Source: Sulfurimonas marina
GTDB lineage: Bacteria; Campylobacterota; Campylobacteria; Campylobacterales; Sulfurimonadaceae
Assembly (NCBI RefSeq): GCF_014905095.1
Contig: NZ_CP041165.1
Coordinates: 1,798,001-1,862,000, forward strand
Direction: 5' to 3'
Length of the DNA stretch: 64,000 nucleotides
Each line of letters opens with the position of its first letter. Within the stretch, counting starts at the first letter, position 1. Shown here one piece after another: positions 1-64,000 of this stretch. A model generated the notes under the pieces. The model was given only the letters and a program-made list of their open reading frames with translations. It had not been told where the DNA came from and ran no database searches. The translations under genes and the position numbers were made by a program.

Positions 1-844
1 CAAGCTCCACAGGTCGTCTTACCCTTGTATATTTTGCACCCTTGGCTGAATTGTTGTGCTCATGCAGCCTACGCTCTAGATCGGTTGCTACACCTGTATA
101 CAGAGTGTCATCACTGCATCTTAACATATACACTTTCCATTTACTAATAGGTGTAACAAATGTATCGACATTGTCTACTTGATAAAACTTAGCATCATTG
201 TACTGACAATACCACATAGCATAACTACAAGTGAGCGAATCCAGCATATCCTCATAGTCTTTAACGCTCTGCCCTTTTAACTCTGCAACATCTTGTTTTA
301 AAAGAGGATGGCTATGAAACTCTTTGAAAAGGTATTTTTTATAGATATTCAGCTGCTCTTTAATAAACTCACTGCTTCGCCCTTTTTTTCTTTTATAAGG
401 AAGTATTTCGTGGTTATGAAAACACATTGCTATGGTAGAGTGAGTATAGACTTCGAAGATAACCTTATTGTGTTTGAAATCTCTTTGAAATCCCTCTTTG
501 CTTAGCTTTTCAAAAAGTTCTATGCTTCTAATTTTTGGAGAGTATTTACTAAGGAGTTTTTTATTTGCAGGAAGCATTGAGATTTTGTACTTTGCAAAAT
601 CTTTATTAAAGTTTTTTTCGATCTCTCGGTTCCCGGTTTCATTTGGAACAACGAGTGGGGCATCTACACCAACATAAATTTTATGATCTTTATATTGTAA
701 GATTGCTTGAATTATTTCATCAATTGACTTTAGAAGCTTAAGCTCTATAATTTTAAGTTTTTTTCCTTGAGGCTTTGCGACACAAAATCCGGAGAGATTT
801 TTCTCTCCCCAGGCGAGGTCTATCCCCACATAGATACTATTCAA
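1..844 (-). CDS. DUF429 (RNase H-fold) protein fused to GIY-YIG nuclease domain, partial
   Basis: This is a hand-translated open frame of 281 codons with no stop, cut by the window edge at its 3' end. It begins at a TTG that overlaps the end of the rluA-family gene by 8 bp (a GTG at 829 is an alternative). The first ~220 residues match the DUF429/COG2410 predicted nuclease type: an early [11 protein letters not shown] strand with its acidic residue, then VGVDAP. After TPISKWK the frame runs straight into a GIY-YIG domain ([14 protein letters not shown], then the [11 protein letters not shown] helix). Both halves are predicted nucleases, so a DNA processing or repair role is inferred; the substrate is unknown. 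It is the last visible gene of the minus-strand operon. The C-terminus is not visible. Confidence 0.8.
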
Positions 845-1571
845 AGTGAATAAAAGCCTTAGGTTCAGGAGATACAAACTCCATACCAAGAAGTTTCACT
901 TTATGAGCGTGCAGCATTACTCTTTTTGCACGACGACCGCCGTATTGCTCATCACCGATAATTGGATGTTCAATATATCTGGCATGGACACGGATCTGGT
1001 GTGTACGTCCATGATGGATAATAACTTTTGCTTTTGTTTTTTTTGCACTTACCGCTTCAGGATAAAACTCTGTAATTGCAGGTTTTCCTTTTCCTGAAAC
1101 GTTTGAGTATGCTTTATTGTTTTTCTTTTGCGTAACAATCGGTTTATCTACTGTTACAGGTTCAGCTAAAGTTCCTTCTAACCAAGCAATATACTCTTTA
1201 TATACTTTGTCTTGTGCAAATTCTTTAATCGCTTTTTCACGAAACTCTTCATTTTTTACAAGCATCAATACACCACTTGTTTCACGGTCAAGTCTATGAA
1301 GCAGTCTTGCTCCTTTAAACTGACGCTCTAACTCATCAGAGTTTACATAAGCCGGTTTATCAACAACCACAATATCATCATTTTCAAAGATTATTTTCGG
1401 CTTTTCAACTTTCTCTATACGAAAAATTGTTTTAACATCAATCTCACCACGAGCAATCATAACTTTTTTATTTCCAACATAAACAAGTCCGCGATCAATC
1501 ATTGACTTGGCTTGAGAATTTGAGATCCCCTCTTGCTGTGCTACGAGTTTATATGCTTTTTCAGTTGCCAT
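837..1571 (-). CDS. RluA-family 23S rRNA pseudouridine synthase
   Basis: This 244-aa protein converts specific uridines of rRNA to pseudouridine. An S4-like RNA-binding segment spans residues 1-60 ([13 protein letters not shown]). The catalytic motif HRLDRETSG lies at 92-100, with Asp95 the expected nucleophile. The downstream [12 protein letters not shown] and [13 protein letters not shown] segments are typical of the RluA/RluD clade. It is shorter than E. coli RluD, as is common in this phylum. The exact target uridine cannot be told from sequence, so no symbol is given. The ATG start overlaps the end of waaA by 11 bp, suggesting translational coupling within the operon. Confidence 0.88.
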
Positions 1572-2736
1572 CGTTTTTTATTTCCTTTATTTTGTCTATA
1601 ACTTTTTGCAAATCTATCTTCTCTTCAACCATTGAAGGGGGAAGCTCACTTGCATTTTGAAGTGCTTTTAAAATTTCATCACTCTCTACATACTGTACAT
1701 GATGTACATATTTAAAAAGCTCTTTTTGATGAAAAAAATGTTTTCCGGTAATGATTTTACACCCAAAATGTGCCGGTTCAAGAGGATTATGTCCACCTAC
1801 ATCTGTTCTAAATGCACCACCTAAAATGGCAATATCACTTACAGCATAGATGTTATTTAACTCCCCCATCTTATCGACTAGGATCATATCACTACTAAAA
1901 TTTTGTGTCTCAGAAAATCTCTCTAAAGAAAAACCATGCTTTTGTGCTTGCTCTTCCATCAGTTTGTATACACTATCAAAGCGTTCAGGATGACGAGGAA
2001 CAATAATAAGCTTTGCCTCATTTGTTTTACGATACTCAACAAATGCTTCTAGTATGCTTTCCTCTTCTGTAGGATGAGTACTTCCTCCTACTATAACTTC
2101 ACATTTCGGTTTAGTATACTCTTTAGTACTCGTTATCTCACCTGCAAGTTTTATATTGCCTATTACTTCTATGTTGTTAGCACCTAAAGCCAAAAATCTG
2201 TTTTTATCTACCTCGCTTTGTGCATAGATAATCTCTACGCGTGAAAGCATCTTTTTATAAAACCAAGCAAACTGTAGATAACTTTTTACACTTTTATCTG
2301 AAATTCTTCCGTTTAAAAGAATTATTTTTGCACCCTTATTAAATGCAATTACAAATAACAGGTACCAAAACTCAGCTTCTAAAACCACTAAAACTTTTTG
2401 TTTTTTTATCCAAAACGGTAAAAATATCTCATAAGGTAAATATCTTACCTCTGCCCTATATTTTTTAGCTTCCTCTTGACCCGTGTGTGTAATCGTAGTG
2501 ATACACACCTCTTCATCCAACTCTTTTAAAATAGGTTTTAATGCTCTTGCCTCACCAAGGGAACATACATGAAACCAAATTTTATCATTTGAGTTAAAAC
2601 GGGGATTTTTAAAAAGAAAAAAACGGGCTGGAATAGATTCTTTGTATTTGTATTTAAATGTTAAAACAAAAAGAAGTGGTAGCGCTATAATATATAGCAC
2701 TACACCTAAGATGTAGTAAATAAGAGTAAACGGCAA
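1561..2736 (-). CDS. waaA: 3-deoxy-D-manno-octulosonic acid transferase (KDO transferase)
   Basis: This 391-aa protein adds KDO to the lipid A precursor at the inner face of the cytoplasmic membrane, an early step of lipooligosaccharide synthesis. An N-terminal hydrophobic anchor (about residues 5-24) precedes a glycosyltransferase 30 domain with WFHVCSLGEARALKPIL, which contains the family's conserved Glu. GGSTHPTEEESIL and GGHNPLEPAHFG in the C-terminal half bind the nucleotide sugar in the family. It sits between the zinc-ribbon gene (3 bp gap) and the rluA-family gene (overlap), in an operon that otherwise serves RNA modification and envelope growth. Length and motifs are normal. Confidence 0.93.
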   Translation of the reverse strand: MPFTLIYYILGVVLYIIALPLLFVLTFKYKYKESIPARFFLFKNPRFNSNDKIWFHVCSLGEARALKPILKELDEEVCITTITHTGQEEAKKYRAEVRYLPYEIFLPFWIKKQKVLVVLEAEFWYLLFVIAFNKGAKIILLNGRISDKSVKSYLQFAWFYKKMLSRVEIIYAQSEVDKNRFLALGANNIEVIGNIKLAGEITSTKEYTKPKCEVIVGGSTHPTEEESILEAFVEYRKTNEAKLIIVPRHPERFDSVYKLMEEQAQKHGFSLERFSETQNFSSDMILVDKMGELNNIYAVSDIAILGGAFRTDVGGHNPLEPAHFGCKIITGKHFFHQKELFKYVHHVQYVESDEILKALQNASELPPSMVEEKIDLQKVIDKIKEIKNDGN

Positions 2737-2739
2737 AGC

Positions 2740-3453
2740 CTACTCTTCGCTAGCTTTCACGTAAAGGATACGACCACAGTGTGGACATGTAGTGATATCT
2801 TCTCCACGAATTACGTCAGAGTATACTTTATCTCCAATCACCATATGACAACCCATACAAGCTTGCTCTTCAACAGGAACTACAGTTGTATTTTTTGCCC
2901 AACGACGAATTTTTTGATAGAAAGCTAAACCTTTTTGGTTTATCTCTGAAAGTAGTTTTTCTTTTTTCTTGAAAACTTCTTGACGATCAGCATTGATTTT
3001 TGCAAGCTTTTCATCAACTTCAGCTTTTACACTCTCTAAAGAAGCATTTAACTCTTCTAAAGTTACTTTAGACGATTCGATCTGCTCTTTTTTAAGTTCA
3101 ATAATTTTTTCTAAACGCTCAATTTCTTCATTTGCGAAAGTGATTTGCTCTTTTGCAATCTCCTCTTCTAGTTGGAGTGATTTCATTTCACGTTCAGTTT
3201 TTACTTCAGCAGCTTTTTTAGCATTCTCTTCAAGTTTTGCTGAAAGTTCAGCGAGGTGAAGTTCATTTTTTGATTTTTTTACTTCTTCCTCTTTAATTTC
3301 ATTTGTTAGGTTTTCAATATCAGATTCGATACTGCTAGTTTTTGCAAGTGCAGCATCGTACATATAGTTAGCTTCTTCTATCTGAGGCTCAAACGCATCG
3401 ATCTCTTTGTCCACTATTGAAAGATCGATAAGTTGTTTAAGGTGCTTATTCAT
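2740..3453 (-). CDS. Coiled-coil C4 zinc-ribbon protein (HP0958/COG1579 type)
   Basis: This 237-aa protein has a long charged coiled coil (about residues 20-185, rich in Glu and Lys heptads) and a C-terminal zinc ribbon. The ribbon cysteines are C199, C202, C223 and C226 (CMGC and CPHC). The H. pylori relative HP0958 is known to be needed for flagellation, acting on RpoN stability and flaA mRNA; a similar role here is inference from architecture only. The start is ATG, with an upstream AGGAccc-type ribosome-binding site visible in the 48-bp gap to the Nif3 gene. No flagellar gene is nearby. Confidence 0.85.
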   Translation of the reverse strand: MNKHLKQLIDLSIVDKEIDAFEPQIEEANYMYDAALAKTSSIESDIENLTNEIKEEEVKKSKNELHLAELSAKLEENAKKAAEVKTEREMKSLQLEEEIAKEQITFANEEIERLEKIIELKKEQIESSKVTLEELNASLESVKAEVDEKLAKINADRQEVFKKKEKLLSEINQKGLAFYQKIRRWAKNTTVVPVEEQACMGCHMVIGDKVYSDVIRGEDITTCPHCGRILYVKASEE

Positions 3454-3501
3454 TGGGGTCCTTTAGGAGTTTTACTTCTACCATTTTTTCTAAAAACATA
3501 C

Positions 3502-4224
3502 TTAAATATATGTAAATGGATTTTCTGATGACGCAATTATAACTTTTAAACCTAAATTTTTCAAATGTTTCGCTAAAATTTCTGCAAAAAAGTGTTCACT
3601 TTCATAATGTCCAATGTCGATCAGAGATAAATTTATACTTTTTGCTTCCATTGCATCATGATATTTGACATCACCTGTTAAAAAACAATCTGCACGTAAA
3701 CTTCTCATCAGTGAACATCCCGAACCGGTTGTGAGAGCTGCCGTTTTTACCTCATCTGAACATTTTACACATTTTGCAAACTTCAATCCTAACGCAGAAG
3801 ATATTTTTTTCGCGAATGTATCAAAATCTTCATTCACTTCTAAATATGCTACAAAGCCATCTTTTTCTTTGATCTCATATCCTAAAATTTCAGTCGCCAC
3901 ATATTCGTTAAGATGAGTCTGGTCGAAGTTTGTATGCATCGCTATATTTGAGATGTTCTTTTGGATCATCTTTTGGATTAGGTTTGCAGGGTATTTACTA
4001 AATTCGAGCTGTTTTAATCCTCCAAATATGATCGGATGATGGGTAATAAGCAGAGTGTTTTCTTCGAGTGAATCGATCAGTGCTTCATCAACGTCTATGC
4101 TAAGTGCTACTGTTTTTATGTCGTGATTGAAATCCCCTACTAAAAGCCCTGAGTTATCCCAAGATTCTTGAAGTTCAAATGGTGAGAGTTCATTTAAAAA
4201 GTCGTAAATTTCTAAAACTTTCAT
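3502..4224 (-). CDS. Nif3-like dinuclear metal centre hexameric protein
   Basis: This 240-aa protein belongs to the NIF3/YbgI family, which forms toroidal hexamers with a two-metal site. The metal ligands are visible: ITHHPIIFGG (H62 and H63), the HTNFDQTHLN segment near residue 100, and IGHYESEHFF near 210. The biochemical activity of the family is not settled; some members are linked to GTP cyclohydrolase-like folds or metal insertion. The 240-aa form lacks the inserted PII-like domain found in longer homologues. Its ATG overlaps the end of the TPR gene by 4 bp, so the pair is probably translationally coupled. Confidence 0.9.
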   Translation of the reverse strand: MKVLEIYDFLNELSPFELQESWDNSGLLVGDFNHDIKTVALSIDVDEALIDSLEENTLLITHHPIIFGGLKQLEFSKYPANLIQKMIQKNISNIAMHTNFDQTHLNEYVATEILGYEIKEKDGFVAYLEVNEDFDTFAKKISSALGLKFAKCVKCSDEVKTAALTTGSGCSLMRSLRADCFLTGDVKYHDAMEAKSINLSLIDIGHYESEHFFAEILAKHLKNLGLKVIIASSENPFTYI

Positions 4225-4784
4225 GATATCTTTTCCAGCTCCTCTCTTGCCTCTTTAAAATCACTGTCTAACTCTAACGCTTGTTGATACATCTCTTTTG
4301 CATCTTCAAACTCTTCCATATCTACAAGGAGGTTTCCGTAGTTGTAGTAAGTGATAGGATTTTTGTCGTTAATAAGTAATGATGAATCAAGATGATATTT
4401 TGCTTTTTCAAAGTTACCTTGTGTTCTGTATGCAGAAGCGAGTGCCTGATGGATAGCAGGAGAGTTATCATCTAATTTTAGTGTATCTTGATAATACTCT
4501 ATTGCCTCGTCAACTCTCTCTTGCTGCATTAAAGCGTACCCTATTTTAAATAGTATCTCTGCATTGTTCGGCAATTTGTAATTAGCCTCGCTGTAGATAG
4601 CAAGCGCTTTTTGAAAATCACCGTTTTGCATCTCACGGTCGCCTTGAGAAAGGAGAGATTCTATCCTGTCTGTTTCTCTTTGATCGCTATCTTCATCGAT
4701 ATCTTTAAGTGTTTGAATATGTTCGTAAATTTTAAATGCAAAAAATGCCGAAGCTCCGAGCATCAATAGTTGAAAAAAAGTCAA
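4221..4784 (-). CDS. Membrane-anchored TPR protein
   Basis: This 187-aa protein has one N-terminal membrane segment (about residues 3-17, FFQLLMLGASAFFAFKIY) followed by an acidic linker and about four tetratricopeptide repeats (from about residue 45 to the end; for example AEILFKIGYALMQQ, PAIHQALASAYRTQG, PITYYNYGNLLVD). TPRs mediate protein-protein contacts; the partner is unknown. It overlaps the M23 peptidase gene by 4 bp and the Nif3 gene by 4 bp. A cell-wall scaffold role next to the peptidase is possible but not shown by the sequence. Confidence 0.82.
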   Translation of the reverse strand: MTFFQLLMLGASAFFAFKIYEHIQTLKDIDEDSDQRETDRIESLLSQGDREMQNGDFQKALAIYSEANYKLPNNAEILFKIGYALMQQERVDEAIEYYQDTLKLDDNSPAIHQALASAYRTQGNFEKAKYHLDSSLLINDKNPITYYNYGNLLVDMEEFEDAKEMYQQALELDSDFKEAREELEKIS

Positions 4785-5650
4785 TTGTTATCCTTTAAAA
4801 TTTGTGTATTGAGTAGTGAAATCATTTGCAGAGGATCTACTTGTACACCGTTAATGCGTGCTGAAAAGTGAAGATGAGGCCCAGTAACTCTGCCACTTTC
4901 CCCACTTAAACCTATCACCTGCCCTTTTTGTACCAGTTGTCCCTCTTTCACATCAAACTTACTCATATGAAAGTAACAAGTGTATATCCCATAACCATGA
5001 TCGATAAGTACAGTACCGCCTGAATAAAATCTTTTTGCTACTAGTGCAACTTTACCGTCATTACTTGCTTTAATAGGTGTGCCAACTTTTGCACGAAAAT
5101 CTGTTCCGCTGTGATACCCTTTGAGTGAACCGTTATAAACTCTCGCTTTTCCAAAATCCGATGTTATTTTACTCTCTAGAGGCATATCAAAAGGCTTCGT
5201 AATATAAAGCTTCGGTGTCACGGTGTTATAGATCTGCATTGCCTTATTGTACTCTTTGGAGATTCTTGCTTGTACCTGTTTTGATTTTGGATTTACTTTT
5301 GAGCTGTCTACATGAATCTCTTCATGTTTATATATACCCGTTCTCACATCTAGAAAAAGAAGGGTTGATTCTTCCTCTTTCCCTTGAAGATAGTTTACAT
5401 AAAACTCTTTCGACTCTGCCTTTTCATAGTAACTCACAGGCAAAAGAGCAAAACAACACTCTTTGTCTACAGGTGAATTGACAATAGGAAACTTTTTCTT
5501 TCCAAACGTAATGTTTTCATATTTGATTCCATCTTGCTTTGAAAAAGTTATAAGTGCCGTCTTACCGTTTTCAACCTCGTTATCAATACTACGTACCTGG
5601 ATAGCAAACAGATTAATAAAAACAAATGTTAAAAGCAGTAATATACGCAT
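4781..5650 (-). CDS. Periplasmic M23-family peptidoglycan endopeptidase
   Basis: This 289-aa protein has a signal peptide (residues 1 to about 17) and a C-terminal LytM/M23 domain. The zinc ligands and catalytic residues are all present: H180 and D184 (HSGTD), H228, and the HLH pair at 259-261. It should cleave peptide crosslinks of the sacculus. In Helicobacter and Campylobacter, M23 enzymes (Csd and Pgp proteins) set helical cell shape; assignment to one of those subgroups is not possible by eye. The N-terminal 150 residues form a separate beta-rich region of unknown role. The stop of smpB and this start codon share one base. Confidence 0.88.
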   Translation of the reverse strand: MRILLLLTFVFINLFAIQVRSIDNEVENGKTALITFSKQDGIKYENITFGKKKFPIVNSPVDKECCFALLPVSYYEKAESKEFYVNYLQGKEEESTLLFLDVRTGIYKHEEIHVDSSKVNPKSKQVQARISKEYNKAMQIYNTVTPKLYITKPFDMPLESKITSDFGKARVYNGSLKGYHSGTDFRAKVGTPIKASNDGKVALVAKRFYSGGTVLIDHGYGIYTCYFHMSKFDVKEGQLVQKGQVIGLSGESGRVTGPHLHFSARINGVQVDPLQMISLLNTQILKDNN

Positions 5651-6102
5651 TAATAATCCTTCATAGCACGAGCGATATCTCTTTTTTGATCTTTGGCTTT
5701 AAGATCGTGACGCTTATCGTGAAGCTGTTTCCCTTTTGCAAGTGCTATCTGTATTTTAACAATATTTTTAGCATTAAAGTAAAGCTGCAAAGGCACTATA
5801 GTATAACCTTCACGCTCAATCGCTTTTTGGAGTTTCGCCAACTCTTTTTTATGTAACAGAAGCTTACGAGTTCCACGCTCCTCATGTCCGTAAAAATGGT
5901 GCGTAGTATCAAGTCTTCCTATATGGGCATTAAATAAAAACGCTTCATTTTTTACAAAACGTATAAAGCTGTCTTTTAAATTCACTCGCCCGGCACGAAT
6001 ACCTTTTACTTCACTGCCCGATAGAACAAGTCCCGCTTCAAACTTTTCCTCGATAAAATAGTCATGATACGCTTTTTTGTTTTTTGCGATCGTCTCGCCC
6101 AT
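5650..6102 (-). CDS. smpB: SsrA-binding protein
   Basis: This 150-aa protein binds tmRNA and delivers it to stalled ribosomes. The conserved core is visible: [38 protein letters not shown], and the basic C-terminal tail [20 protein letters not shown] that enters the mRNA channel. Length matches the family. It is packed between ispE and the M23 gene with 1-bp junctions. The tmRNA gene itself (ssrA) is not in this window. Confidence 0.96.
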
Positions 6103-6908
6103 TACTTTTCTTCTCCTGAATTTACTTCTTGTACTTTAAAAAAGCTGCTTCCGCTACCGCTGAAAAAATAGCCTTGTCTATAATGTTTTTTTAATTGTGG
6201 GTACTCTTGAAGTGCCGGAGCAAACAGGTCATTTGCCTCTGTTGCACTTAGGCTCTTTAAAACATCTTTAGAGTTTAACTCTTTTAACTCTTGTGCACGA
6301 AACCCGTCTACTGGTTCGTAAAAATTTTCTCTATAAGCTGTATATACCTTAGGTGTAGAGATCTTTACATCGGGAGTATACACATCAAATTTGAGTAACT
6401 CCTCCTCAAAAGGCTCAACAATCTCACCGATACCGCCTACATTTGCACTGTCATATCCATAAATAAAAAACGGCACGTCTGCACCAACCTTTAATCCTAT
6501 AGTTGCTAACTCATTCAAACTCAGACCTAAGTCTAAGACACCGTTACACATCTTTAAGTATGTTGCGGCATCACTGCTGCCACCACCTAAACCTGCAAAA
6601 GCTGGGATATTTTTCTCTACTTTAATAGCATGGGTCTGCATCAGCTTTTCGAGCGAAGCTGATTTTGTATACTCTTTAAGTGCTACGTATGCTTTATAGA
6701 TCGTATTTTGTGACACTTCACAATCAAAGTCACCTATAATCTTAAACTCATTCATTTTTGCATCGAGTTCTGACTTTGAAACAAAAGAGAGCTCATCATA
6801 AAGATTATCCACACGCATAAAGCGAGAGATGATCTCATGGTAGTTATCTCTTTTGCCTGTAATTTTTAGAAAAATATTTACTTTAGCATACGCTTTATAT
6901 TTTTTCAT
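6102..6908 (-). CDS. ispE: 4-diphosphocytidyl-2-C-methyl-D-erythritol kinase
   Basis: This 268-aa GHMP kinase phosphorylates CDP-ME in the non-mevalonate (MEP) isoprenoid pathway. The ATP-binding motif [17 protein letters not shown] is at 102-118, with D113 as the expected catalytic Asp. K9 lies in the N-terminal [10 protein letters not shown] strand. [10 protein letters not shown] near residue 250 is the third GHMP motif. It follows csrA by only 2 bp. The csrA-ispE-smpB order is, to my knowledge, common in this phylum. Confidence 0.95.
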
Positions 6909-6910
6909 CT

Positions 6911-7141
6911 CTATTTTCCTAGGAGTTTTCCTAAAGATTTGAGTTCATCTTCATCACTTTTATGTAAAGCGGCTTTATTACTAAGGGCTACTTCACGAGC
7001 TAATTCGTCTCTTAGTATTGCAACATCTTTTGGAGCATCAATGCCGAGTTTTACCACTCCGTTTTCAACAGCAACAACTTTTACGACTATATTGTCTCCG
7101 ATCACGATCGATTCATCCACTTTTCTTGCTAATACTAACAT
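6911..7141 (-). CDS. csrA: Carbon storage regulator (global RNA-binding translational regulator)
   Basis: This 76-aa protein is a dimeric beta-strand protein that binds GGA motifs near ribosome-binding sites. It starts with the canonical MLVLARKVDESIVIGDNI and contains VKLGIDAPKDVAILRDE, the conserved RNA-contact region. The C-terminal extension after residue 55 is typical of campylobacterotal CsrA. In Campylobacter, CsrA controls flagellin and is antagonised by FliW; whether this applies here is unknown. It overlaps the truB stop by 7 bp. Confidence 0.95.
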   Translation of the reverse strand: MLVLARKVDESIVIGDNIVVKVVAVENGVVKLGIDAPKDVAILRDELAREVALSNKAALHKSDEDELKSLGKLLGK

Positions 7142-7956
7142 GCAATTCTCCCTAATTCATATGTTACTGCGCCATCTGCTATAGTTATGATTGAGATATT
7201 ATCTCCATTATCAAGGAAATACGTACCCTCTTCCTGCACCTTTAGATCATCTAAAGCAAGAACTCTTCCAAACTTCACATTCTCTTGATCACCAAGGTAA
7301 TAGTTTTGAGGTATATTGAGTGAGCTTTTAATATCAAGTGCTTTCTCATCCTCATAAACAAACTGCCCTTCGCACAATCTTTCTAACGCACTCAAACTTC
7401 CAGCTTCCAGCCCAAGCTTCTTTGCAATCAAAAGGCCGAGTGAACGGATATAAGTCCCTTCACTTACCGTAGCCTCAAAGGTAACAAAGGGATGGCAGTA
7501 GTGAAGCAGTTTCATCTCATAAATTGTTGAGTGTATTTTATTTAAAACGACCTCTTTACCTGCACGTGCCAGATCATACGCGCGCTGTCCGTCTATCTTT
7601 TTTGCACTAAAGATAGGGGGCTCATATTCTAGCTCACCCTCTAACGATTTTACGGCTGCCAAGATATCCTCTTGTTGAAACTCTTTTAACATTTTAACAT
7701 CTTCGATCATCTCAGTATCCAATGAATCACTTTTTGCTCCCAGCCAAAGAGTTGCACGGTACGTTTTTGGAGTTTTGTTTAAAAAACGAAACAGTTTGGT
7801 ATGAGAACCAAAACCAATTACCAATACACCTTTTGCAAAAGGATCTAAAGTTCCGGAGAAGCCTGCTTTTTTTACTTGATATTTTCTTTTGAGTTTCGAG
7901 AGAAAAAGGTTTGAACCGATTCCCGCCGGTTTATACGCTACAAATAAACGATTCAT
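7135..7956 (-). CDS. truB: tRNA pseudouridine-55 synthase
   Basis: This 273-aa protein makes pseudouridine 55 in the T loop of tRNAs. The catalytic motif AGFSGTLDPFAKGVL (residues 31-45) contains the nucleophile D38. YEPPIFSAKKIDGQRAYDLAR and VSEGTYIRSLGLLIA are the standard TruB motifs II and III. The N-terminus (LFVAYKPAGIGSN) is typical of the family, apart from a Ser-Asn in place of the usual S/T-S. Its ATG overlaps the uvrD stop by 4 bp. Confidence 0.94.
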   Translation of the reverse strand: MNRLFVAYKPAGIGSNLFLSKLKRKYQVKKAGFSGTLDPFAKGVLVIGFGSHTKLFRFLNKTPKTYRATLWLGAKSDSLDTEMIEDVKMLKEFQQEDILAAVKSLEGELEYEPPIFSAKKIDGQRAYDLARAGKEVVLNKIHSTIYEMKLLHYCHPFVTFEATVSEGTYIRSLGLLIAKKLGLEAGSLSALERLCEGQFVYEDEKALDIKSSLNIPQNYYLGDQENVKFGRVLALDDLKVQEEGTYFLDNGDNISIITIADGAVTYELGRIAC

Positions 7957-10001
7957 AGTTTCTCTACGAAAGATGCAAGGATCTCCCTTTTGCTTCCTGC
8001 AAAATTGATGTTGAGTTTAAATTCACGACCAGATTTACTTACCCCAAGCACACGCCCTGTTCCAAAGATCTTATGGCGAACAAGATCACCTTTTTTATAG
8101 GCCGTATTCTTTTCTACCTTCAGTGAGCCCTCGCAAAGTCCTGCTTCATTAAAAAACCTACTCTTCGCTAAGTCGCTTCTTCGACCCTTATAGAATCTGC
8201 TTCCTGCATGAGAGAGTGTCAGTGTCTCTTTTGCACGTGTAAAAGCAACATATCCTAAACGACGCTCCTCTTCTAAATCACTTCCGTCACCTACAAGCGG
8301 TAAAAATCCCTCTTCCATACCGATCACAAACACATGTTCAAACTCCAGACCTTTTGAAGCATGAATACTCATCATATAGATTGAATCACCTTCAACTTCA
8401 TCTTGATCGCTTTGAAGCGTTAACTCGTTTAAGAACTCGTCTAAAGAGGTCTCAGGGTGGTTTTTCACAAAGTCTCTAAAGAGTGCATAGAACTCATCCA
8501 TATTGAGTATGCGTTCTTGAGCGTCAGGCATTCCAGCATAAATATCTTTGAGATGAAAAGTATCTTCTAGCACCTCTACAAACTCGTAAGTAGCATTTTT
8601 AGCAACTGCTGCTACATTTTCAAGATTTGTTATAAACTCTTTGAGGGTATTTGCATTTTTCTTCTTCACAAGTGCAACAAGCTCTTCTAATTCAGCCGTT
8701 TTAATATACTCGTAGATTGAAGTTCCCTTTTGGTGTGCTGCGAGTTCTATCTTATCTAAACTCGCCTTTCCAAGACCGCGTTTTGGCTTATTTGCTATAC
8801 GCTTAAATGAGAAATCGTCATGATGATTTGTAATCACACGGATATATGAGATAAGGTCTTTAATCTCAGCACGATCATAAAAACGTACACCACCGACAAC
8901 TTTATAAGCTATACGTGCACGGTTCAGCCCTTCTTCGATCGAACGTGAAAGTACATTCACACGATACAAGATAGCTATCTCATTTGCTTTTACCCCTGCA
9001 TCCAAAAGCTTCTGGATCGCAGCAGCAACTTTTCTTGCTTCTTCATTTTCATCCTGAGAGTTAAGAGTTGAGACCTCTTCCCCCTCTCCACGAGTTGCTA
9101 TTAACTCTTTGCCAAGACGTGAACGGTTATGTTCTATAAGAGCATTTGCAACTTTTAATATAGGTGAACGTGAACGGTAGTTCTCTTGAAGTTTAAAAAC
9201 ATTTGTCCCTTCAAAATCTTCATCAAACTCCATAATATTTCTAATATGTGCACCACGCCAACCGTAGATCGACTGGTCATCATCTCCAACTACACAGATA
9301 TTATTATGTGTCATACAAAGTTTTTGTAAAAGTTTTAGTTGCAGTTCATTTGTATCTTGATACTCATCGATCATAATATACTGATACTTCTGACTTGTAG
9401 CTTCTGCCAACTCTTTATTCTCCTCTAAAAGTTTATATGTCAGTGCTATTAAGTCATCAAAATCTACAAGATTGTTTTCATGGAGATATTTTTCATACTC
9501 TCCATAAACCTCTGCAATCTGTTTGTAGTTAAATAGTTCTGCTTGCTTGTATGCATCATCCGACGTCATTAAAGAGTTTTTATATCTTGAGATCTCAGAA
9601 GCTATAAGCGGAGTAGGAATATCTGAATTTATTTTTTTAATGATACGCTTTTTATCATCTGTATCGATTACCACAAAATTGTTTTGACGGCCTAAAAGAT
9701 GGATATTAAACTTCAGAAATAATAGACCGAATTTATGAAATGTACAAAGTAGTGGTGGATATGCGGCATTTTGTATCATTGCCATTGAACGCTCTTTCAT
9801 CTCACGGGCAGCTTTGTTTGTAAATGTCAGTGTAAGTGTATTTGATGCAGGAATACCTACAGCTTGTATCAAATACGCTAAACGTGAAACAATTGTCGTA
9901 GTTTTTCCGCTTCCTGCACCTGCTAAAATCAGAACAGGACCTTCTGTTTGTTTAACAGCAGCACTTTGCGATTCGTTTAATCGTTCAAATATCTTTTCCA
10001 T
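7953..10001 (-). CDS. uvrD: UvrD/PcrA-type superfamily 1 DNA helicase
   Basis: This is a 682-aa 3'-5' helicase for nucleotide excision and mismatch repair. Walker A GAGSGKTT is at 28-35; then TLTFTNKAAREMKER (Ia), YIMIDEYQDTNELQ (Walker B), VVGDDDQSIYGWRGA (III), LQENYRS (IV), MSIHASKGLEFEHVFVIG (V) and RRLGYVAFTRAKE (VI). The C-terminal 50 residues (KKGDLVRHKIFGTGRVLGV) form the Tudor-like domain seen in PcrA/UvrD. A GTG nine bases upstream (10010) gives a longer frame. The ATG was chosen because a GTGGA Shine-Dalgarno lies 4 bases before it and none precedes the GTG. It heads the minus-strand operon. Confidence 0.93.
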   Translation of the reverse strand: MEKIFERLNESQSAAVKQTEGPVLILAGAGSGKTTTIVSRLAYLIQAVGIPASNTLTLTFTNKAAREMKERSMAMIQNAAYPPLLCTFHKFGLLFLKFNIHLLGRQNNFVVIDTDDKKRIIKKINSDIPTPLIASEISRYKNSLMTSDDAYKQAELFNYKQIAEVYGEYEKYLHENNLVDFDDLIALTYKLLEENKELAEATSQKYQYIMIDEYQDTNELQLKLLQKLCMTHNNICVVGDDDQSIYGWRGAHIRNIMEFDEDFEGTNVFKLQENYRSRSPILKVANALIEHNRSRLGKELIATRGEGEEVSTLNSQDENEEARKVAAAIQKLLDAGVKANEIAILYRVNVLSRSIEEGLNRARIAYKVVGGVRFYDRAEIKDLISYIRVITNHHDDFSFKRIANKPKRGLGKASLDKIELAAHQKGTSIYEYIKTAELEELVALVKKKNANTLKEFITNLENVAAVAKNATYEFVEVLEDTFHLKDIYAGMPDAQERILNMDEFYALFRDFVKNHPETSLDEFLNELTLQSDQDEVEGDSIYMMSIHASKGLEFEHVFVIGMEEGFLPLVGDGSDLEEERRLGYVAFTRAKETLTLSHAGSRFYKGRRSDLAKSRFFNEAGLCEGSLKVEKNTAYKKGDLVRHKIFGTGRVLGVSKSGREFKLNINFAGSKREILASFVEKL

Positions 10002-10064
10002 TTTATCCACTATAACTATAAATTAAAAATATTATAACAAAAAAAGCTAAAATTATTACAAAAC

Positions 10065-10074
10065 TATTGCAATA
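10065..10074. promoter_or_regulatory. Palindrome TATTGCAATA in the uvrD/LysR intergenic region, possible LysR box
   Basis: The 125-bp gap between the divergent uvrD and LysR genes is very AT-rich. It contains this perfect 10-bp palindrome about 55 bp before the LysR start. LysR-type regulators commonly bind AT-rich dyads near their own promoter, so autoregulation is plausible. With such AT-rich DNA a chance palindrome cannot be excluded. Confidence 0.3.
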
Positions 10075-10126
10075 ATTATAATAATGAGTTATAATTTTAA
10101 TATTATTATTACTTATAGGAATTATT

Positions 10127-11029
10127 ATGTTAAGAGATTTTGCAAAATTACAAACTTTTTTAATGGTTATCAAAGAGAAAAGTTTTTCTAAAGCATCGGC
10201 TAAACTAGGTATCTCTCAACCTGCCGTTACACAACAAATTAAATTTATTGAAGACTACTTAGATACTAAAATTGTTGACAGAAAAAAGAATGGAATTATT
10301 CTAACAAAAGAGGGTGAAGATCTCTATAGAATTGCTCAAAGATTAGAAAAAGCTATTCAAAATTCTGAAAAAGATCTTTTAAAGATCATTAACAAAGAGT
10401 TTACATTTGTTATGGGTGCATCTTTTGCAATCGGTAACTACATCCTTCCAAACTATCTTGGTGAGATTAAAAAGAGAATTGATAACGAAGTATTTATGAA
10501 CGTTGATCTCTCTTGTAATATCATTGAGCAACTTGAAGATAAAAAAATTGATGTTGCATTGATCGAATCACCTGTATTTAAAGATGGTATCATCTATAGA
10601 GAATGGGTTGAAGACGAACTTGTTGTATTTTCAAACCAACCTATTAAAAAGCATCTAAGTGCTGATGATCTTCTAGAGTTTGACTGGATCTGTAGAAACG
10701 AAGAATCTCATACAAGAAGACTTACGAGTGAAGTATTTGAAGAGATGGGTGTTCAGTGTAATAACTTCAATGTTTTGGGAGTTCTCGGAAGCCCTACTGC
10801 TATTAAAGAGACTATTATGAATGCTGATAAAAATGCAGAAAGACCGATAGTATCTATCATGTCAAGACACGTAATAAAAAATGAACTTGAAAAAGGGACT
10901 CTTTTTGAAGGGCGTCTAAAAAATCATAAAATCACAAGAGAGTTTTACATCGCGTATTCAAAAGAGAGAAAACACGATGCCTTTGTTGACAACGTTGTAA
11001 ACTATCTTTTATCTCTTCATAGAGTATAA
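10127..11029 (+). CDS. LysR-family transcriptional regulator
   Basis: This 300-aa protein has an N-terminal winged HTH (residues 1-65; KSFSKASAKLGISQPAVTQQIKFIE is the helix-turn-helix region) and a periplasmic-binding-protein-like effector domain (about 90-295). A TAGGA ribosome-binding site lies 6 bases before the ATG. It is divergent from uvrD and convergent with the next gene, so its targets are not obvious from position. The effector is unknown. The HTH is well conserved, so it should be functional. Confidence 0.9.
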   Translation: MLRDFAKLQTFLMVIKEKSFSKASAKLGISQPAVTQQIKFIEDYLDTKIVDRKKNGIILTKEGEDLYRIAQRLEKAIQNSEKDLLKIINKEFTFVMGASFAIGNYILPNYLGEIKKRIDNEVFMNVDLSCNIIEQLEDKKIDVALIESPVFKDGIIYREWVEDELVVFSNQPIKKHLSADDLLEFDWICRNEESHTRRLTSEVFEEMGVQCNNFNVLGVLGSPTAIKETIMNADKNAERPIVSIMSRHVIKNELEKGTLFEGRLKNHKITREFYIAYSKERKHDAFVDNVVNYLLSLHRV

Positions 11030-11033
11030 GTTT

Positions 11034-11140
11034 AATTTTCTAAGAGAATTCACCTGTTCGCAGAGTGAAACTCTTTTCCATTCCGGCTAAACTTTTTACA
11101 AAAGTTTGCTCGTTATGGGAGTTTCCACTACTAGAAAATT
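11034..11140. repeat. 107-bp imperfect long hairpin between convergent genes
   Basis: This stretch folds end to end. AATTTTCTA (11034-11042) pairs with TAGAAAATT (11132-11140). GAAACTC near 11067 pairs with GAGTTTC at 11119-11125. AAACTTTT (11089-11096) pairs with AAAAGTTT (11100-11107) around a 3-nt loop. It fills the gap between the LysR gene and the convergent unknown gene. A bidirectional terminator or a small mobile palindrome are both possible; there is no long T-tract. Confidence 0.5.
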
Positions 11141-11147
11141 CTAAAAT

Positions 11148-11609
11148 TTATTTTATAAATTTTGAATTTTCTGGATTCGATAAAAATGTAGCCATTGAGT
11201 TCTCTAATCCCTCTTCATCAACCTCTTCAGTTTTCACTTCCTGAGTTTTTTCCGTTTCAATAGCAAGATTGATAAATACCGGTGTTTCATCTATAATAAT
11301 TTGTAAAATACTCAGCAGAGGTACACTGACAACACTTCCAAAGTTTTCACTTCCAAAACCCGCTTCAAACATCAGATAGTTTTCTTCTATCCTTGCACTC
11401 TCAAATGTATATCCAGCAAGGAAAAAGAGTGTTAAGGGGCGGAACTCAGCACTAATCTCTTCAGGTAGAGGAGGATTAAAACTGACATCTTCAATTTTAC
11501 ATAGAATCCCAAAGTTTTGCTCTTTTTCAAAAAATAGAACAATCAACTCTTGTATATTTTTTTTCATCAAGTTCGTAAAATCTTTATCTTGTATCAAGTT
11601 ATCTAACAA
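11148..11609 (-). CDS. Hypothetical protein, 153 aa
   Basis: No family was recognised. The protein is acidic (many Glu) with no signal peptide and no clear membrane segment, although residues 70-115 are fairly hydrophobic (LTLFFLAGYTF, VPLLSILQIIID). The last 40 residues are a low-complexity Glu-rich linker ending in a short helix (SMATFLSNPENSKFIK). Its start overlaps the end of the class IV aminotransferase gene by 7 bp, so it is probably cotranscribed with cysK and the aminotransferase. Codon use looks like that of its neighbours. It could be an adaptor or chaperone, but that is a guess. Confidence 0.7.
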   Translation of the reverse strand: MLDNLIQDKDFTNLMKKNIQELIVLFFEKEQNFGILCKIEDVSFNPPLPEEISAEFRPLTLFFLAGYTFESARIEENYLMFEAGFGSENFGSVVSVPLLSILQIIIDETPVFINLAIETEKTQEVKTEEVDEEGLENSMATFLSNPENSKFIK

Positions 11610-12181
11610 ATTATATCCTCTAAATTATCTGACGTAATTATATCAAAATCTATCATAGCATTCATGAGAGCTATTTTTTGAAATTTCAAAATATCTTTAT
11701 ATGAGATATATGTAGCAAATATTTTTTTTTCTTCAAGTAATTTCGCACGCATGGTACCTTCGAGTAAAGGTAGTTTTGGAGTCAGCCAGATATCTCCGTC
11801 AAAAAAAGCGATATTAGCAATAGAGGTATCTGTTACAAGCCCATCTTTAACAATCAAAATATCATCACACTCTTCTCTTTGCTCAAACAATTTGTTGATA
11901 TCTTCTCTATCTTCACACTTTTTACTATACTCGATTGTATCATCAAAAACTAATTTGAGCTTTTTTATCTCACGTTTTGTATAAGGGATATATTCGACTG
12001 AGGCATTATCTTCATCGTAAAGGATTCGGCATCGTAATAAACCGCTTTCTTCGGGTTTAATAAGGGAGTATAAATCTAGTTTTCCCTCCCCTATTGTTCG
12101 ATCAACTCGAGCTTGATGATAGTCTAAATTATAAACTTTTCGGTCAAGAATCTTTATGGTTTCAAGGTATCGTTTATTCAC
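11603..12181 (-). CDS. Class IV PLP-dependent aminotransferase (aminodeoxychorismate lyase-like)
   Basis: This 192-aa protein has fold type IV PLP enzyme features: an N-terminal RYLETIKILDRKVYNLDYHQAR segment, the VTDTSIANIAFFDG motif near residue 133, and TPKLPLLEGTMRAKLLE, as in 4-amino-4-deoxychorismate lyase (PabC) of folate synthesis. It is shorter than the usual ~270 aa, as many campylobacterotal versions are. A GTG start at 12181, overlapping the cysK stop by 8 bp, was chosen. The longer frame from 12220 would overlap cysK by 47 bp and adds residues unlike the family. Branched-chain or D-amino acid transamination cannot be excluded. Confidence 0.75.
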   Translation of the reverse strand: MNKRYLETIKILDRKVYNLDYHQARVDRTIGEGKLDLYSLIKPEESGLLRCRILYDEDNASVEYIPYTKREIKKLKLVFDDTIEYSKKCEDREDINKLFEQREECDDILIVKDGLVTDTSIANIAFFDGDIWLTPKLPLLEGTMRAKLLEEKKIFATYISYKDILKFQKIALMNAMIDFDIITSDNLEDIIC

Positions 12182-13097
12182 TAAAAAGCTCTGTTGAGAG
12201 GTATCTCTCTCCCGTATCACAAAGAATAGTTACAATAGTTTTTCCTTGGAATTCGGGACGCTTACCAACTTGCATTGCCGCATATACATTTGCACCGCTT
12301 GAGATCCCAACTAAAAGACCCTCTTTTTTTGCAAGCATTCTAGCCGTTTCAAGAGCATCTTCATTACTTACTTTTATCACTTCACCGTATACAGATGTAT
12401 CTAAGATATCAGGTACAAAACCGGCACCTATCCCTTGAATCTTGTGTGGAGATGGTGCTTCGCCCGAAAGGATAGCACTTGCTTCAGGTTCTACGGCAAA
12501 AATAGCTATATTTTGTACCTCCTCTTTTAAAACTTTTGAAGTCCCCGTAATAGTTCCACCTGTACCGACACCCGCTACAAATGCATCTAACTCTCCGTCA
12601 GTATCGGCTAAAATTTCACGAGCCGTTGTAAGTGTATGAATCTCAGGGTTTGTCGGGTTTTGAAACTGTTGTAAAATGATAGAGTTGTGTGTAAGGGCTT
12701 TTAACTCTTCAGCTTTTGCAATTGAGCCTTTCATCCCTTTTGCAGCTGGCGTTAAAACAAGTTCAGCTCCCAATGCTTTTAAAAGGTTACGACGCTCTAT
12801 ACTCATAGAATCAGGCATAGTAAGAATTAATTTTAGTCCTAATGCTGCACAATTTGCTGCAAGTGCGATCCCCGTGTTTCCACTTGTCGGTTCTATAATC
12901 GTAGTATCATCTTTAATAACACCACTTTCAATCCCACGGCGAATCATATTCATTCCGATTCTATCTTTTACAGAACTTGTAGGGTTCATAAACTCACATT
13001 TACCTACAATGTTAGCACCTGAGAGTTCTGATGCCGTATTGATTCTTACAAGTGGAGTATTTCCTACCAGTTCCGTAATGTTATTTGCTATTTTCAT
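12174..13097 (-). CDS. cysK: Cysteine synthase A (O-acetylserine sulfhydrylase)
   Basis: This 307-aa PLP enzyme makes cysteine from O-acetylserine and sulfide. PLP Lys44 is in NPTSSVKDRIG. The substrate loop is EPTSGNTGIALA and the phosphate-binding loop is GVGTGGTITG. The SPHKIQGIGAGFVP motif marks CysK rather than CysM. An upstream in-frame start at 13118 would overlap the phosphatase gene. The ATG at 13097 was taken because AAGGA precedes it and MKIANNITELVGNTPLV is the family's normal N-terminus. It is followed by the aminotransferase gene with an 8-bp overlap. Confidence 0.94.
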   Translation of the reverse strand: MKIANNITELVGNTPLVRINTASELSGANIVGKCEFMNPTSSVKDRIGMNMIRRGIESGVIKDDTTIIEPTSGNTGIALAANCAALGLKLILTMPDSMSIERRNLLKALGAELVLTPAAKGMKGSIAKAEELKALTHNSIILQQFQNPTNPEIHTLTTAREILADTDGELDAFVAGVGTGGTITGTSKVLKEEVQNIAIFAVEPEASAILSGEAPSPHKIQGIGAGFVPDILDTSVYGEVIKVSNEDALETARMLAKKEGLLVGISSGANVYAAMQVGKRPEFQGKTIVTILCDTGERYLSTELFSE

Positions 13098-13101
13098 CTT
13101 C

Positions 13102-13554
13102 TTAGTCCTTATCCTCAAATTTTATCTTAAAAATGTTATTGACACAAATATCTACCATCTTATAGACTTCTAAAAAACCTTCAAAACCGTTAAAAAAGTA
13201 TGGATCGGGCACATCTGCGCCATCATAACCAAACTCTCCCAGTTTTACAAGATTTTTAGCTCCGAGTTTTTGTAAGTCATTATAGTTACTATCATCGAGT
13301 GCTACAACAAGATCAAAATCTTCAAAATCCCTTTTTGTCACTTTTCTTGCACGGTATGATGAGATATCTACATCGTTTTGTCGTGCCACCTTTACCGAGT
13401 TTTCACAAGGTGCTTCACCAAGGTGCCAGTCACCTGTTCCTGCAGAGTCAATATTTATATTCAAGTTCTTTTCCTCTGCTATTTTTCTAGCAATTCCTTC
13501 AGCTAAAGGTGAACGGCAAATATTTCCTAAACACACAAATATAATTGAATTCAT
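13102..13554 (-). CDS. Low-molecular-weight protein tyrosine phosphatase
   Basis: This 150-aa protein has the P-loop signature VCLGNICRSP at residues 7-16 (C8 nucleophile, R14) and the general-acid loop VPDPYF with D117. Such enzymes often act in tyrosine-phosphate control of exopolysaccharide export, but no polysaccharide genes are present here, so the substrate is unknown. It ends 4 bp before cysK, with which it is probably cotranscribed. Confidence 0.9.
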   Translation of the reverse strand: MNSIIFVCLGNICRSPLAEGIARKIAEEKNLNINIDSAGTGDWHLGEAPCENSVKVARQNDVDISSYRARKVTKRDFEDFDLVVALDDSNYNDLQKLGAKNLVKLGEFGYDGADVPDPYFFNGFEGFLEVYKMVDICVNNIFKIKFEDKD

Positions 13555-13668
13555 ACAATTACCTATTTTTTGATATTATTATACTAAAAAAGTGGACAGT
13601 TATCTAATGCAGGGTATAAGCTTGCATAGTTTACTGAAGAAAATTCAGAGGTTATGAAAGAGGTCTAA

Positions 13669-13926
13669 ATGGCGACATATTATAGTGACGGTAAAAAACT
13701 TGTTGATGTAGAATACGATACGATTGTGGAAGTTGGTGATACGGTGGATGGAATGAGAGTTCTCTCAACTAATGCAAAATCGCACGAGGAATATGCAGTA
13801 TTTTTACTTGAACCAAATACGAGAGTTACTTGTTATGTGTTTGACGAAGTGTTTATTATAGGGAAGATGGACGGTTTTGAAAACCTTCCGCAAGCAGTCG
13901 AAGCCTGGAATAACGACGAGATCTAA
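13669..13926 (+). CDS. Hypothetical protein, 85 aa
   Basis: No family was recognised. This is a small acidic protein (MATYYSDGKKLVDVEYDTI at the N-terminus) with predicted beta strands and no signal peptide, membrane segment or cysteine cluster apart from one Cys. A GAGG ribosome-binding site precedes the ATG. It stands alone between the divergent phosphatase gene and the convergent GGDEF gene. Codon use and third-base pattern are like the neighbours, which supports a real gene. Confidence 0.65.
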   Translation: MATYYSDGKKLVDVEYDTIVEVGDTVDGMRVLSTNAKSHEEYAVFLLEPNTRVTCYVFDEVFIIGKMDGFENLPQAVEAWNNDEI

Positions 13927-13985
13927 GAAAGCTCTCAACACTCTTTACAGTGCCCTTTAAAAACTGTGTCTATGATCTCATTAGA

Positions 13986-16286
13986 TCACTTACTGCTAAC
14001 TAGGTTTCTACCACTGTTTTTAGAGATATAAAGAGCTTCATCTGCTCTTATAAGTGTAGTCTCTATAGATTCATTTTCATGATAGCGCGTCAATCCTATA
14101 CTGATAGTGAGTTTATATTTTTTTACAAAGAGATGTTGTTCAACCTTATCTTTTAAGTTGTGTGCAAACTGCTTTAAAGACTCACTGTTTAGTTCAGGTA
14201 CGATAATTAAGAACTCTTCACCACCCCATCGTCCAACTACGTCACTCTCTCTTGAATTCTCTTTTAAGATAACTGCCAACTCTTCTAATACCTTATCACC
14301 TACATGGTGTCCGTAAGTATCATTTATTTGTTTAAAATGATCGATATCTAAAATCATAACACCGAAATGTGTCCCATAACGATCAGCTCTGTTTTTTTCC
14401 TCTTCAAGTGCCTGGTCGAGTCTTGTACGGTTATAAAGCTGTGTAAGTTTATCTGTAATCGCAATTTCCTGTAACTCTTCATATGCCGCTTCAAGTTTGT
14501 CATTTGCTTCTTGTAGACTCTCTTTTAAGCATTGTTGTTTTCTATACAAAAGATATCCTACTACAAATATAAAACTAAAAAATGCAATCACTTTCCATAG
14601 GATCTTATAATCTACTTCTTGATCATACTTTATTGAGATCCATTTATTAAAAATATTTCTATTTTCTTCTTGAGAAAGGCTATTGACAGCTTTTTGTAAA
14701 ACACTCAATAATAATGGATCGTCATTACGTACACCTATACCAAGTGTCCAAGATTCCTCAATTTTTCCGGTAATTTTTAGTTTACCAATATAGTTATTTT
14801 GTAATTTGTAACCAATACTTGCAAGTGTACCTATATAACCAAACAGTTCTCCATCACTTACCCGTTTGAGTCCGTCATCAATATCTTCAACTTCTACTAT
14901 ATTCAAAGATGGATATTTAATCTTTAAAAGTTCAGCAAAAGCGTAACCCTTACATATACCGATTTTTTTCTTTTCTAAATCTTTGATATCACTTACAAAA
15001 GGTACTTCCAACTTTGTTGCTACAACTAAAGGTATCACTAAATACGGCGATGTAAAGTTCATATACTCTTTTCTTTTTGGCGTTTCCATAGCAAGAGAGA
15101 AGATATCACATTTACGTTCTTTAGCAAACTCAATCGATTGGGTCCAAGTATTCGTCGGGATCACTCTAAAGTTTGTTGCAAGCGTTTTTGAAAATGCTTG
15201 AAAATAATCTGCCGTCATCCCTTCATATTTTCCATCTTCATTGAAATGTTCAAAAGGCATCCAATTAGGATCGATACACATAGTGATCTCTTGATGCTTA
15301 GCTAAATACTCTTTTTCTTTTGTTGTTAATTCTGTATCTAAAGCATAATCACTATATAGTGCTCCACGAAGATTTATCTCTTTTTTCACTAATCCTAAAA
15401 GTTTATAAACATCATAAATTCTTTGTAGTTTCTGCTTCTCGATAGTACCTAGTGTATCTGTTGTATAATAAGCTAATTTTTTCAACTCCTCCGCTTCATA
15501 AAGTAAAGCTTCTTTTGTCTTATGCAAAGAATTGTATTTATTATAAATAACATCTACTGTTTCATCTATATGTTCAAAAGCATATTTCCACCCTTGCAAT
15601 GATGCAGCTCGAAAACGCTTTACTTCTTGAGGGTTATCCTCTATATACTCCTGACTTGTAATAAGAAGGTCACTGTAAAAGTCAAAGCCATAATCTTTTG
15701 GATTAAATATAAGCGGTTTTCCCCCTAAAGATTTAAAAACATAAACCTCATTTGAGATATAAGCAGCTATAAGGTCTGTTTTACCGTTTAAAAGATCTTC
15801 GGGATTAAACGATGGTTGTATCACTTTTACATCCTTAGGCATAATCCCTTGAGAAAACATCATAGAAAACAGTGATATATCTATATCTTTTGTTGCCATG
15901 ATTCTTTTATTTTTAAAATCCTGGATACTCTTTATATCGGAGCTTTTATTTGCTAATAATACAAGAGGACTTGATTGGAACATTGATGCTAGGTATACAA
16001 TCTTCTTACCGTTTGAGATATCTATTAATGAAGTTGCTCGACAAGTAGCATACTCACTTTTACTTTGAATCACATCATCTTCCATATGGATTCCGGGTTT
16101 CCATTCTTTGAGCTCTACATCAAGCCCCGCTTTTTTATAAAAGCCTTTCTCTTTTGCTATAATATAACCGGCAAATTGAAACTGATACTTCCATTGCAAT
16201 TGCAGAGATACTTTCTTAAAGTCTTTCGCAGAAGCAACACTAACAGAGAGTAATAACGCTATCAATATATGTACAAGTTTTCTCAT
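13986..16286 (-). CDS. Diguanylate cyclase with two periplasmic solute-binding domains (NMT1-like and SBP_bac_3)
   Basis: This 766-aa protein should sense small molecules in the periplasm and make cyclic-di-GMP in the cytoplasm. In order: a signal peptide (1 to about 20), an NMT1/THI5/SsuA-like domain (about 25-300, FAGYIIAKEKGFYKKAGLDV), an SBP_bac_3 domain (about 330-550, ITMCIDPNWMPFEHF), a membrane segment (about 560-580), a short coiled coil, and a GGDEF domain with an intact GGEEF (688-692). The RESD inhibitory I-site sits just before it (679-682), implying product inhibition. The first domain resembles pyrimidine/thiamin-precursor binders; ligands are unknown. It starts 1 bp after the HD-GYP gene and is probably in its operon. 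Confidence 0.88.
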   Translation of the reverse strand: MRKLVHILIALLLSVSVASAKDFKKVSLQLQWKYQFQFAGYIIAKEKGFYKKAGLDVELKEWKPGIHMEDDVIQSKSEYATCRATSLIDISNGKKIVYLASMFQSSPLVLLANKSSDIKSIQDFKNKRIMATKDIDISLFSMMFSQGIMPKDVKVIQPSFNPEDLLNGKTDLIAAYISNEVYVFKSLGGKPLIFNPKDYGFDFYSDLLITSQEYIEDNPQEVKRFRAASLQGWKYAFEHIDETVDVIYNKYNSLHKTKEALLYEAEELKKLAYYTTDTLGTIEKQKLQRIYDVYKLLGLVKKEINLRGALYSDYALDTELTTKEKEYLAKHQEITMCIDPNWMPFEHFNEDGKYEGMTADYFQAFSKTLATNFRVIPTNTWTQSIEFAKERKCDIFSLAMETPKRKEYMNFTSPYLVIPLVVATKLEVPFVSDIKDLEKKKIGICKGYAFAELLKIKYPSLNIVEVEDIDDGLKRVSDGELFGYIGTLASIGYKLQNNYIGKLKITGKIEESWTLGIGVRNDDPLLLSVLQKAVNSLSQEENRNIFNKWISIKYDQEVDYKILWKVIAFFSFIFVVGYLLYRKQQCLKESLQEANDKLEAAYEELQEIAITDKLTQLYNRTRLDQALEEEKNRADRYGTHFGVMILDIDHFKQINDTYGHHVGDKVLEELAVILKENSRESDVVGRWGGEEFLIIVPELNSESLKQFAHNLKDKVEQHLFVKKYKLTISIGLTRYHENESIETTLIRADEALYISKNSGRNLVSSK

Positions 16287-16287
16287 C

Positions 16288-17403
16288 TTATTTCTCTCGA
16301 AGTTCGTTTCTAATAGCTAAAAACTGCTCTAAATGTTCAAAAAACAAATCTACTAGCTTAGGGTCAAACTGCTTACCCCTTTCATCTTTAAAAAGTTGAA
16401 ATATTTTATCATCTTCCCACGCTTTTTTATATACCCTCTCAGAACCCAGTGCATCAAATACATCCGCTATAGCAGTAATACGTCCGTAGATATGGATATT
16501 TTCCCCTTTTAATCCTCTTGGATATCCGCTACCGTCATACTTTTCATGGTGTTCATGTGCAACTATCGCTGCCGCTTTTAAAAGTTCACGTTTAGAGTTT
16601 ATAAAAAGTGTATGCCCTTTTGTTGCATGCGTTTTCATTATATCGAACTCTTCTTCAGTTAACTTGCCGGGTTTGAGTAAAATAGCATCGGAGATCGCAA
16701 TTTTTCCTATATCATGCATTGGAGAGGCCATACGAAGAAGTTCTATCTCCTCCTCTTCAAGCCCATATAGTTTTGCCAGTAGTGCAGAGTATTCAGCAAC
16801 ACGCTTTACATGGTAACCTGTCTCTTGTGAACGGCTTTCAGCCAGTTCCCCCATTCGCTCAAGTATCTCACGCTGCGTTTCAATAATCTCGTCTTGAAGA
16901 TTATATATCTCCGTAATATCTTGACGGATTGCTATATATTCGACTATATTGTCATAAGAATCAAGTATAGGCTTGATCGTCGCTTGAACAATGTAAGTCT
17001 GCCCATCTTTTTTTCTATTTTTTAAGATCCCCTGCCATGTTTTTTTCTGCTTGAGCGTATCCCACATCTCTTTATATAGATGGGAAGGCATATCTTCATG
17101 TCTTACAATTTTATGAGGTTTACCTAAAAGCTCCTCTTTCGTGTAACCGCTAATCTTACAAAACTGTTCATTAACATAAACAATAATCCCTTTTTCATCT
17201 GTTTTTGAGATAATCGTCCCCACATCAACAGCATCTTTATATTGACGGAGCAAAAGTTCATTATCGTTGAGATAGCTTTGAAGTTGTTGATTAGTATGAT
17301 ATAACTCCAGTGTAGTACGCTCTAAAATGTGTTCCGTTTCCTCTCTCGCTAAACGCTCACGCTCCAACATTCTAAGCAGAACTTCCTTAGGGAGATTATG
17401 CAT
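16288..17403 (-). CDS. PAS-HD-GYP cyclic-di-GMP phosphodiesterase
   Basis: This 371-aa protein has an N-terminal coiled coil (1-50), a PAS domain (about 55-170; ISGYTKEELLGKPHKIVRHEDMP is the aerotaxis-like PAS motif) and an HD-GYP domain (about 185-365). The metal and catalytic signature is complete: MHDIGKI, HATKGH, HEHHEKYDGSGYPRGLKG and DVFDALGSERVYK. The enzyme should hydrolyse c-di-GMP. There is no membrane segment, so it is cytoplasmic. Its ATG overlaps the H-NOX gene by 8 bp, suggesting that H-NOX controls it through direct contact; this is inference from coupling and from known H-NOX/c-di-GMP pairs in other bacteria. Confidence 0.9.
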   Translation of the reverse strand: MHNLPKEVLLRMLERERLAREETEHILERTTLELYHTNQQLQSYLNDNELLLRQYKDAVDVGTIISKTDEKGIIVYVNEQFCKISGYTKEELLGKPHKIVRHEDMPSHLYKEMWDTLKQKKTWQGILKNRKKDGQTYIVQATIKPILDSYDNIVEYIAIRQDITEIYNLQDEIIETQREILERMGELAESRSQETGYHVKRVAEYSALLAKLYGLEEEEIELLRMASPMHDIGKIAISDAILLKPGKLTEEEFDIMKTHATKGHTLFINSKRELLKAAAIVAHEHHEKYDGSGYPRGLKGENIHIYGRITAIADVFDALGSERVYKKAWEDDKIFQLFKDERGKQFDPKLVDLFFEHLEQFLAIRNELREK

Positions 17404-17977
17404 TGTTTTTTACCTCAAAGATATATACGGGACACTCTGTGTTATTTATAACTCTATAACGGTCTGTCTGCTTCATCGTTAACCTTGAAGAATCGTTAAA
17501 ATATTTTAAACACCCGCGCATTAAACCGTATACAAAACCGGGAAGGTTTCTAGGACTGGCATATTCAATAATGATCTCTTCATCCGATTTTCGTTCAATA
17601 AAAAACTTAGGGAATTTAGCATCCGGATATAACTTTTTAAGTTCATTAAAATGGATTATGTTCAACTTTTCTAGAAAATCGTAAGGGTTATTGAGATGCA
17701 AAGGGGTATTTGCCCCTTTGTAGGAGTGTTTAAATCTATTTAAAAGATAAGCGAATGCATACTCTCCAAATGCTTCTATAACCTGTTCTCTTGAGTTGTC
17801 AAAAAGTCTTGTGGAACTGTCAATAAGTGAAAAAAGACACTTACTGCTATAGTTTGCAGCAGCAGAAAAACCACCATGATTTGGATATTCCTTTTCGTTT
17901 AAAATCTCATCTAACGTTATGTATCCAAACTTATCTTTTATAAAGTCTATATATGTTCTAAATATTATTCCACGCAT
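17396..17977 (-). CDS. H-NOX heme-based NO/O2 sensor protein
   Basis: This is a 193-aa stand-alone heme-NO-binding domain. The start MRGIIFRTYIDFIKDKFG matches the family's MKGIIF opening. The proximal heme ligand is H109 in FLEKLNIIHF. The propionate clamp YxSxR is present as YASPR at 139-143. In other bacteria such proteins bind NO (or O2) and regulate an adjacent histidine kinase or cyclic-di-GMP enzyme. Here the adjacent, translationally overlapping gene is a PAS-HD-GYP phosphodiesterase. Distal-pocket residues that decide O2 binding cannot be judged without an alignment. It follows the PAS-GGDEF-EAL gene by 55 bp. Confidence 0.85.
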   Translation of the reverse strand: MRGIIFRTYIDFIKDKFGYITLDEILNEKEYPNHGGFSAAANYSSKCLFSLIDSSTRLFDNSREQVIEAFGEYAFAYLLNRFKHSYKGANTPLHLNNPYDFLEKLNIIHFNELKKLYPDAKFPKFFIERKSDEEIIIEYASPRNLPGFVYGLMRGCLKYFNDSSRLTMKQTDRYRVINNTECPVYIFEVKNNA

Positions 17978-18032
17978 CTTTTTTTATTATCATCTTATCT
18001 TTTTCAAATTATACAAATATGCCCTTGTAAAA

Positions 18033-20426
18033 CTACTTAGGAATTGTACTTAATGGCTTACTACAGTGATATCCTTGAGAATAATCAATTCCCAGCTCTT
18101 TTACTTTTGTAAGGATCTCTTCATTCTCAACAAACTCGGCAATTGTCTTAATCTCCATTTTTTTAGCAAAATCTATAATAGTAGAGACTACAAGCTCTGC
18201 ATCTGTATTGGTATCAATATCTTTAATTAGCGAACCGTCTATTTTAATATAGTCTGTTTTTAAACGCATCAGGTATTCAAAGTTACTGTATCCTGTTCCA
18301 AAGTCATCAATGGCTATTTTACATCCATGTTTTTTTACATTATGGATAAACTCTAAAACCTCATCAAAGTTTTCTATCGATTCCGATTCTACGATTTCAA
18401 AAACAACACGTTCACCGATACCGTAAGTTTCTAACATTTTACAAATAAAGTTTCTAATCTCCTCATTTAAGATATCTTCTATTGTCAAATTAAGTGAGAA
18501 CTCTACATCTTTTTTCTTAAAAACCTCAAACGATTTCTCGATCATAATCTGTGTAATCTCTATGTAGTGTTTTGTCTTCTTAGCAATATCCAAAAAGAAA
18601 AACGGTGATATCAACTGCCCGTTATCTTTGAGTCTTACCAAACACTCATACTTTTCCCATTCTCTGTTTTCATTATTAACAATTGGCTGAAAAACAGGGA
18701 CAATATTATTGTTTGCTATCGCCTCTTTTATTTTCTTTGTCCATTTGATATTGTTTTTATATTCATCGTTTAGCGAGATATCGTCATGATACGTCACAAT
18801 ATCTTTATTGTGTCTTTTTGCAATTCTAAGTGCCATATCTGCCGTTGTTAGAAGTTTCTCTTTAGGTTCATATGAGATTGACATAGAGAAGTTAAAAGTA
18901 ATTAACTCCCCATCTATATCTATCTGTACTTTTGAGATCTCCTCTCTTAAAGCCATTAATGCATTGTTAAAGACTTTTGCTTCAATCTGCGGATGAAATA
19001 TTACATATTCATCACCTTGAAGATGGTACACTTGAAGCTCTAAGTCACACTTGCAGCTACCCATCTTCTGACCAAACTCCTTAATCACATAATCTCCAAC
19101 TTCATGACCGTAAAAATCATTTATTTGTGAGAAGTTGTCTATATTTAAAATAGCTAAAGCACCTTGTGTACTTTCATGTATGTCATTTACAAGTTTGTAT
19201 CTACTTCCAAGACCTGTTAAAAGATCCGTATTTAACATCTCGTCAAGTTGTTTTTGCTGCTCAATCATTTTTGTAACATCATGTCTTACCGCAATATACT
19301 CAATGATATTATTCTCTTCATCCAAAATCGGCAAAATAACAATATCTACCCAATAATCTTCTCCGAATTTATCTTTATTTTTAAGCGTTTGTTTCCACAC
19401 TTTTTTCGCTTCAATCGTTTTCCAGAGATCGCGAAAAAGTGATTTTGGATTATCGGGATGTCTTAAAATACTATGCGGACGCCCCAATACTTCAGTTCTC
19501 GTATATCCGGTAACTTTACAAAATTTGTCATTTACATAGGTAATATTTCCAGTGCGATCCGACTTACTAACGATACTTGATTCATCCATAGCAAGTTTAT
19601 GACTTCTAAAAAGGGAGAGTGTTTTTTCTAACTCAATCTCAACCTCTTTTTGATGTGTAATATCTTGAATTGTACCGACAGTCTTGGTCGCATTGCCATC
19701 CTTATCATAATAATGTTCCCCTGTTTCTTCAACATACTTGACCCTATTGTCTTTCATCAATAGTCTGTGTTGAACAAGGTATCTCTTTTTTTTCTCTAAG
19801 GAGTTTGCATACACTTGATCAACTAGTTTACGGTCATCTGGATGTACCGCATTTAAAAACAACTCATACGAAGGGGTAGTACTCTCTTTATCTAATTCAA
19901 AAAGTTTATATACCTCATCTGACCAAAAGAGTTTATCGTTAGCTACATCATAGTCCCAGTTTCCAAGATTTGCCAAAGCTTGAGCTGCCTGAAGTTTCTC
20001 CTCATTTTCAATCGCCCTGGTAAGATTCTTTTCACTCTCGGTAATATCAATAAGATAGCCTATAAAGTGGGTAATATTCTCATCTTCATCATAGAAAATT
20101 GTTGTCGTGTCTTGAACCCATCTATACTCACCCACTCCATTTTTTATTCTGTAAGGCTCATGAGTAAAAGAGTTCTTTCCATTTTTACAAGCAGATTTTA
20201 CTTCATTTTTGACACGCTTTATATCATCTTTATGCACTAACTCTACATACACAAGGTTTCTCTCTAAGAACTCTTGAGGATCGTAATGAAAATTTTCTTT
20301 TATATTCCCGGAAACAGTTTCGATAGTCCAGTTGCTGTCATTTTTCCACACAAATGAAACCATCGGTCCCAAATTGAAAAAATCGCTGTTTATAAAAGAA
20401 AAATAATCTTTCAGTTTCGTGCGCAT
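18033..20426 (-). CDS. PAS(3)-GGDEF-EAL cyclic-di-GMP phosphodiesterase
   Basis: This 797-aa cytoplasmic protein has three PAS/PAC domains (about 10-130, 135-255 and 270-395). They are followed by a degenerate GGDEF domain (signature reads QGDEY, so cyclase activity is unlikely) and an EAL domain (about 560-797). The EAL motif reads ECL but keeps the essential Glu. The other catalytic residues, NLTIEDI, FEIVESE, DDFGTGYSN, DYIKIDGS, and the late Glu and Gln (AEFVENEE, SQGYHCSKP), are present, so phosphodiesterase activity is expected. The third PAS carries the same RxxxxILRHPDNP motif as the nearby HD-GYP proteins. It lies upstream of the H-NOX gene on the same strand. Confidence 0.88.
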   Translation of the reverse strand: MRTKLKDYFSFINSDFFNLGPMVSFVWKNDSNWTIETVSGNIKENFHYDPQEFLERNLVYVELVHKDDIKRVKNEVKSACKNGKNSFTHEPYRIKNGVGEYRWVQDTTTIFYDEDENITHFIGYLIDITESEKNLTRAIENEEKLQAAQALANLGNWDYDVANDKLFWSDEVYKLFELDKESTTPSYELFLNAVHPDDRKLVDQVYANSLEKKKRYLVQHRLLMKDNRVKYVEETGEHYYDKDGNATKTVGTIQDITHQKEVEIELEKTLSLFRSHKLAMDESSIVSKSDRTGNITYVNDKFCKVTGYTRTEVLGRPHSILRHPDNPKSLFRDLWKTIEAKKVWKQTLKNKDKFGEDYWVDIVILPILDEENNIIEYIAVRHDVTKMIEQQKQLDEMLNTDLLTGLGSRYKLVNDIHESTQGALAILNIDNFSQINDFYGHEVGDYVIKEFGQKMGSCKCDLELQVYHLQGDEYVIFHPQIEAKVFNNALMALREEISKVQIDIDGELITFNFSMSISYEPKEKLLTTADMALRIAKRHNKDIVTYHDDISLNDEYKNNIKWTKKIKEAIANNNIVPVFQPIVNNENREWEKYECLVRLKDNGQLISPFFFLDIAKKTKHYIEITQIMIEKSFEVFKKKDVEFSLNLTIEDILNEEIRNFICKMLETYGIGERVVFEIVESESIENFDEVLEFIHNVKKHGCKIAIDDFGTGYSNFEYLMRLKTDYIKIDGSLIKDIDTNTDAELVVSTIIDFAKKMEIKTIAEFVENEEILTKVKELGIDYSQGYHCSKPLSTIPK

Positions 20427-20564
20427 TACTCGTTTCCTTACCCTGTTTAATAAAAATTTCTTCCCATTTTTATATAGATATTATATAATGTTATTCATAA
20501 AAAGCGTTAATTATATTACTATAAAATCACATTATTATCACAATATAGTCTCTAAAACCCATTA

Positions 20565-21146
20565 TTATTGTAAGAGTGTTTCTAAAGAGGTCATCTTTTT
20601 TACAATCATAGGTTTAATCCCTTTTGAAATTAAAGAATTTTTCAACCCCTCCCCTATTTGTGAGCTTACAAAAAGATTGACGTTGTGTTCTAAAAATAGT
20701 TTCGGCAGAACTATTGCCAACTTCTTTTTATCACTATATACGGGATTCTCTAGTTTTTTTATAAAAGAAACCTTATCTTGTGTCATTTTATAGACAAAGA
20801 TGTATTGCTCCATCGGTGAGATCTTCTCAAAATTATCCTCATTCTCCATACAGATAGCCACAATTATCTCATCTTTATCATCCTCTATCTCTATTTTATA
20901 TCCACTTACTATTCCCAAAGAGAGTTTATAGCGAGCATTTTTTAAAATTCTTGTAAATGTCGGACGTGAGATCTCCATTTTTTTAGCAGCTTCCTCTTGA
21001 TACAATCCTATAAGATCCATCAGATATATTGCTTCGATCTCCTCATGCAGCAAAGTGACTTTTCCATCAGGCTTTACACCTTCGGGGACAAATTTTTTAT
21101 ACTGAGGTTTAAAATTTAAATTGCGATTACTCTTTGTTCTTGCCAT
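20565..21146 (-). CDS. DUF134/UPF0251 HTH regulator with NifX/NifB-like C-terminal domain
   Basis: This 193-aa protein has a DUF134 DNA-binding domain (about 1-85, with EIEAIYLMDLIGLYQEEAAKK leading into a sigma70 region 4-like HTH, MEISRPTFTRILKNARYKL). The C-terminal domain (about 90-190, from IIVAICME to KPMIVKK) has the dinitrogenase iron-molybdenum cofactor fold. It is divergent from the cyd operon across 106 bp containing two direct repeats and one clear promoter, so it is the best candidate for the cyd regulator. The last cyd-operon gene has the same NifX-like fold, hinting at a shared cofactor or cluster signal. The ligand is unknown. Confidence 0.85.
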   Translation of the reverse strand: MARTKSNRNLNFKPQYKKFVPEGVKPDGKVTLLHEEIEAIYLMDLIGLYQEEAAKKMEISRPTFTRILKNARYKLSLGIVSGYKIEIEDDKDEIIVAICMENEDNFEKISPMEQYIFVYKMTQDKVSFIKKLENPVYSDKKKLAIVLPKLFLEHNVNLFVSSQIGEGLKNSLISKGIKPMIVKKMTSLETLLQ

Positions 21147-21195
21147 AATTTACCCTTTAATATTACAATCTTAGCAGATGTTAATTTAAATTTTC

Positions 21196-21224
21196 TTGAC
21201 ATATGTTCATAATGATGGCATAAT
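21196..21224 (+). promoter_or_regulatory. Predicted sigma70 promoter of the cyd operon
   Basis: A perfect -35 TTGACA (21196-21201) and a -10 CATAAT (21219-21224) are separated by 17 bp, placing transcription start near 21231. It reads into the DUF4492-cydA-cydB genes. It is unusually close to consensus for this AT-rich window, which fits a strong promoter held down by a repressor; the flanking repeats would be the operators. Confidence 0.7.
21198..21210. promoter_or_regulatory. Direct repeat 1 (operator candidate) over the cyd -35 box
   Basis: GACATATGTTCAT lies across the -35 box of the predicted cyd promoter. The core ACATATGT is itself palindromic. An identical copy lies exactly 30 bp downstream, on the same face of the helix. 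The divergent DUF134 regulator is the likely binder (inference). Confidence 0.65.
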
Positions 21225-21227
21225 TTG

Positions 21228-21240
21228 GACATATGTTCAT
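21228..21240. promoter_or_regulatory. Direct repeat 2 (operator candidate) over the cyd transcription start
   Basis: This is the second exact copy of GACATATGTTCAT, covering the expected transcription start. With copy 1 it brackets the promoter, an arrangement typical of repression. No other copy was noticed in the window. Confidence 0.65.
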
Positions 21241-21252
21241 TAAGGATTAGTT

Positions 21253-21462
21253 ATGAATAATATAAAATCTATTTATATGTTTTATCTGGACGGCTTTAAA
21301 AACATGAAAACAGGGAAGACTTTATGGAAGATAATCTTCTTGAAGTTAGCTGTGATTTTCCTGTTTTTAAACTACTTTATTCACGATAGATCGTTAAATA
21401 CAGAGTATAAAACAGAAGATACGAAAATTAATTTCGTATATAACAACTTAATAGGAGAATAA
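21253..21462 (+). CDS. DUF4492 small membrane protein of the cytochrome bd operon
   Basis: This 69-aa protein has a conserved N-terminal segment (MFYLDGFKNMKTGKTLWKII) and one membrane helix (about residues 30-47), then a short polar tail. DUF4492 proteins are found immediately before cydA in Campylobacterota and Bacteroidota; the function is not known but assembly or stability of the oxidase is likely. AAGGA precedes the ATG. The gap to cydA is 1 bp. Confidence 0.85.
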   Translation: MNNIKSIYMFYLDGFKNMKTGKTLWKIIFLKLAVIFLFLNYFIHDRSLNTEYKTEDTKINFVYNNLIGE

Positions 21463-21463
21463 G

Positions 21464-22990
21464 ATGGAAGAACATTTAGTTGATTGGTCTAGAGCTCAGT
21501 TCGCTCTAACTGCAATCTATCACTTTTTATTTGTTCCACTTACACTTGGGCTTGGATTTATAGTTGCCATTATGGAGACTATATATGTAAAAACAGGCTC
21601 ATCTGAATGGAAAAAAATCACACAGTTTTGGATGACACTTTTTGCTATCAACTTTGCTATAGGTGTAGCTACGGGACTTATCATGGAGTTTGAATTTGGT
21701 ACAAACTGGGCAAACTACTCTTGGTTTGTCGGTGACATTTTTGGTGCACCTCTTGCAGTTGAAGGGATACTCGCCTTTTTTATGGAGTCCACTTTCTTTG
21801 CTGTTATGTTTTTCGGCTGGAACAAAGTGGGTAAAAAATTTCACCTCCTTTCAACATGGCTTGTAGCAATTGGTTCAAACCTCTCAGCTCTTTGGATTCT
21901 TGTAGCAAACGGCTGGATGCAATACCCTGTAGGGATGACTTTTAATCCCGACACTGTTAGAAACGAGATGACAAACTTCTGGGACGTGCTTTTCTCACCT
22001 GTTGCGATCTCTAAATTTTTACATACGATCGGAAGCGGTTATGTTATCGCAGCCCTTTTTGTTGTAGGAATCAGTGCATACTACCTTCTGAAAAAAAGAG
22101 ATGTACTTTTTGCTAAAAGGTCTATGATCATAGGTGCTACGTTTGGCCTGATCACATCTCTCTTTTTAACACTTAGCGGTGACGAGTCTGCACACCAGGT
22201 AGCCCAACACCAACCTGTAAAGCTTGCAGCTATGGAAGGGTTGTATGAGGGAAGAACTGAAGCTGGAATCGTTGCAGTTGGTATGTTAAATCCTGAAAAA
22301 ACTTTAACAAATGATGCAGAGCCTTACATTTTTGAACTTGAAGCTCCGTATGCGCTTTCGCTACTTGGATATCATGATATTGATGCCTTTGTACCGGGAC
22401 TAAACGATCTTGTATATGGGAACAAAGAGCGCGGAATTATGAGCGTAGAGGAGAAGATGGTTCGAGGTAAAATTGCGGTTGCGGCTTTAGAAGATTACAA
22501 AGAGGCAAAAAAAGCAAACGATGAGCAAAAAGCACTTGAAGCAAAACAGATCCTTGATCAAGATATGAAATATTTCGGTTACGGGCATATTAAAACAGCT
22601 GAAGATGTAGTACCGCCGATTGGGCTTACATTTTACGCATTTCATATTATGGTCTCTCTCGGCGGCTGGTTCTTAGTACTCTTTAGTGTACTTCTGTACC
22701 TCTCAACTAAAAAGGATATCTCACGATATACACTAATTTTAAAATCAGCAGTACTCTCTATCCCTCTTGGATACATTGCGGCTGAAGCGGGATGGATTGT
22801 AGCGGAAGTTGGTCGTCAGCCATGGGCTATTCAGGATTTAATGCCTGTAAATATTGCCGCAACTCAAATAGCGACAACAAATATACAGATAAGCTTTTGG
22901 ATGTTTGCATTTTTATTTACACTTCTGCTAGTAGCTGAGATAAAAATTATGCTCAAACAGATTAAAATCGGACCGGATGGAGGACACTAA
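21464..22990 (+). CDS. cydA: Cytochrome bd-type quinol oxidase subunit I
   Basis: This 508-aa subunit carries the quinol site and the b and d hemes of a high-affinity oxidase in the cytoplasmic membrane. Visible landmarks are H20 (ALTAIYHFLF, heme b595), the GLIMEFEFGTNWANYSWFVGD block, HTIGSGYV with the heme b558 His, a long periplasmic loop after SGDESAHQVAQHQPVKLAAMEG, and GRQPWAIQDLMP near the end. Length is normal for the family. It is part of an operon with DUF4492, cydB, a small membrane protein and a NifX-like protein. Confidence 0.96.
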   Translation: MEEHLVDWSRAQFALTAIYHFLFVPLTLGLGFIVAIMETIYVKTGSSEWKKITQFWMTLFAINFAIGVATGLIMEFEFGTNWANYSWFVGDIFGAPLAVEGILAFFMESTFFAVMFFGWNKVGKKFHLLSTWLVAIGSNLSALWILVANGWMQYPVGMTFNPDTVRNEMTNFWDVLFSPVAISKFLHTIGSGYVIAALFVVGISAYYLLKKRDVLFAKRSMIIGATFGLITSLFLTLSGDESAHQVAQHQPVKLAAMEGLYEGRTEAGIVAVGMLNPEKTLTNDAEPYIFELEAPYALSLLGYHDIDAFVPGLNDLVYGNKERGIMSVEEKMVRGKIAVAALEDYKEAKKANDEQKALEAKQILDQDMKYFGYGHIKTAEDVVPPIGLTFYAFHIMVSLGGWFLVLFSVLLYLSTKKDISRYTLILKSAVLSIPLGYIAAEAGWIVAEVGRQPWAIQDLMPVNIAATQIATTNIQISFWMFAFLFTLLLVAEIKIMLKQIKIGPDGGH

Positions 22991-22991
22991 G

Positions 22992-24125
22992 ATGGGTTTT
23001 GGAGATTTAGAACTTTTAACATTACAACAATACTGGTGGTTCATCGTTTCGCTTCTTGGTGGACTTTTTGTATTTATTATGTTTGTCCAGGGCGGACAAA
23101 CTCTGATCGATACACTCTCGGAGAATGAAACTGAAAAGACGATGCTCATTAACTCGATCGGCCGTAAATGGGAACTTGGATTTACAACCCTCGTACTTTT
23201 TGGAGGGGCTCTTTTTGCAGCTTTTCCGCTCTTTTACTCAACTAGTTTCGGCGGTGCATACTGGGTATGGCTGGCTATTTTGTTTTGTTTTATTATCCAG
23301 GCGGTTAGCTATGAGTACAGAACAAAGCCAAACAACTTTTTAGGACAAAAAGTTTATGAGAGTTTTTTAAAAATAAACGGGAGCCTTGGGGTATTTTTGC
23401 TCGGTGTTGCGATCTCTACATTTTTCAGCGGTGCAGAGTTTCACCTAAACGACAATAACTTTGTTCTTTGGGACAATCCTCTTAGAGGTCTTGAAGCACT
23501 TGCAAACCCTTATAACTATCTGTTAGGTTTTGCTTTAGTATTTTTAACAAAGATCTCAGGCGCACTTTACTTTTTAAACAACATTGACCATCAGCCAATT
23601 CGTGAGAGAGCGGTGAGTTCAATTAAGTTCAATATGCCGATCTTCCTGGTATTTTTCGTAGGATTTACTGCTTGGCTACTTTTAAAAGACGGTTACTCAG
23701 TGGATCCTAACGGAGTTGTTGTATTGGAGCAATACAAGTACCTGAACAACTTCCTTGAGATGCCTATAGTTCTCGGTATGTTTATTGTGGGTGTAGCTAT
23801 GGTTGTGATCGCCGTATTTGTTGCCGTTGTGTACGGATTTACTTGTTGTATCAGAACTGCAGGTGTCGGAATAGTTGTTACTGTTACAGCTGTTTTACTC
23901 AATGTAGGTTATAACAATACGGCGTATTATCCTTCACTAACAGATCTGCAAAGCAGTTTAACAATTGTTAATTCATCAGGGAGTCACTACACGCTGATGG
24001 CTATGAGTTATGCTTCATTGATGGTACCGTTTGTTTTAGCGTATATCGCTTATGCATGGTATTCGATGGACAGAGTAAAAATTACAAAAGAAGAGATTGA
24101 AGCACCAGATGCTCACAACTACTAG
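22992..24125 (+). CDS. cydB: Cytochrome bd-type quinol oxidase subunit II
   Basis: This 377-aa polytopic protein has about eight to nine membrane helices. Typical CydB features are an N-terminal QQYWWFIVSLLGGLFVFIMFV helix, GRKWELGFTTLVLFGGALFAAFP, and the SLTIVNSSGSHYTLMAMSYA segment near the end. The frame can start at 22977 inside cydA, but the ATG at 22992, one base after the cydA stop and preceded by AGGACACTAAG, fits better. It pairs with CydA to form the oxidase. Confidence 0.94.
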   Translation: MGFGDLELLTLQQYWWFIVSLLGGLFVFIMFVQGGQTLIDTLSENETEKTMLINSIGRKWELGFTTLVLFGGALFAAFPLFYSTSFGGAYWVWLAILFCFIIQAVSYEYRTKPNNFLGQKVYESFLKINGSLGVFLLGVAISTFFSGAEFHLNDNNFVLWDNPLRGLEALANPYNYLLGFALVFLTKISGALYFLNNIDHQPIRERAVSSIKFNMPIFLVFFVGFTAWLLLKDGYSVDPNGVVVLEQYKYLNNFLEMPIVLGMFIVGVAMVVIAVFVAVVYGFTCCIRTAGVGIVVTVTAVLLNVGYNNTAYYPSLTDLQSSLTIVNSSGSHYTLMAMSYASLMVPFVLAYIAYAWYSMDRVKITKEEIEAPDAHNY

Positions 24126-24134
24126 GAGTCTATA

Positions 24135-24245
24135 ATGGAATATTTAGCAGAATTGGGTTGGCTGAGTCTTTGGCCGATCGTAATATATTTAGGTTGGAAG
24201 TTTAGTGTAAAAAATGTTTTAAAATTTGAGGAGAAAGAGTCATGA
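24135..24245 (+). CDS. Small membrane protein in the cyd operon (CydX-like position)
   Basis: This is a 36-aa open frame: MEYLAELGWLSLWPIVIYL, then GWKFSVKNVLKFEEKES as two parts. It has one hydrophobic helix (about residues 8-20) and a charged C-terminal tail. AGGAG lies 6 bases before the ATG. It begins 9 bp after cydB, and its TGA overlaps the next ATG (ATGA), so coupling is strong. Size, topology and place match CydX/CydH-type accessory subunits, but sequence similarity to E. coli CydX is weak, so the name is not given. Confidence 0.7.
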   Translation: MEYLAELGWLSLWPIVIYLGWKFSVKNVLKFEEKES

Positions 24246-24628
24246 TCGCAATTCCCGTAAAAACGAACAATGAAAATCCGGCACTAAGCCCGCTCTTTGG
24301 CAAAGCAAAATGGTTTGCATATGTAGATAGAGATGGCAATATCTCAATTGAAAAGAACGAAACGCAAAGCGGTCGTGTAGTAGTTGATAATATGATTGCA
24401 AAAGGTGTAGATACTATACTCTTTCATCATATGGGTGCAAACCCTTTTATGCTTCTGCAAAAGGCAAATATAGAGTGTTTCTACGGTGGTGATGAGAGAA
24501 TCTTGCTGCAAGATTTACTCTCTAATCTACAAAACGAAGAACTTGTAAAAGTTGATAGCACAAACATGACACAATATCTTGAAGAGGGTAAACACGATCA
24601 CTCTCATGATCATTCACACCATCATTAA
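24242..24628 (+). CDS. NifX/NifB-like (dinitrogenase iron-molybdenum cofactor fold) protein with His-rich tail
   Basis: This 128-aa protein has the COG1433-type RNase H-like fold: MIAIPVKTNNENPALSPLFGKAKWF, then a GVDTILFHHMGANPFMLL helix region and an IECFYGG strand. The C-terminus HDHSHDHSHHH is a clear metal-binding tail. Proteins of this fold carry metal clusters or cofactors. No nitrogenase genes are nearby, and the operon context points to metal or heme delivery to, or sensing for, cytochrome bd. It shares its fold with the C-terminal domain of the divergent DUF134 regulator. Confidence 0.85.
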   Translation: MIAIPVKTNNENPALSPLFGKAKWFAYVDRDGNISIEKNETQSGRVVVDNMIAKGVDTILFHHMGANPFMLLQKANIECFYGGDERILLQDLLSNLQNEELVKVDSTNMTQYLEEGKHDHSHDHSHHH

Positions 24629-24664
24629 ACAACTTTTTTAGACGATTACTATAGATTATATGTG

Positions 24665-24670
24665 TATAAT
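24665..24670 (+). promoter_or_regulatory. Predicted -10 box upstream of the outer-membrane protein gene
   Basis: TATAAT lies 31 bp before the ATG at 24701, in a good position for a promoter. No convincing -35 was seen, which is usual for housekeeping promoters in this phylum. Confidence 0.45.
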
Positions 24671-24700
24671 ATACTCTATAGTGTCTTTGAAGGAGTCAAT

Positions 24701-25255
24701 ATGAAAAAGCTTATTACAATCACTACCCTCTCTACTCTCCTCTTCATCAATGCAAATGCTGCAGAACACAATTACATTGGATTGGATATAGGAAATACTA
24801 CAGCGAAATATACAGCTACATCAATAGGCCTCGGGATCAATGAATCGAGCAATGATGATGGTGGTTCACAAACATTAAAGATTGGTCACTATTTCAACGA
24901 CAATCACAGAGCGGCAGTGCTTTATCATAATATCAATGCAGAAGATGCAAAGTTTGGAATGTTGTGTCTAGAATACGATTATCTAATTGGAGAGAATCCA
25001 CTCAAACCGTTTGCAGGGGTAATACTTGGATACGGAAGATATGATCTCGATAATTATGATTTTAATATAGATGGAGCAATGTATGGTGTTCAGGCCGGTC
25101 TTAATTATGAGATAAACTCATACTTTTCTCTTGAAGCGGGATATAGATTTATAAAATCTACAATGAATGAAACATATCGTGAATCAGGGTATGATGCCGA
25201 CTTTAAAGTTGATAATTTTCGCAATTGGTTTATAGGTTTTAATTTCAATTTTTGA
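24701..25255 (+). CDS. Outer-membrane beta-barrel protein
   Basis: This 184-aa protein has a signal peptide (MKKLITITTLSTLLFINANAA, cleaved after about residue 20) and alternating amphipathic strands through to a C-terminal FNFNF ending in Phe, the usual barrel sorting signal. It resembles the OmpA-type/porin_fam eight-stranded barrels. The in-frame start at 24662 was rejected, because the ATG at 24701 has AAGGAG 6 bases before it and gives a clean signal peptide. It is convergent with the tRNA-Leu gene. The role is unknown. Confidence 0.8.
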   Translation: MKKLITITTLSTLLFINANAAEHNYIGLDIGNTTAKYTATSIGLGINESSNDDGGSQTLKIGHYFNDNHRAAVLYHNINAEDAKFGMLCLEYDYLIGENPLKPFAGVILGYGRYDLDNYDFNIDGAMYGVQAGLNYEINSYFSLEAGYRFIKSTMNETYRESGYDADFKVDNFRNWFIGFNFNF

Positions 25256-25282
25256 TTTAAAATAAATATTGTAGAAGTTTAA

Positions 25283-25366
25283 TGGTGCGATCGGAGGGAT
25301 TTGAACCCTCACACCCTAGGGCACTACCCCCTCAAGATAGCGTGTCTACCGTTCCACCACGATCGC
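25283..25366 (-). tRNA. tRNA-Leu (anticodon GAG)
   Basis: The gene has a 7-bp acceptor stem GCGATCG/CGATCGC, the D-loop GGAACGGTAGACAC, an anticodon stem CTATC/GGTAG with loop TTGAGGG (anticodon GAG, decoding CUC/CUU), a class II long variable arm, T-arm GGGTTCAAATCCC, and an encoded CCA end (25283-25285 on the plus strand as TGG). It lies just downstream of the atpE terminator on the same strand. Confidence 0.95.
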
Positions 25367-25373
25367 ATTAAAG

Positions 25374-25406
25374 AAAAAAAGCCCAACTCAAAAAGAGTTA
25401 GGCTTT
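25374..25406 (-). terminator. Rho-independent terminator of atpE
   Basis: Read on the minus strand, AAAGCCTAACTC, a TTTTT loop and GAGTTGGGCTTT form a 12-bp stem with one mismatch. The stem is followed by a run of seven T (25374-25380). It lies 30 bp after the atpE stop and just before tRNA-Leu. Confidence 0.85.
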
Positions 25407-25435
25407 GAGAGGTACTTTTAGATAATCGTTAAAGA

Positions 25436-25750
25436 TTAACCTAAAAATGGGTTAGCGTAAAGAGCGATTAATGCAACAACTAGTGCATAAATAACTTGCG
25501 CTTCGATCATTGCTAAAGCGATGAACATTGTAGTCATAAGTTTAGCACCTAGACCTGGGTTACGTGCAGTACCAGCGATAGTTGCAGCAGCAGTGTGACC
25601 CATACCGATAGCACCACCAAGTGCAGCTAAACCAAGACCTAGACCAGCAGCGATCATAGAGTAAGCTTTAAGAGTTTGGTTAGCAACTTCACCCTCGTTA
25701 GCTAAAAGTGCAGCAGAAAATGCTACTAAAAGAAAAAGAATTTTTTTCAT
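25436..25750 (-). CDS. atpE: ATP synthase F0 subunit c
   Basis: This 104-aa proteolipid has a short hydrophobic leader (about 1-18), then two transmembrane helices. The first has the Gly-rich packing motif (AAGLGLGLAALGGAIGMG). The second carries the proton-binding Glu in ALAMIEAQVIYALV. The RNPGLGAKLM loop between them contacts the F1 stalk. In this phylum atpE usually stands apart from the main atp operon, as here. It has its own terminator. The leader upstream (25751-25904) holds two small hairpins, CATC-TTAT-GATG and ATCC-GAAC-GGAT. Confidence 0.95.
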   Translation of the reverse strand: MKKILFLLVAFSAALLANEGEVANQTLKAYSMIAAGLGLGLAALGGAIGMGHTAAATIAGTARNPGLGAKLMTTMFIALAMIEAQVIYALVVALIALYANPFLG

Positions 25751-25904
25751 AATATATCCTTAAAAGTTTTACAATCCGTTCGGATAGCGTAACCTCATCA
25801 TAAGATGAAGCAACCTAAACATAAATGCCTAGATTTCCCTACTAGAAATTGATAGCGCAATTTTACAAGAGAAGTGCTAAATAAAAACTTATACTGCTAA
25901 ATTT

Positions 25905-28538
25905 TTATTTTTCTGCTACTAACTTTGCATCAAATCTATTTTTCACATCTAAAAAACTGTCTAAATTTTCAAAAAAGAGATCAATTAAATCGGGATCAAA
26001 ATGTTTCCCTTTCTCCTCTTTAAAAAGATCTAGTATTTTTTCTAATTCCCACGCTTTTTTATAAACTCTGTCATGTCCTAAAGCATCAAATACATCGGCA
26101 ACAGCAGTGATACGACCGAAAATATGGATATCACTCCCTTTTGTGCCTTGCGGATAACCTGTTCCGTTCCATTTTTCATGATGTGTATATGCTACCATTG
26201 CAGAGGCTTTAAGAATATCTCTTTCAGAGTGTTTGAGCATCTCATAGCCTATCTCTGCATGTGTTTTCATTATCTCATACTCTTCGTCTGTTAATTTACC
26301 AGGCTTGTTTAAGATGCTATCCGGTATACCAACCTTTCCGATATCGTGCATTGGACTTGCTTGTTTTAATAATACAGCTTCCTCTTCACTTAAACCATAA
26401 TATTTTGCTAACAAATAAGAGTACTCAGCTACCCTTTGAACATGGTCTCCCGTTTCCTTACTTCTGGTTTCACCAATAGCACCCATCTTCTCCACTACCT
26501 CTTTTTGAGTGCTTACGATCTCAGCATTAAGTCTATAGATATCAGTGACATCAAACATCACTTGAATAAACTCTACAATTTCACCACTTTTATTTTTAAT
26601 AGGATAGAATAGTGTCTTAGTTATAAACTCACTTTTATCTTTTGCGATATTTGTAATAATTTCCTTTACTGTTTCTTTATTCTTCAAGCGATAGAGTATC
26701 TGATCACATAAACCTTCATCCTGATGTTTTTTATGTCTAATATCTCCACAGTTTTTACCAACAAGTTCTTCTCTATTATATTTACTAAGTTTAAGAAACT
26801 TATCGTTTACATATTTAATATTATTATTTACATCTGTTCTTAATACCGCAGTTGATAAGTTAATCGCATCTTCATATTGTTTAAAGTAATAAAGGTTCTC
26901 TTCTAGATTTTCTCTTGAAGACAATACTTCATTTTGTAAAATCTGTTTTACAGCTTCGAGTTTAGTTACATCATTTCTAATACCTATATATTCTCTAAAA
27001 CTTCCATCTTTATAGTAAATAGGTGCTACTTCAGAAACAACCCAATAGTCAGATCCCTGCTTCGTTCTATTTTTAACTAGTCCCTTCCATATTTTTCCTG
27101 ACTGAATAGTTTCCCACATATTTTTGAAAAGTTTAGAATCTGTATCGGGATGCCTTACAATATTATGTGCTTTTCCAACTAATTCATCGCGTGTATACCC
27201 TGAAATCTTTTCAAAGTTTTTATTTACATCAGTAATTTTTCCAGAGCTGTCTGTAGTTGAGAAAATTGATGCAGATGCCACTGCATTTTTAAATTGCTCC
27301 AAATAATGAATATTTTCATCAAGATCTTTACTCGTCTCTTTAATCAAAGTTGTTAAAGCAGATAAACGTACCTCTTCATCACTTACCTCTTCCTCTGTTA
27401 TATTCATATCTAAGGTATTAGCTTTCTCTACATTTTCATTCAAGGTAACGTATGTAGTAGTAATATTTAAAAGATTGTTATCGCAGCTAGTGCTATTATG
27501 AAAAAACTCACCGTATGTTATAAAACCTGAACTAGTTCCAATAGAGTTAAGCGTTTGTATCTCTTTATTTAAAAAATTCCCAAGCATTTGACGTCTTGCA
27601 CCACAGGTATAAACAAAAGTCGCTTCATTCACTTTCTCGTTGTGTATCTTTAAATGTTCAATGTTTTTATGCTCTATCGTACCAAGGTCTGCAAAACCGA
27701 ATCGAACATGTTGACCTTCGGGAATATTACCTGCAAAAGTGATACTTCCCTCTTCATAATTAAAAGCTACAAGAGCTCTTGCTACTTCAGTGTCTCCCAT
27801 ATTAAGTACTAATGGGAATTGAGAACCGTGTTTGAGTAAGTTATCTCGAACAGTTTTACCTAGATATCTCTCAAAAATATCAATGACGGGTAGATGATCG
27901 AGTTCATAAACTGTCGGGCCGTTTGCTTTTGTTACAAGCATCTCTTTACCGATCGTTTCCCAATTAAATAAGTAATCTGCCTTTACTTGAAGTACTTTAG
28001 AGTCTATAATGGCAAAAACTATATCACTATCGTCATTATCATTAGCGCTAATATAATTAGAATGGAACTTAAAATCATCACCTGCATTACCGCCGACAAC
28101 AACTAAATTTGGATTCTCTTGGGCAAATCTTTGAAGTATATCAGATGCATCAATTTTAAATGTGTTTGCAAAAGCAATTAGTAACTTCGTGTCATTTGTG
28201 AGATAATTTACTTTTAAATCATTGATAATCTCTTCAGTACTACTGTTATAATAACCTGTAGCTTTAATACTCGAATTCTCAAAAATAGAAAATGATAAAA
28301 CTATTTTATTATCGGAGATTTTTCCATCATGTACTATACCTGCCGTTGTAGTAGTAATGATAGAAGCACCCTCTAATAAAGTTTGAAGTTCGTTTTTTAT
28401 TTTTAAAACTTCCATATAAAGTGTATTTGAACTGAAAAGTTGTATCAATATCTTCTTTTGATTACTAACTTGAATATTATTGACAACAAACTGTTCTAAA
28501 TCATCTTTATTAGTATATTCATAATTGATTTGCTTCAT
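25905..28538 (-). CDS. FIST-PAS-PAS-HD-GYP signalling protein (cyclic-di-GMP phosphodiesterase)
   Basis: This 877-aa soluble protein has FIST_N (about 25-215), FIST_C (about 225-370), two PAS domains (about 410-525 and 540-655) and a C-terminal HD-GYP domain (about 675-865). FIST domains are proposed small-ligand, possibly amino-acid, sensors. HD-GYP residues are complete: MHDIGKVGIPDSIL, HAEIGYEM, HHEKWNGTGYPQGTKG, DVFDALGHDRVYKK. The first PAS has the same GYTRDELVGKAHNIVRHPD motif as other PAS proteins in the window. The second has CGDIRHKKHQDEGLC, with two Cys and two His, unusual for this PAS type. It is monocistronic. Confidence 0.88.
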   Translation of the reverse strand: MKQINYEYTNKDDLEQFVVNNIQVSNQKKILIQLFSSNTLYMEVLKIKNELQTLLEGASIITTTTAGIVHDGKISDNKIVLSFSIFENSSIKATGYYNSSTEEIINDLKVNYLTNDTKLLIAFANTFKIDASDILQRFAQENPNLVVVGGNAGDDFKFHSNYISANDNDDSDIVFAIIDSKVLQVKADYLFNWETIGKEMLVTKANGPTVYELDHLPVIDIFERYLGKTVRDNLLKHGSQFPLVLNMGDTEVARALVAFNYEEGSITFAGNIPEGQHVRFGFADLGTIEHKNIEHLKIHNEKVNEATFVYTCGARRQMLGNFLNKEIQTLNSIGTSSGFITYGEFFHNSTSCDNNLLNITTTYVTLNENVEKANTLDMNITEEEVSDEEVRLSALTTLIKETSKDLDENIHYLEQFKNAVASASIFSTTDSSGKITDVNKNFEKISGYTRDELVGKAHNIVRHPDTDSKLFKNMWETIQSGKIWKGLVKNRTKQGSDYWVVSEVAPIYYKDGSFREYIGIRNDVTKLEAVKQILQNEVLSSRENLEENLYYFKQYEDAINLSTAVLRTDVNNNIKYVNDKFLKLSKYNREELVGKNCGDIRHKKHQDEGLCDQILYRLKNKETVKEIITNIAKDKSEFITKTLFYPIKNKSGEIVEFIQVMFDVTDIYRLNAEIVSTQKEVVEKMGAIGETRSKETGDHVQRVAEYSYLLAKYYGLSEEEAVLLKQASPMHDIGKVGIPDSILNKPGKLTDEEYEIMKTHAEIGYEMLKHSERDILKASAMVAYTHHEKWNGTGYPQGTKGSDIHIFGRITAVADVFDALGHDRVYKKAWELEKILDLFKEEKGKHFDPDLIDLFFENLDSFLDVKNRFDAKLVAEK

Positions 28539-28869
28539 TAAAACTCCGCTTTAATTTTAACTTTTTATTCAGAATCTTTGAAATTTAATTATTTTATCAT
28601 ACAAATCATAGCACATTCTCTTTTTTTTAGCTTAAAAACAATGCACTATTCTTATTTTTTAAATTTTAAATCTATATCTAATAAGTTGTAAATTGAGTAA
28701 ATACAGCCTATAAATAGGTCTTTATAAGCCATGAAGATTCTTTCTCAATTAAAATATACATCTATTATTCCATATATAGTTGTGTAATTGAGTAAAGATC
28801 AGTCCAACAAAAAGTTGGACTAAAAAAGATATTTGAGTAAAAGTAGTTAAACCATATAGGTTTTAAAAG
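28539..28869. other. 331-bp intergenic region with TTGAGTAAA repeats and a hairpin
   Basis: This AT-rich gap between pnp and the FIST gene has no credible gene. TTGAGTAAA occurs three times on the plus strand (28693, 28788 and 28833), and its near inverse TTTCTCAATT at 28741. A perfect 8-bp stem AGTCCAAC/GTTGGACT (28801-28821) is present. CCTAT-AA-ATAGG lies near 28710. It presumably holds the pnp terminator and the FIST-gene promoter, plus unexplained repeats. Confidence 0.5.
28801..28821. terminator. Stem-loop downstream of pnp
   Basis: AGTCCAAC, an AAAAA loop and GTTGGACT form a perfect 8-bp stem. On the minus strand, downstream of pnp, no T-run follows; an A-run follows on the plus strand. 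It may be a terminator or an RNA-stabilising hairpin for pnp mRNA. Confidence 0.4.
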
Positions 28870-31044
28870 TTATACCATAGATAAAGAGATCTTATTACCT
28901 TTAAACTCAATAATCTCTACCGTTACTTTGTCACCTTCATTTAATACATCTCTTACATTCTCTACTCTGTTTTTAGAGATTTTAGAGATATGAAGAAGCC
29001 CGTCTGTACCATCTGGAAGCTCAACAAAAGCACCAAAATCAACTATACGTTTTACAGTACCTTCATATTTGTCACCAACTTCGTACTTAATTTTTGCAAC
29101 TTTCGGTTTTGACACGATAGAGTTGATATGCTCTTTTGCACCTTCAATACCGGCTTTGTTTGTACCTGTAATTTTAACTTTACCCTCTTTTTTATCTATA
29201 TCGATAGCAACTTCAAACTTCTCAATAATTTCACGAATAGTTTTTCCTGCCTGACCAATAATCTCACCGATAAAACTAGGATCGATATGGAAGAAATCAG
29301 TTGTTGGAAGTACACCGTCATTAAACTCGATTTTGCTTTGAGCTTCAAGCATAATGTCGATAATGTGAGTACGACCCTCTTTTGCTTGGTAAAGTGCCTC
29401 TTTTAAAACTTCCAGTGAGATACCACCAAGTTTTATATCCATCTGCATAGCAGTGATTCCGTCTTTTGAACCCGTTACTTTAAAGTCCATATCACCGTCG
29501 TGATCTTCAAGTCCCATAATATCTGAAAGAATAGCATACTTGTCACCTTCACTTACCATACCCATCGCAATTCCGGCAATAGTATCTGAAGTATCGATAT
29601 CAGCAGCTTTAAGTGCCATATATCCACCACATACAGTAGCCATTGAACTTGAACCGTTTGACTCCAGGATCTCAGAAACTAAACGGATAGTCTTTCCATC
29701 AGTATCTACGATCGGCTCTAGAGCACGTTTAGCTAAGTTACCGTGCCCAAGTTCACGACGCTTTGTTCCCATGATTGGGCTTGCTTCACCAACAGAGAAA
29801 CCTGGGAAGTTATAATGCACCATAAAGTTTTCGTTTTGTGTACCTTCATCTGTTAATGTTTCAAACATTTGCGCATCTTTTGGCCCACCTAAAGTAAGTA
29901 CTACAAGAGCCTGTGTTTGTCCACGTGTAAACAGACAAGATGAATGTGCAGCCGGAAGTACGTTTGTATCGATCGTAATTGGTCTTACTTCATTTAAAGC
30001 TCTTCCGTCAGCACGTACTTTCTCATTTAAAATTTGAGAACGAACTTGGAGTTTTTTCACATTTTCAATCGCAGCTTTTAACTCTGACTCATCCCAATCC
30101 TCTTTTGCTTCTAAAATAGATTTTCTTAAGTTTCTAAGAGCTGAAGAACGTTCAGATTTTGCCATTTGATTCATAGCATCTTTAATGTCCGTCATATGGT
30201 TTTGCTCTACATAACTTACCATCTCTTCATTAAGCGGGTTAACATTTAACTGTAATGGCATCGCCTCTTTTTGAAATGATGCAAAACTCTCTTCATACTT
30301 ACTGTTTGCCTCAAATAAAACCTCTTGAGTTTTACCAAGGATCTCGATCAGTTCATCTTCTGCAAGAGCATTTGAAAGGTGTGTATCGATCACAACACCG
30401 CCCATACCTGCATTGATAGGATCAAGCATTGGCTCAATGCTAGGCTCAACTTCTACATTTTCACTACCGATTGAACGCATCTCGATCATTAAAAGATCCT
30501 CTTTTGTCCCTGAAAGGTAAAGATCTAGCGTTGAGTTATTTAACTGTGAAAGTGTTGGATTTAAAACTAATTCACCATCAATTTTAGCAGCACGAACAGC
30601 ACTTACACTTCTATTGATATCGATATCTGAAACATATAAAGCAGCTGATGCAGCATTAAGTGCCAATACTTGTAGATCTGCCTCTTTATCTACACTAAAT
30701 ACCATAATCGTAATTTGTGTCGGATGTCCAAACCCTTTTGGAAATAGAGGGCGTAAACTTCTATCTACAATTCTTGAAGTAAGTGTTTCAAAATCACTTG
30801 GTTTTGCTTCACGTTTAAAAAAGCCTCCAGGGATTTTTCCCGCTGCATACGTTTTTTCTATATATTGTACTGTAAGTGGTAAAAAGTCTTCACTTACCGT
30901 TTCATTCTCTTCAATAACAACTGTTGCCAGTATTACAGTATCTCCAGATTTTAACCAAGCAGCACCGTTAGCTTGACGTGCTACATCGTTAAAACTATAC
31001 TCTTCTATTTTGTTTTTTAACTCTACGTTTACATCGTATTTCAT
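28870..31044 (-). CDS. pnp: Polyribonucleotide nucleotidyltransferase (PNPase)
   Basis: This 724-aa phosphorolytic 3'-5' exoribonuclease is a component of RNA decay. It has two RNase PH domains (about 10-230 and 320-545; FMVHYNFPGFSVGEASP and MGTKRRELGHGNLAKRAL are the catalytic-core motifs), a helical linker, a KH domain (about 570-635; IGEIIGQAGKTIREI) and an S1 domain (about 645-715; VGDKYEGTVKRIVDFGAFVEL). Length is normal. A TATAAT -10 box on the minus strand (31084-31089) lies about 40 bp before the start. Its leader region contains inverted repeats, which in E. coli serve pnp autoregulation. Confidence 0.96.
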   Translation of the reverse strand: MKYDVNVELKNKIEEYSFNDVARQANGAAWLKSGDTVILATVVIEENETVSEDFLPLTVQYIEKTYAAGKIPGGFFKREAKPSDFETLTSRIVDRSLRPLFPKGFGHPTQITIMVFSVDKEADLQVLALNAASAALYVSDIDINRSVSAVRAAKIDGELVLNPTLSQLNNSTLDLYLSGTKEDLLMIEMRSIGSENVEVEPSIEPMLDPINAGMGGVVIDTHLSNALAEDELIEILGKTQEVLFEANSKYEESFASFQKEAMPLQLNVNPLNEEMVSYVEQNHMTDIKDAMNQMAKSERSSALRNLRKSILEAKEDWDESELKAAIENVKKLQVRSQILNEKVRADGRALNEVRPITIDTNVLPAAHSSCLFTRGQTQALVVLTLGGPKDAQMFETLTDEGTQNENFMVHYNFPGFSVGEASPIMGTKRRELGHGNLAKRALEPIVDTDGKTIRLVSEILESNGSSSMATVCGGYMALKAADIDTSDTIAGIAMGMVSEGDKYAILSDIMGLEDHDGDMDFKVTGSKDGITAMQMDIKLGGISLEVLKEALYQAKEGRTHIIDIMLEAQSKIEFNDGVLPTTDFFHIDPSFIGEIIGQAGKTIREIIEKFEVAIDIDKKEGKVKITGTNKAGIEGAKEHINSIVSKPKVAKIKYEVGDKYEGTVKRIVDFGAFVELPDGTDGLLHISKISKNRVENVRDVLNEGDKVTVEIIEFKGNKISLSMV

Positions 31045-31079
31045 TTTAGACCTTTTTTGTACCCTCTAAATATTCTTCA

Positions 31080-31149
31080 GTAAATTATACAAATTTATAA
31101 TCACGGTAAATCTTCTTTACATATTAAAATATACTCTTGTATAATTTAC
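31080..31149. repeat. 13-bp perfect inverted repeat in the pnp leader, containing -10-like boxes
   Basis: GTAAATTATACAA (31080-31092) and TTGTATAATTTAC (31137-31149) are perfect inverses separated by 44 bp. The left arm gives a TATAAT box reading toward pnp, and the right arm gives one reading the other way. This could be a regulator site, divergent promoters, or a foldable leader. A second hairpin lies nearby at 31222-31241. Confidence 0.5.
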
Positions 31150-31221
31150 CCGAAGGGAGGGTTAAAAAAAATCAACCTTGCATAAAAATACTTTTTTTAC
31201 ACAACTTTAACTTTTTTTAGC

Positions 31222-31241
31222 CCTCTGATGAGTATCAGAGG
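31222..31241. other. Perfect 8-bp stem-loop between phosphoribosyltransferase gene and pnp
   Basis: CCTCTGAT, loop GAGT and ATCAGAGG form a perfect GC-containing stem 14 bp after the phosphoribosyltransferase stop. On the minus strand GCTAAAAAAAG follows, so it is not a classical terminator in that direction. It may be a 3'-end stabilising structure or an RNase III-type processing site upstream of pnp. Confidence 0.45.
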
Positions 31242-31254
31242 TGATGAAAGAGCC

Positions 31255-31911
31255 CTACTTATTTTCTTCTAAAATTTTTTCTACAGTTTCGTCATCTATT
31301 TTGTCTAATTTTTTATAATAAAGACTCGTTTCCACATAGTCATCAATGTCATGAAGAAAAAATATATCATCTACAAAAACTTCCAAAGTTTCAAGTACAT
31401 CACTTGGGATTACAGGGACAGCTATATAAACTGCTTTTGGAGATTGTGCTAAAACCGTCTTTAAAGCTGTCATAAACTTTGTACCGGTTTCACTTCCCTC
31501 ATCAATGAGAAGAACAACCTTATCTTTCATTGAGGCAAAAGGGCGCCCTTTTCGAAACTTATATATATTGCTAAGTATACCTTCTTCATGCTTTCTATGT
31601 GCTTCACCGTAAACATAATCAAGTTTAATTTCAAAAGACTCGATCAAATTTTCCTGAATTACAATTTCTTCCGTTTCACTTACACGTGCCACTTCACATT
31701 CAGGATTATTCGGTGCCATAATAGGTTCTAAAAAGAGAATATCAATTCTGTTTTTTAGCCTTCCTTTAATATGTGTACTTAACTCCAAACCACCGTGGGA
31801 TACTGCGATCAATTCCCATTGTTCATCTTTGAGCTTATCCATAGGGATAACTTCTGTCAGTTTTTTAGCGGCATCTTGTCTGTTTTGTAATATCTCTTTA
31901 TACTGTTTCAT
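31255..31911 (-). CDS. Phosphoribosyltransferase-domain protein
   Basis: This 218-aa type I PRTase-like protein has VVLLIDEGSETGTKFMTAL as the PRPP-binding signature (normally two acidic residues then a T/S-G-T turn). EEIVIQENLIESFEI and HRKHEEGILSNIYKFRKGRPF precede it. The related COG1926 group of predicted phosphoribosyltransferases is the nearest match I recognise; the substrate is unknown. It starts 1 bp after the lptD stop and is probably cotranscribed with purD-RDD-lptD. Confidence 0.75.
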   Translation of the reverse strand: MKQYKEILQNRQDAAKKLTEVIPMDKLKDEQWELIAVSHGGLELSTHIKGRLKNRIDILFLEPIMAPNNPECEVARVSETEEIVIQENLIESFEIKLDYVYGEAHRKHEEGILSNIYKFRKGRPFASMKDKVVLLIDEGSETGTKFMTALKTVLAQSPKAVYIAVPVIPSDVLETLEVFVDDIFFLHDIDDYVETSLYYKKLDKIDDETVEKILEENK

Positions 31912-31912
31912 C

Positions 31913-34090
31913 TTAATTACTCACTTGCTCTTCTAACTTGTACTCTATCAAGGCATTATTTGGGTCCGGCTTCATAAACGGTTTTAACACTACACTAATA
32001 AACACATATCTGTCTTTAATTGAAGACGCATCACCGTTTGCATTTAGGATAGGTCGAACATTTTCACTATATTTTACACCAAAATCCCAACATCTCTTTT
32101 TATACATAAAGCCTGCTGATGCAGTTTTTATCTGTTTGAGTTCAATATCATAATTGTATATTGCAGAAAAACTGTAATGTGAATTATAATCATACTCTAA
32201 CGATGATGTTAAATACTTTGTAAAAGGATCCTCTGAAGTATTTACCTTTGCAATATCATACTTAAAAAGATGTGACAAGTCTAATTTCAGTCCGTAATTA
32301 TTATACGTTATAGAATTAAAAACCTTTGTAAAACGGTGCTGTTGGTAATTATAAAACATATTGTTATAAAAAGAAAGATGCTTACTCAATTTATAGTCTA
32401 ATTCATTCTCAAGTTCACCTAATTTATCTTTCCCTGTTTCATATGAAAGTTTTTGAGAAAGTCTATGGTAAAGAAATTCATTTGCTGAGCTATCGAAAAA
32501 ATATTGTGTAAAATCCAAGTACGCTTCATCATCAACTGCGTTTATATTATAAAATTCACATCTTGGATCATTTTGATTTTCCTCTAGAGAACAAAAATCT
32601 GCAACTTCATCATAATACCCTGTCTGAGCACTTTGATCAAATCTGTTATATCTGGCAGAAAAGCCCATAACATGTATAAAATCATCAAATGCTTTTGTTA
32701 GTTGCGTAGAAACACTGAGTGTATGATAATTTCTTAAAAAGTATCCATCTTGATATTCATAATTAGGTAGTACACTTGTAGAGCCCCTAAATGCAGAATG
32801 TTGCATATAAAGATTTGCTTTATATGCAACATTCAAATACTCATCAAAAAGATCTGTTTGTAAAGTGATTGGTAAATTAACATCAGTTTGCACAACACTC
32901 GTATCTATCTGTCTATAGATATTTTTACTTTGTACATCTAAAGAGTAAAGAAGATGGTCTTTTAAAAATGTATCTAGATAATAATGGTAATGCAGAGTCG
33001 GTAGCTGCTGTAGTACATTTGCATTTGTTTCTTGTTCCAAATCTTGGTAATACTTAAAATAGGTAGCAATATAGTTATCATCCGTGTTATAAAAAGCATT
33101 GATTCTTGATAATACCTGATTTGATGTCACCTGAGATTGTGCACTGTTTGAAGAGAGATTTATATACTCAACATCATTCATATGACTCGTATCAACGTAA
33201 AGTCCAGATTGACCTGATAGATCTGTACCAAACCACTGGTTAAGTACATCACTATTTTCATACATCAAATTAATACCGTAGTGCTCACTGTTTTTTAAAC
33301 TAATAAGACTTGAATTTAGATAAGAATCATACTCTTTAAAATATCCTATATTGATCGAACCTTTAGAGACAGGAGAATCAACAAAACGAAATTTTGAATA
33401 GATCCCGTTTCCTCTATTTGTACGTATTTGCGGCTTTAGTTCTAAGTCCCACCAATTCTGCTCTGCAATATATATAGGTTGTTCATAATAGAACCCTTCT
33501 GTTGAAGAGAGTCCAAGAGAAGGCATTAATAAACCTGTTCGTCTTGTTGTATCTAAAGAATAGCCAAAATAAGGGGTATAAAATATAGGGATATCATAAA
33601 AATAGAACCTTGCATTATAAAGGTTCAGCCATTTAGTCTTGGCATCATAATCTGATGAACTAAAAGCCATTTTCCAAAGCGGATCTATTGGATTACACCC
33701 ACTTACAATTCCACTCTCTACATCAATATCATAATCTTGTGCATAACCGCTTTTACCACTCATCCATACTTCAGAAGAGGTATCAAGCATATAAAACGGC
33801 TTAAACTCTTTTTGTTTTTTTGCTAAGTTAAGCCTTGCATATTCTCCAAGAAGTTTATAATTCCCTTGATAGTTTACTTTAATATCATCAAACAATTCCA
33901 AATCAGAAGTATCTCTGTTATATATCGCTCTTTTTGCCGTTAAAAAATAGTCTTGATATATAACAGTAACACCATTATCGGCAAATACTACAGAACCGTT
34001 TGTATCCATCTGTGAAGCATACACTTCAACCTTCGATGTAGCATAAACCGAAGATAGTAAAAGTGTAAGAAGTAGGAAAGTTTTAAGCAT
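31913..34090 (-). CDS. lptD: LPS-assembly outer-membrane protein LptD
   Basis: This 725-aa protein inserts lipooligosaccharide into the outer leaflet together with LptE. The signal peptide (1 to about 17) is followed by an OstA-like beta-jellyroll (about 20-110; VEVYASQMDTNGSVVFADNGV) and a large beta-barrel (about 190-725; FYDIPIFYTPYFGYSLDTTRRTG starts it). The barrel is rich in alternating aromatic residues. Cys residues are few (C132, CSLEEN and DPRCE in the middle, and CW near the end), so the disulfide pattern may differ from E. coli. It overlaps the RDD gene by 8 bp. Confidence 0.9.
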   Translation of the reverse strand: MLKTFLLLTLLLSSVYATSKVEVYASQMDTNGSVVFADNGVTVIYQDYFLTAKRAIYNRDTSDLELFDDIKVNYQGNYKLLGEYARLNLAKKQKEFKPFYMLDTSSEVWMSGKSGYAQDYDIDVESGIVSGCNPIDPLWKMAFSSSDYDAKTKWLNLYNARFYFYDIPIFYTPYFGYSLDTTRRTGLLMPSLGLSSTEGFYYEQPIYIAEQNWWDLELKPQIRTNRGNGIYSKFRFVDSPVSKGSINIGYFKEYDSYLNSSLISLKNSEHYGINLMYENSDVLNQWFGTDLSGQSGLYVDTSHMNDVEYINLSSNSAQSQVTSNQVLSRINAFYNTDDNYIATYFKYYQDLEQETNANVLQQLPTLHYHYYLDTFLKDHLLYSLDVQSKNIYRQIDTSVVQTDVNLPITLQTDLFDEYLNVAYKANLYMQHSAFRGSTSVLPNYEYQDGYFLRNYHTLSVSTQLTKAFDDFIHVMGFSARYNRFDQSAQTGYYDEVADFCSLEENQNDPRCEFYNINAVDDEAYLDFTQYFFDSSANEFLYHRLSQKLSYETGKDKLGELENELDYKLSKHLSFYNNMFYNYQQHRFTKVFNSITYNNYGLKLDLSHLFKYDIAKVNTSEDPFTKYLTSSLEYDYNSHYSFSAIYNYDIELKQIKTASAGFMYKKRCWDFGVKYSENVRPILNANGDASSIKDRYVFISVVLKPFMKPDPNNALIEYKLEEQVSN

Positions 34091-34532
34091 CTATAACCAA
34101 AGTTTTTGCAGTTTTATCATGCCATGTCTGGCGTGCCGGATCCATCATACCCCATAAAAATCCAAGGTACAAAAACATCTCACTAATCACTCTGAAAATA
34201 GCACGATTAAGTGAGCTAAGAACATTTGGATTATCAAGTGTTCTAATCTCTATCACTTTAATTTTCATCACAAGCTTACCGATAGTTGCACCGTATTGCA
34301 TTACGAAAAATGCCTGATAGACTATCTTCATCATCATAAATTCTAAAACGAACTGATTTGTCGTATTGATCCACTCTTCAATCGTTGTAGCTGCTGCAAA
34401 ATTATCGTACAACGCTATAATAAGTAAAAAAGAGAGTAACATCTCATCTATGAAAAAAGCCATTGCTCTTTTTTTTGTGTCGGCTAACGTTAAACCTTCA
34501 CGATGTAATATACTCTCTATCTCTTCACTCAA
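34083..34532 (-). CDS. RDD-family membrane protein
   Basis: This 149-aa protein has about three membrane segments. RDD family signs are the early KKRAMAFFIDEMLLSFLL segment (the usual R..A..iD motif), YGATIGKLVMKIKVI, and the terminal ARQTWHDKTAKTLVI. Some RDD proteins act as Na+/H+ or other small-solute transporters or as membrane-protein factors; nothing here decides. It starts 9 bp after purD and overlaps lptD, suggesting an envelope link. Confidence 0.85.
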   Translation of the reverse strand: MSEEIESILHREGLTLADTKKRAMAFFIDEMLLSFLLIIALYDNFAAATTIEEWINTTNQFVLEFMMMKIVYQAFFVMQYGATIGKLVMKIKVIEIRTLDNPNVLSSLNRAIFRVISEMFLYLGFLWGMMDPARQTWHDKTAKTLVIDA

Positions 34533-34541
34533 GACTGTTTC

Positions 34542-35807
34542 CTATAACGCTTGGTATGCGATATCTGTTCTAAATTTTTTCCCGGCAAAATGTACCTGAC
34601 CACATCTTAGGTATGCTCTGTCACGTGCCTCTTTGATCGAATCACCTAGACCTATACAAAGTAAAACTCTTCCACCTGTTGCATAAAGTTTGTCATCCTC
34701 TTTAGATACACCTGCAAAAGAGATATGTGTATATTTTTCAATATCTTCATGGTGTACATCATCTAAAATAATCTCTGCCGGAGTTGAGCTTCCATACGGA
34801 TAATTTTCACTTGCCATTACAATACCTACTGCATATTGTTTAGAGAAACTTACTTCGATCTCACCTAAACGGTTTGTTGCAGCTTTATAGAACATATCAC
34901 TCACACTTGAAGTCATAAGAGGCATAAGGATCTCACACTCAGGATCTCCAAAACGTACATTAAATTCTAGTGTAATCGGCTCACCGTTTACAACCATAAT
35001 CCCGATGAAAAGTACACCTTCAAACGGAGCACCTTCAGCTTTCATACCATCAAGTGTCGGGCGAATAATTCTGTCTTTTACTTTTTGATAAAGAGTTTCG
35101 TCAACAAGCGGTGTTGGAGCATATGCACCCATTCCACCTGTATTTGGGCCAGTATCACCATCACCGACACGCTTATGGTCTTGTGCAGCAGGAAGTAAAA
35201 TATAATCATCACCGTCACATACCGCAAACATTGAAAGCTCATATCCATCTAAGAACTCTTCAACAATAACTTTTTTACCAGCATCACCAAATGCTTTACC
35301 ACTTAGCATCTCACCGATAGTCTTTTTAGCTTCATCATGAGACTGAGCGATAATTACACCTTTTCCACCACAAAGACCGTCTGCTTTAACAACGATAGGT
35401 GTACTTAAAGTGTCCGTAAATTTGTAAAGTTCTTCGATCGAATCACTTTCGATATAACGTGCAGTAGGGATATTATATTTTGCTAAAAAGTTTTTCATAT
35501 AAACTTTTGAACCCTCTAGCTGTGCAGCTTCTTTGCTAGGTCCAAAAATAGTTAAACCGTTTTCTTTAAAAATATCTACAACACCGTCAACAAGTGGAGC
35601 TTCAGGTCCAACAATTGTCAATTCTACTTCATTCTCTTTTGCCCAAGCAGCTAGCTCGTGATAATCTTTGATATCAATGTTTGTACCAAGTTTATCCGTT
35701 GCACCGTTACCAGGTTGGAAGAACAGTTCATGTCCGGCATTTTCATTATCAATTGCCAAACCTATAGAATACTCACGACCACCAGAACCCAAAATCAAAA
35801 TTTTCAT
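34542..35807 (-). CDS. purD: Phosphoribosylamine-glycine ligase (GARS)
   Basis: This 421-aa ATP-grasp enzyme performs the second step of purine synthesis. The N-terminus MKILILGSGGREYSIGLAI is canonical. TIVGPEAPLVDGVVDIF, GPSKEAAQLEGSKVYMKNFL, the VVKADGLCGGKGVIIA ATP loop and EFNVRFGDPECEILMPLM metal motif follow. It lies immediately downstream of the candidate 6S RNA on the same strand. Confidence 0.96.
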   Translation of the reverse strand: MKILILGSGGREYSIGLAIDNENAGHELFFQPGNGATDKLGTNIDIKDYHELAAWAKENEVELTIVGPEAPLVDGVVDIFKENGLTIFGPSKEAAQLEGSKVYMKNFLAKYNIPTARYIESDSIEELYKFTDTLSTPIVVKADGLCGGKGVIIAQSHDEAKKTIGEMLSGKAFGDAGKKVIVEEFLDGYELSMFAVCDGDDYILLPAAQDHKRVGDGDTGPNTGGMGAYAPTPLVDETLYQKVKDRIIRPTLDGMKAEGAPFEGVLFIGIMVVNGEPITLEFNVRFGDPECEILMPLMTSSVSDMFYKAATNRLGEIEVSFSKQYAVGIVMASENYPYGSSTPAEIILDDVHHEDIEKYTHISFAGVSKEDDKLYATGGRVLLCIGLGDSIKEARDRAYLRCGQVHFAGKKFRTDIAYQAL

Positions 35808-35821
35808 TCACATCTCCACTA

Positions 35822-35864
35822 AAAAATATACTAAATCCAACTCTCTTGAACTCAGTATATTTTT
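35822..35864 (-). terminator. 11-bp AT-rich stem-loop between the 6S candidate and purD
   Basis: AAAAATATACT (35822-35832) and AGTATATTTTT (35854-35864) form a perfect stem with a 21-nt loop. On the minus strand the descending arm ends in TATATTTTTTAG just before the purD ribosome-binding site. It could end the 6S transcript or attenuate purD; the stem is weak because it is nearly all A/T. Confidence 0.45.
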
Positions 35865-35881
35865 CAAAATATTTTTCTTAC

Positions 35882-36087
35882 AATAGTAGCCCAGATGGCC
35901 GTCACACTAATGGCTTTGGTTCTAGAAAGCCGAAATTGTGTGAAGGGAGACCCGTTTTAGGCGGCAATTTCTCGGCAGAGTTAACATACCTCAAACGAAA
36001 CCACCGGCACACAACAGATCTACCAGGTTCACAATATGAATATGTAGAACCCTCATATATGTGCTGGCACGAGCCATCCAGACTATT
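35882..36087 (-). ncRNA. ssrS: Candidate 6S RNA (rod-like RNA upstream of purD)
   Basis: This 320-bp gene-free stretch has a sharp -10 box (TATAAT on the minus strand at 36094-36099) followed by a ~206-nt sequence that closes on itself. Its ends AATAGT and ACTATT pair, as do GATGGC and GCCATC just inside, then GGTTCTA with TAGAACC and TTGTGTG with CACACAA further in, giving an interrupted rod with internal bubbles. Base composition is higher in GC than the surroundings. From memory, epsilonproteobacterial 6S RNA genes lie next to purD, which fits. No tmRNA, RNase P or SRP hallmarks are present. Assignment rests on structure and position, not on a covariance model. Confidence 0.6.
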
Positions 36088-36093
36088 AATAAT

Positions 36094-36099
36094 ATTATA
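36094..36099 (-). promoter_or_regulatory. -10 box of the 6S RNA candidate
   Basis: TATAAT on the minus strand lies 7 bases before the first base of the closing stem of the RNA candidate. No clear -35 was seen. Confidence 0.55.
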
Positions 36100-36127
36100 C
36101 TAGATATTAGTTGATTTTTCTTTGAAA

Positions 36128-36763
36128 CTAGAGTTTTTTTGCTATTTTTACACAAGAGGCAATCGTCGTCTCTTGGGAGATTATAAACTCTACTCGAGGA
36201 GGTAAAGCTTTTGCTGTAGTTTTTCCGATAACTATAATTTTTTGCGTCTTATATAGTGAATGATTTTCTAAAAAACACTTTACGCTTGATGGAGATGTAA
36301 AAATCAAAATAGCATCATTTTCTGGCTCTGATTTTTGAATCTCATTTGAACAAGCTGTTTCATATACAATAGCTTCATCTATCATATATCCTTCAGATTT
36401 AGTCTCTTCAACAAAACTTGATGCCACCTCTTTTGCTCTAAGGTACAACCAACTTTTCTCTTTTGGATATGTTTGAATAATCTTGGATAGGTTATCACCA
36501 TACCCTGCACCTATTTGAAGTACTTTTCCACCTATTGACTCAAAACTTTTTGCACTCTGTGCTGATACACACAAAGCAGGTATATCTATATATGATGCTT
36601 TATCATACTGCTGCAATGCCTTTGCGATCTGCTTTGAGGTTACAATGAGATAGTCGTATTGTGAAAAGTCGATTTCAGGTTTAAAAAAAGTTGTATCTAA
36701 AGAGTTGATATGTATAGTATCCGAATAAGAAGAGGTAGAAAAAAGATAGATGTTTTTAGACAT
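36128..36763 (-). CDS. hemD: Uroporphyrinogen-III synthase
   Basis: This 211-aa two-domain protein cyclises hydroxymethylbilane in heme, siroheme and cobalamin synthesis. The family is poorly conserved in sequence. Recognised features are the YDYLIVTSKQIAKAL strand, the interdomain hinge with LRAKEV, YETACSNE, and the late ILIFTSPSSVKCFLEN and VIGKTTAKAL motifs. It lies 16 bp after guaA on the same strand and before the 6S RNA candidate. Confidence 0.82.
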   Translation of the reverse strand: MSKNIYLFSTSSYSDTIHINSLDTTFFKPEIDFSQYDYLIVTSKQIAKALQQYDKASYIDIPALCVSAQSAKSFESIGGKVLQIGAGYGDNLSKIIQTYPKEKSWLYLRAKEVASSFVEETKSEGYMIDEAIVYETACSNEIQKSEPENDAILIFTSPSSVKCFLENHSLYKTQKIIVIGKTTAKALPPRVEFIISQETTIASCVKIAKKL

Positions 36764-36779
36764 GAGAGAAGCCTATGGC

Positions 36780-38330
36780 TTACTCCCACTCGATTGTTGC
36801 TGGTGGTTTTGAAGAGATGTCATATACAACTCTATTAATTCCATCAACTTCGTTGATAATTCTTCTTGAAATTCTTTCAAGTAAATCATGTGGCAGGTGT
36901 GCAAAAGTTGCCGTCATACCGTCAACTGCTTCAACTACACGTACACATACAGTGTTGTCATAAGTTCTGTTATCACCCATAACACCAACAGATTTTACGT
37001 TTAGTAAAACTGTAAATGCTTGCCAAGTTCTTGTGTAATACCCACTAGCTTTTAACTCATCTAGCATAATTACGTCAGCTTCACGAAGAAGATCAAGATC
37101 AGCTTGGTTAACATCACCCATAATACGGATTGCAAGACCTGGACCAGGGAATGGATGACGGTTAATCATTGATTCTGGAAGACCTAATTCTAAACCGATT
37201 TTACGAACTTCATCTTTGAAAAGTTCACGTAAAGGCTCGATCAGTTCAAAATCCATCCAGTCAGGAAGACCACCAACATTGTGGTGTGATTTAATAACTT
37301 CAGATGGACCGTTTACTGAGATAGATTCGATAACATCCGGATAAAGTGTCCCTTGTGCAAGGAATTTAATACCATCATGCTTTTTTGCTTCTTGCTCAAA
37401 TACTTCGATGAAAGTATGTCCAATAATTTTACGTTTTTGCTCAGGGTCAGAGATACCGGCAAGGCGACCTAAAAATAGATCAGCTGCATCTGCAACAACT
37501 AAAGGAGCTTTCAAGTTTACTTTGAAAATCTGCTCAACTTGTTCACGCTCACCTTTACGTAAAAGCCCATTGTCAACAAATACAGGAATCAATTGGTCAC
37601 CAATTGCTTCATAAAGCATTGCAGCAACAACAGAGCTATCAACCCCACCGCTAAGACCACAAAGAACTTTACCGTCACCAACTTTTTCTTTGATGATTCT
37701 GATTTGCTCTTTTAAGAAGTGTTCCATTTTCCACTTCTCATCAACACCACAAATCTTCTTTGCGAAGTTACGAAGCATTAAATAACCCTCTTCAGAGTGT
37801 TGAACTTCTGGGTGAAACTGCATAGCATATACATTTTTTTCTTCATTTGCAATCGCTGCAAATGGAGAGTTTGCTGAAGTTGCAATCACTTCAAATCCAG
37901 CTGGAATTTCATCAACTCTATCAGAGTGAGACATCCATACAATACGTTCATTGTCACAATCAGCAAAAAGTTTTGAAGCATTTGTTTCATAGTTGTTAAT
38001 ATTTAATTCTGCTTTTCCATATTCATGGTGATCAGAACGGATAACACTTCCGCCAAAGTCAACTGCAATTCTTTGCATACCGTAACAGATACCAAGAACC
38101 GGGATACCCATTTCATATACGCCTTGGTCTACTTCATAAGCATCTTTGTTATAAACTGAAGATGGACCACCTGAAAGGATAACACCTTTAGGATTTTTTG
38201 CTTTGATATCTTCTACTTTTGTATGATAAGGAAGAATTTCACAATAGATTTGATCTTCACGAAGACGGCGAGCAATAAGTTGTGTGTATTGAGAACCAAA
38301 ATCCAATACAATAATGCTAACATTTGTCAT
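36780..38330 (-). CDS. guaA: GMP synthase (glutamine-hydrolysing)
   Basis: This 516-aa enzyme converts XMP to GMP. The N-terminal class I glutamine amidotransferase domain (1-190) has GICYGMQ with the nucleophilic Cys and [11 protein letters not shown] with the His-Glu pair. The ATP pyrophosphatase domain has the SGGVDSSV P-loop near residue 230. The C-terminal dimerisation domain ends [18 protein letters not shown], as in the family. AAAGG precedes the ATG. The promoter is probably TATAGT about 45 bp upstream. Two palindromic elements lie further upstream. Confidence 0.97.
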
Positions 38331-38401
38331 TTAAATGCCTTTAAGAGATAATTAATTGTGAAAGGATACTATAAAAAAGATTAAGATTTGATTTGGTGAT
38401 G

Positions 38402-38469
38402 CCTCTTGCTTCAGCGCAAGGATTTTTTTCAAAGAAAAAGTTCACTGGAGCTGAAAACAGAGCAAGAGG
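38402..38469 (-). repeat. Palindromic element B (68 bp), inverted copy of element A
   Basis: The outer stem is CCTCTTGC/GCAAGAGG (8 bp) and the inner stem TCAGC/GCTGA, around a central TTTTTTTCAAAGAAAAA dyad. Read on the minus strand it aligns with element A: GCTCT, TCA-CT and GTGAACT are shared, while stem bases differ in a compensatory way. It lies between the guaA promoter and nhaD. Confidence 0.7.
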
Positions 38470-38502
38470 TACTTAAAATAGAGAGTTGAGGTCCAAGGAG
38501 AA

Positions 38503-38572
38503 CCCCAAGCTCTATTGTCAACTACGGTGAACTATTTTCAAAGAAAATCATTCCCTACGTTGACGCTTGGGG
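38503..38572 (+). repeat. Palindromic element A (70 bp), partner of element B
   Basis: The outer stem is CCCCAAGC/GCTTGGGG (8 bp) and the inner stem GTCAAC/GTTGAC (6 bp), with a central ATTTTCAAAGAAAAT dyad. It ends 1 bp from the stop codon of the nhaD remnant, so it may also act as that gene's terminator, although no T-run follows. Confidence 0.7.
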
Positions 38573-38573
38573 C

Positions 38574-39925
38574 TTAATAAAGTCCTAGAACCTGAAACTG
38601 TACATACCAAACAATCATTGAAACAATATAACCAACTAAGATTGTCCAAGCATGTTTCATATGTGCACCGAATGTATAAATTCCGTGTAGTCTACCCATT
38701 ACACCAACACCTGCAGCAGAACCAAAAGAGATTAAACTACCACCGATACGCTGTAAGTGTCACAAGTAACCACTGGTCAAGTCCCATAGTCGGAGATGAT
38801 TTTAAGATAGCACTCATAACAGGTACGTTATCTACAATTGCTGAAATAAATCCAACACCAATATTTGCCGCTGTTGCACCAACCATCTCATAAAGATCGT
38901 GGATGTAGTGTAAGAATCCTAAGAAATGTAAAGCACCAACTGCTGAAAGAATACCAAAGAAGAAAAGAAGTGTATCGTTCTCTACTTTTTGCATATTTAC
39001 AAAAAATATTAAAACTTTGTCTTCCTCTTTTTGTAAGAAATACTGAGTACATTTTAAGAATTGCCAAACCAAACATCATACCCCACATTGCTGGGAAATG
39101 GAAAAACTGGTGTCCTAAAACAGCGATTGTAATAGTAGCTACACCAAGATAAACAACACCGTGACCACCGTCTAAAACTTGTGGTTTTGTCTCTGTAGTT
39201 GCATCAAACGGAGGTTGCCCCTCTGGAACTGACATAGAAAGTAAAAATGCTGTTACACCCCAACCAAGTACAGAAGCCGGGAATAAGTATAAGAAATCTA
39301 TAAATTCACCTTTTCCAGCAGTCCAAGCCATTAGCGTCGTGATATCCCCAAACGGAGACCATGCACCACCTGCATTTGCCGCAACAACGATGTTGATAGC
39401 ACCAGGTACAAGGAATGAAAGATTTTTCTTATCAATTGTAAAAAGTACAGTTGATAGGATAAGAGCAGTTGTTAAGTTATCTGCAACAGGAGAGATGAAG
39501 AATGCTAAAAGACCAGTTAACCAAAATAGTTTTTTGTATGTATACCCTTTTGAAACAAGCTTGTATTTCATGAGATCGAATACACCGCGTTCGATCAAAG
39601 TCTCAATAAATGTCATTGCAACAAGTAAGAAGAAGAAAATCTCTGCAATTTCTAAAATTAGAGTCTCTAGTTCATCATGTAAACCACTTGGATCCATTCC
39701 ATTGATCGCAAAATAGATCCCAACTAACATAAACATAAATGTACCGGCAAAAAGTGCAGGTTTTGCTTTATTTACCTCAAATTTTTCCTCTGCAGCAATA
39801 AAATAATATGCTACGACAAATACTATTAAACTTAACCAACCTACCCATGTTGTAGCTAAGTTCACATCTGTTGCCGCGTGGGCAACTGCGTTTGCAGTAG
39901 TTTCAACCACCGAACTGTTTTCCAT
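38574..39925 (-). pseudogene. nhaD: nhaD-type Na+/H+ antiporter with two frameshifts
   Basis: The reading is recognisable as NhaD (ion transporter superfamily) from MENSSVVETTANA to a final VLGLY, but needs three frames. Frame 1 covers 39925 to about 39008 (ILKMYSVFLTK, then FNIF). An extra T in a T6 run there shifts to frame 2 (VNMQKVENDTLLFFFGIL to LVTLTA). A loss of about two bases near 38753 then shifts to frame 3 (GIGGSLISFGSAAGVGVMG to the TAA at 38574). Joined length would be about 450 aa, normal for NhaD. It is either a recent pseudogene or carries sequencing or assembly indels. It starts directly after the nadB stop. Confidence 0.85.
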
Positions 39926-41377
39926 CTAATTCTCCTCTTGTATGGTGTGTACACCTATCGATTCTGTTCTATTTAACGCTGAGAGTACAATCTCCCGAGC
40001 CGTCAGTAAACGAAATTGTAAAAGTTTACCAATTTTTTCATTTAAAAGAGCATTAATTGTCTCTAAAGCATCAGTTAAGCCCCTCTTTGTACGAATTATT
40101 GAGACATTTTCCCACATAATCTTACGAAGCTGATTCTTTTTCGCTTTATCATCTTTATAGCTCATCACTTCATCTTCAATAGCAAACTCTGTGATCTGAT
40201 CGCTAAAGTTATCGTTTTCTAAAATATCATCAACCGCTATTTTTGCAAAGACTAAACCTTCAAGTAAAGAGTTTGATGCAAGTCTGTTTGCACCATGAAC
40301 TCTTGTTGAAGCTACTTCTCCGATAGCATAAAGCCCTTCAATGTTTGGAACCCTGCCTTTTAAGTCTGTTTTTATACCGCCGATTGCATAATGGAATGCC
40401 GGTGAAATAGGTACTCTTTGCTCTGGAACTTTAAATCCTAAAGCACGCATATTTTTATAAATATTTGGGAACCTGTGAGCAAAATACTCTTCACTGAAGT
40501 TATCAAAATTAAGATAAATATTCAGACCCGTTTTCTTTCTGTACAGATAGATAGATTTACTAACAATATCACGAGATGCGAGTTCTCCACGTTCATCATA
40601 TTCAAATAAAAAACGCTTTCCGTTTTCGTCGGTAATAGTCGCACCCTCACCACGAAGAGCTTCTGTTAGAAGCATCTTTTGAGCATTTGAAGAGTTTACA
40701 AACACCGTTGGGTGAAACTGTAACATCTCCATTCTATCAAGTGCTATCCCTTTCATAACACAAAGCCCTTGCATATCTGCACTGATACACGGTGCATTTG
40801 TATGGTACTCATAAAGAGAACCAACTCCACCACTTGCAATAATTACATTATCTGCATAGATATTTTTTGTTTCTCTATGATCAAGTACCGTTACACCGTA
40901 ACATTTATTCTCTTTAATCAAAAGATCAACTACACGCGCATCACTGAGCATTGCATGTTTGTTTTGTGAAAGTAAAAAGAAATGCAGATACCTTCCGGTC
41001 GCATCACCGCCTGCATGAACAATTCTCTCACAAGAGTGCGCAGCCTCTTTAGTGTAGAGAATATGTCCCTCATTATCTTTATCAAATTCAAAACCGTTAT
41101 TGACTAAGTCATCAATTGCCTCGATCGAATGTTCACTTAAAACTTTTACCGCTTCTTCATCGCAAAGACCATCACCTGCTGCTAACGTATCTTGTATATG
41201 AGAGGGGATATCCTCTTTATCCCTTGCTAAAGCAATCCCCCCTTGTGCGTAAAAAGTGTTACACTTAAAAGTTTCCCTTTTATTAATAATTAAAACTTTT
41301 TTATCTTCTGGTAATTTCATAGCGGCATAAAGTCCTGCAACTCCCGCACCAACTATTATTACATCATATTTATACAT
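39926..41377 (-). CDS. nadB: L-aspartate oxidase
   Basis: This 483-aa FAD enzyme oxidises aspartate to iminoaspartate in NAD synthesis. FAD loop VGAGVAGLYAAMKLP is at residues 9-23. NTFYAQGGIALA, HSCERIVHAGGDATG, the FHPT and PAFHYAIGGIKTD active-site segments, and RVHGANRLASNSLLEGLVF follow. Succinate dehydrogenase/fumarate reductase subunits share this fold, but no iron-sulfur partner is adjacent and the ALAxDKEDIPSH region fits NadB. It abuts the nhaD remnant downstream and the small lipoprotein gene upstream. Confidence 0.94.
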   Translation of the reverse strand: MYKYDVIIVGAGVAGLYAAMKLPEDKKVLIINKRETFKCNTFYAQGGIALARDKEDIPSHIQDTLAAGDGLCDEEAVKVLSEHSIEAIDDLVNNGFEFDKDNEGHILYTKEAAHSCERIVHAGGDATGRYLHFFLLSQNKHAMLSDARVVDLLIKENKCYGVTVLDHRETKNIYADNVIIASGGVGSLYEYHTNAPCISADMQGLCVMKGIALDRMEMLQFHPTVFVNSSNAQKMLLTEALRGEGATITDENGKRFLFEYDERGELASRDIVSKSIYLYRKKTGLNIYLNFDNFSEEYFAHRFPNIYKNMRALGFKVPEQRVPISPAFHYAIGGIKTDLKGRVPNIEGLYAIGEVASTRVHGANRLASNSLLEGLVFAKIAVDDILENDNFSDQITEFAIEDEVMSYKDDKAKKNQLRKIMWENVSIIRTKRGLTDALETINALLNEKIGKLLQFRLLTAREIVLSALNRTESIGVHTIQEEN

Positions 41378-41563
41378 TTAGTTACAACTCTCATTATTAT
41401 CAAATTTTTTCTCTTGCATGTGGAATTCGACATTCTCATCACTTTGAGGAGTTGCTTTTTCGTAATATGGGGGTGCTTTATAACCACATCCACTCATACT
41501 TAACAAAAAGCTTGTTATAATTAGCACATGAAAAATGCTACTGATATTATAAAAATTATTCAA
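41378..41563 (-). CDS. Small LptM/YifL-like lipoprotein
   Basis: This is a ~61-aa protein with a hydrophobic signal and lipobox (LLSMSGC, Cys near residue 26) followed by GYKAPPYYE, which resembles the GCGxKGPLY start of LptM. LptM helps mature LptD in enterobacteria; lptD is also in this window, but not adjacent. Start choice is open. A TTG at 41563 is preceded by GAGG with 6-nt spacing; a TTG at 41569 and a GTG at 41527 are alternatives. The 5' end overlaps the divergent DUF721 gene head-to-head by about 36 bp. It is followed with no gap by nadB. Confidence 0.6.
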   Translation of the reverse strand: MNNFYNISSIFHVLIITSFLLSMSGCGYKAPPYYEKATPQSDENVEFHMQEKKFDNNESCN

Positions 41564-41977
41564 AATCAACCTCAGTTTTCTAAACTATCTCATTTTCATT
41601 GCATAAAAAAGATACAGTCGCTCTTTAATCTACCACTTCAAAAGATGGTAAAATTTGCCTACATAAAAAATCAAACACTTTTTTTTGTGCTAAACCATCC
41701 TGGGGCTAAACAAGAGTTTGATAATAATATACAATCTATTAAAAGCGCTTTAAAGTTTGTTACTCCGGAAGAGTGTAAGGAGCTTTCTATCAATGATATA
41801 AGAGCTTTCGTAACACATACACCAAGTTTTAAACCTTCAAAACCGTTACAAAAAGAAACAGCACCACAATATCCGGAGAGAGCAAGCGGAGATATTTCAG
41901 TAGATATACAAGATGAAAGACTAAACAAACTTGTCAAATCTATTTTTGACATCATAAAAGAGAAAAATGGATCTTAA
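41528..41977 (+). CDS. DUF721 (DciA-like) protein
   Basis: This 149-aa protein has an N-terminal KH-like domain (about 1-90; [27 protein letters not shown] is the DUF721 core) and a flexible Pro/Lys-rich linker with a C-terminal helix. DciA, the best-known member, loads the replicative helicase in bacteria lacking DnaC. That function here is inferred. It overlaps uvrC by 11 bp, so the two are coupled. Its 5' end overlaps the small lipoprotein gene on the other strand. Confidence 0.8.
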
Positions 41978-43766
41978 AACTACGATCAAGCAACTCCCAA
42001 CATCTCCCGGGATCTACCAATATTTCGATAAAAATGGCAGACTTTTATATGTTGGAAAAGCAAAAAACCTTGCAAACAGGGTAAAAAGTTATTGGCACTT
42101 TACCCCAGAACTACGCCCTAACTCGACACTCTCTGTTAGAATCACCAAGATGTTGCATCAAACGGTTTCACTAGAGTATATAGTGGTAAATTCTGAGCAT
42201 GATGCATTGATCTTGGAAAACTCTTTGATCAAACAGCTCCATCCAAAATACAATATTCTTCTACGCGATGATAAAACATATCCATATATATATCTCGACA
42301 ACTCTGAAAAATATCCTAGACTCGATATAACAAGAAAAATAATCAACTCCAAAGATATCACCTACTTCGGTCCCTATTCCGTAGGTGCCAGAGATATTTT
42401 AAACTCAGTCTATAATATCGCTAAACTTGTACAAAAAAAGGGGTGCCTACGTTCAAAAAAGTTGTGTCTTTATTACCAGATAGACAAATGTCTGGGCCCC
42501 TGTGAACTTCCAATTTCAAAAGAGCGTTACCAAGAAGAGGTTGATCTTGCAGTTTCGCTTATAAAAAACAAAAAGCTTTTAATCAAAAAACTGCAAGAGA
42601 AAATGGAATTTTATGCAGAAGAGCTTCGTTTTGAAGAAGCGGCAGAACTTCGAGATACGATAGATAAAATCTCCCGATCGGAAATCAATTCCGAAATAGA
42701 TTTTGCAAATAATGACAACTATGATATTTTCGTTGTAGAACATACTGAACTACGTGCAGTGCTTGTAAAGATCTTTATGAGAAACGGAAAAATAATCTCC
42801 TCTTCCCATGACTACATTAATCTTTCTGAAGGATTTGATGCAAATGAAATTTTCACGCAAGCTTTAGTAGACTTTTATAAAGATGAAAAACCCCCAATAG
42901 TAGCTCCTATTCTTCTCAATATGGAGTTTGAAGACAAAGAGTTGATCGAAGAACACCTTAGTGAAGTTTTTGAGAAAAAAGCCTCTATCTCAATTCCACA
43001 ACGCGGGAAGAAAAAAGATCTTATTGCCCTAGCACTTTTAAATGCAAAAGAGCTACTCAAAAAACAAAACAGTAAAAACGAAAAAATTCTTCAAGAGGTA
43101 CAAGAGTTGTGCAGCCTAGAGAGAACCCCCAACAGAGTGGAGATTTTTGACAACTCTCATATGGCAGGCATGGCTACAGTTGGGGCTATGGTTGTCTATG
43201 AAAACGGCAAATTTGATAAAAAATCGTACAGAACTTACCATCTCGAAGCAAAAGATGAATATGCTCAAATGAGAGAGACACTTACAAGAAGAGTTGAAAG
43301 TTTTGCTAAAAATCCGGCACCTGATCTTTGGGTGCTCGATGGTGGTTCTACACTTTTAAAGTTAGCACTCGATATTTTAGAATCTAACGGTGTAAATATT
43401 GATGTGATCGCAATATCAAAAGAGAAAATTGATGCAAAAGCACACCGTGCAAAAGGGAAAGCAAAAGATATTATCTATACAAAAGAGGAAACCTTTAGAC
43501 TGCAAGAATCTGATAAAAGACTTCAATGGATTCAAAACTTAAGAGATGAAGCACACCGCTCGGCGATCACATTTCACAAGAAAACAAAACTTAAACTTGA
43601 TCAAGAGAGTAAACTCTTAAGCTTACACGGGATTTCAGCCGCAAAAATCCAAAAATTGCTCAATCATTTCGGAACTTTTGAAAATATAAAAAGTGCTTCT
43701 GTAGAGGATTTAACGACAATTTTGAACAAAAAAGATGCAAAAAACATCAAATTACTTTATAAATAA
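41967..43766 (+). CDS. uvrC: Excinuclease ABC subunit C
   Basis: This 599-aa protein makes both incisions in nucleotide excision repair. The N-terminal GIY-YIG nuclease ([21 protein letters not shown], residues 13-33) is followed by a short Cys motif ([20 protein letters not shown]), the UVR motif ([13 protein letters not shown]), the RNase H-like domain ([34 protein letters not shown]) and a C-terminal HhH region ([20 protein letters not shown]). Length is normal. It is coupled to the DUF721 gene. Confidence 0.96.
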
Positions 43767-43836
43767 GTTTTATTTTTATTTCCTTATGATATATTTGTGA
43801 CAATTCTAAAATTTTTGCTAACTATAAGGTTTAGAG

Positions 43837-44259
43837 ATGGAAAAAGTTACTCCTACTGATGAAGAGTACATGTTTGAAGACTTGGTGATAGTAAGTCAAA
43901 CAGATGAAAAAGGTATTATCACTTATGCAAACAAAGCATTTTGTGAAGTTTCTGGTTATAGCGTAGAAGAGCTTATAGGCCAGCCTCATAACATCATTCG
44001 ACACCCTGATATGCCCGCAGCTGCATTTGAAAAAATGTGGAGTACGATTCAAGGTGGTCAAGCATGGAACGGTATTGTAAAAAACCTAAGAAAAGATGGT
44101 AGATACTACTGGGTAGATTCAGAAGTCTTACCTATAAAAGATAACGATGATAAAATCACCGGTTATATCGCTGCAAGGCGCGCCGCATCAAGAAAAGATA
44201 TAGTGGATACTGAAGAAGCTTATCAAAAAATGTTAGAAGCAGTAGAGAATAAGGGGTAA
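43837..44259 (+). CDS. Stand-alone PAS-domain protein (Aer-like)
   Basis: This 140-aa protein is a single PAS/PAC domain (about 15-125): IVSQTDEKGIITYANKAFCEVSGY, then LIGQPHNIIRHPDMPAAAFEKMW and GRYYWVDSEVLPI. This subtype resembles the FAD-binding Aer PAS used for redox sensing; whether FAD binds is unknown. It is 2 bp before the Hpt gene and starts the four-gene phosphorelay operon, so it is probably its sensory input subunit. Confidence 0.85.
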   Translation: MEKVTPTDEEYMFEDLVIVSQTDEKGIITYANKAFCEVSGYSVEELIGQPHNIIRHPDMPAAAFEKMWSTIQGGQAWNGIVKNLRKDGRYYWVDSEVLPIKDNDDKITGYIAARRAASRKDIVDTEEAYQKMLEAVENKG

Positions 44260-44261
44260 TA

Positions 44262-45920
44262 ATGCTGATATATAATTATAAAAAAGAGTTTATCGGAATC
44301 GATGAAAAAGACTTAAAAACCTTAGGAGTTGAAGACTTAGCACAATTAAGGTCTGAAGCTGCAGACTTTGCTGATCTTTTTGTAAAAACACCTGGATATG
44401 TACATAATTTCCAACATGTGCACTGGATCGATTATATTGCCTGTGCCGACTCTACTGAGCAACCTAAGGTTATTATCAATGCCAAAGGCAATCTTTTTAA
44501 AGCAGATGTAAGTATAGCTACATGTTACCTTGCAGATAATCCTGTCGAAAAAGGTTACCTTGTTAACCTTAATCACCTAAGAGTTCTTACAGATACAGAA
44601 AAAAGTACAGTATCTGGTGATCTACTTGAAAAACATCCATCTCCAGCAGCTGCTGAAATTGAGCCTATCCATTTTGAAACTGTTACAACACCGACAAAAC
44701 CTCAAACTCCTGTCACTGAAGAGGTTTTAGAAGATGAGTATGATACTCATGCTATCGAGGAGACAACACCTGCTCATGAAGAACATCATAAGCCTTTAGA
44801 TGTAGGTGACTTAAGTGTTGATGATGTTGTAGATGAAGCATTTGACCTTCATCCTGAGTTAGCACCGAAAGAAGAAGCTCCTGCACCTGAAGATATAATT
44901 GAAACTCCTGAACCATCGCTAGTTGAGGAAACAGTTCCAGAGATTATTGAACAACCTGCTGCTACTCAAAGAGCAAAACATAAAGAGTTAGACCCAGAAC
45001 TTGAAAAAGCAATTCATAGTGATTATGTTTATAATCCACAAATAGCATCTGATGAATTAGGATTACCGTTAGACCTAATTGAAGAATTTATTGAAGACTT
45101 TATTAATCAAGCAAAAGAGTTTAAACCTAATTTATACAATGCTTTAGACGAAGGTGATATTGATAATGTAAAAATTCTTTCTCATAAATTAAAAGGAGTT
45201 GCAGCAAACCTTCGTATCGAAGATGCTCTTGAAGTTTTAACGACGGTAAATACAACTTCTGACCTTAGTATAATTAAAAGAAACCTTGATATTTTCTATA
45301 TTATTATCGCAAAACTTGCAGGGGAGGAGATAAATCTAGATGAACCTGCTGTAGAGGATGAAGAGCTTATTCTTGATTTTAAAGATGAACCTAACGACTC
45401 TTTTGAAACACCTGAGGAGATATCAATTGCTGATGAAGAGATAACAATAGCAGATGCTGATGTACCGGAGCAGATTGAAATCCCTGAACTAGCAGATGAC
45501 AATTTTGTGGCTCAGGATGATATGCCGATCGAGTTTGATAATGATCTCGATGCTGATAAACTTGAAGTTGAACTTGATGAGCCATTGTCTTTAGATGAAC
45601 CAATATCAAGTAAAGCTTTTGACAAAGATTCAATAGCGCAAGAGATAGGACTAGATAGTGAAAGTTTTAACGAACTGCTTGATGATTTCAGCGGTGAATC
45701 AAAAGAGATTTTAGCGAATATCAAAAACGGCATACAAAATTCAGATCTTGACATTGCTAAAGGACAGCTTCGCCAACTTAAAAGTATGAGTGACAATATT
45801 AGATTCTCAGAATTATCCAATGAACTCCAACAGCTTTTAGATTCTGATTCGACAGATGAGATATCTATTGCCTTAACTAAAGTTGAAGAACTTTTACAAC
45901 AAATCTCTACAGAGGATTAA
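44262..45920 (+). CDS. Hpt phosphotransfer protein with a second, degenerate Hpt domain
   Basis: This 552-aa acidic protein has an N-terminal unknown domain (about 1-120) and a long Glu/Pro-rich linker. An Hpt domain (about 245-345) contains HKLKGVAANLR, the phosphoryl-accepting His with the classic following motif. After a second acidic linker comes another Hpt-like helical bundle (about 455-550), where the matching stretch reads RQLKSMSDNIR, so the His is replaced. It should pass phosphate between the hybrid kinase and response regulator encoded downstream. It lies 3 bp before the kinase gene. Confidence 0.82.
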   Translation: MLIYNYKKEFIGIDEKDLKTLGVEDLAQLRSEAADFADLFVKTPGYVHNFQHVHWIDYIACADSTEQPKVIINAKGNLFKADVSIATCYLADNPVEKGYLVNLNHLRVLTDTEKSTVSGDLLEKHPSPAAAEIEPIHFETVTTPTKPQTPVTEEVLEDEYDTHAIEETTPAHEEHHKPLDVGDLSVDDVVDEAFDLHPELAPKEEAPAPEDIIETPEPSLVEETVPEIIEQPAATQRAKHKELDPELEKAIHSDYVYNPQIASDELGLPLDLIEEFIEDFINQAKEFKPNLYNALDEGDIDNVKILSHKLKGVAANLRIEDALEVLTTVNTTSDLSIIKRNLDIFYIIIAKLAGEEINLDEPAVEDEELILDFKDEPNDSFETPEEISIADEEITIADADVPEQIEIPELADDNFVAQDDMPIEFDNDLDADKLEVELDEPLSLDEPISSKAFDKDSIAQEIGLDSESFNELLDDFSGESKEILANIKNGIQNSDLDIAKGQLRQLKSMSDNIRFSELSNELQQLLDSDSTDEISIALTKVEELLQQISTED

Positions 45921-45923
45921 CAG

Positions 45924-48900
45924 ATGCAACTAGGACTTAAAAATAGACTTAGATTAATTTCATTACTGCCTATTATTATTCTATTTTCTATTACGAGTTA
46001 CTTCGTTTATGATTCGTATGAAAATTATAAAGCTGCGCAACAACTGCAAGACAGGCTTTCTGCAAATAGAGAGTTAAATACCCTTGTTAACAACATATCT
46101 CGTGAAAGAGGTATGACTGTAATGTATCTTGGAAACTCTTCTCCAAATACATTAAAGTCTCTTATCAAGCAAAGAAAAATAGTTGACGATCAAGCAAAAC
46201 TATACTTCAAACATATCAATACACAGGCTGAAAAAGAGCATTCTCTAGCCTTAAAAAAAGAGTCAAAAGAACTTGAAGATGCGATCAAAAAAATTGTAGC
46301 AACACGTCATTTGGTTGATGAACAAAAAACGAACTTTACTGATGTGTATGAAAAAGTTTATGGTACTGCACAAAATATTGCAATCAAACAACTTGAAGAG
46401 ATTACTGAAGATCAGCTAGACTCTCAAATCAATGATTACTCATTCAAATACCTTACATTAGTAAGAGCAAATGAGTTTACGGCAGCAGAAAGAGACTTTA
46501 TCTCTTTTGCAATTGCACGTTCTACAGAGTTAGATGAAGAGGAAGTAAATAGATGGATTCACCTTGTTTCTAAAGCAGATGCTATCAATTACGATACATT
46601 AAGAGATGAAAAGCTTATCCAAGAACTGGATGAAATTTTTGTTGATGAAGATGCATTAGAACTTTTTGATGATATTAATACTGAAAGAGCTTCAGTTATG
46701 ATCTCTGCAGCAGCTGGTGAATATGAAACAAATCCAGGTATCTGGTTTGCAATGCTCTCTGAGAAAACAAATCTTTTATCTCAAGCACAAGAAAAAGTTT
46801 TAAGTGCAATGGATAATAGAGCTGTTCAAGTAAAAACAGATGCTCTTCAATTTCTTACAATTACGCTCACTGTTTGGCTTGTTTCTATTATTCTTGGTAT
46901 TTTAGGATACTTACTCTCAAATGAGATTGCTAAAAACATCAAAAATCTTGAAGAGATTCTTATTCGTGTTGCGGAAGATGCAACAGAACATGATGCTGAA
47001 AGTATCAATCTTGATACTGCAAGAGGTACAACAGAGGCATATAACCTTCTTGAAAAAATTATTGAACAGACTAGACTAGATAAAGAGATGGCGCAAGAAG
47101 CCAGTGAAGCGAAATCTATGTTCTTGGCAAATATGTCTCACGAGATCCGTACACCGCTTAACGGTATTGTTGGATTTACAGAGCTTCTTAAAGATACTGG
47201 TCTTAAAGAGGAGCAACAAGAGTTCGTTGAGATTATTGAAAAATCATCAGAAAATTTACTTGAAATTATCAATAATATTCTTGACTTATCTAAAATCGAA
47301 TCTAACAAACTTGAGATCGAAGATATTGTTTTCAACCCTATTGAAGAGTTTGAAAGTGCTGTTGAAGTATATGCCGTTCGTGCAAGTGAAAAACATATCA
47401 ACCTTGGATGTTTTATCGATCCTGATCTTGAAACTCCAATCAAAGGGGATCCAACTAAAATTAAAGAGGTTATTATTAACCTTCTTTCAAATGCCGTTAA
47501 ATTTACAAGCAGTTCAGGTGCTATCAATGTTGATATTAGAAAACTTGAAGCGCCTCAAGAAGGGATCACACGTATAAGATTTGAGATCCAAGATAGCGGT
47601 ATCGGTGTAACTAGTGAACAAAAAGCAAGAATCTTTGAAGCGTTCTCTCAAGCCGATACTTCAATTACACGTAAATACGGTGGTACTGGGCTTGGACTTA
47701 CAATTTCATCAAGATTTATCGAACTTATGGGTGGTCAGCTTGATCTTCATAGTGAACCTGGTGAAGGTACTACATTCTTCTTTACAGTTGATTTTGAAGA
47801 AGTTGAACCAACACAAGACTCATCAAAAGGTGCTTTCTCAAGTATCAATGCTCTTGTACTTGAATCTGCACATAAACAAAAAACTCAAGATAGATACTTA
47901 CGTGAATATCTTGACTTTTACGGTGTTAGCTATACACTGTTTAAAGACCTTGGCGAACTTGAAACATTACAAAGACAGGTAAGTTACGATCTTCTTTTTG
48001 TAGACTATGACTATACGAATGAAAATGATTTAAATGCATTTAGTTCTATGCCAGAAGAGTTAATTCTCTTAACTAAATCGTACTATATGAGACAAATAGA
48101 CTCAATGGGGCTAGATATATTTAAAACACTCTATGAGCCTCTAAATAATACTAAGTTAAAACTTACACTTGAAAACTTTAGCAGTTCAAACTTTAGTGCT
48201 AAAAAGTCTAAAAAAGTAAATCGTAAAAAATATAATGCAGAATCTGCAAAATTCAATGCAAATGTATTAGTTGCGGAAGATAATATCATCAATCAAAAAC
48301 TGATTAAAAGAACATTAGAAGATTTAGGTTTAACTATCGATATTGCATCAAACGGTCTTGAAGCATTCCAAAAACGTAAAGATGGAAACTACGATTTAAT
48401 CTTTATGGATATTCAGATGCCTTTCCTAGATGGTATGGAAGCAACAAAAGAGATTTTAGAATACGAAGAGGTTTATAACCAACCTCATGTCCCTATCTTG
48501 GCTTTAACTGCTAATGCGCTTAAAGGAGATCGTGAAAGATTCCTTGAAGCAGGATTAGATGAGTATACGACAAAACCTTTAGTACGTGCAGAAATTGTAA
48601 CTTTACTGAATCACTTCTTGGCTGATTATATTGTTTATGAAGAAGAGATTACAGACGCTCAAGAAAACAGTAGTGAAACTGTTGAAGAACCTATTGTAGA
48701 AGAGCCTGTAGTTGAAGTAGCTGAAGTTGAAGAGATTCAAGAAGTTCCGGAGATCGAAGAGACAACTACTCCTGAAGAGGTTGTGGCATATGATGCTGAC
48801 GTACTCATTGCAAACTATAGTAAGTTCAATACAAAACTGTTTGCAAAAATATTAACAGATCTTTCATTTGAATATGATACTGCTAATACAGAGGATGTGC

Positions 48901-49055
48901 TTAATGAAAAACTAGATACATATAAATATAAAGTGATTTTAGCTGATACTTTCTTCCAAAATGCAGTAAAAGATCATACAGATACTGATGTACTTGTTTT
49001 TGAAGATTCAGTTAATAAAGATAAATTAAAAACTTTATTAGAAAAATATATGTAG
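45924..49055 (+). CDS. Hybrid histidine kinase with NIT sensor and several receiver domains
   Basis: This 1043-aa membrane kinase has TM1 (about 10-28), a periplasmic NIT domain (about 45-300; [14 protein letters not shown] is the signature; NIT domains sense nitrate/nitrite in some proteins) and TM2 (about 310-332). It then has a HAMP-like linker, HisKA ([14 protein letters not shown]), HATPase_c ([27 protein letters not shown]), a degenerate receiver (about 640-755), a true receiver (about 770-900; [13 protein letters not shown]) and a third receiver-like tail after an acidic linker. The BarA/TorS-like layout lacks its own Hpt, which the upstream gene supplies. Confidence 0.88.
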
Positions 49056-49066
49056 AGGAAAAGATA

Positions 49067-49444
49067 ATGACACAAAAAGATTTAGTAGTACTTGCCGTAG
49101 ATGATGATATGATTAACTTAAAATTATTAAAGTCTATGCTTTTAAAAACAGGAAATGTAAAAGAGGTAATTGAAGCTAAAAATGGTTCAGATGCTATCGG
49201 TGAGCTCAAAGGGCGTAATGATATCGACTTAATTTTATTAGATATTATCATGCCTATTATGGGTGGAATTGAAATGCTTAAAGTTGTACGTGCTGATGAC
49301 TCTCTTCGTCAACTTCCTATCATTGTATTAACAACGGATGAGACTAAAAAAGCTGAAGCATTAGAAGCTGGAGCAAATGGATTTTTAATGAAGCCAATTA
49401 GAAACGATGAATTACTCGCCAAAATGGAGACTGTAATCGTTTAG
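49067..49444 (+). CDS. Single-domain response regulator (CheY-like)
   Basis: This 125-aa receiver domain has the acidic pair at VDDD (residues 8-10), the phosphorylation site in LILLDIIMPIMGG, the switch Thr in IIVLTTDE, and Lys in LMKPI. It has no output domain, so it acts by protein contact or as a phosphate sink. It is the last gene of the phosphorelay operon (11 bp after the kinase). A bidirectional terminator follows. Confidence 0.92.
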   Translation: MTQKDLVVLAVDDDMINLKLLKSMLLKTGNVKEVIEAKNGSDAIGELKGRNDIDLILLDIIMPIMGGIEMLKVVRADDSLRQLPIIVLTTDETKKAEALEAGANGFLMKPIRNDELLAKMETVIV

Positions 49445-49456
49445 TATTTTTATAAT

Positions 49457-49485
49457 AAAACAAGTTCTATACAAGAACTTGTTTT
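49457..49485. terminator. Bidirectional terminator between response regulator and lon
   Basis: AAAACAAGTTC (49457-49467) and GAACTTGTTTT (49475-49485) form an 11-bp perfect stem with a 7-nt loop and A/T flanks on both sides. It overlaps the lon stop codon and follows the response-regulator stop by 13 bp. Confidence 0.8.
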
Positions 49486-51884
49486 AACACCTCGTCTATT
49501 CTTTTCACCCCAATAATTTCCATAGCATCTTTAACCTCTTGAGGTATTTCATCAAGGTCTCTTTCATAATTCTTTTGTGGTATTAATACTTTTGTCATAT
49601 CTGCTTTATGTGCAGCAATAAGTTTTTCTCTTAAACCACCTATCGGTAAAACATCACCGTTTAAAGAAACTTCACCTGTCATTGCAACATCTGAACGAAT
49701 CTTTGCAGAACTTAGTATAGAAGCGATAACACTTACCATAGCAATACCTGCACTTGGACCGTCTTTTGGAGTAGCACCATCTGGAACATGGACATGAAGG
49801 TCATAGCGCTTATATACTTCACTCGGATCTATTTTAATTCCATCCTCTTTCTCCTTAAACGTTACAGGGATATTCTCTGCAGAAATTTTAAGTTTTCTTG
49901 TATCTATTAATGTTTTAACTACACTAAAAGCTATACGTGCAGATTCTTTCATTACATCACCAAGACTTCCAGTTAGCTGCATGGTCCCCTTCCCTTTAAT
50001 ACGGATAGATTCTATTTTTAAAACATCTCCACCTACAGCTGTCCATGCTAAACCGTTTACCACACCTATAACAGGCACCTTGTCTGTTTTTTCGATTTCA
50101 AATACACTTTTATCAAAGAACTCATTCAAGTTTTTAACACTTACCGAGATCTTAGAGAGCTTACTATTTTTGAGCATCATAAGAGCCGCTTTTCTACTCA
50201 TCTGTGCAACTCTACGACGTAGGTTACGTACACCAGCTTCACGTGTATAACTATGAATTAACTCTTTTAACGCAGGTTTTGAAATAGTTAGCTCAGATTT
50301 TTTGAGTCCATGCTTTTTCAACTCTTGCGGAATAAGATATCTTTTTGCGATCTCATACTTCTCTTGAGGTGTATATGAACTAACCGTAATAAACTCCATT
50401 CTGTCAAAAAGAGGTTTCGGGATACGTCCAACATCATTTGCCGTTGCAATAAAAATTACGTTTGAAAGATCAATATTAAAGTTTGTATAATAATCACGGA
50501 ACTCACTGTTTTGTTCAGGATCTAAAATCTCTAAAAGTGCCGCTGTTGGATCACCGCGACCGTTACGTGTAACTTTGTCGATCTCATCAAGTACAATTAC
50601 AGGATTCATCTTCTTTGCATCAATTAAACCTTGAACAATACGTCCCGGCATAGCACCCACATATGTACGTCTATGTCCGCGAAGTTCATTTACATCTTCC
50701 AAACCGCCTAAAGCGATACGAACGAGTGGACGCTTGAGTGCTGAAGCGATAGAGTTTGCCAAAGAAGTTTTACCTACACCCGGAGGTCCTGAAAAACAGA
50801 GAATAGCTCCTGCTGATTTTGTCTGCTTTATACCACGCAGTTCAAGTAACTCTTTTACTGCAAAATACTCAACAATTCTCTCTTTCGGTTTTTCTAAAGA
50901 GTAGTGATCTTTATTGAGCTGATCTTCAACCTTGTTAATATCTAAAGATTTCTTACTTATAGAACCAAAAGGGATCTCCAATACCCAGTCAAGATATGTT
51001 TGCGTCATAGATGCATCTGAAGAATCCGGATGCATTCTTGAAAAACGTTCAAGCTGTTTACTTACCTCTTTATAAGCATCTTCCGACATCTTTGATTTTT
51101 TCGATTCGAGCTTTTTACGATACTCTTCGATCTCTTCATCACGTGCAGTATCGGTTCCGAGCTCTTTTTGGATCTGTTTTAACTGCTCTTTTAAAAAGTA
51201 CTCTTTGTTTACTTTTTCAATGTGAGTATGTACTTTAGAACGGATCTCTTTTTGCAGTTTATTTGCTTCAATCTCATCAATAAGATAATCAATTAAATCT
51301 AAAAATCTTTTCTCCGTATCTGTTTCTATAAAGAGTTTATATGCCTGCTCTTTTTTTAACTTTACAGTTGAACAGATAAGATCGATTATACGATTATGAT
51401 CGTGGTTTTCTTCGATCGTACGCAGAAGATCCGGTGGGAAATAGTTACTAACCCCTGAAAGTGTACGTACTTTTTCACGAACAACCTCTAATATAGCATC
51501 TATTTTTAAGCTGTTTACCTCAACAGATGGGATAACATCAACATGAGCTATTAAAGGTTCATCTGAAACCTTCTCCAACATTTTAGCGCGTGCTAAACCT
51601 TGAAAAAGTACTTTTACACGCCCGTCAGGCAAAGAAACTTTTCTCATAATAGAACCAACTACACCCGCATCATAAAGAGAGGCGTATTCTCTCTCCCCGT
51701 CATGTCCCGGTTTTGTTGGACAAACAATCACTAAAGAGTTATCTTCTATCGCTTTTGTAGCAGCATTTATATTTTTTTCATCATTTAAAAAAAGTGGAGA
51801 TATCATAAATGGATATAAAAAAATATCATCCTCTGCGATAACAGGAATATCAGCAGGAAATTCTCCGTAATTACTTAGTTTCAT
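49467..51884 (-). CDS. lon: ATP-dependent Lon protease
   Basis: This 805-aa cytosolic AAA+ protease degrades misfolded and regulatory proteins. It has a LAN substrate-binding domain (about 1-200), a helical region, and an AAA+ module with GPPGVGKTSLA (Walker A) and VIVLDEIDK (Walker B). The P domain carries the catalytic Ser in KDGPSAGIAM and the Lys further on in GGLREKLIAAHKA. Length is normal. It follows bamD by 12 bp on the same strand; lon downstream of bamD is, to my knowledge, common in this phylum. Confidence 0.96.
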   Translation of the reverse strand: MKLSNYGEFPADIPVIAEDDIFLYPFMISPLFLNDEKNINAATKAIEDNSLVIVCPTKPGHDGEREYASLYDAGVVGSIMRKVSLPDGRVKVLFQGLARAKMLEKVSDEPLIAHVDVIPSVEVNSLKIDAILEVVREKVRTLSGVSNYFPPDLLRTIEENHDHNRIIDLICSTVKLKKEQAYKLFIETDTEKRFLDLIDYLIDEIEANKLQKEIRSKVHTHIEKVNKEYFLKEQLKQIQKELGTDTARDEEIEEYRKKLESKKSKMSEDAYKEVSKQLERFSRMHPDSSDASMTQTYLDWVLEIPFGSISKKSLDINKVEDQLNKDHYSLEKPKERIVEYFAVKELLELRGIKQTKSAGAILCFSGPPGVGKTSLANSIASALKRPLVRIALGGLEDVNELRGHRRTYVGAMPGRIVQGLIDAKKMNPVIVLDEIDKVTRNGRGDPTAALLEILDPEQNSEFRDYYTNFNIDLSNVIFIATANDVGRIPKPLFDRMEFITVSSYTPQEKYEIAKRYLIPQELKKHGLKKSELTISKPALKELIHSYTREAGVRNLRRRVAQMSRKAALMMLKNSKLSKISVSVKNLNEFFDKSVFEIEKTDKVPVIGVVNGLAWTAVGGDVLKIESIRIKGKGTMQLTGSLGDVMKESARIAFSVVKTLIDTRKLKISAENIPVTFKEKEDGIKIDPSEVYKRYDLHVHVPDGATPKDGPSAGIAMVSVIASILSSAKIRSDVAMTGEVSLNGDVLPIGGLREKLIAAHKADMTKVLIPQKNYERDLDEIPQEVKDAMEIIGVKRIDEVLKQVLV

Positions 51885-51896
51885 ATCTAACCATCC

Positions 51897-52634
51897 TTAT
51901 TTCGTAGAATTATTGTCTTGTATAGAATTTCTTGAAACAACACTTTGCGTTTCAGGTATCATAAAACCGTACCAACTTGCAGTTCCATCACCTTCAAACC
52001 ACTCTCTATACCAAGGGCTGTTCGCTTTATCGATCTCTTCCCAATTGATCCAAGGTTCAGGTTTAATATCTCTATAGTACTGTGCAGACTTATATTTATC
52101 TACCCTGTCATATAAAGAAGCAATCGTTTCATTTAAAGCAGCTTCTGAAAGATACAGTTTTGTAAGCATTGAATCTACCAATGCATAATAATCAGAAGTA
52201 GGATAATTTCTCTTAAACGCTTCAGCAGCTTTGATTGCATCGTTAATAAGAACCTGATCACGTCTTGGGTTTGGCAATGAAAGATATTTCGCTTTTATCT
52301 TTAAAAACTCTGCAAATTCTCTCTCATTTTCATTCGCATATCGTTTTATATACTCATCTAAAAAATGTTCGCTTAAAAGATACTCCTCCTCATACATATG
52401 AGCAATTGCAAGTATCATTGTTGCTTCCGGTAATAAAGGGGAACCAATATGTTCACCTTGAAGTGATGAATAATAATCATCCGCTTTATCTATATTTCCA
52501 TCCGATATAGAACTGATTATCTTACCATACCAGTAAATAGCCGGCTTGTTATACTCCTCAACATCTTTAGAACATCCACTAAACAACAGCAGTGTACTTA
52601 TAAAGAAAAAGAAAAGGTTCAATCGATTTTGCAT
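51897..52634 (-). CDS. bamD: Outer-membrane assembly lipoprotein BamD
   Basis: This 245-aa lipoprotein has a lipobox LLLFSGC with the lipidated C21. YNKPAIYWYGKIISSI is the typical BamD opening, followed by about five TPR-like helix pairs to residue 180 and a C-terminal tail with WYGFMIPE, seen in campylobacterotal BamD. It partners BamA in outer-membrane protein insertion. It is divergent from the large secreted-protein gene across 167 bp. Confidence 0.88.
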   Translation of the reverse strand: MQNRLNLFFFFISTLLLFSGCSKDVEEYNKPAIYWYGKIISSISDGNIDKADDYYSSLQGEHIGSPLLPEATMILAIAHMYEEEYLLSEHFLDEYIKRYANENEREFAEFLKIKAKYLSLPNPRRDQVLINDAIKAAEAFKRNYPTSDYYALVDSMLTKLYLSEAALNETIASLYDRVDKYKSAQYYRDIKPEPWINWEEIDKANSPWYREWFEGDGTASWYGFMIPETQSVVSRNSIQDNNSTK

Positions 52635-52801
52635 AAAATATTCCTATTTAATAATTAGTATTGTTATTTTATCCAAAAGATATATAATAGTGTTTAAAGA
52701 TAGGGAATTATATTATTTTAAAACTATTTAAGCTATACTTAAGTGATAAAGTTAGACAATTTAAAATTAAGCAAGTGTACTAGCTATTAAAGGATAATAA
52801 G

Positions 52802-55800
52802 ATGGATAATCATACTCATTTTCATAGAATTACGAAGTCTAGTCATAGTTTTATAACTAATGTTTTTTTCCTCTTTAGCCTATTATTAGCTCTGTCATCA
52901 AATAGTTACGCAGCCCAAAGTCTTATTTACGATGCTAACGGTGGAACTGGAACCGTACCTCCTACTGTTACATATAATAACGGTAATACCGTAACTGTTT
53001 ATGATGATAATGGATTAACAAAAACAGGTTATGAGTTTGGCGGTTGGAATACAACTGCGAATGGTTCAGGAATCACCTATCAACCTGGCGATACATTTAC
53101 ATTTGGTACAACTGAGATAACACTTTATGCAAAATGGGATTCAAACACTTCCACGACACCTCCTACCCCTGTAACTTGTGCTAATGGTGCGACCCCAATT
53201 TATATAGATGAGACAAATCCAACTATAATAGGGGAAGGTCCATTAGATGATAGATGCTATGCCTTTCAATACACTAATCACGATGTTGGCGGTAGTGTGC
53301 AAATTTATTACTGGTCAGATTCTGCTATAGATATTAACCAAACTATTGACACCTTCAGTGAGTCCTTCGCTCTTTCAGCTAATACTGATACTACTAAGGG
53401 ACCATATACCATGGATGCTGGAGATAGCTTAGTACTTGAGGTAGAGAGTATCAATAACAATAAAGAATACTCTATCATTATAGATTATGTTCCCAATATA
53501 GAAACAGTTAATGACTCCTACATCGTTGAAGTAGGAGATACACTCCATGCTAATGTTTTATCCAACGACAATAATTCAACCAATATCTATATTGACACAA
53601 CTAATTCCAATCTACCTGGCATCCAAGCAGATGGTAGTTTTACATACAATGCTATTAGTGTAGGTGAACATCTTTATTACTATACTGCAACTAATGGTAC
53701 AGATTCACTAGAAGAAAATGTATTAATAACAGTCCTTTCAGATAATGCCTGGCCTAGTACTTGTTACGGCTACTATTACAGACAAGGTGACAATACAAAT
53801 TTACCTACAACAAATCCTCCGAGCATATCGGGTAACTTTGCTACAGATGAAAACATTTCGGTGACTGTTTATATTAAAAACGTAGCGGATGATTACAATA
53901 CGACTATTCCTTCAATGTCTTTAAATATCCAAGATCCATCAAGTGATCTCAGTTATTCAGGACCATCTACCATTTATAAAAGTACACCTACGGAAGTGAA
54001 TCAATACTTTTTTGCACAGTTTTTATTAACACCGCAAACAACAGATACAATTGACGAAGCACTTGATATGAATCTCACAATCTCTGGAACAACCGGCCGT
54101 TTAGGACATGAAATAGCACAATGTGGCGGAGGTCTTGATACTATTTATGCACCATTTTGGGGGAGATTCAATGTTTTATCAAATCTTGCTACTTTTCAAA
54201 ACTACTATAATCTTCCAACACAAACAACAAAAAGGTTTGAAGAGTTCAACATTGCCTCTTATGCATTAGGTAGTGACTTCACACAAGCATCTGAAGTTGC
54301 CACTATGGTAGGTGTTGAGATCATAGATACATCTGAAGTAGATATCAATATTGCTTGTCAAGATGAAACAGAGGGTCGTTCACTTACAGATAGAATATGG
54401 ATAAGATTTGGAGGTGGTAACAACTACGATACTAATATAAGTAGTCTCCTAGTTAATTATGATCTTTTAGAAGAAGCAATAAATGAAAATCCTAATAAAG
54501 AAAAGACCCTTACTCCGGAAGATTTTTATAAAGTTGCCAGTAAAAATGCTGCATACCGTATAAGTTATTATGGTGCAGCTGATGATGAACTTTTACAATA
54601 TACAGAAGCTGGGAATAAGTATGTTATCAATAACTTCCCAGAAGTGGTTCAAGATATCGGAACGTGTGTAGATGAAGTACTATCACCTGTTGGAAATTCT
54701 GATAATTTACAACCAACAATCCGGGTTGCCGTTGCATGTGGTAATGCCGGTAATACAGGGATTAGTTATAAACATTTACAAGCATGTTTAGAGTGTTTAC
54801 ATGGTAAGTCTTACGTATGTTCAAGAGACAACTTTGCGATCAGACCGGAAGCATTTATGATGCACCTTAAAGATCAAAACCAGTCTAATCCTGCATTACA
54901 AACAGATATAACAACACTAAGTCACTCAGGTTCCATAGATGCATCAGCTCCTGAACTTAGCCTTGCTGCCGGTTATAACTACAATCTTGAGATAAATGCT
55001 ACAAACCATATTGACAATGAATCATCTCCAGGGTACACGACATATCCTGCACCTGCAGTTTTTGAGTGGAATCCGGCCTCTACAGTTTTCTGTAACGATA
55101 CTTCAGACCATACTACTCCTGTTTATTTTTCAAATGGTGCAGCAGATCTAAATGCTTCAATTAATCAAGTTGGTAGATATACATTTGGCTTTAATGATAC
55201 TACTTGGACAAGTGTAGACAGCAATGAATCATTTCAGGCTCATCACACAGGGGATCATTTTAAGGCTAACCCTGACTTTGACTGTACACTAAATAGTTCT
55301 ATCGTCCAAGTACAAGGTTCTCCTTCGTTAAATGGTTGTACTATCTCTTCTCATCATATAAACCTTCAAACTGATGTAGTTTATAACGATTATAATATGA
55401 CTACACACCCTTATAAATTCACTGTTACAAACAATATTTTATCTGTCGGTCTTACAGATACACAAGGGAAAAATTTTGTTTATATGGCAAATATTGAGAA
55501 CAACGAAAGTGTATCTGTTCACCTAGATACCAATATATCTGCTCAAGGTTACAATGATAGTAACCTATCAAACTATACAGGTGAAATAAATGCCAGCGGT
55601 TTTGCATGTTATGCACAAGATACACTTTTCGGTATTGGTAAAAGTGCGACAACTTCTACTTTACTTCCTTTTAGATATCGTATTCACGATTTAAATGCAA
55701 CCGGTGCTATTATCGTGGCTTTTGATAATACTTATCCTGATATAAATAACTCTGTCATAGCTGAAGGTAATCTTACAGGAACTCCGATTGAGACAATACC

Positions 55801-56506
55801 AGCTGAATATTGGAGAAAAGCACAAAACGGTCAACTATCTCTTAGAACCAATCTTAACTTTGATCGTAATATCAGCCGTGCTGTAAACCCTGAAGATATT
55901 AACTATACCCGTTTCGATATGAATAACACGCTAAATTTATTCAGTGCAGATTTAATTAATAATAAATATACAGATATAAATAAAGACACCAATGAAATAG
56001 GTCAGGTTATCCATCATTATTATGGAAGAAGCCATGCTGCAAAACAAAGATATATAGTCCCAGATGACAGCCCTTATACGGCAAATCTTTTTTATGAAAT
56101 ATATTGTTATGACATAGGCTGTAACCTCTCATCTTTACCGAGTAGTTCACATACCGACGATATAAGATGGTACCGAAATACTCTACATAACACCTCAAAC
56201 GAAGGTAACATCACTAATGTAAGTGAAAAAGACTATACACATGTAACTACATCTAACTTAAACACTACAACAAATCCAAGTAAAGTTGATTTAAGCTATG
56301 ACGCCTATTTCGGATATCCATATCAAACAACTATGGATATGAATACTTCAAATTGGCTTATTTACAATCCAGATGATGAAAATGCAACTGTGAATGAATT
56401 TCAAGCAGAATTCAATAAAGCCGGAGATTGGAGTGGGGAGCATGAAACTAATTCTACGACAAATGTAGAAGCCGGAAAAAAAGCAAATAGGAGAATAAAT
56501 TGGTAA
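52802..56506 (+). CDS. Large secreted protein with InlB-type repeat, upstream of pilin-like genes
   Basis: This 1234-aa protein has a signal peptide (about 1-37, ending SNSYA). A Listeria-Bacteroides/InlB B-repeat domain follows (about 41-105: LIYDANGGTG, GYEFGGWNTTANGSG, ITLYAKW). A cadherin-like/Ig-like module (about 238-315; NDSYIVEVGDTLHANVLSND) comes next, then ~900 residues rich in Asn, Thr and Asp with scattered Cys and no family I recognise. There is no LPXTG, transmembrane anchor or obvious barrel. Its stop overlaps the first pilin-like gene by 7 bp, as PilY1-type tip proteins sit with minor pilins, so a pilus-tip adhesin role is inferred. AAAGGA precedes the ATG. Confidence 0.75.
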   Translation: MDNHTHFHRITKSSHSFITNVFFLFSLLLALSSNSYAAQSLIYDANGGTGTVPPTVTYNNGNTVTVYDDNGLTKTGYEFGGWNTTANGSGITYQPGDTFTFGTTEITLYAKWDSNTSTTPPTPVTCANGATPIYIDETNPTIIGEGPLDDRCYAFQYTNHDVGGSVQIYYWSDSAIDINQTIDTFSESFALSANTDTTKGPYTMDAGDSLVLEVESINNNKEYSIIIDYVPNIETVNDSYIVEVGDTLHANVLSNDNNSTNIYIDTTNSNLPGIQADGSFTYNAISVGEHLYYYTATNGTDSLEENVLITVLSDNAWPSTCYGYYYRQGDNTNLPTTNPPSISGNFATDENISVTVYIKNVADDYNTTIPSMSLNIQDPSSDLSYSGPSTIYKSTPTEVNQYFFAQFLLTPQTTDTIDEALDMNLTISGTTGRLGHEIAQCGGGLDTIYAPFWGRFNVLSNLATFQNYYNLPTQTTKRFEEFNIASYALGSDFTQASEVATMVGVEIIDTSEVDINIACQDETEGRSLTDRIWIRFGGGNNYDTNISSLLVNYDLLEEAINENPNKEKTLTPEDFYKVASKNAAYRISYYGAADDELLQYTEAGNKYVINNFPEVVQDIGTCVDEVLSPVGNSDNLQPTIRVAVACGNAGNTGISYKHLQACLECLHGKSYVCSRDNFAIRPEAFMMHLKDQNQSNPALQTDITTLSHSGSIDASAPELSLAAGYNYNLEINATNHIDNESSPGYTTYPAPAVFEWNPASTVFCNDTSDHTTPVYFSNGAADLNASINQVGRYTFGFNDTTWTSVDSNESFQAHHTGDHFKANPDFDCTLNSSIVQVQGSPSLNGCTISSHHINLQTDVVYNDYNMTTHPYKFTVTNNILSVGLTDTQGKNFVYMANIENNESVSVHLDTNISAQGYNDSNLSNYTGEINASGFACYAQDTLFGIGKSATTSTLLPFRYRIHDLNATGAIIVAFDNTYPDINNSVIAEGNLTGTPIETIPAEYWRKAQNGQLSLRTNLNFDRNISRAVNPEDINYTRFDMNNTLNLFSADLINNKYTDINKDTNEIGQVIHHYYGRSHAAKQRYIVPDDSPYTANLFYEIYCYDIGCNLSSLPSSSHTDDIRWYRNTLHNTSNEGNITNVSEKDYTHVTTSNLNTTTNPSKVDLSYDAYFGYPYQTTMDMNTSNWLIYNPDDENATVNEFQAEFNKAGDWSGEHETNSTTNVEAGKKANRRINW

Positions 56507-57105
56507 CAATGACACACTCTATCACAAAAAGATCTGCTTTTACAATGATTGAACTGATCTTTGCTATTGTAATTATTAGTATAGTTGTTTTATCCTTACC
56601 TACTTTTATGCAGGTATCTGAAAAGAATGTAGAAAACAACCTTGCACAGGAAGCTATATTTGCAGCTTCTGCAGAGTTAATGGGTTCAACAAGCGTATAC
56701 TGGGATGAAAACTCCATGCAAGATTCAAATTTTAGTGCATTATCAAGAGTTATAGATATTGGTGACGATTGTAATACTACTACAAAATTGCGTCCCGGTC
56801 ATATCAATCAACCGTTTCACAGACGATGCTTAGATGATCTTACTACTACTGCAGCCAATACTAGTGGTGGTGATGCTTATAATCTGAATGACCTTGTACA
56901 TACACCTCATACTGCTTTCACTCAAACAAGTGATGCTTCTGGATATAAAACAAATTATAATAGTGCTTTAAGCGTTACTCAAAATAATGATATCAAAACT
57001 GTTACAGTTACTATTACAGATCCTGACGGTAATGTGGTAACTAGATTAAAATCACAAATAGCAAATATCGGTGAAGTTGAACCATATAAGAAAAGGATGT
57101 TCTAA
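56500..57105 (+). CDS. Prepilin-like protein 1 (type IV pilin/pseudopilin N-terminus)
   Basis: This 201-aa protein has a short basic leader and the type IV class III signal KRSAFTMIELIFAIVIISI. It has Phe at +1 and Glu at +5, though Ala rather than Gly precedes the cleavage site. A hydrophobic helix to about residue 40 is followed by a soluble domain with a C-proximal TVTVTITDPDGN strand. A TTG start is chosen: AGGAG lies 6 bases before it, whereas the ATG three codons later is 15 bases away. It overlaps the large secreted-protein gene by 7 bp and the next gene by 1 bp. Confidence 0.83.
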   Translation: MVTMTHSITKRSAFTMIELIFAIVIISIVVLSLPTFMQVSEKNVENNLAQEAIFAASAELMGSTSVYWDENSMQDSNFSALSRVIDIGDDCNTTTKLRPGHINQPFHRRCLDDLTTTAANTSGGDAYNLNDLVHTPHTAFTQTSDASGYKTNYNSALSVTQNNDIKTVTVTITDPDGNVVTRLKSQIANIGEVEPYKKRMF

Positions 57106-58010
57106 TGAAAAAAAATGCTTTTACAATGTTAGAACTAATATTTGTCATCGTAGTGATGGGTATACTTGCAAAATTTGGTATAGAGCTTCTTGCTCAAATA
57201 TATAATAACTTTATATACAATAGTGTCAACAGTTCTCTTCAAGAAAAAAGTCAAAATGCAGTAGAAATAGTTGGAGGACGTTTACAATATAGAATTAAAG
57301 ACTCAATCATTGCAAGACAAAGTGCAGATGATACTAACTTTACCTCATTGTCTACTGCTAATAGTGACGATTATAATATACTTGAATGGGTGGCAACTGA
57401 TATTGAAGGCTTCAGAGGGCAAACACAACCTTTATGGAGTGGTATAATTGACCTTGATGACTCAAATGCAACCCTGCTTATAACTCCAGAAACAAATACA
57501 ACAGCCATAGATGCCTTAATAGATACACTTTCTGATGGTAATTCTGATTTAACAGATGCTGCTATATATTTTCCCGGTTCAAATACAAATGTACTTACAG
57601 GTTATGGTTGGCAGCGTCCTGCAATAAAATTTACAGACCAAAACCATACGATGCACCCTATAAAAGCAGGTACGAACATTTATGAACTTATCCCAAGAAA
57701 TGGAGATACTAATGATGATAATAACCTAAGTGGTATTGATGTATATGAAAACTATCAGCTTGCATGGACTGCTTATGCAGTTGGTATAAACAATTATGAT
57801 GATACAAATAAAACAGGTACTCTCACACTTTGGTACGATTATCAGCCATGGGAAGGTGAAAAATATACTGACGGTACTCCAAGAATACTTATGGAAGATG
57901 TTAGTTCATTTAGATTTAGAGCACTAGGTTCTGTTGTACAAATTCAAGTGTGTACAAAGTCAGATCTCGTAGAGGAATACTCAATATGCAAAGAAAAAAC
58001 AATATTTTAA
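57105..58010 (+). CDS. Prepilin-like protein 2 (PilW/GspJ-like)
   Basis: This 301-aa protein has an N-terminal class III signal NAFTMLELIFVIVVMGILAKF (again Ala at -1, Phe at +1, Glu at +5) and a long helix. The large soluble domain (about 60-295) has the size and late position of minor pilins PilW/GspJ. CTKSDLVEEYSICKEK near the end has two Cys that may pair. Its 3' end overlaps the PilX-like gene by 25 bp. Confidence 0.8.
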   Translation: MKKNAFTMLELIFVIVVMGILAKFGIELLAQIYNNFIYNSVNSSLQEKSQNAVEIVGGRLQYRIKDSIIARQSADDTNFTSLSTANSDDYNILEWVATDIEGFRGQTQPLWSGIIDLDDSNATLLITPETNTTAIDALIDTLSDGNSDLTDAAIYFPGSNTNVLTGYGWQRPAIKFTDQNHTMHPIKAGTNIYELIPRNGDTNDDNNLSGIDVYENYQLAWTAYAVGINNYDDTNKTGTLTLWYDYQPWEGEKYTDGTPRILMEDVSSFRFRALGSVVQIQVCTKSDLVEEYSICKEKTIF

Positions 58011-58453
58011 ATAAACATAGAAACGGCCTGGCAATGATTATGGCAATTATCATTATGGTTGCGCTTGGTACCATTGGAGCCTTGTCTTTAAAACTAATTT
58101 CGCAAACTACTAAAACAACGACAGATATTTATCTGTATGAGCAGGCATCTATCTATGCAAAAAGTGCGGCAGAACTTGCACTTTTAGACATTGCTAAATA
58201 TGGCTGTTCTAATAACTATGACGTAACCTTTGGTAATAGCACAGAAATTCAGTATGATGCAAATGTAACTATGCAGTATATATATACCAACAATTCCGGA
58301 CCTGCTGGATGTAATATCTATACTCAAACGACACCAGTTACAACTACTGAACAAAACGGTTCTGTAATGATGGATATTACCGTTACACTAAGTGATGAAA
58401 ACTTAACTACAGAACCAATAAGATACTTTAGAAGAACTATCCAAAAACTCTAA
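57986..58453 (+). CDS. Prepilin-like protein 3 (PilX-like)
   Basis: This 155-aa protein has a basic leader (MQRKNNILNKHRNG) followed by a hydrophobic helix LAMIMAIIIMVALGTIGALS without Glu at +5. This is the PilX/GspK pattern; proteins of that type cap the pilus tip and lack Glu5. TTTDIYLYEQASIYAKSAAELAL fits the PilX N-terminal domain. The longer frame from 57950 was rejected because AGAGGA precedes the ATG at 57986. It is the last gene of the four-gene operon. Confidence 0.8.
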   Translation: MQRKNNILNKHRNGLAMIMAIIIMVALGTIGALSLKLISQTTKTTTDIYLYEQASIYAKSAAELALLDIAKYGCSNNYDVTFGNSTEIQYDANVTMQYIYTNNSGPAGCNIYTQTTPVTTTEQNGSVMMDITVTLSDENLTTEPIRYFRRTIQKL

Positions 58454-58484
58454 GATTATTGGTTATTTCTAAACTTATAAATGC

Positions 58485-58490
58485 TATAAT
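58485..58490 (+). promoter_or_regulatory. Predicted -10 box upstream of hpf
   Basis: TATAAT lies 21 bp before the hpf ATG, downstream of a T-rich tract. AAAAAAGGAT then provides the ribosome-binding site. The leader would be short. Confidence 0.45.
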
Positions 58491-58511
58491 TCAATAAAAA
58501 AGGATTATAGT

Positions 58512-59045
58512 ATGAATATCTCTTTAACTGGTAGAGGCTTAGAACTTACTGACACTATCAAAGATCATATGAGAAGCTCTATTGATGCTCTAAAAAAATA
58601 TAATATGGACATTATCTCTGCAAACGCAGTTGCAAGTTCTCAACATAAAAAAGGGAAAGAGCACTTTAATGTTGAATTTGTTTTAAATCTTCCTCAAAAA
58701 CATACTATTGTTATTAGTCAAAATGACGGCGACCTTCATGCTGCAATTGACATCGCTTTAGAGCGTGCAGAAAAAGCACTTCGCCGCCTACATGATAAAG
58801 AAGTTGATCACCATAAAACTGGTTTAAACGAGATCAAATCTGAAGATGTAGATGTTAAAGAAGTAGCAGCTGAACTAGAAGATGAAATAGTTCCTGTAGA
58901 ACTTGACCTTTACAAACCGCGTGAAGTTGAAGATGTTTTAAATGACCTAAAAGAGTCTGGAAAAATGTTTGATATCTTCATCGACAACGAAGATAAAACT
59001 CGTGTTCTTTACAAAAGAAACGACGGTAAATTCGGTCTATATTAA
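58512..59045 (+). CDS. hpf: Long-form ribosome hibernation promoting factor
   Basis: This 177-aa protein has an N-terminal HPF/YfiA domain (1 to about 97; MNISLTGRGLELTDTIKDH, then HAAIDIALERAEKALRRLHDK), a linker, and a C-terminal dimerisation domain (about 120-177; PREVEDVLNDLKESGKMFDIFI, KVLYKRNDGKFGL type). Long forms join two 70S ribosomes into inactive 100S particles in stationary phase. The gene is monocistronic with its own -10 box. Its stop overlaps the convergent recG stop by 9 bp. Confidence 0.93.
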   Translation: MNISLTGRGLELTDTIKDHMRSSIDALKKYNMDIISANAVASSQHKKGKEHFNVEFVLNLPQKHTIVISQNDGDLHAAIDIALERAEKALRRLHDKEVDHHKTGLNEIKSEDVDVKEVAAELEDEIVPVELDLYKPREVEDVLNDLKESGKMFDIFIDNEDKTRVLYKRNDGKFGLY

Positions 59046-60821
59046 TAGGTCATTTTTCACTTCAGAAACAATATCCTCATCAAGTGCGAAGTCAAAATAT
59101 TTAAACTGGCTTCCGCTTTGATTTATCCCTTTTAACAGATCCCCGCTTTTTCTATAACGTAAATCTAAATTTGCTATATCAAATCCATTTGTAGTTTTTA
59201 CAAACTCCTCTAACCTTTTAGACTCTTTTTGGTTTGTATATAAATAACAATACCCTTTTAAACCTGTCCGACTAACACGACCACGTAATTGATGTAGTGT
59301 TGAAAGCCCTAATCTCTCAGCACCTACAATGACAACAGTAGTTAGCCTTGGTAAAGATATACCCACTTCTACAACCGTTGTAGCAATTAAAATATCACCA
59401 CGCTCTCTGAAATCTAGTAAAACATGCTCTTTCTCTTTATCTTTTCCATGGGTCACATATACATTCTCAAAGTTTTTTTCCCAATACGATCGAGCTTCAT
59501 CTATACTTTGATACTCTAAAGCTTCACTCTGCTCCACCAATGGATATACAAGCAGTATTTGATTATTTTGCGCTATTTCATTTTTAATATGTTCTAGTAA
59601 ATCTTTAAAGTCACTCTTGTGGATTACTTTAGAGTCTATATCTTTTTTATAAGGTGTAGAAGTGATCAAACTCACATCAATATGAGCCGCTTCGATCATC
59701 GCCTGCGTTCTTGGAATTGGTGTTGCCGAAAACTGTAGATAGTGTGGCTTTTTCTCCCCTGAACTCACCAGCTTCTCCAACATATTTCTCTGAGCAGTAC
59801 CAAAACGGTGCTGTTCATCTACCATCACAACTCCCGCTTCGGGCAACTCTCGATAGAGCAGTGCATGCGTACCGATAATAAAGTCATATTCACTCAGATC
59901 CGTCTTTTTCGTCTTGTTTGTAACAAGTACACACTTCATGTCCAAAAACTTCTGAGCCTCTTCATAAAGTTGGTTTGCAAGTATCGTAGTGGGTGCCATC
60001 AAAATGCTTTTATAAGGCATCATCATATAGGCACTCGCAAGAATTACCATTGTTTTACCACTACCAACATCACCGACAACCATACGTCTTGCAGCTACAT
60101 CTTTAGAGAAATCGTTTTGAATATCTTTAATAGCATTTTCTTGTTCAGGTGTAAGTTCAAAAGGGAGTTTTTGTGCCCAGGGTCTATAATCACTCTCTTT
60201 AGAGATCTGTGTCTGAAAGTATCTTCTTTTTTTTGTTAGTTGTGCAAGGTATATAAAAAGCTCCAGATATTTCAGTGCACGTACACTTTGTTCACTTAAC
60301 TCTTTTTGTGGCAGTTCTAGGGGGAAGTGAAGTTGCAATACTTCATCAATTACACTCTCTTTAAGCCCCTCTATGAGTAGATTTTCTTTTGTAAGCAGTT
60401 CTGCTGCAAGCCGGCCCATTACATCATTTCTCAAAGCTGTTTTATATTTTGGAGTAATCTTCCCAATCTGGGTAATCTTCTTTGGCATACTCATAGAGCA
60501 ATGCCCCATTTTACAATCTATAAGACCGTAAAAAAACTCTCTGCTGCCAACACTGAAGGCATGCATCATATACGGTTTAGGCTTAAACATCACACCTTGA
60601 ACACTATGTCCAAAGTTATGTGCAAAAAAAGTGATTTGAAGTGAATTTGGTGCACGATATACAGACTCGATCGTAGCATCTATAACTTGTGCTTTGCCAG
60701 GGTCTAAAGTGGAGTTTATACGATAGTCTTCGTAAGAATGAGGAACGTTAAGTGCCAACTCCAATAAAGAGTTGATACCCAGTTTTTTAAATTTGGCCTC
60801 TTGATCTTTTGAAAGTTCCAT
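59037..60821 (-). CDS. recG: ATP-dependent DNA helicase RecG
   Basis: This 594-aa branch-migration helicase reverses stalled forks. The N-terminal wedge OB domain (about 40-130) is shortened; E. coli RecG is 693 aa. Helicase motifs are GDVGSGKTMVILA (Walker A), VVMVDEQHRFGTAQR (DEQH), FSATPIPRT, and the TRG-type end QLRGRVSRTGLKGYCYL with GDLLKGINQSG. It is convergent with hpf and followed upstream by an 81-bp gap to glyQ. Confidence 0.94.
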   Translation of the reverse strand: MELSKDQEAKFKKLGINSLLELALNVPHSYEDYRINSTLDPGKAQVIDATIESVYRAPNSLQITFFAHNFGHSVQGVMFKPKPYMMHAFSVGSREFFYGLIDCKMGHCSMSMPKKITQIGKITPKYKTALRNDVMGRLAAELLTKENLLIEGLKESVIDEVLQLHFPLELPQKELSEQSVRALKYLELFIYLAQLTKKRRYFQTQISKESDYRPWAQKLPFELTPEQENAIKDIQNDFSKDVAARRMVVGDVGSGKTMVILASAYMMMPYKSILMAPTTILANQLYEEAQKFLDMKCVLVTNKTKKTDLSEYDFIIGTHALLYRELPEAGVVMVDEQHRFGTAQRNMLEKLVSSGEKKPHYLQFSATPIPRTQAMIEAAHIDVSLITSTPYKKDIDSKVIHKSDFKDLLEHIKNEIAQNNQILLVYPLVEQSEALEYQSIDEARSYWEKNFENVYVTHGKDKEKEHVLLDFRERGDILIATTVVEVGISLPRLTTVVIVGAERLGLSTLHQLRGRVSRTGLKGYCYLYTNQKESKRLEEFVKTTNGFDIANLDLRYRKSGDLLKGINQSGSQFKYFDFALDEDIVSEVKNDLLI

Positions 60822-60902
60822 CCCCGTCTCTTTTTAGCTATATGGGAAAAACTATATCAAAAGTTTTATTAGAAAGGACAAAAGATTGCAAAATGCAATA
60901 TA

Positions 60903-61787
60903 TTATCCGTTTACTCTTTTATTTCTTTCCTCTTCTTGTGCTTTGTAAAGTTCCGCACATCCACGAGAAAGTTCACGAATTTTTAAGATGTAGTTTTGTC
61001 TCTCAGTTTGCGAGATAGCTTTTCTTGCATCAAGAACGTTAAATACGTGTGAAGCCATCATACACAGATCATATGCAGGTAACGGAAGTCCTGCTTCAAG
61101 TGTTCTTAGACACTCTGCACTTTTTGCATTGAACTCATCAAAAAGCATAGCAGTATCTGCTACTTCAAAGTGATATTTCGAAAATTCTACTTCACTCTCT
61201 TTATGTACATCTTTATAATATGTTTTGTTACCGTCTTTATCGATATTCCATACAATATCAAAAACAGTGTCAACACCTTGAAGATACATAGCAAGACGCT
61301 CAGTTCCGTATGTAATCTCTGCAGTTACCGGTTTACACTCAATACCACCAACTTGTTGGAAGTAAGTAAACTGTGTAACTTCCATACCGTTTAACCAAAC
61401 TTCCCATCCAAGTCCCCATGCACCAAGTGTCGGAGATTCCCAGTTATCTTCAATAAAACGGATATCATGTTTAGATACATCAAGACCTAAGTACTCTAAC
61501 GATTTTAGGTATAACTCTTGGATATTATCCGGTGATGGTTTTATAATCGCTTGAAACTGATAGTATGAGCCAAGACGATTTGGGTTTTCGCCGTATCTAC
61601 CGTCAGTCGGACGACGTGAAGGTGCTACATATGCAGTAGCCCACGGTGTTGAATCTAGTGATCGAAGAAAAGTAGCAGGGTGAAAAGTTCCAGCCCCAGC
61701 AGGGATATCGTAAGGTTGAACAATGTTACAACCCTCTTTCATCCAAAATTCTTGTAGTTTTAATAACATTTCGCTAAATGTAATCAT
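60903..61787 (-). CDS. glyQ: Glycyl-tRNA synthetase alpha subunit
   Basis: This 294-aa class II synthetase subunit charges tRNA-Gly in an alpha2beta2 enzyme. [20 protein letters not shown], then [40 protein letters not shown] and [20 protein letters not shown] are canonical. The glyS beta gene is not in this window and is presumably elsewhere, as in many members of the phylum. Length is normal. Confidence 0.97.
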
Positions 61788-61850
61788 TCGTTTATCACCT
61801 CAAAATTAATTGCGAAAGTATACTATAGAGTCGCTTTTTAATTTATAAAG

Positions 61851-62648
61851 TTAGTATTTGATCGAAGCGCCAATCTTTATATATTTATCATTTGTTCTGC
61901 TATCAGGCTCATAAATATTTTCATAATAATCTCCATCTATGTATCCACTGAGAAAATTCGATCTCTTAATCACCTGTCTTGAATAGATGTATTCTATAAA
62001 AAAGTTTACTTCATCAGTATAACTGTACTCTACAGGGATACTTAATTCAAATGTATTGGCACTTCCCAGTTTAAACTCATCACTGATACTATTCGCAATC
62101 ATTGTTGGAGCAATTCCATATTTATATTTTGCAATTACTCCAATATTAAAATTATCTATAAGCTCTTTTGAAACACCTACAATCGGTGTTATATAGAACC
62201 AACTATATAGTTCGTTTTGAATACTTGAGAGCTCTCTATACCATGCATGATACCCTGCCCCCGCTCCATATATTAAATCTATAGCTGAAAACTCTTTTTT
62301 CATTGTATAATCAACGCTAAAATCATATAAAATATTAAAAGTTGTCCCTTGATATGGTTCTCCAGTCTTAATTTTAAAACCGTCATAATTACTATTACCA
62401 GTAAGTCCAGAAAAATTAAACTCTAAATTTGAACATCCATAGTTACTGCATGATAGGTCAAGACCGTATCCAAGTTCAAAGCCTAAAATAGAGTTTGAAT
62501 TTTCACTATCTGCAAAATTTCCATAAACATCAGTTTCAGTATAATCCAGCTCCATATTAACTAGCGAGATCGAAAAAGTTCCATTTCCTGCATATAAATT
62601 TGCAGACAAAAGCGCTAACGTTGTCATTTTTAAAACTAAATTTTTCAT
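61851..62648 (-). CDS. Outer-membrane protein, predicted beta-barrel
   Basis: This 265-aa protein has a signal peptide (MKNLVLKMTTLALLSANLYA, cleaved after about 20) and repeated amphipathic strands with many aromatic residues. It ends IKIGASIKY with a terminal Tyr typical of barrels. Two Cys (CSNYGC) lie close together near residue 58 and could form a loop disulfide. Function is unknown. It lies 8 bp downstream of the DUF89 gene and is probably cotranscribed. Confidence 0.75.
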   Translation of the reverse strand: MKNLVLKMTTLALLSANLYAGNGTFSISLVNMELDYTETDVYGNFADSENSNSILGFELGYGLDLSCSNYGCSNLEFNFSGLTGNSNYDGFKIKTGEPYQGTTFNILYDFSVDYTMKKEFSAIDLIYGAGAGYHAWYRELSSIQNELYSWFYITPIVGVSKELIDNFNIGVIAKYKYGIAPTMIANSISDEFKLGSANTFELSIPVEYSYTDEVNFFIEYIYSRQVIKRSNFLSGYIDGDYYENIYEPDSRTNDKYIKIGASIKY

Positions 62649-62656
62649 AAGAATCC

Positions 62657-63514
62657 TTATGTCAACTTACAGATAATATCACCTATCTCTTTGCCTAAAG
62701 AAGATGCTACGACATTACATTTTACTTTAAGTAAGAAACAGATATTTTCTCTTTTTGCTGGGCTCATACATTCGTAATTGCCCATCCCTTTGCTAATCAC
62801 AAGATCGGCATTGTCAAAAAGTTTTTTTGCTTCTTCACTCGCTCTTTCATACATAAATCCAGGTGTGTTTACACCACTGTCTACTAAGTTACATAGTGTA
62901 TCAAATCCAGCCTCTTTAGCTTCTTTAATTGTAACATCATTTATGATAGGATTACCACGTACCATATATGAAAACTCTTTTTTAGGATAAAGTTCTTGAA
63001 GGGTTTGGATAAAAAGATGATCAAAAATATGTTCACCCACATTGTCACCTATAACAACTATATTTTCTGCTTTTTCCACTTGCTCAGCAAATGATTCAAA
63101 ATCGTTATGGGCAAAATCTATGTGAAAAATGTTTTCCAGCTCTTCATGCAGATCAAATTCAACCTCGGCAGCAAGGTCAATAACATTACCCGCTACTGCT
63201 ATTTTTGTAGCTGTTAAAAGTTTATTGTCACTTTGGGAGAGTCTCTCTTTAAGTAAGGGGATGAAAGAGAGTGCTTTTTGTGTAGAGTGTTCTTTTACCT
63301 CATCATAAAGATCATACTTATTTGCAATTAGTGCCATTTCTTCATATACATCGGCTGCAATTTCTGGAGGGGTTTGTTCAAAAGAGAAGTTTTCACTCAT
63401 CTTTTCAACAGTTGAAGTAAGTTGGTTTGAAAGTATTTGATTAGCTCTAATTGCATTAGCTACTTTAAAACTTTGGTTGATTATACAACCGACACATGCC
63501 TCATCTATTTTCAT
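62657..63514 (-). CDS. DUF89/ARMT1-like metal-dependent phosphatase
   Basis: This 285-aa protein belongs to the DUF89 family, whose members are damage-control phosphatases acting on phosphometabolites such as sugar phosphates and 4'-phosphopantetheine. The short N-terminal CVGCI motif marks the archaeal/bacterial subgroup with Cys near the start. The metal-site segments are NIVVIGDNVGEHIFDH (Asp/Asn metal ligands), VRGNPIINDVT and LVISKGMGNYE. The true substrate is not known. It overlaps the DUF3972 gene by 1 bp. Confidence 0.85.
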   Translation of the reverse strand: MKIDEACVGCIINQSFKVANAIRANQILSNQLTSTVEKMSENFSFEQTPPEIAADVYEEMALIANKYDLYDEVKEHSTQKALSFIPLLKERLSQSDNKLLTATKIAVAGNVIDLAAEVEFDLHEELENIFHIDFAHNDFESFAEQVEKAENIVVIGDNVGEHIFDHLFIQTLQELYPKKEFSYMVRGNPIINDVTIKEAKEAGFDTLCNLVDSGVNTPGFMYERASEEAKKLFDNADLVISKGMGNYECMSPAKRENICFLLKVKCNVVASSLGKEIGDIICKLT

Positions 63515-63987
63515 TATGAAGTATGCTCATCTATCGCTTTGTTCCACATCAGTTTATATTTTCTTCTCATAAACTCAACCTCTTGTTGAGAGAGTTTGAG
63601 TTGTTCTTGAAGTGTATGGATAGTTTTTCTATCTTCATCATAAAGTTCTTGCAGTGAAGCTAACGCTTCTCTTAAAAATTCATTTTCCGTTTTGATGGAC
63701 TCAATCGTCTCATCTTTGGCATCAAGAACTTTCTCATGAAGATTTATAATTGTCCCTATAGTTTTTTCAACAAATTCCGGTTGAACTACCATTTCATGGG
63801 TATTTCTTTGTGATAATTCCTGTAGTTTTGCAGGAACGACAACATCAGTGGCACCTTTTGACGGGTCTATATAACGCACACCATCTTCAACTTTAACACT
63901 TAGTTTTCCACGCTCGATCAGATCCTCGATCGCACTAAGCTCAAGTCCTGTTAGTTTGCTATACTCTTCATCACGCATCCACTGCAT
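63514..63987 (-). CDS. DUF3972 protein (HTH-like N-terminus with coiled coil)
   Basis: This 157-aa protein is largely restricted to Campylobacterota as far as I know (DUF3972). An N-terminal MerR-like/HTH segment (about 5-45; YSKLTGLELSAIEDLIERGKL, then YIDPSKG) is followed by a coiled coil (about 75-145). No enzyme motif is visible. A DNA-binding or adaptor role is possible. The rest of its operon upstream lies outside the window. Confidence 0.75.
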   Translation of the reverse strand: MQWMRDEEYSKLTGLELSAIEDLIERGKLSVKVEDGVRYIDPSKGATDVVVPAKLQELSQRNTHEMVVQPEFVEKTIGTIINLHEKVLDAKDETIESIKTENEFLREALASLQELYDEDRKTIHTLQEQLKLSQQEVEFMRRKYKLMWNKAIDEHTS

Positions 63988-64000
63988 TGTCTACTCCCGC

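What the first reader, a model, noticed from the sequence alone, without database searches (positions are those of the whole stretch)
52802..58453. Four-gene operon: giant secreted protein with InlB-type repeat plus three minor-pilin-like proteins
The sequence shows a 1234-aa exported protein whose gene overlaps a prepilin gene, followed by two more pilin-like genes with overlaps (PilW/GspJ-like and a Glu5-lacking PilX/GspK-like one). Established systems of this shape (fimU-pilV-W-X-Y1) build a pilus tip complex with a large adhesin. Here the large protein is not PilY1-like: it has an InlB B-repeat, one cadherin-like module and ~900 residues I could not assign. The prepilins have Ala in place of Gly before the cleavage site. 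I infer an undescribed tip adhesin or pseudopilus-secreted effector family.
Basis: partly seen in the sequence, partly recalled or inferred. Interest (0 to 1): 0.75.

Follow-up and report, generated by a model that had tools for sequence, protein, structure and literature searches.

The report
MSHA-type pilus tip adhesin operon
A sulfur-oxidising bacterium carries a gene set that probably builds the tip of a retractable surface hair: three small tip proteins and one very large, fast-changing protein that is a distant cousin of MshQ, the little-understood putative adhesin of cholera-type MSHA pili.

Summary
The four genes are real: a 1234-aa exported protein (BIG) and three minor-pilin-like proteins (P2, P3, P4), overlapping head to tail. 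The order is conserved: 44 of 49 named loci hold all four in a row, and the other 5 are cut by contig ends. BIG's C-terminal region occurs in 189 of 298 genomes of the order.

Sulfurimonas relatives exceed Pfam's DUF6701 cut-off, and an Aeromonas mshQ piece is DUF6701 over the whole model. The window's own protein does not reach it. The genome's pilus secretin passes the MshL cut-off. P3 has the GspJ minor-pseudopilin fold.

Best reading: P2-P3-P4 form a GspI/J/K-like tip on which BIG docks by its constant C-terminus (terminal Trp in 83 of 84 copies), while its N-terminus varies and attaches. Campylobacter-like genomes keep a shortened trio without BIG at the place of ctsT. Some genomes hold several BIGs, tandem or dispersed.

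Tip position, docking and adhesion are inferred; none was tested. New variant of a known kind.

The parts
52802..56506 (+). BIG: 1234-aa exported protein, distant relative of MshQ; proposed tip adhesin
   Evidence: ORF; relatives in 189 of 298 genomes of the order; signal-peptide-like start (about residues 1-38) read by eye
52925..53134 (+). InlB B-repeat / List_Bact_rpt (BIG residues 42-111)
   Evidence: PF09479, 41.9 bits
54809..56026 (+). MshQ/DUF6701-related core of BIG (about residues 670-1075)
   Evidence: aligned with the DUF6701-positive Sulfurimonas relative L177 (blastp E 1.8e-38, residues 670-1234; DUF6701 at 859-1213 of L177); end mapped approximately; no direct DUF6701 hit in the window
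55754..56503 (+). conserved C-terminal 250 residues of BIG, including the tail ending NRRINW
   Evidence: alignment A1; last 26 residues pLDDT below 50; terminal Trp
56500..57105 (+). P2: minor pilin, GspI/MshD position
   Evidence: N_methyl 23.1 bits over cut-off; NCBIfam gspI below cut-off
57105..58010 (+). P3: GspJ/PilW/MshO-type minor pilin
   Evidence: model pLDDT 74.2; seven pilin entries, most of them GspJ-type pseudopilins, at Z 10.0-11.1
57986..58453 (+). P4: GspK/PilX/MshP-like minor pilin without Glu5
   Evidence: sequence; weak GspK hit; homologs in the same place in Campylobacter-like loci

Best explanation
The operon encodes the tip of the genome's MSHA-type, probably retractable type IV pilus. 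P2, P3 and P4 are GspI-, GspJ- and GspK-like minor pilins that prime the filament and stay at its tip. BIG is a large secreted rod of beta domains, a distant relative of MshQ, that caps them: its constant C-terminal domain and tail (ending NRRxxW) dock on the minor pilins and its fast-changing N-terminus attaches to a surface or partner. Supported by computation here: gene order, pilin nature of P2 and P3, GspJ fold of P3, an MshL-type secretin and two PilT-family ATPases in the genome, a remote MshQ relationship through relatives, constant C-terminus and variable N-terminus. Inferred: which pilus the operon serves, export through it, tip position, docking by the tail, and adhesion.
For: Four-gene order in 44 of 49 named loci, the other 5 cut by contig ends, and in 29 of 36 unnamed regions by BLAST. 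186 of 189 BIG-positive genomes have a P3 hit at E of at most 1e-15 against 23 of 109 BIG-negative ones (hand count; Fisher p 6e-49; phylogeny not corrected for). Secretin over the MshL equivalog cut-off, 269.2 against 250.2 bits, and two ATPases over the PilT-family cut-off. DUF6701 over cut-off by hmmscan in relatives L147, L176, L177, L178 and L185; the Aeromonas mshQ piece 333 bits, positions 11-577 of 577. P3 fold. Median pairwise identity of the last 230 residues 46%, of residues 36-265 26%, in 32 proteins; the N-terminal alignment scores are close to shuffled ones (median 0.13 against 0.10 per residue, 27% of pairs above the shuffled 95% point). Terminal Trp in 83 of 84 copies.
Against: The window's BIG has no DUF6701 hit whole or trimmed. 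A profile of the Sulfurimonas-type proteins alone barely scores MshQ (0.9 bits) and hhalign gives 2% and 0.1%; only a profile with divergent relatives, most chosen for their DUF6701 hits, finds it (40.9 bits). P2 and P3 profiles score the genome's major pilins as high as Aeromonas MshD and MshO. BIG is first in the operon and far from the secretin locus, unlike mshQ. Dispersed BIG copies have no pilin neighbour. One pilin-adjacent BIG-like copy ends in Arg (L182) and one orphan in Tyr (L064). The V. cholerae mshQ deletion lowers surface pili but is not needed for retraction (PMC7096442, passages), so a strict priming role is not implied.
Confidence: 0.7

Rival explanations
1. DNA-uptake tip: the trio with BIG is the tip of a transformation pilus, and BIG is a DNA receptor or carrier rather than a surface adhesin.
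For: In three Campylobacter-like (g29) loci the same place, beside proC-fliW-bamD-lon, holds a shortened trio, matching by position and size ctsT (cj1077, 100 aa, next to proC cj1076), listed among C. jejuni transformation genes (PMC8308473, passages). A pilin that binds DNA at a pilus tip is described in Thermus (PMC6561018, abstract and outline).
Against: BIG itself was not found in g29, which by inference are the transformable ones. BIG's Asp/Asn-rich sequence and repeat or lectin-like N-terminal domains in relatives look like adhesins. ctsT has no homolog listed in Aliarcobacter butzleri in the same paper.
Confidence: 0.12
2. Type II secretion: P2-P4 are extra pseudopilins of the genome's T2SS and BIG is its substrate, a secreted effector.
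For: P3 has the GspJ pseudopilin fold and a T2SS-like cluster is present by eye (L169).
Against: The T2SS-like cluster carries its own five pilin-like genes, and no enzyme or effector family was found in BIG. BIG-positive genomes nearly always have an MshL-type match (all but G203 and G282 at E 1e-20), though that match alone is not proof of use.
Confidence: 0.1
3. BIG is an independent surface protein (its own export and anchoring) that merely sits next to pilin genes.
For: Copies without pilin neighbours exist (L061, L064, L143-L147, L178-L180, L183).
Against: BIG and strong P3 hits track each other over 298 genomes, and the C-terminal tail stays constant in orphan copies too (20 of 21 end in Trp).
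Confidence: 0.08

Closest known systems
MshQ with minor pilins MshD, MshO, MshP of MSHA pili (Vibrio, Shewanella, Aeromonas); Pfam DUF6701 covers the MshQ C-terminal part
   Same: Large non-pilin protein next to GspI/J/K-like pilins; MshL-type secretin in the genome; relatives of BIG over the DUF6701 cut-off; MshQ length also varies between strains (PMC7439477, passages).
   Different: BIG comes first, not last, and the operon stands apart from the secretin locus; the window protein is too divergent for DUF6701 itself; terminal NRRxxW tail, whereas the Aeromonas piece ends YRREVLH; several copies per genome in some families.
PilY1/PilC with FimU-PilV-W-X (T4aP tip complex)
   Same: Large secreted protein plus minor pilins; PilY1 caps them, its C-terminal domain towards the pilus and the variable part outwards (PMC7541494, passages).
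   Different: No PilY1 family match in BIG.
T2SS tip complex GspI-GspJ-GspK
   Same: P3 fold at Z 10-11 with XcpW and EpsJ; P4 lacks Glu5 as GspK-like proteins do (recalled).
   Different: The genome's T2SS-like cluster has separate pilin genes.
Campylobacter jejuni ctsT locus (Cj1077 and neighbours)
   Same: Same chromosomal place and three pilin-like genes in g29 genomes; P4-position proteins score 27.0-48.7 bits with the P4 profile.
   Different: Shorter pilins, no BIG. That g29 is the C. jejuni group, and the names Cj1078 and Cj1079, are inference and recall.

Membership tests
DUF6701 / MshQ (PF20419) | Score over Pfam's gathering cut-off by the window protein | tested here: not met
   No match whole or trimmed to residues 600-1234; none in its genome.
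DUF6701 / MshQ (PF20419) | Homology through relatives | tested here: met
   Window BIG aligns with L177 over residues 670-1234 (E 1.8e-38); L177 has DUF6701 at 44.7 bits. hmmscan gave none for L180's copy and for L184 although the genome search scored those places 81.4 and 43.4 bits.
MSHA-type pilus | MshL-type secretin | tested here: met
   TIGR02519 269.2 bits over 250.2.
MSHA-type pilus | Other mandatory parts mshA, mshE, mshG, mshM (list in PMC6668835, passage) | tested here: inconclusive
   Pilin, PilB/GspE-type ATPase, GspF-type platform and an AAA ATPase found, but only general families matched.
MSHA-type pilus | Tip pilins and mshQ in one operon, mshQ last | tested here: not met
   Here BIG is first and the operon lies about 1.1 Mb from the secretin.
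PilY1/PilC | PilY1 family domain | tested here: not met
   No such Pfam match at E up to 1 for the whole protein, or up to 10 for residues 600-1234.
GspJ/PilW minor pilins (P3) | Fold | tested here: met
   Seven pilin entries, six of them T2SS pseudopilin structures, at Z 10.0-11.1, next unrelated row 5.1; Foldseek alone found nothing at E of at most 0.001.
GspK/PilX/MshP minor pilins (P4) | No Glu5 and profile similarity | tested here: inconclusive
   Glu5 absent; GspK NCBIfam E 0.02, far below cut-off; P4 profile: Aeromonas MshP position 18.4 bits, own GspK-like 9.3, own major-type pilins 10.1-13.9.
Tip adhesin | Located on pilus tips, binds a surface | not testable with these tools
   Needs experiments.

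The most novel reading that the evidence does not exclude
In Campylobacterota one conserved minor-pilin tip is fitted with interchangeable giant adhesins that all plug in by the same short C-terminal tail ending in Trp. Some genomes keep several such adhesins, tandem or scattered, as a repertoire; Campylobacter- and Arcobacter-like lines lost the adhesin, and at least in Campylobacter the bare, shortened tip became the DNA-uptake tip of the ctsT locus.
Probability: 0.35. Interest if true: 0.75.

Novelty: new variant of a known kind. Interest (0 to 1): 0.55.

Why it matters
A recent review leaves MSHA out of its component table as too poorly characterised, and MshQ is named among MSHA components of unknown function (PMC10191384 and PMC9815625, passages). 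A large set of MshQ-related proteins with a constant C-terminus, a variable N-terminus and natural multi-copy genomes makes it directly testable how the large protein sits on the pilus tip. The same locus offers a concrete origin for the three pilin-like genes at the Campylobacter ctsT place: a stripped MSHA-type tip.

Tried and rejected
Enzyme or effector reading of residues 320-1234: the model of residues 318-1234 (mean pLDDT 75.6) matched only generic Ig-like or fibronectin-like and other long beta chains in the PDB, TM-scores at most 0.32 in the 50 rows shown, 10 rows at E of at most 0.001; one row is a glycosidase (7nit, TM 0.09), not taken as a match. No PDB sequence matched the profile; phmmer's best was E 0.14 to a nanobody. 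PilY1: no family match. Ala at -1 as a special mark: rejected.

Terminal Trp as a by-product of the overlap between its TGG codon and the next gene's start: considered and disfavoured. Of 21 copies whose next gene is known and is not a pilin (L061, L064; L139 first, L140 first, L141 upstream, L142 first; L143 two, L144 two, L145, L146, L147; L178, L179, L180 three, L183 three) 20 end in Trp and L064 in Tyr. L148 was left out, its contig ends behind the gene. In the first set (L031-L066 with the window) 35 of 37 end in Trp; one runs off its contig, one is L064. Some of these copies may be the same genomes under a G handle and a record name.

Direct profile comparison with one MshQ piece failed (2.2%; 0.1%; unrelated control 0.04%). 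P3 against Aeromonas MshO gave 94.7%, but only over the first 75 columns that pilins share. Plasmid searches with two BIG relatives found only N-terminal matches, in Thermus, Deinococcus, Priestia and a few others. Foldseek with P3: nothing at E of at most 0.001; only the VIA second look showed the GspJ fold. Promoter and terminator scans at chance level (28 against 31.7; 2 against 2.7). In L163 and L164 (f11 g38, g46) no pilin gene stood beside proC. L159 was fetched but its listing was cut from view and is not used.

Literature: no held paper has DUF6701; 'minor pilin' with Campylobacterota gave one unrelated paper; the listings show none on an MshQ-like protein in Campylobacterota by title and abstract. 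MSH systems in Epsilon-proteobacteria are already in print (PMC6668835, passages), and Thiovulum pili genes were placed nearest T4aP, T4bP and MSH types (PMC9938260, passages).
Full report
What is there. Window 52802-58453 holds four plus-strand genes: BIG (1234 aa), P2 (201 aa), P3 (301 aa) and P4 (155 aa from ATG 57986). They overlap by 7, 1 and 25 bases. bamD and lon lie on one side, hpf and recG on the other (bamD and hpf by Pfam; lon and recG named from sequence). The genome is one 2.26-Mb contig. The named relatives are mostly Sulfurimonas, so the window is taken to be from that genus.

Family and synteny. BIG matched 34 of 59 other genomes in the first survey: 28 of 36 of the same genus and 6 of 23 from other families (own genome left out). 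Of 36 fetched regions, 29 have all four genes by BLAST, one more (L065) has a pilin in the P2 place that BLAST missed, four are cut by contig ends (L035, L044, L048, L051) and two (L061, L064) have BIG without pilins. In the named set 44 of 49 loci show BIG-P2-P3-P4 and 5 are cut by contig ends.

Order-wide survey. A profile of the last 250 residues hits 189 of 298 genomes of the order, among them all 17 other genomes of the genus in that sample. The P3 profile hits 282 of 298, many only weakly through the shared pilin start. At E of at most 1e-15 I count 209; 186 of the 189 BIG-positive genomes are among them, the others being G319, G047 and G109. That leaves 23 genomes with a strong P3 hit and no BIG hit; several are incomplete or divergent genomes. 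Genomes not printed were counted as BIG-negative, as its tally implies.

Shape of BIG. In 32 full-length proteins the last 230 residues have a median pairwise identity of 46%, a middle stretch 32% and residues 36-265 26%; the last are close to shuffled sequences in alignment score. N-terminal domains differ: Calx-beta in 7, DUF11 in 5, GEVED in 3 and the InlB repeat in 1 of 34 members. Two members of 4078 and 4061 aa carry 18 and 19 DUF11 stretches and a laminin-G-like domain. The model of residues 318-1234 is mostly beta, mean pLDDT 75.6; the last 26 residues are below 50.

The tail. The last residue is Trp in 46 of 46, 24 of 24 and 13 of 14 copies of three sets. The Trp codon overlaps the P2 start in the usual arrangement, so copies not followed by a pilin gene are the control: 20 of 21 end in Trp. 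A conserved tail that is unordered alone suggests a binding tail; that is inference.

Pilus type. The genome has a secretin over the MshL equivalog cut-off with an extension ATPase and platform protein nearby, two ATPases over the PilT-family cut-off, and pilin genes elsewhere. A T2SS-like and a Tad-like cluster were read by eye only. Across the order MshL passes its cut-off in 198 of 298 genomes and in 0 of 14 control genomes, though 5 controls match below it. All 11 genomes of g50 (Helicobacter-like, my inference) lack a match, and family f9 (Arcobacter-like, my inference) has only weaker ones; neither shows BIG.

Link to MshQ. In the genome search DUF6701 matches 62 of 298 genomes at E of at most 0.01, 54 over the cut-off; several of these places are BIG loci, three of them in Sulfurimonas (G271, G280, G307). 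By hmmscan L147, L176, L177, L178 and L185 are over the cut-off, L146 just under it, while L180's copy, L184, L031 and the window are not; for L180 and L184 the two programs disagree. An Aeromonas caviae MSHA locus, recognised by its MshL (279.1 bits) and the pilin genes after it, ends in a gene whose last piece is DUF6701 over the whole model (333 bits). A profile of the window protein with nine relatives finds that piece at 40.9 bits against 0.4 for the best of 200 shuffles; a profile of the Sulfurimonas-type set alone gives 0.9 bits and hhalign 2%. I therefore call BIG MshQ-related and do not file it as a DUF6701 member.

The pilins. P3's best structural matches are seven pilin entries at Z 10.0-11.1, six from T2SS pseudopilins; the next row is 5.1. 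P4 has no Glu5; its profile scores Campylobacter-like P4 positions at 27.0-48.7 bits, the Aeromonas MshP position at 18.4, an Arcobacter-like one at 11.1 and own major-type pilins at 10.1-13.9. P2 and P3 profiles do not separate MshD and MshO from major pilins, so these assignments rest on position and, for P3, on fold.

Campylobacter. In three f11/g29 loci (L160-L162) the place reads lon-bamD-fliW-proC and then three short pilin-like genes of 97-100, 208-242 and 144-150 aa, without BIG. A published table lists ctsT (cj1077, 100 aa) and proC (cj1076) among C. jejuni transformation-related genes, ctsT in the category 'Others' and absent from Aliarcobacter butzleri (PMC8308473, passages). That g29 is the C. 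jejuni group is inference. Other members of f11 (g11) do have BIG, in L141 twice in tandem.

Copies. More than one BIG stands before the trio in L139, L140 (with proC between), L141 and L142; dispersed copies without pilins occur in families f7 and f16, and in G104 the trio stands alone in L149. In eight pairs of neighbouring copies the last 230 residues are 43-98% identical and residues 36-265 20-54%, as expected if different heads share one socket; this is a reading, not a test.

How it most likely works. [quoted passage not shown] Loss of the putative adhesin MshQ lowers surface MSHA pili but not their retraction in V. cholerae (PMC7096442, passages). By analogy P2-P3-P4 prime the pilus, BIG caps them by its C-terminus and its N-terminus attaches. 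Computed here: gene order, relationships, the fold of P3. Inferred: which pilus, tip position, docking and adhesion.

Novelty. MSH machines in Epsilon-proteobacteria and a putative MshQ adhesin are known. What I did not find in the searches named under Tried and rejected is an MshQ-related protein in Campylobacterota, its separate operon with the ctsT-type trio, its multi-copy form, or the NRRxxW tail.

Noticed in passing
L060 1481-2527 and L116 1697-2743: P4 reads through into hpf as one 348-aa ORF in this genome (G024): a fusion or an assembly error.
   Followed up: no
L151 1778-14014, L152 6166-18351: BIG relatives of about 4060-4080 aa with 18-19 DUF11 stretches and a laminin-G-like domain.
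   Followed up: partly
L182 2112-9304: A second type of cluster with a DUF6701-positive BIG-like protein ending in Arg, four pilin-like genes and PilN/PilO-like neighbours (by eye).
   Followed up: no
L186 30635-37171: mshQ of this Aeromonas caviae record is cut by two insertion-sequence-like ORFs; the record is a 4.94-Mb 'plasmid', so probably a chromosome.
   Followed up: no
L118: A 3.8-kb contig labelled Bacteroidales encodes a BIG relative; probably a mis-binned contig.
   Followed up: no
L059 3068-3655: An extra pilin-like gene beside the recG-like gene in one Sulfurimonas genome (G030).
   Followed up: no
L176 2541-6170: The N-terminal part (residues 24-551) of this BIG resembles surface proteins on Thermus, Deinococcus and Priestia plasmids (E down to 8e-39), a hint of exchanged head modules.
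   Followed up: partly
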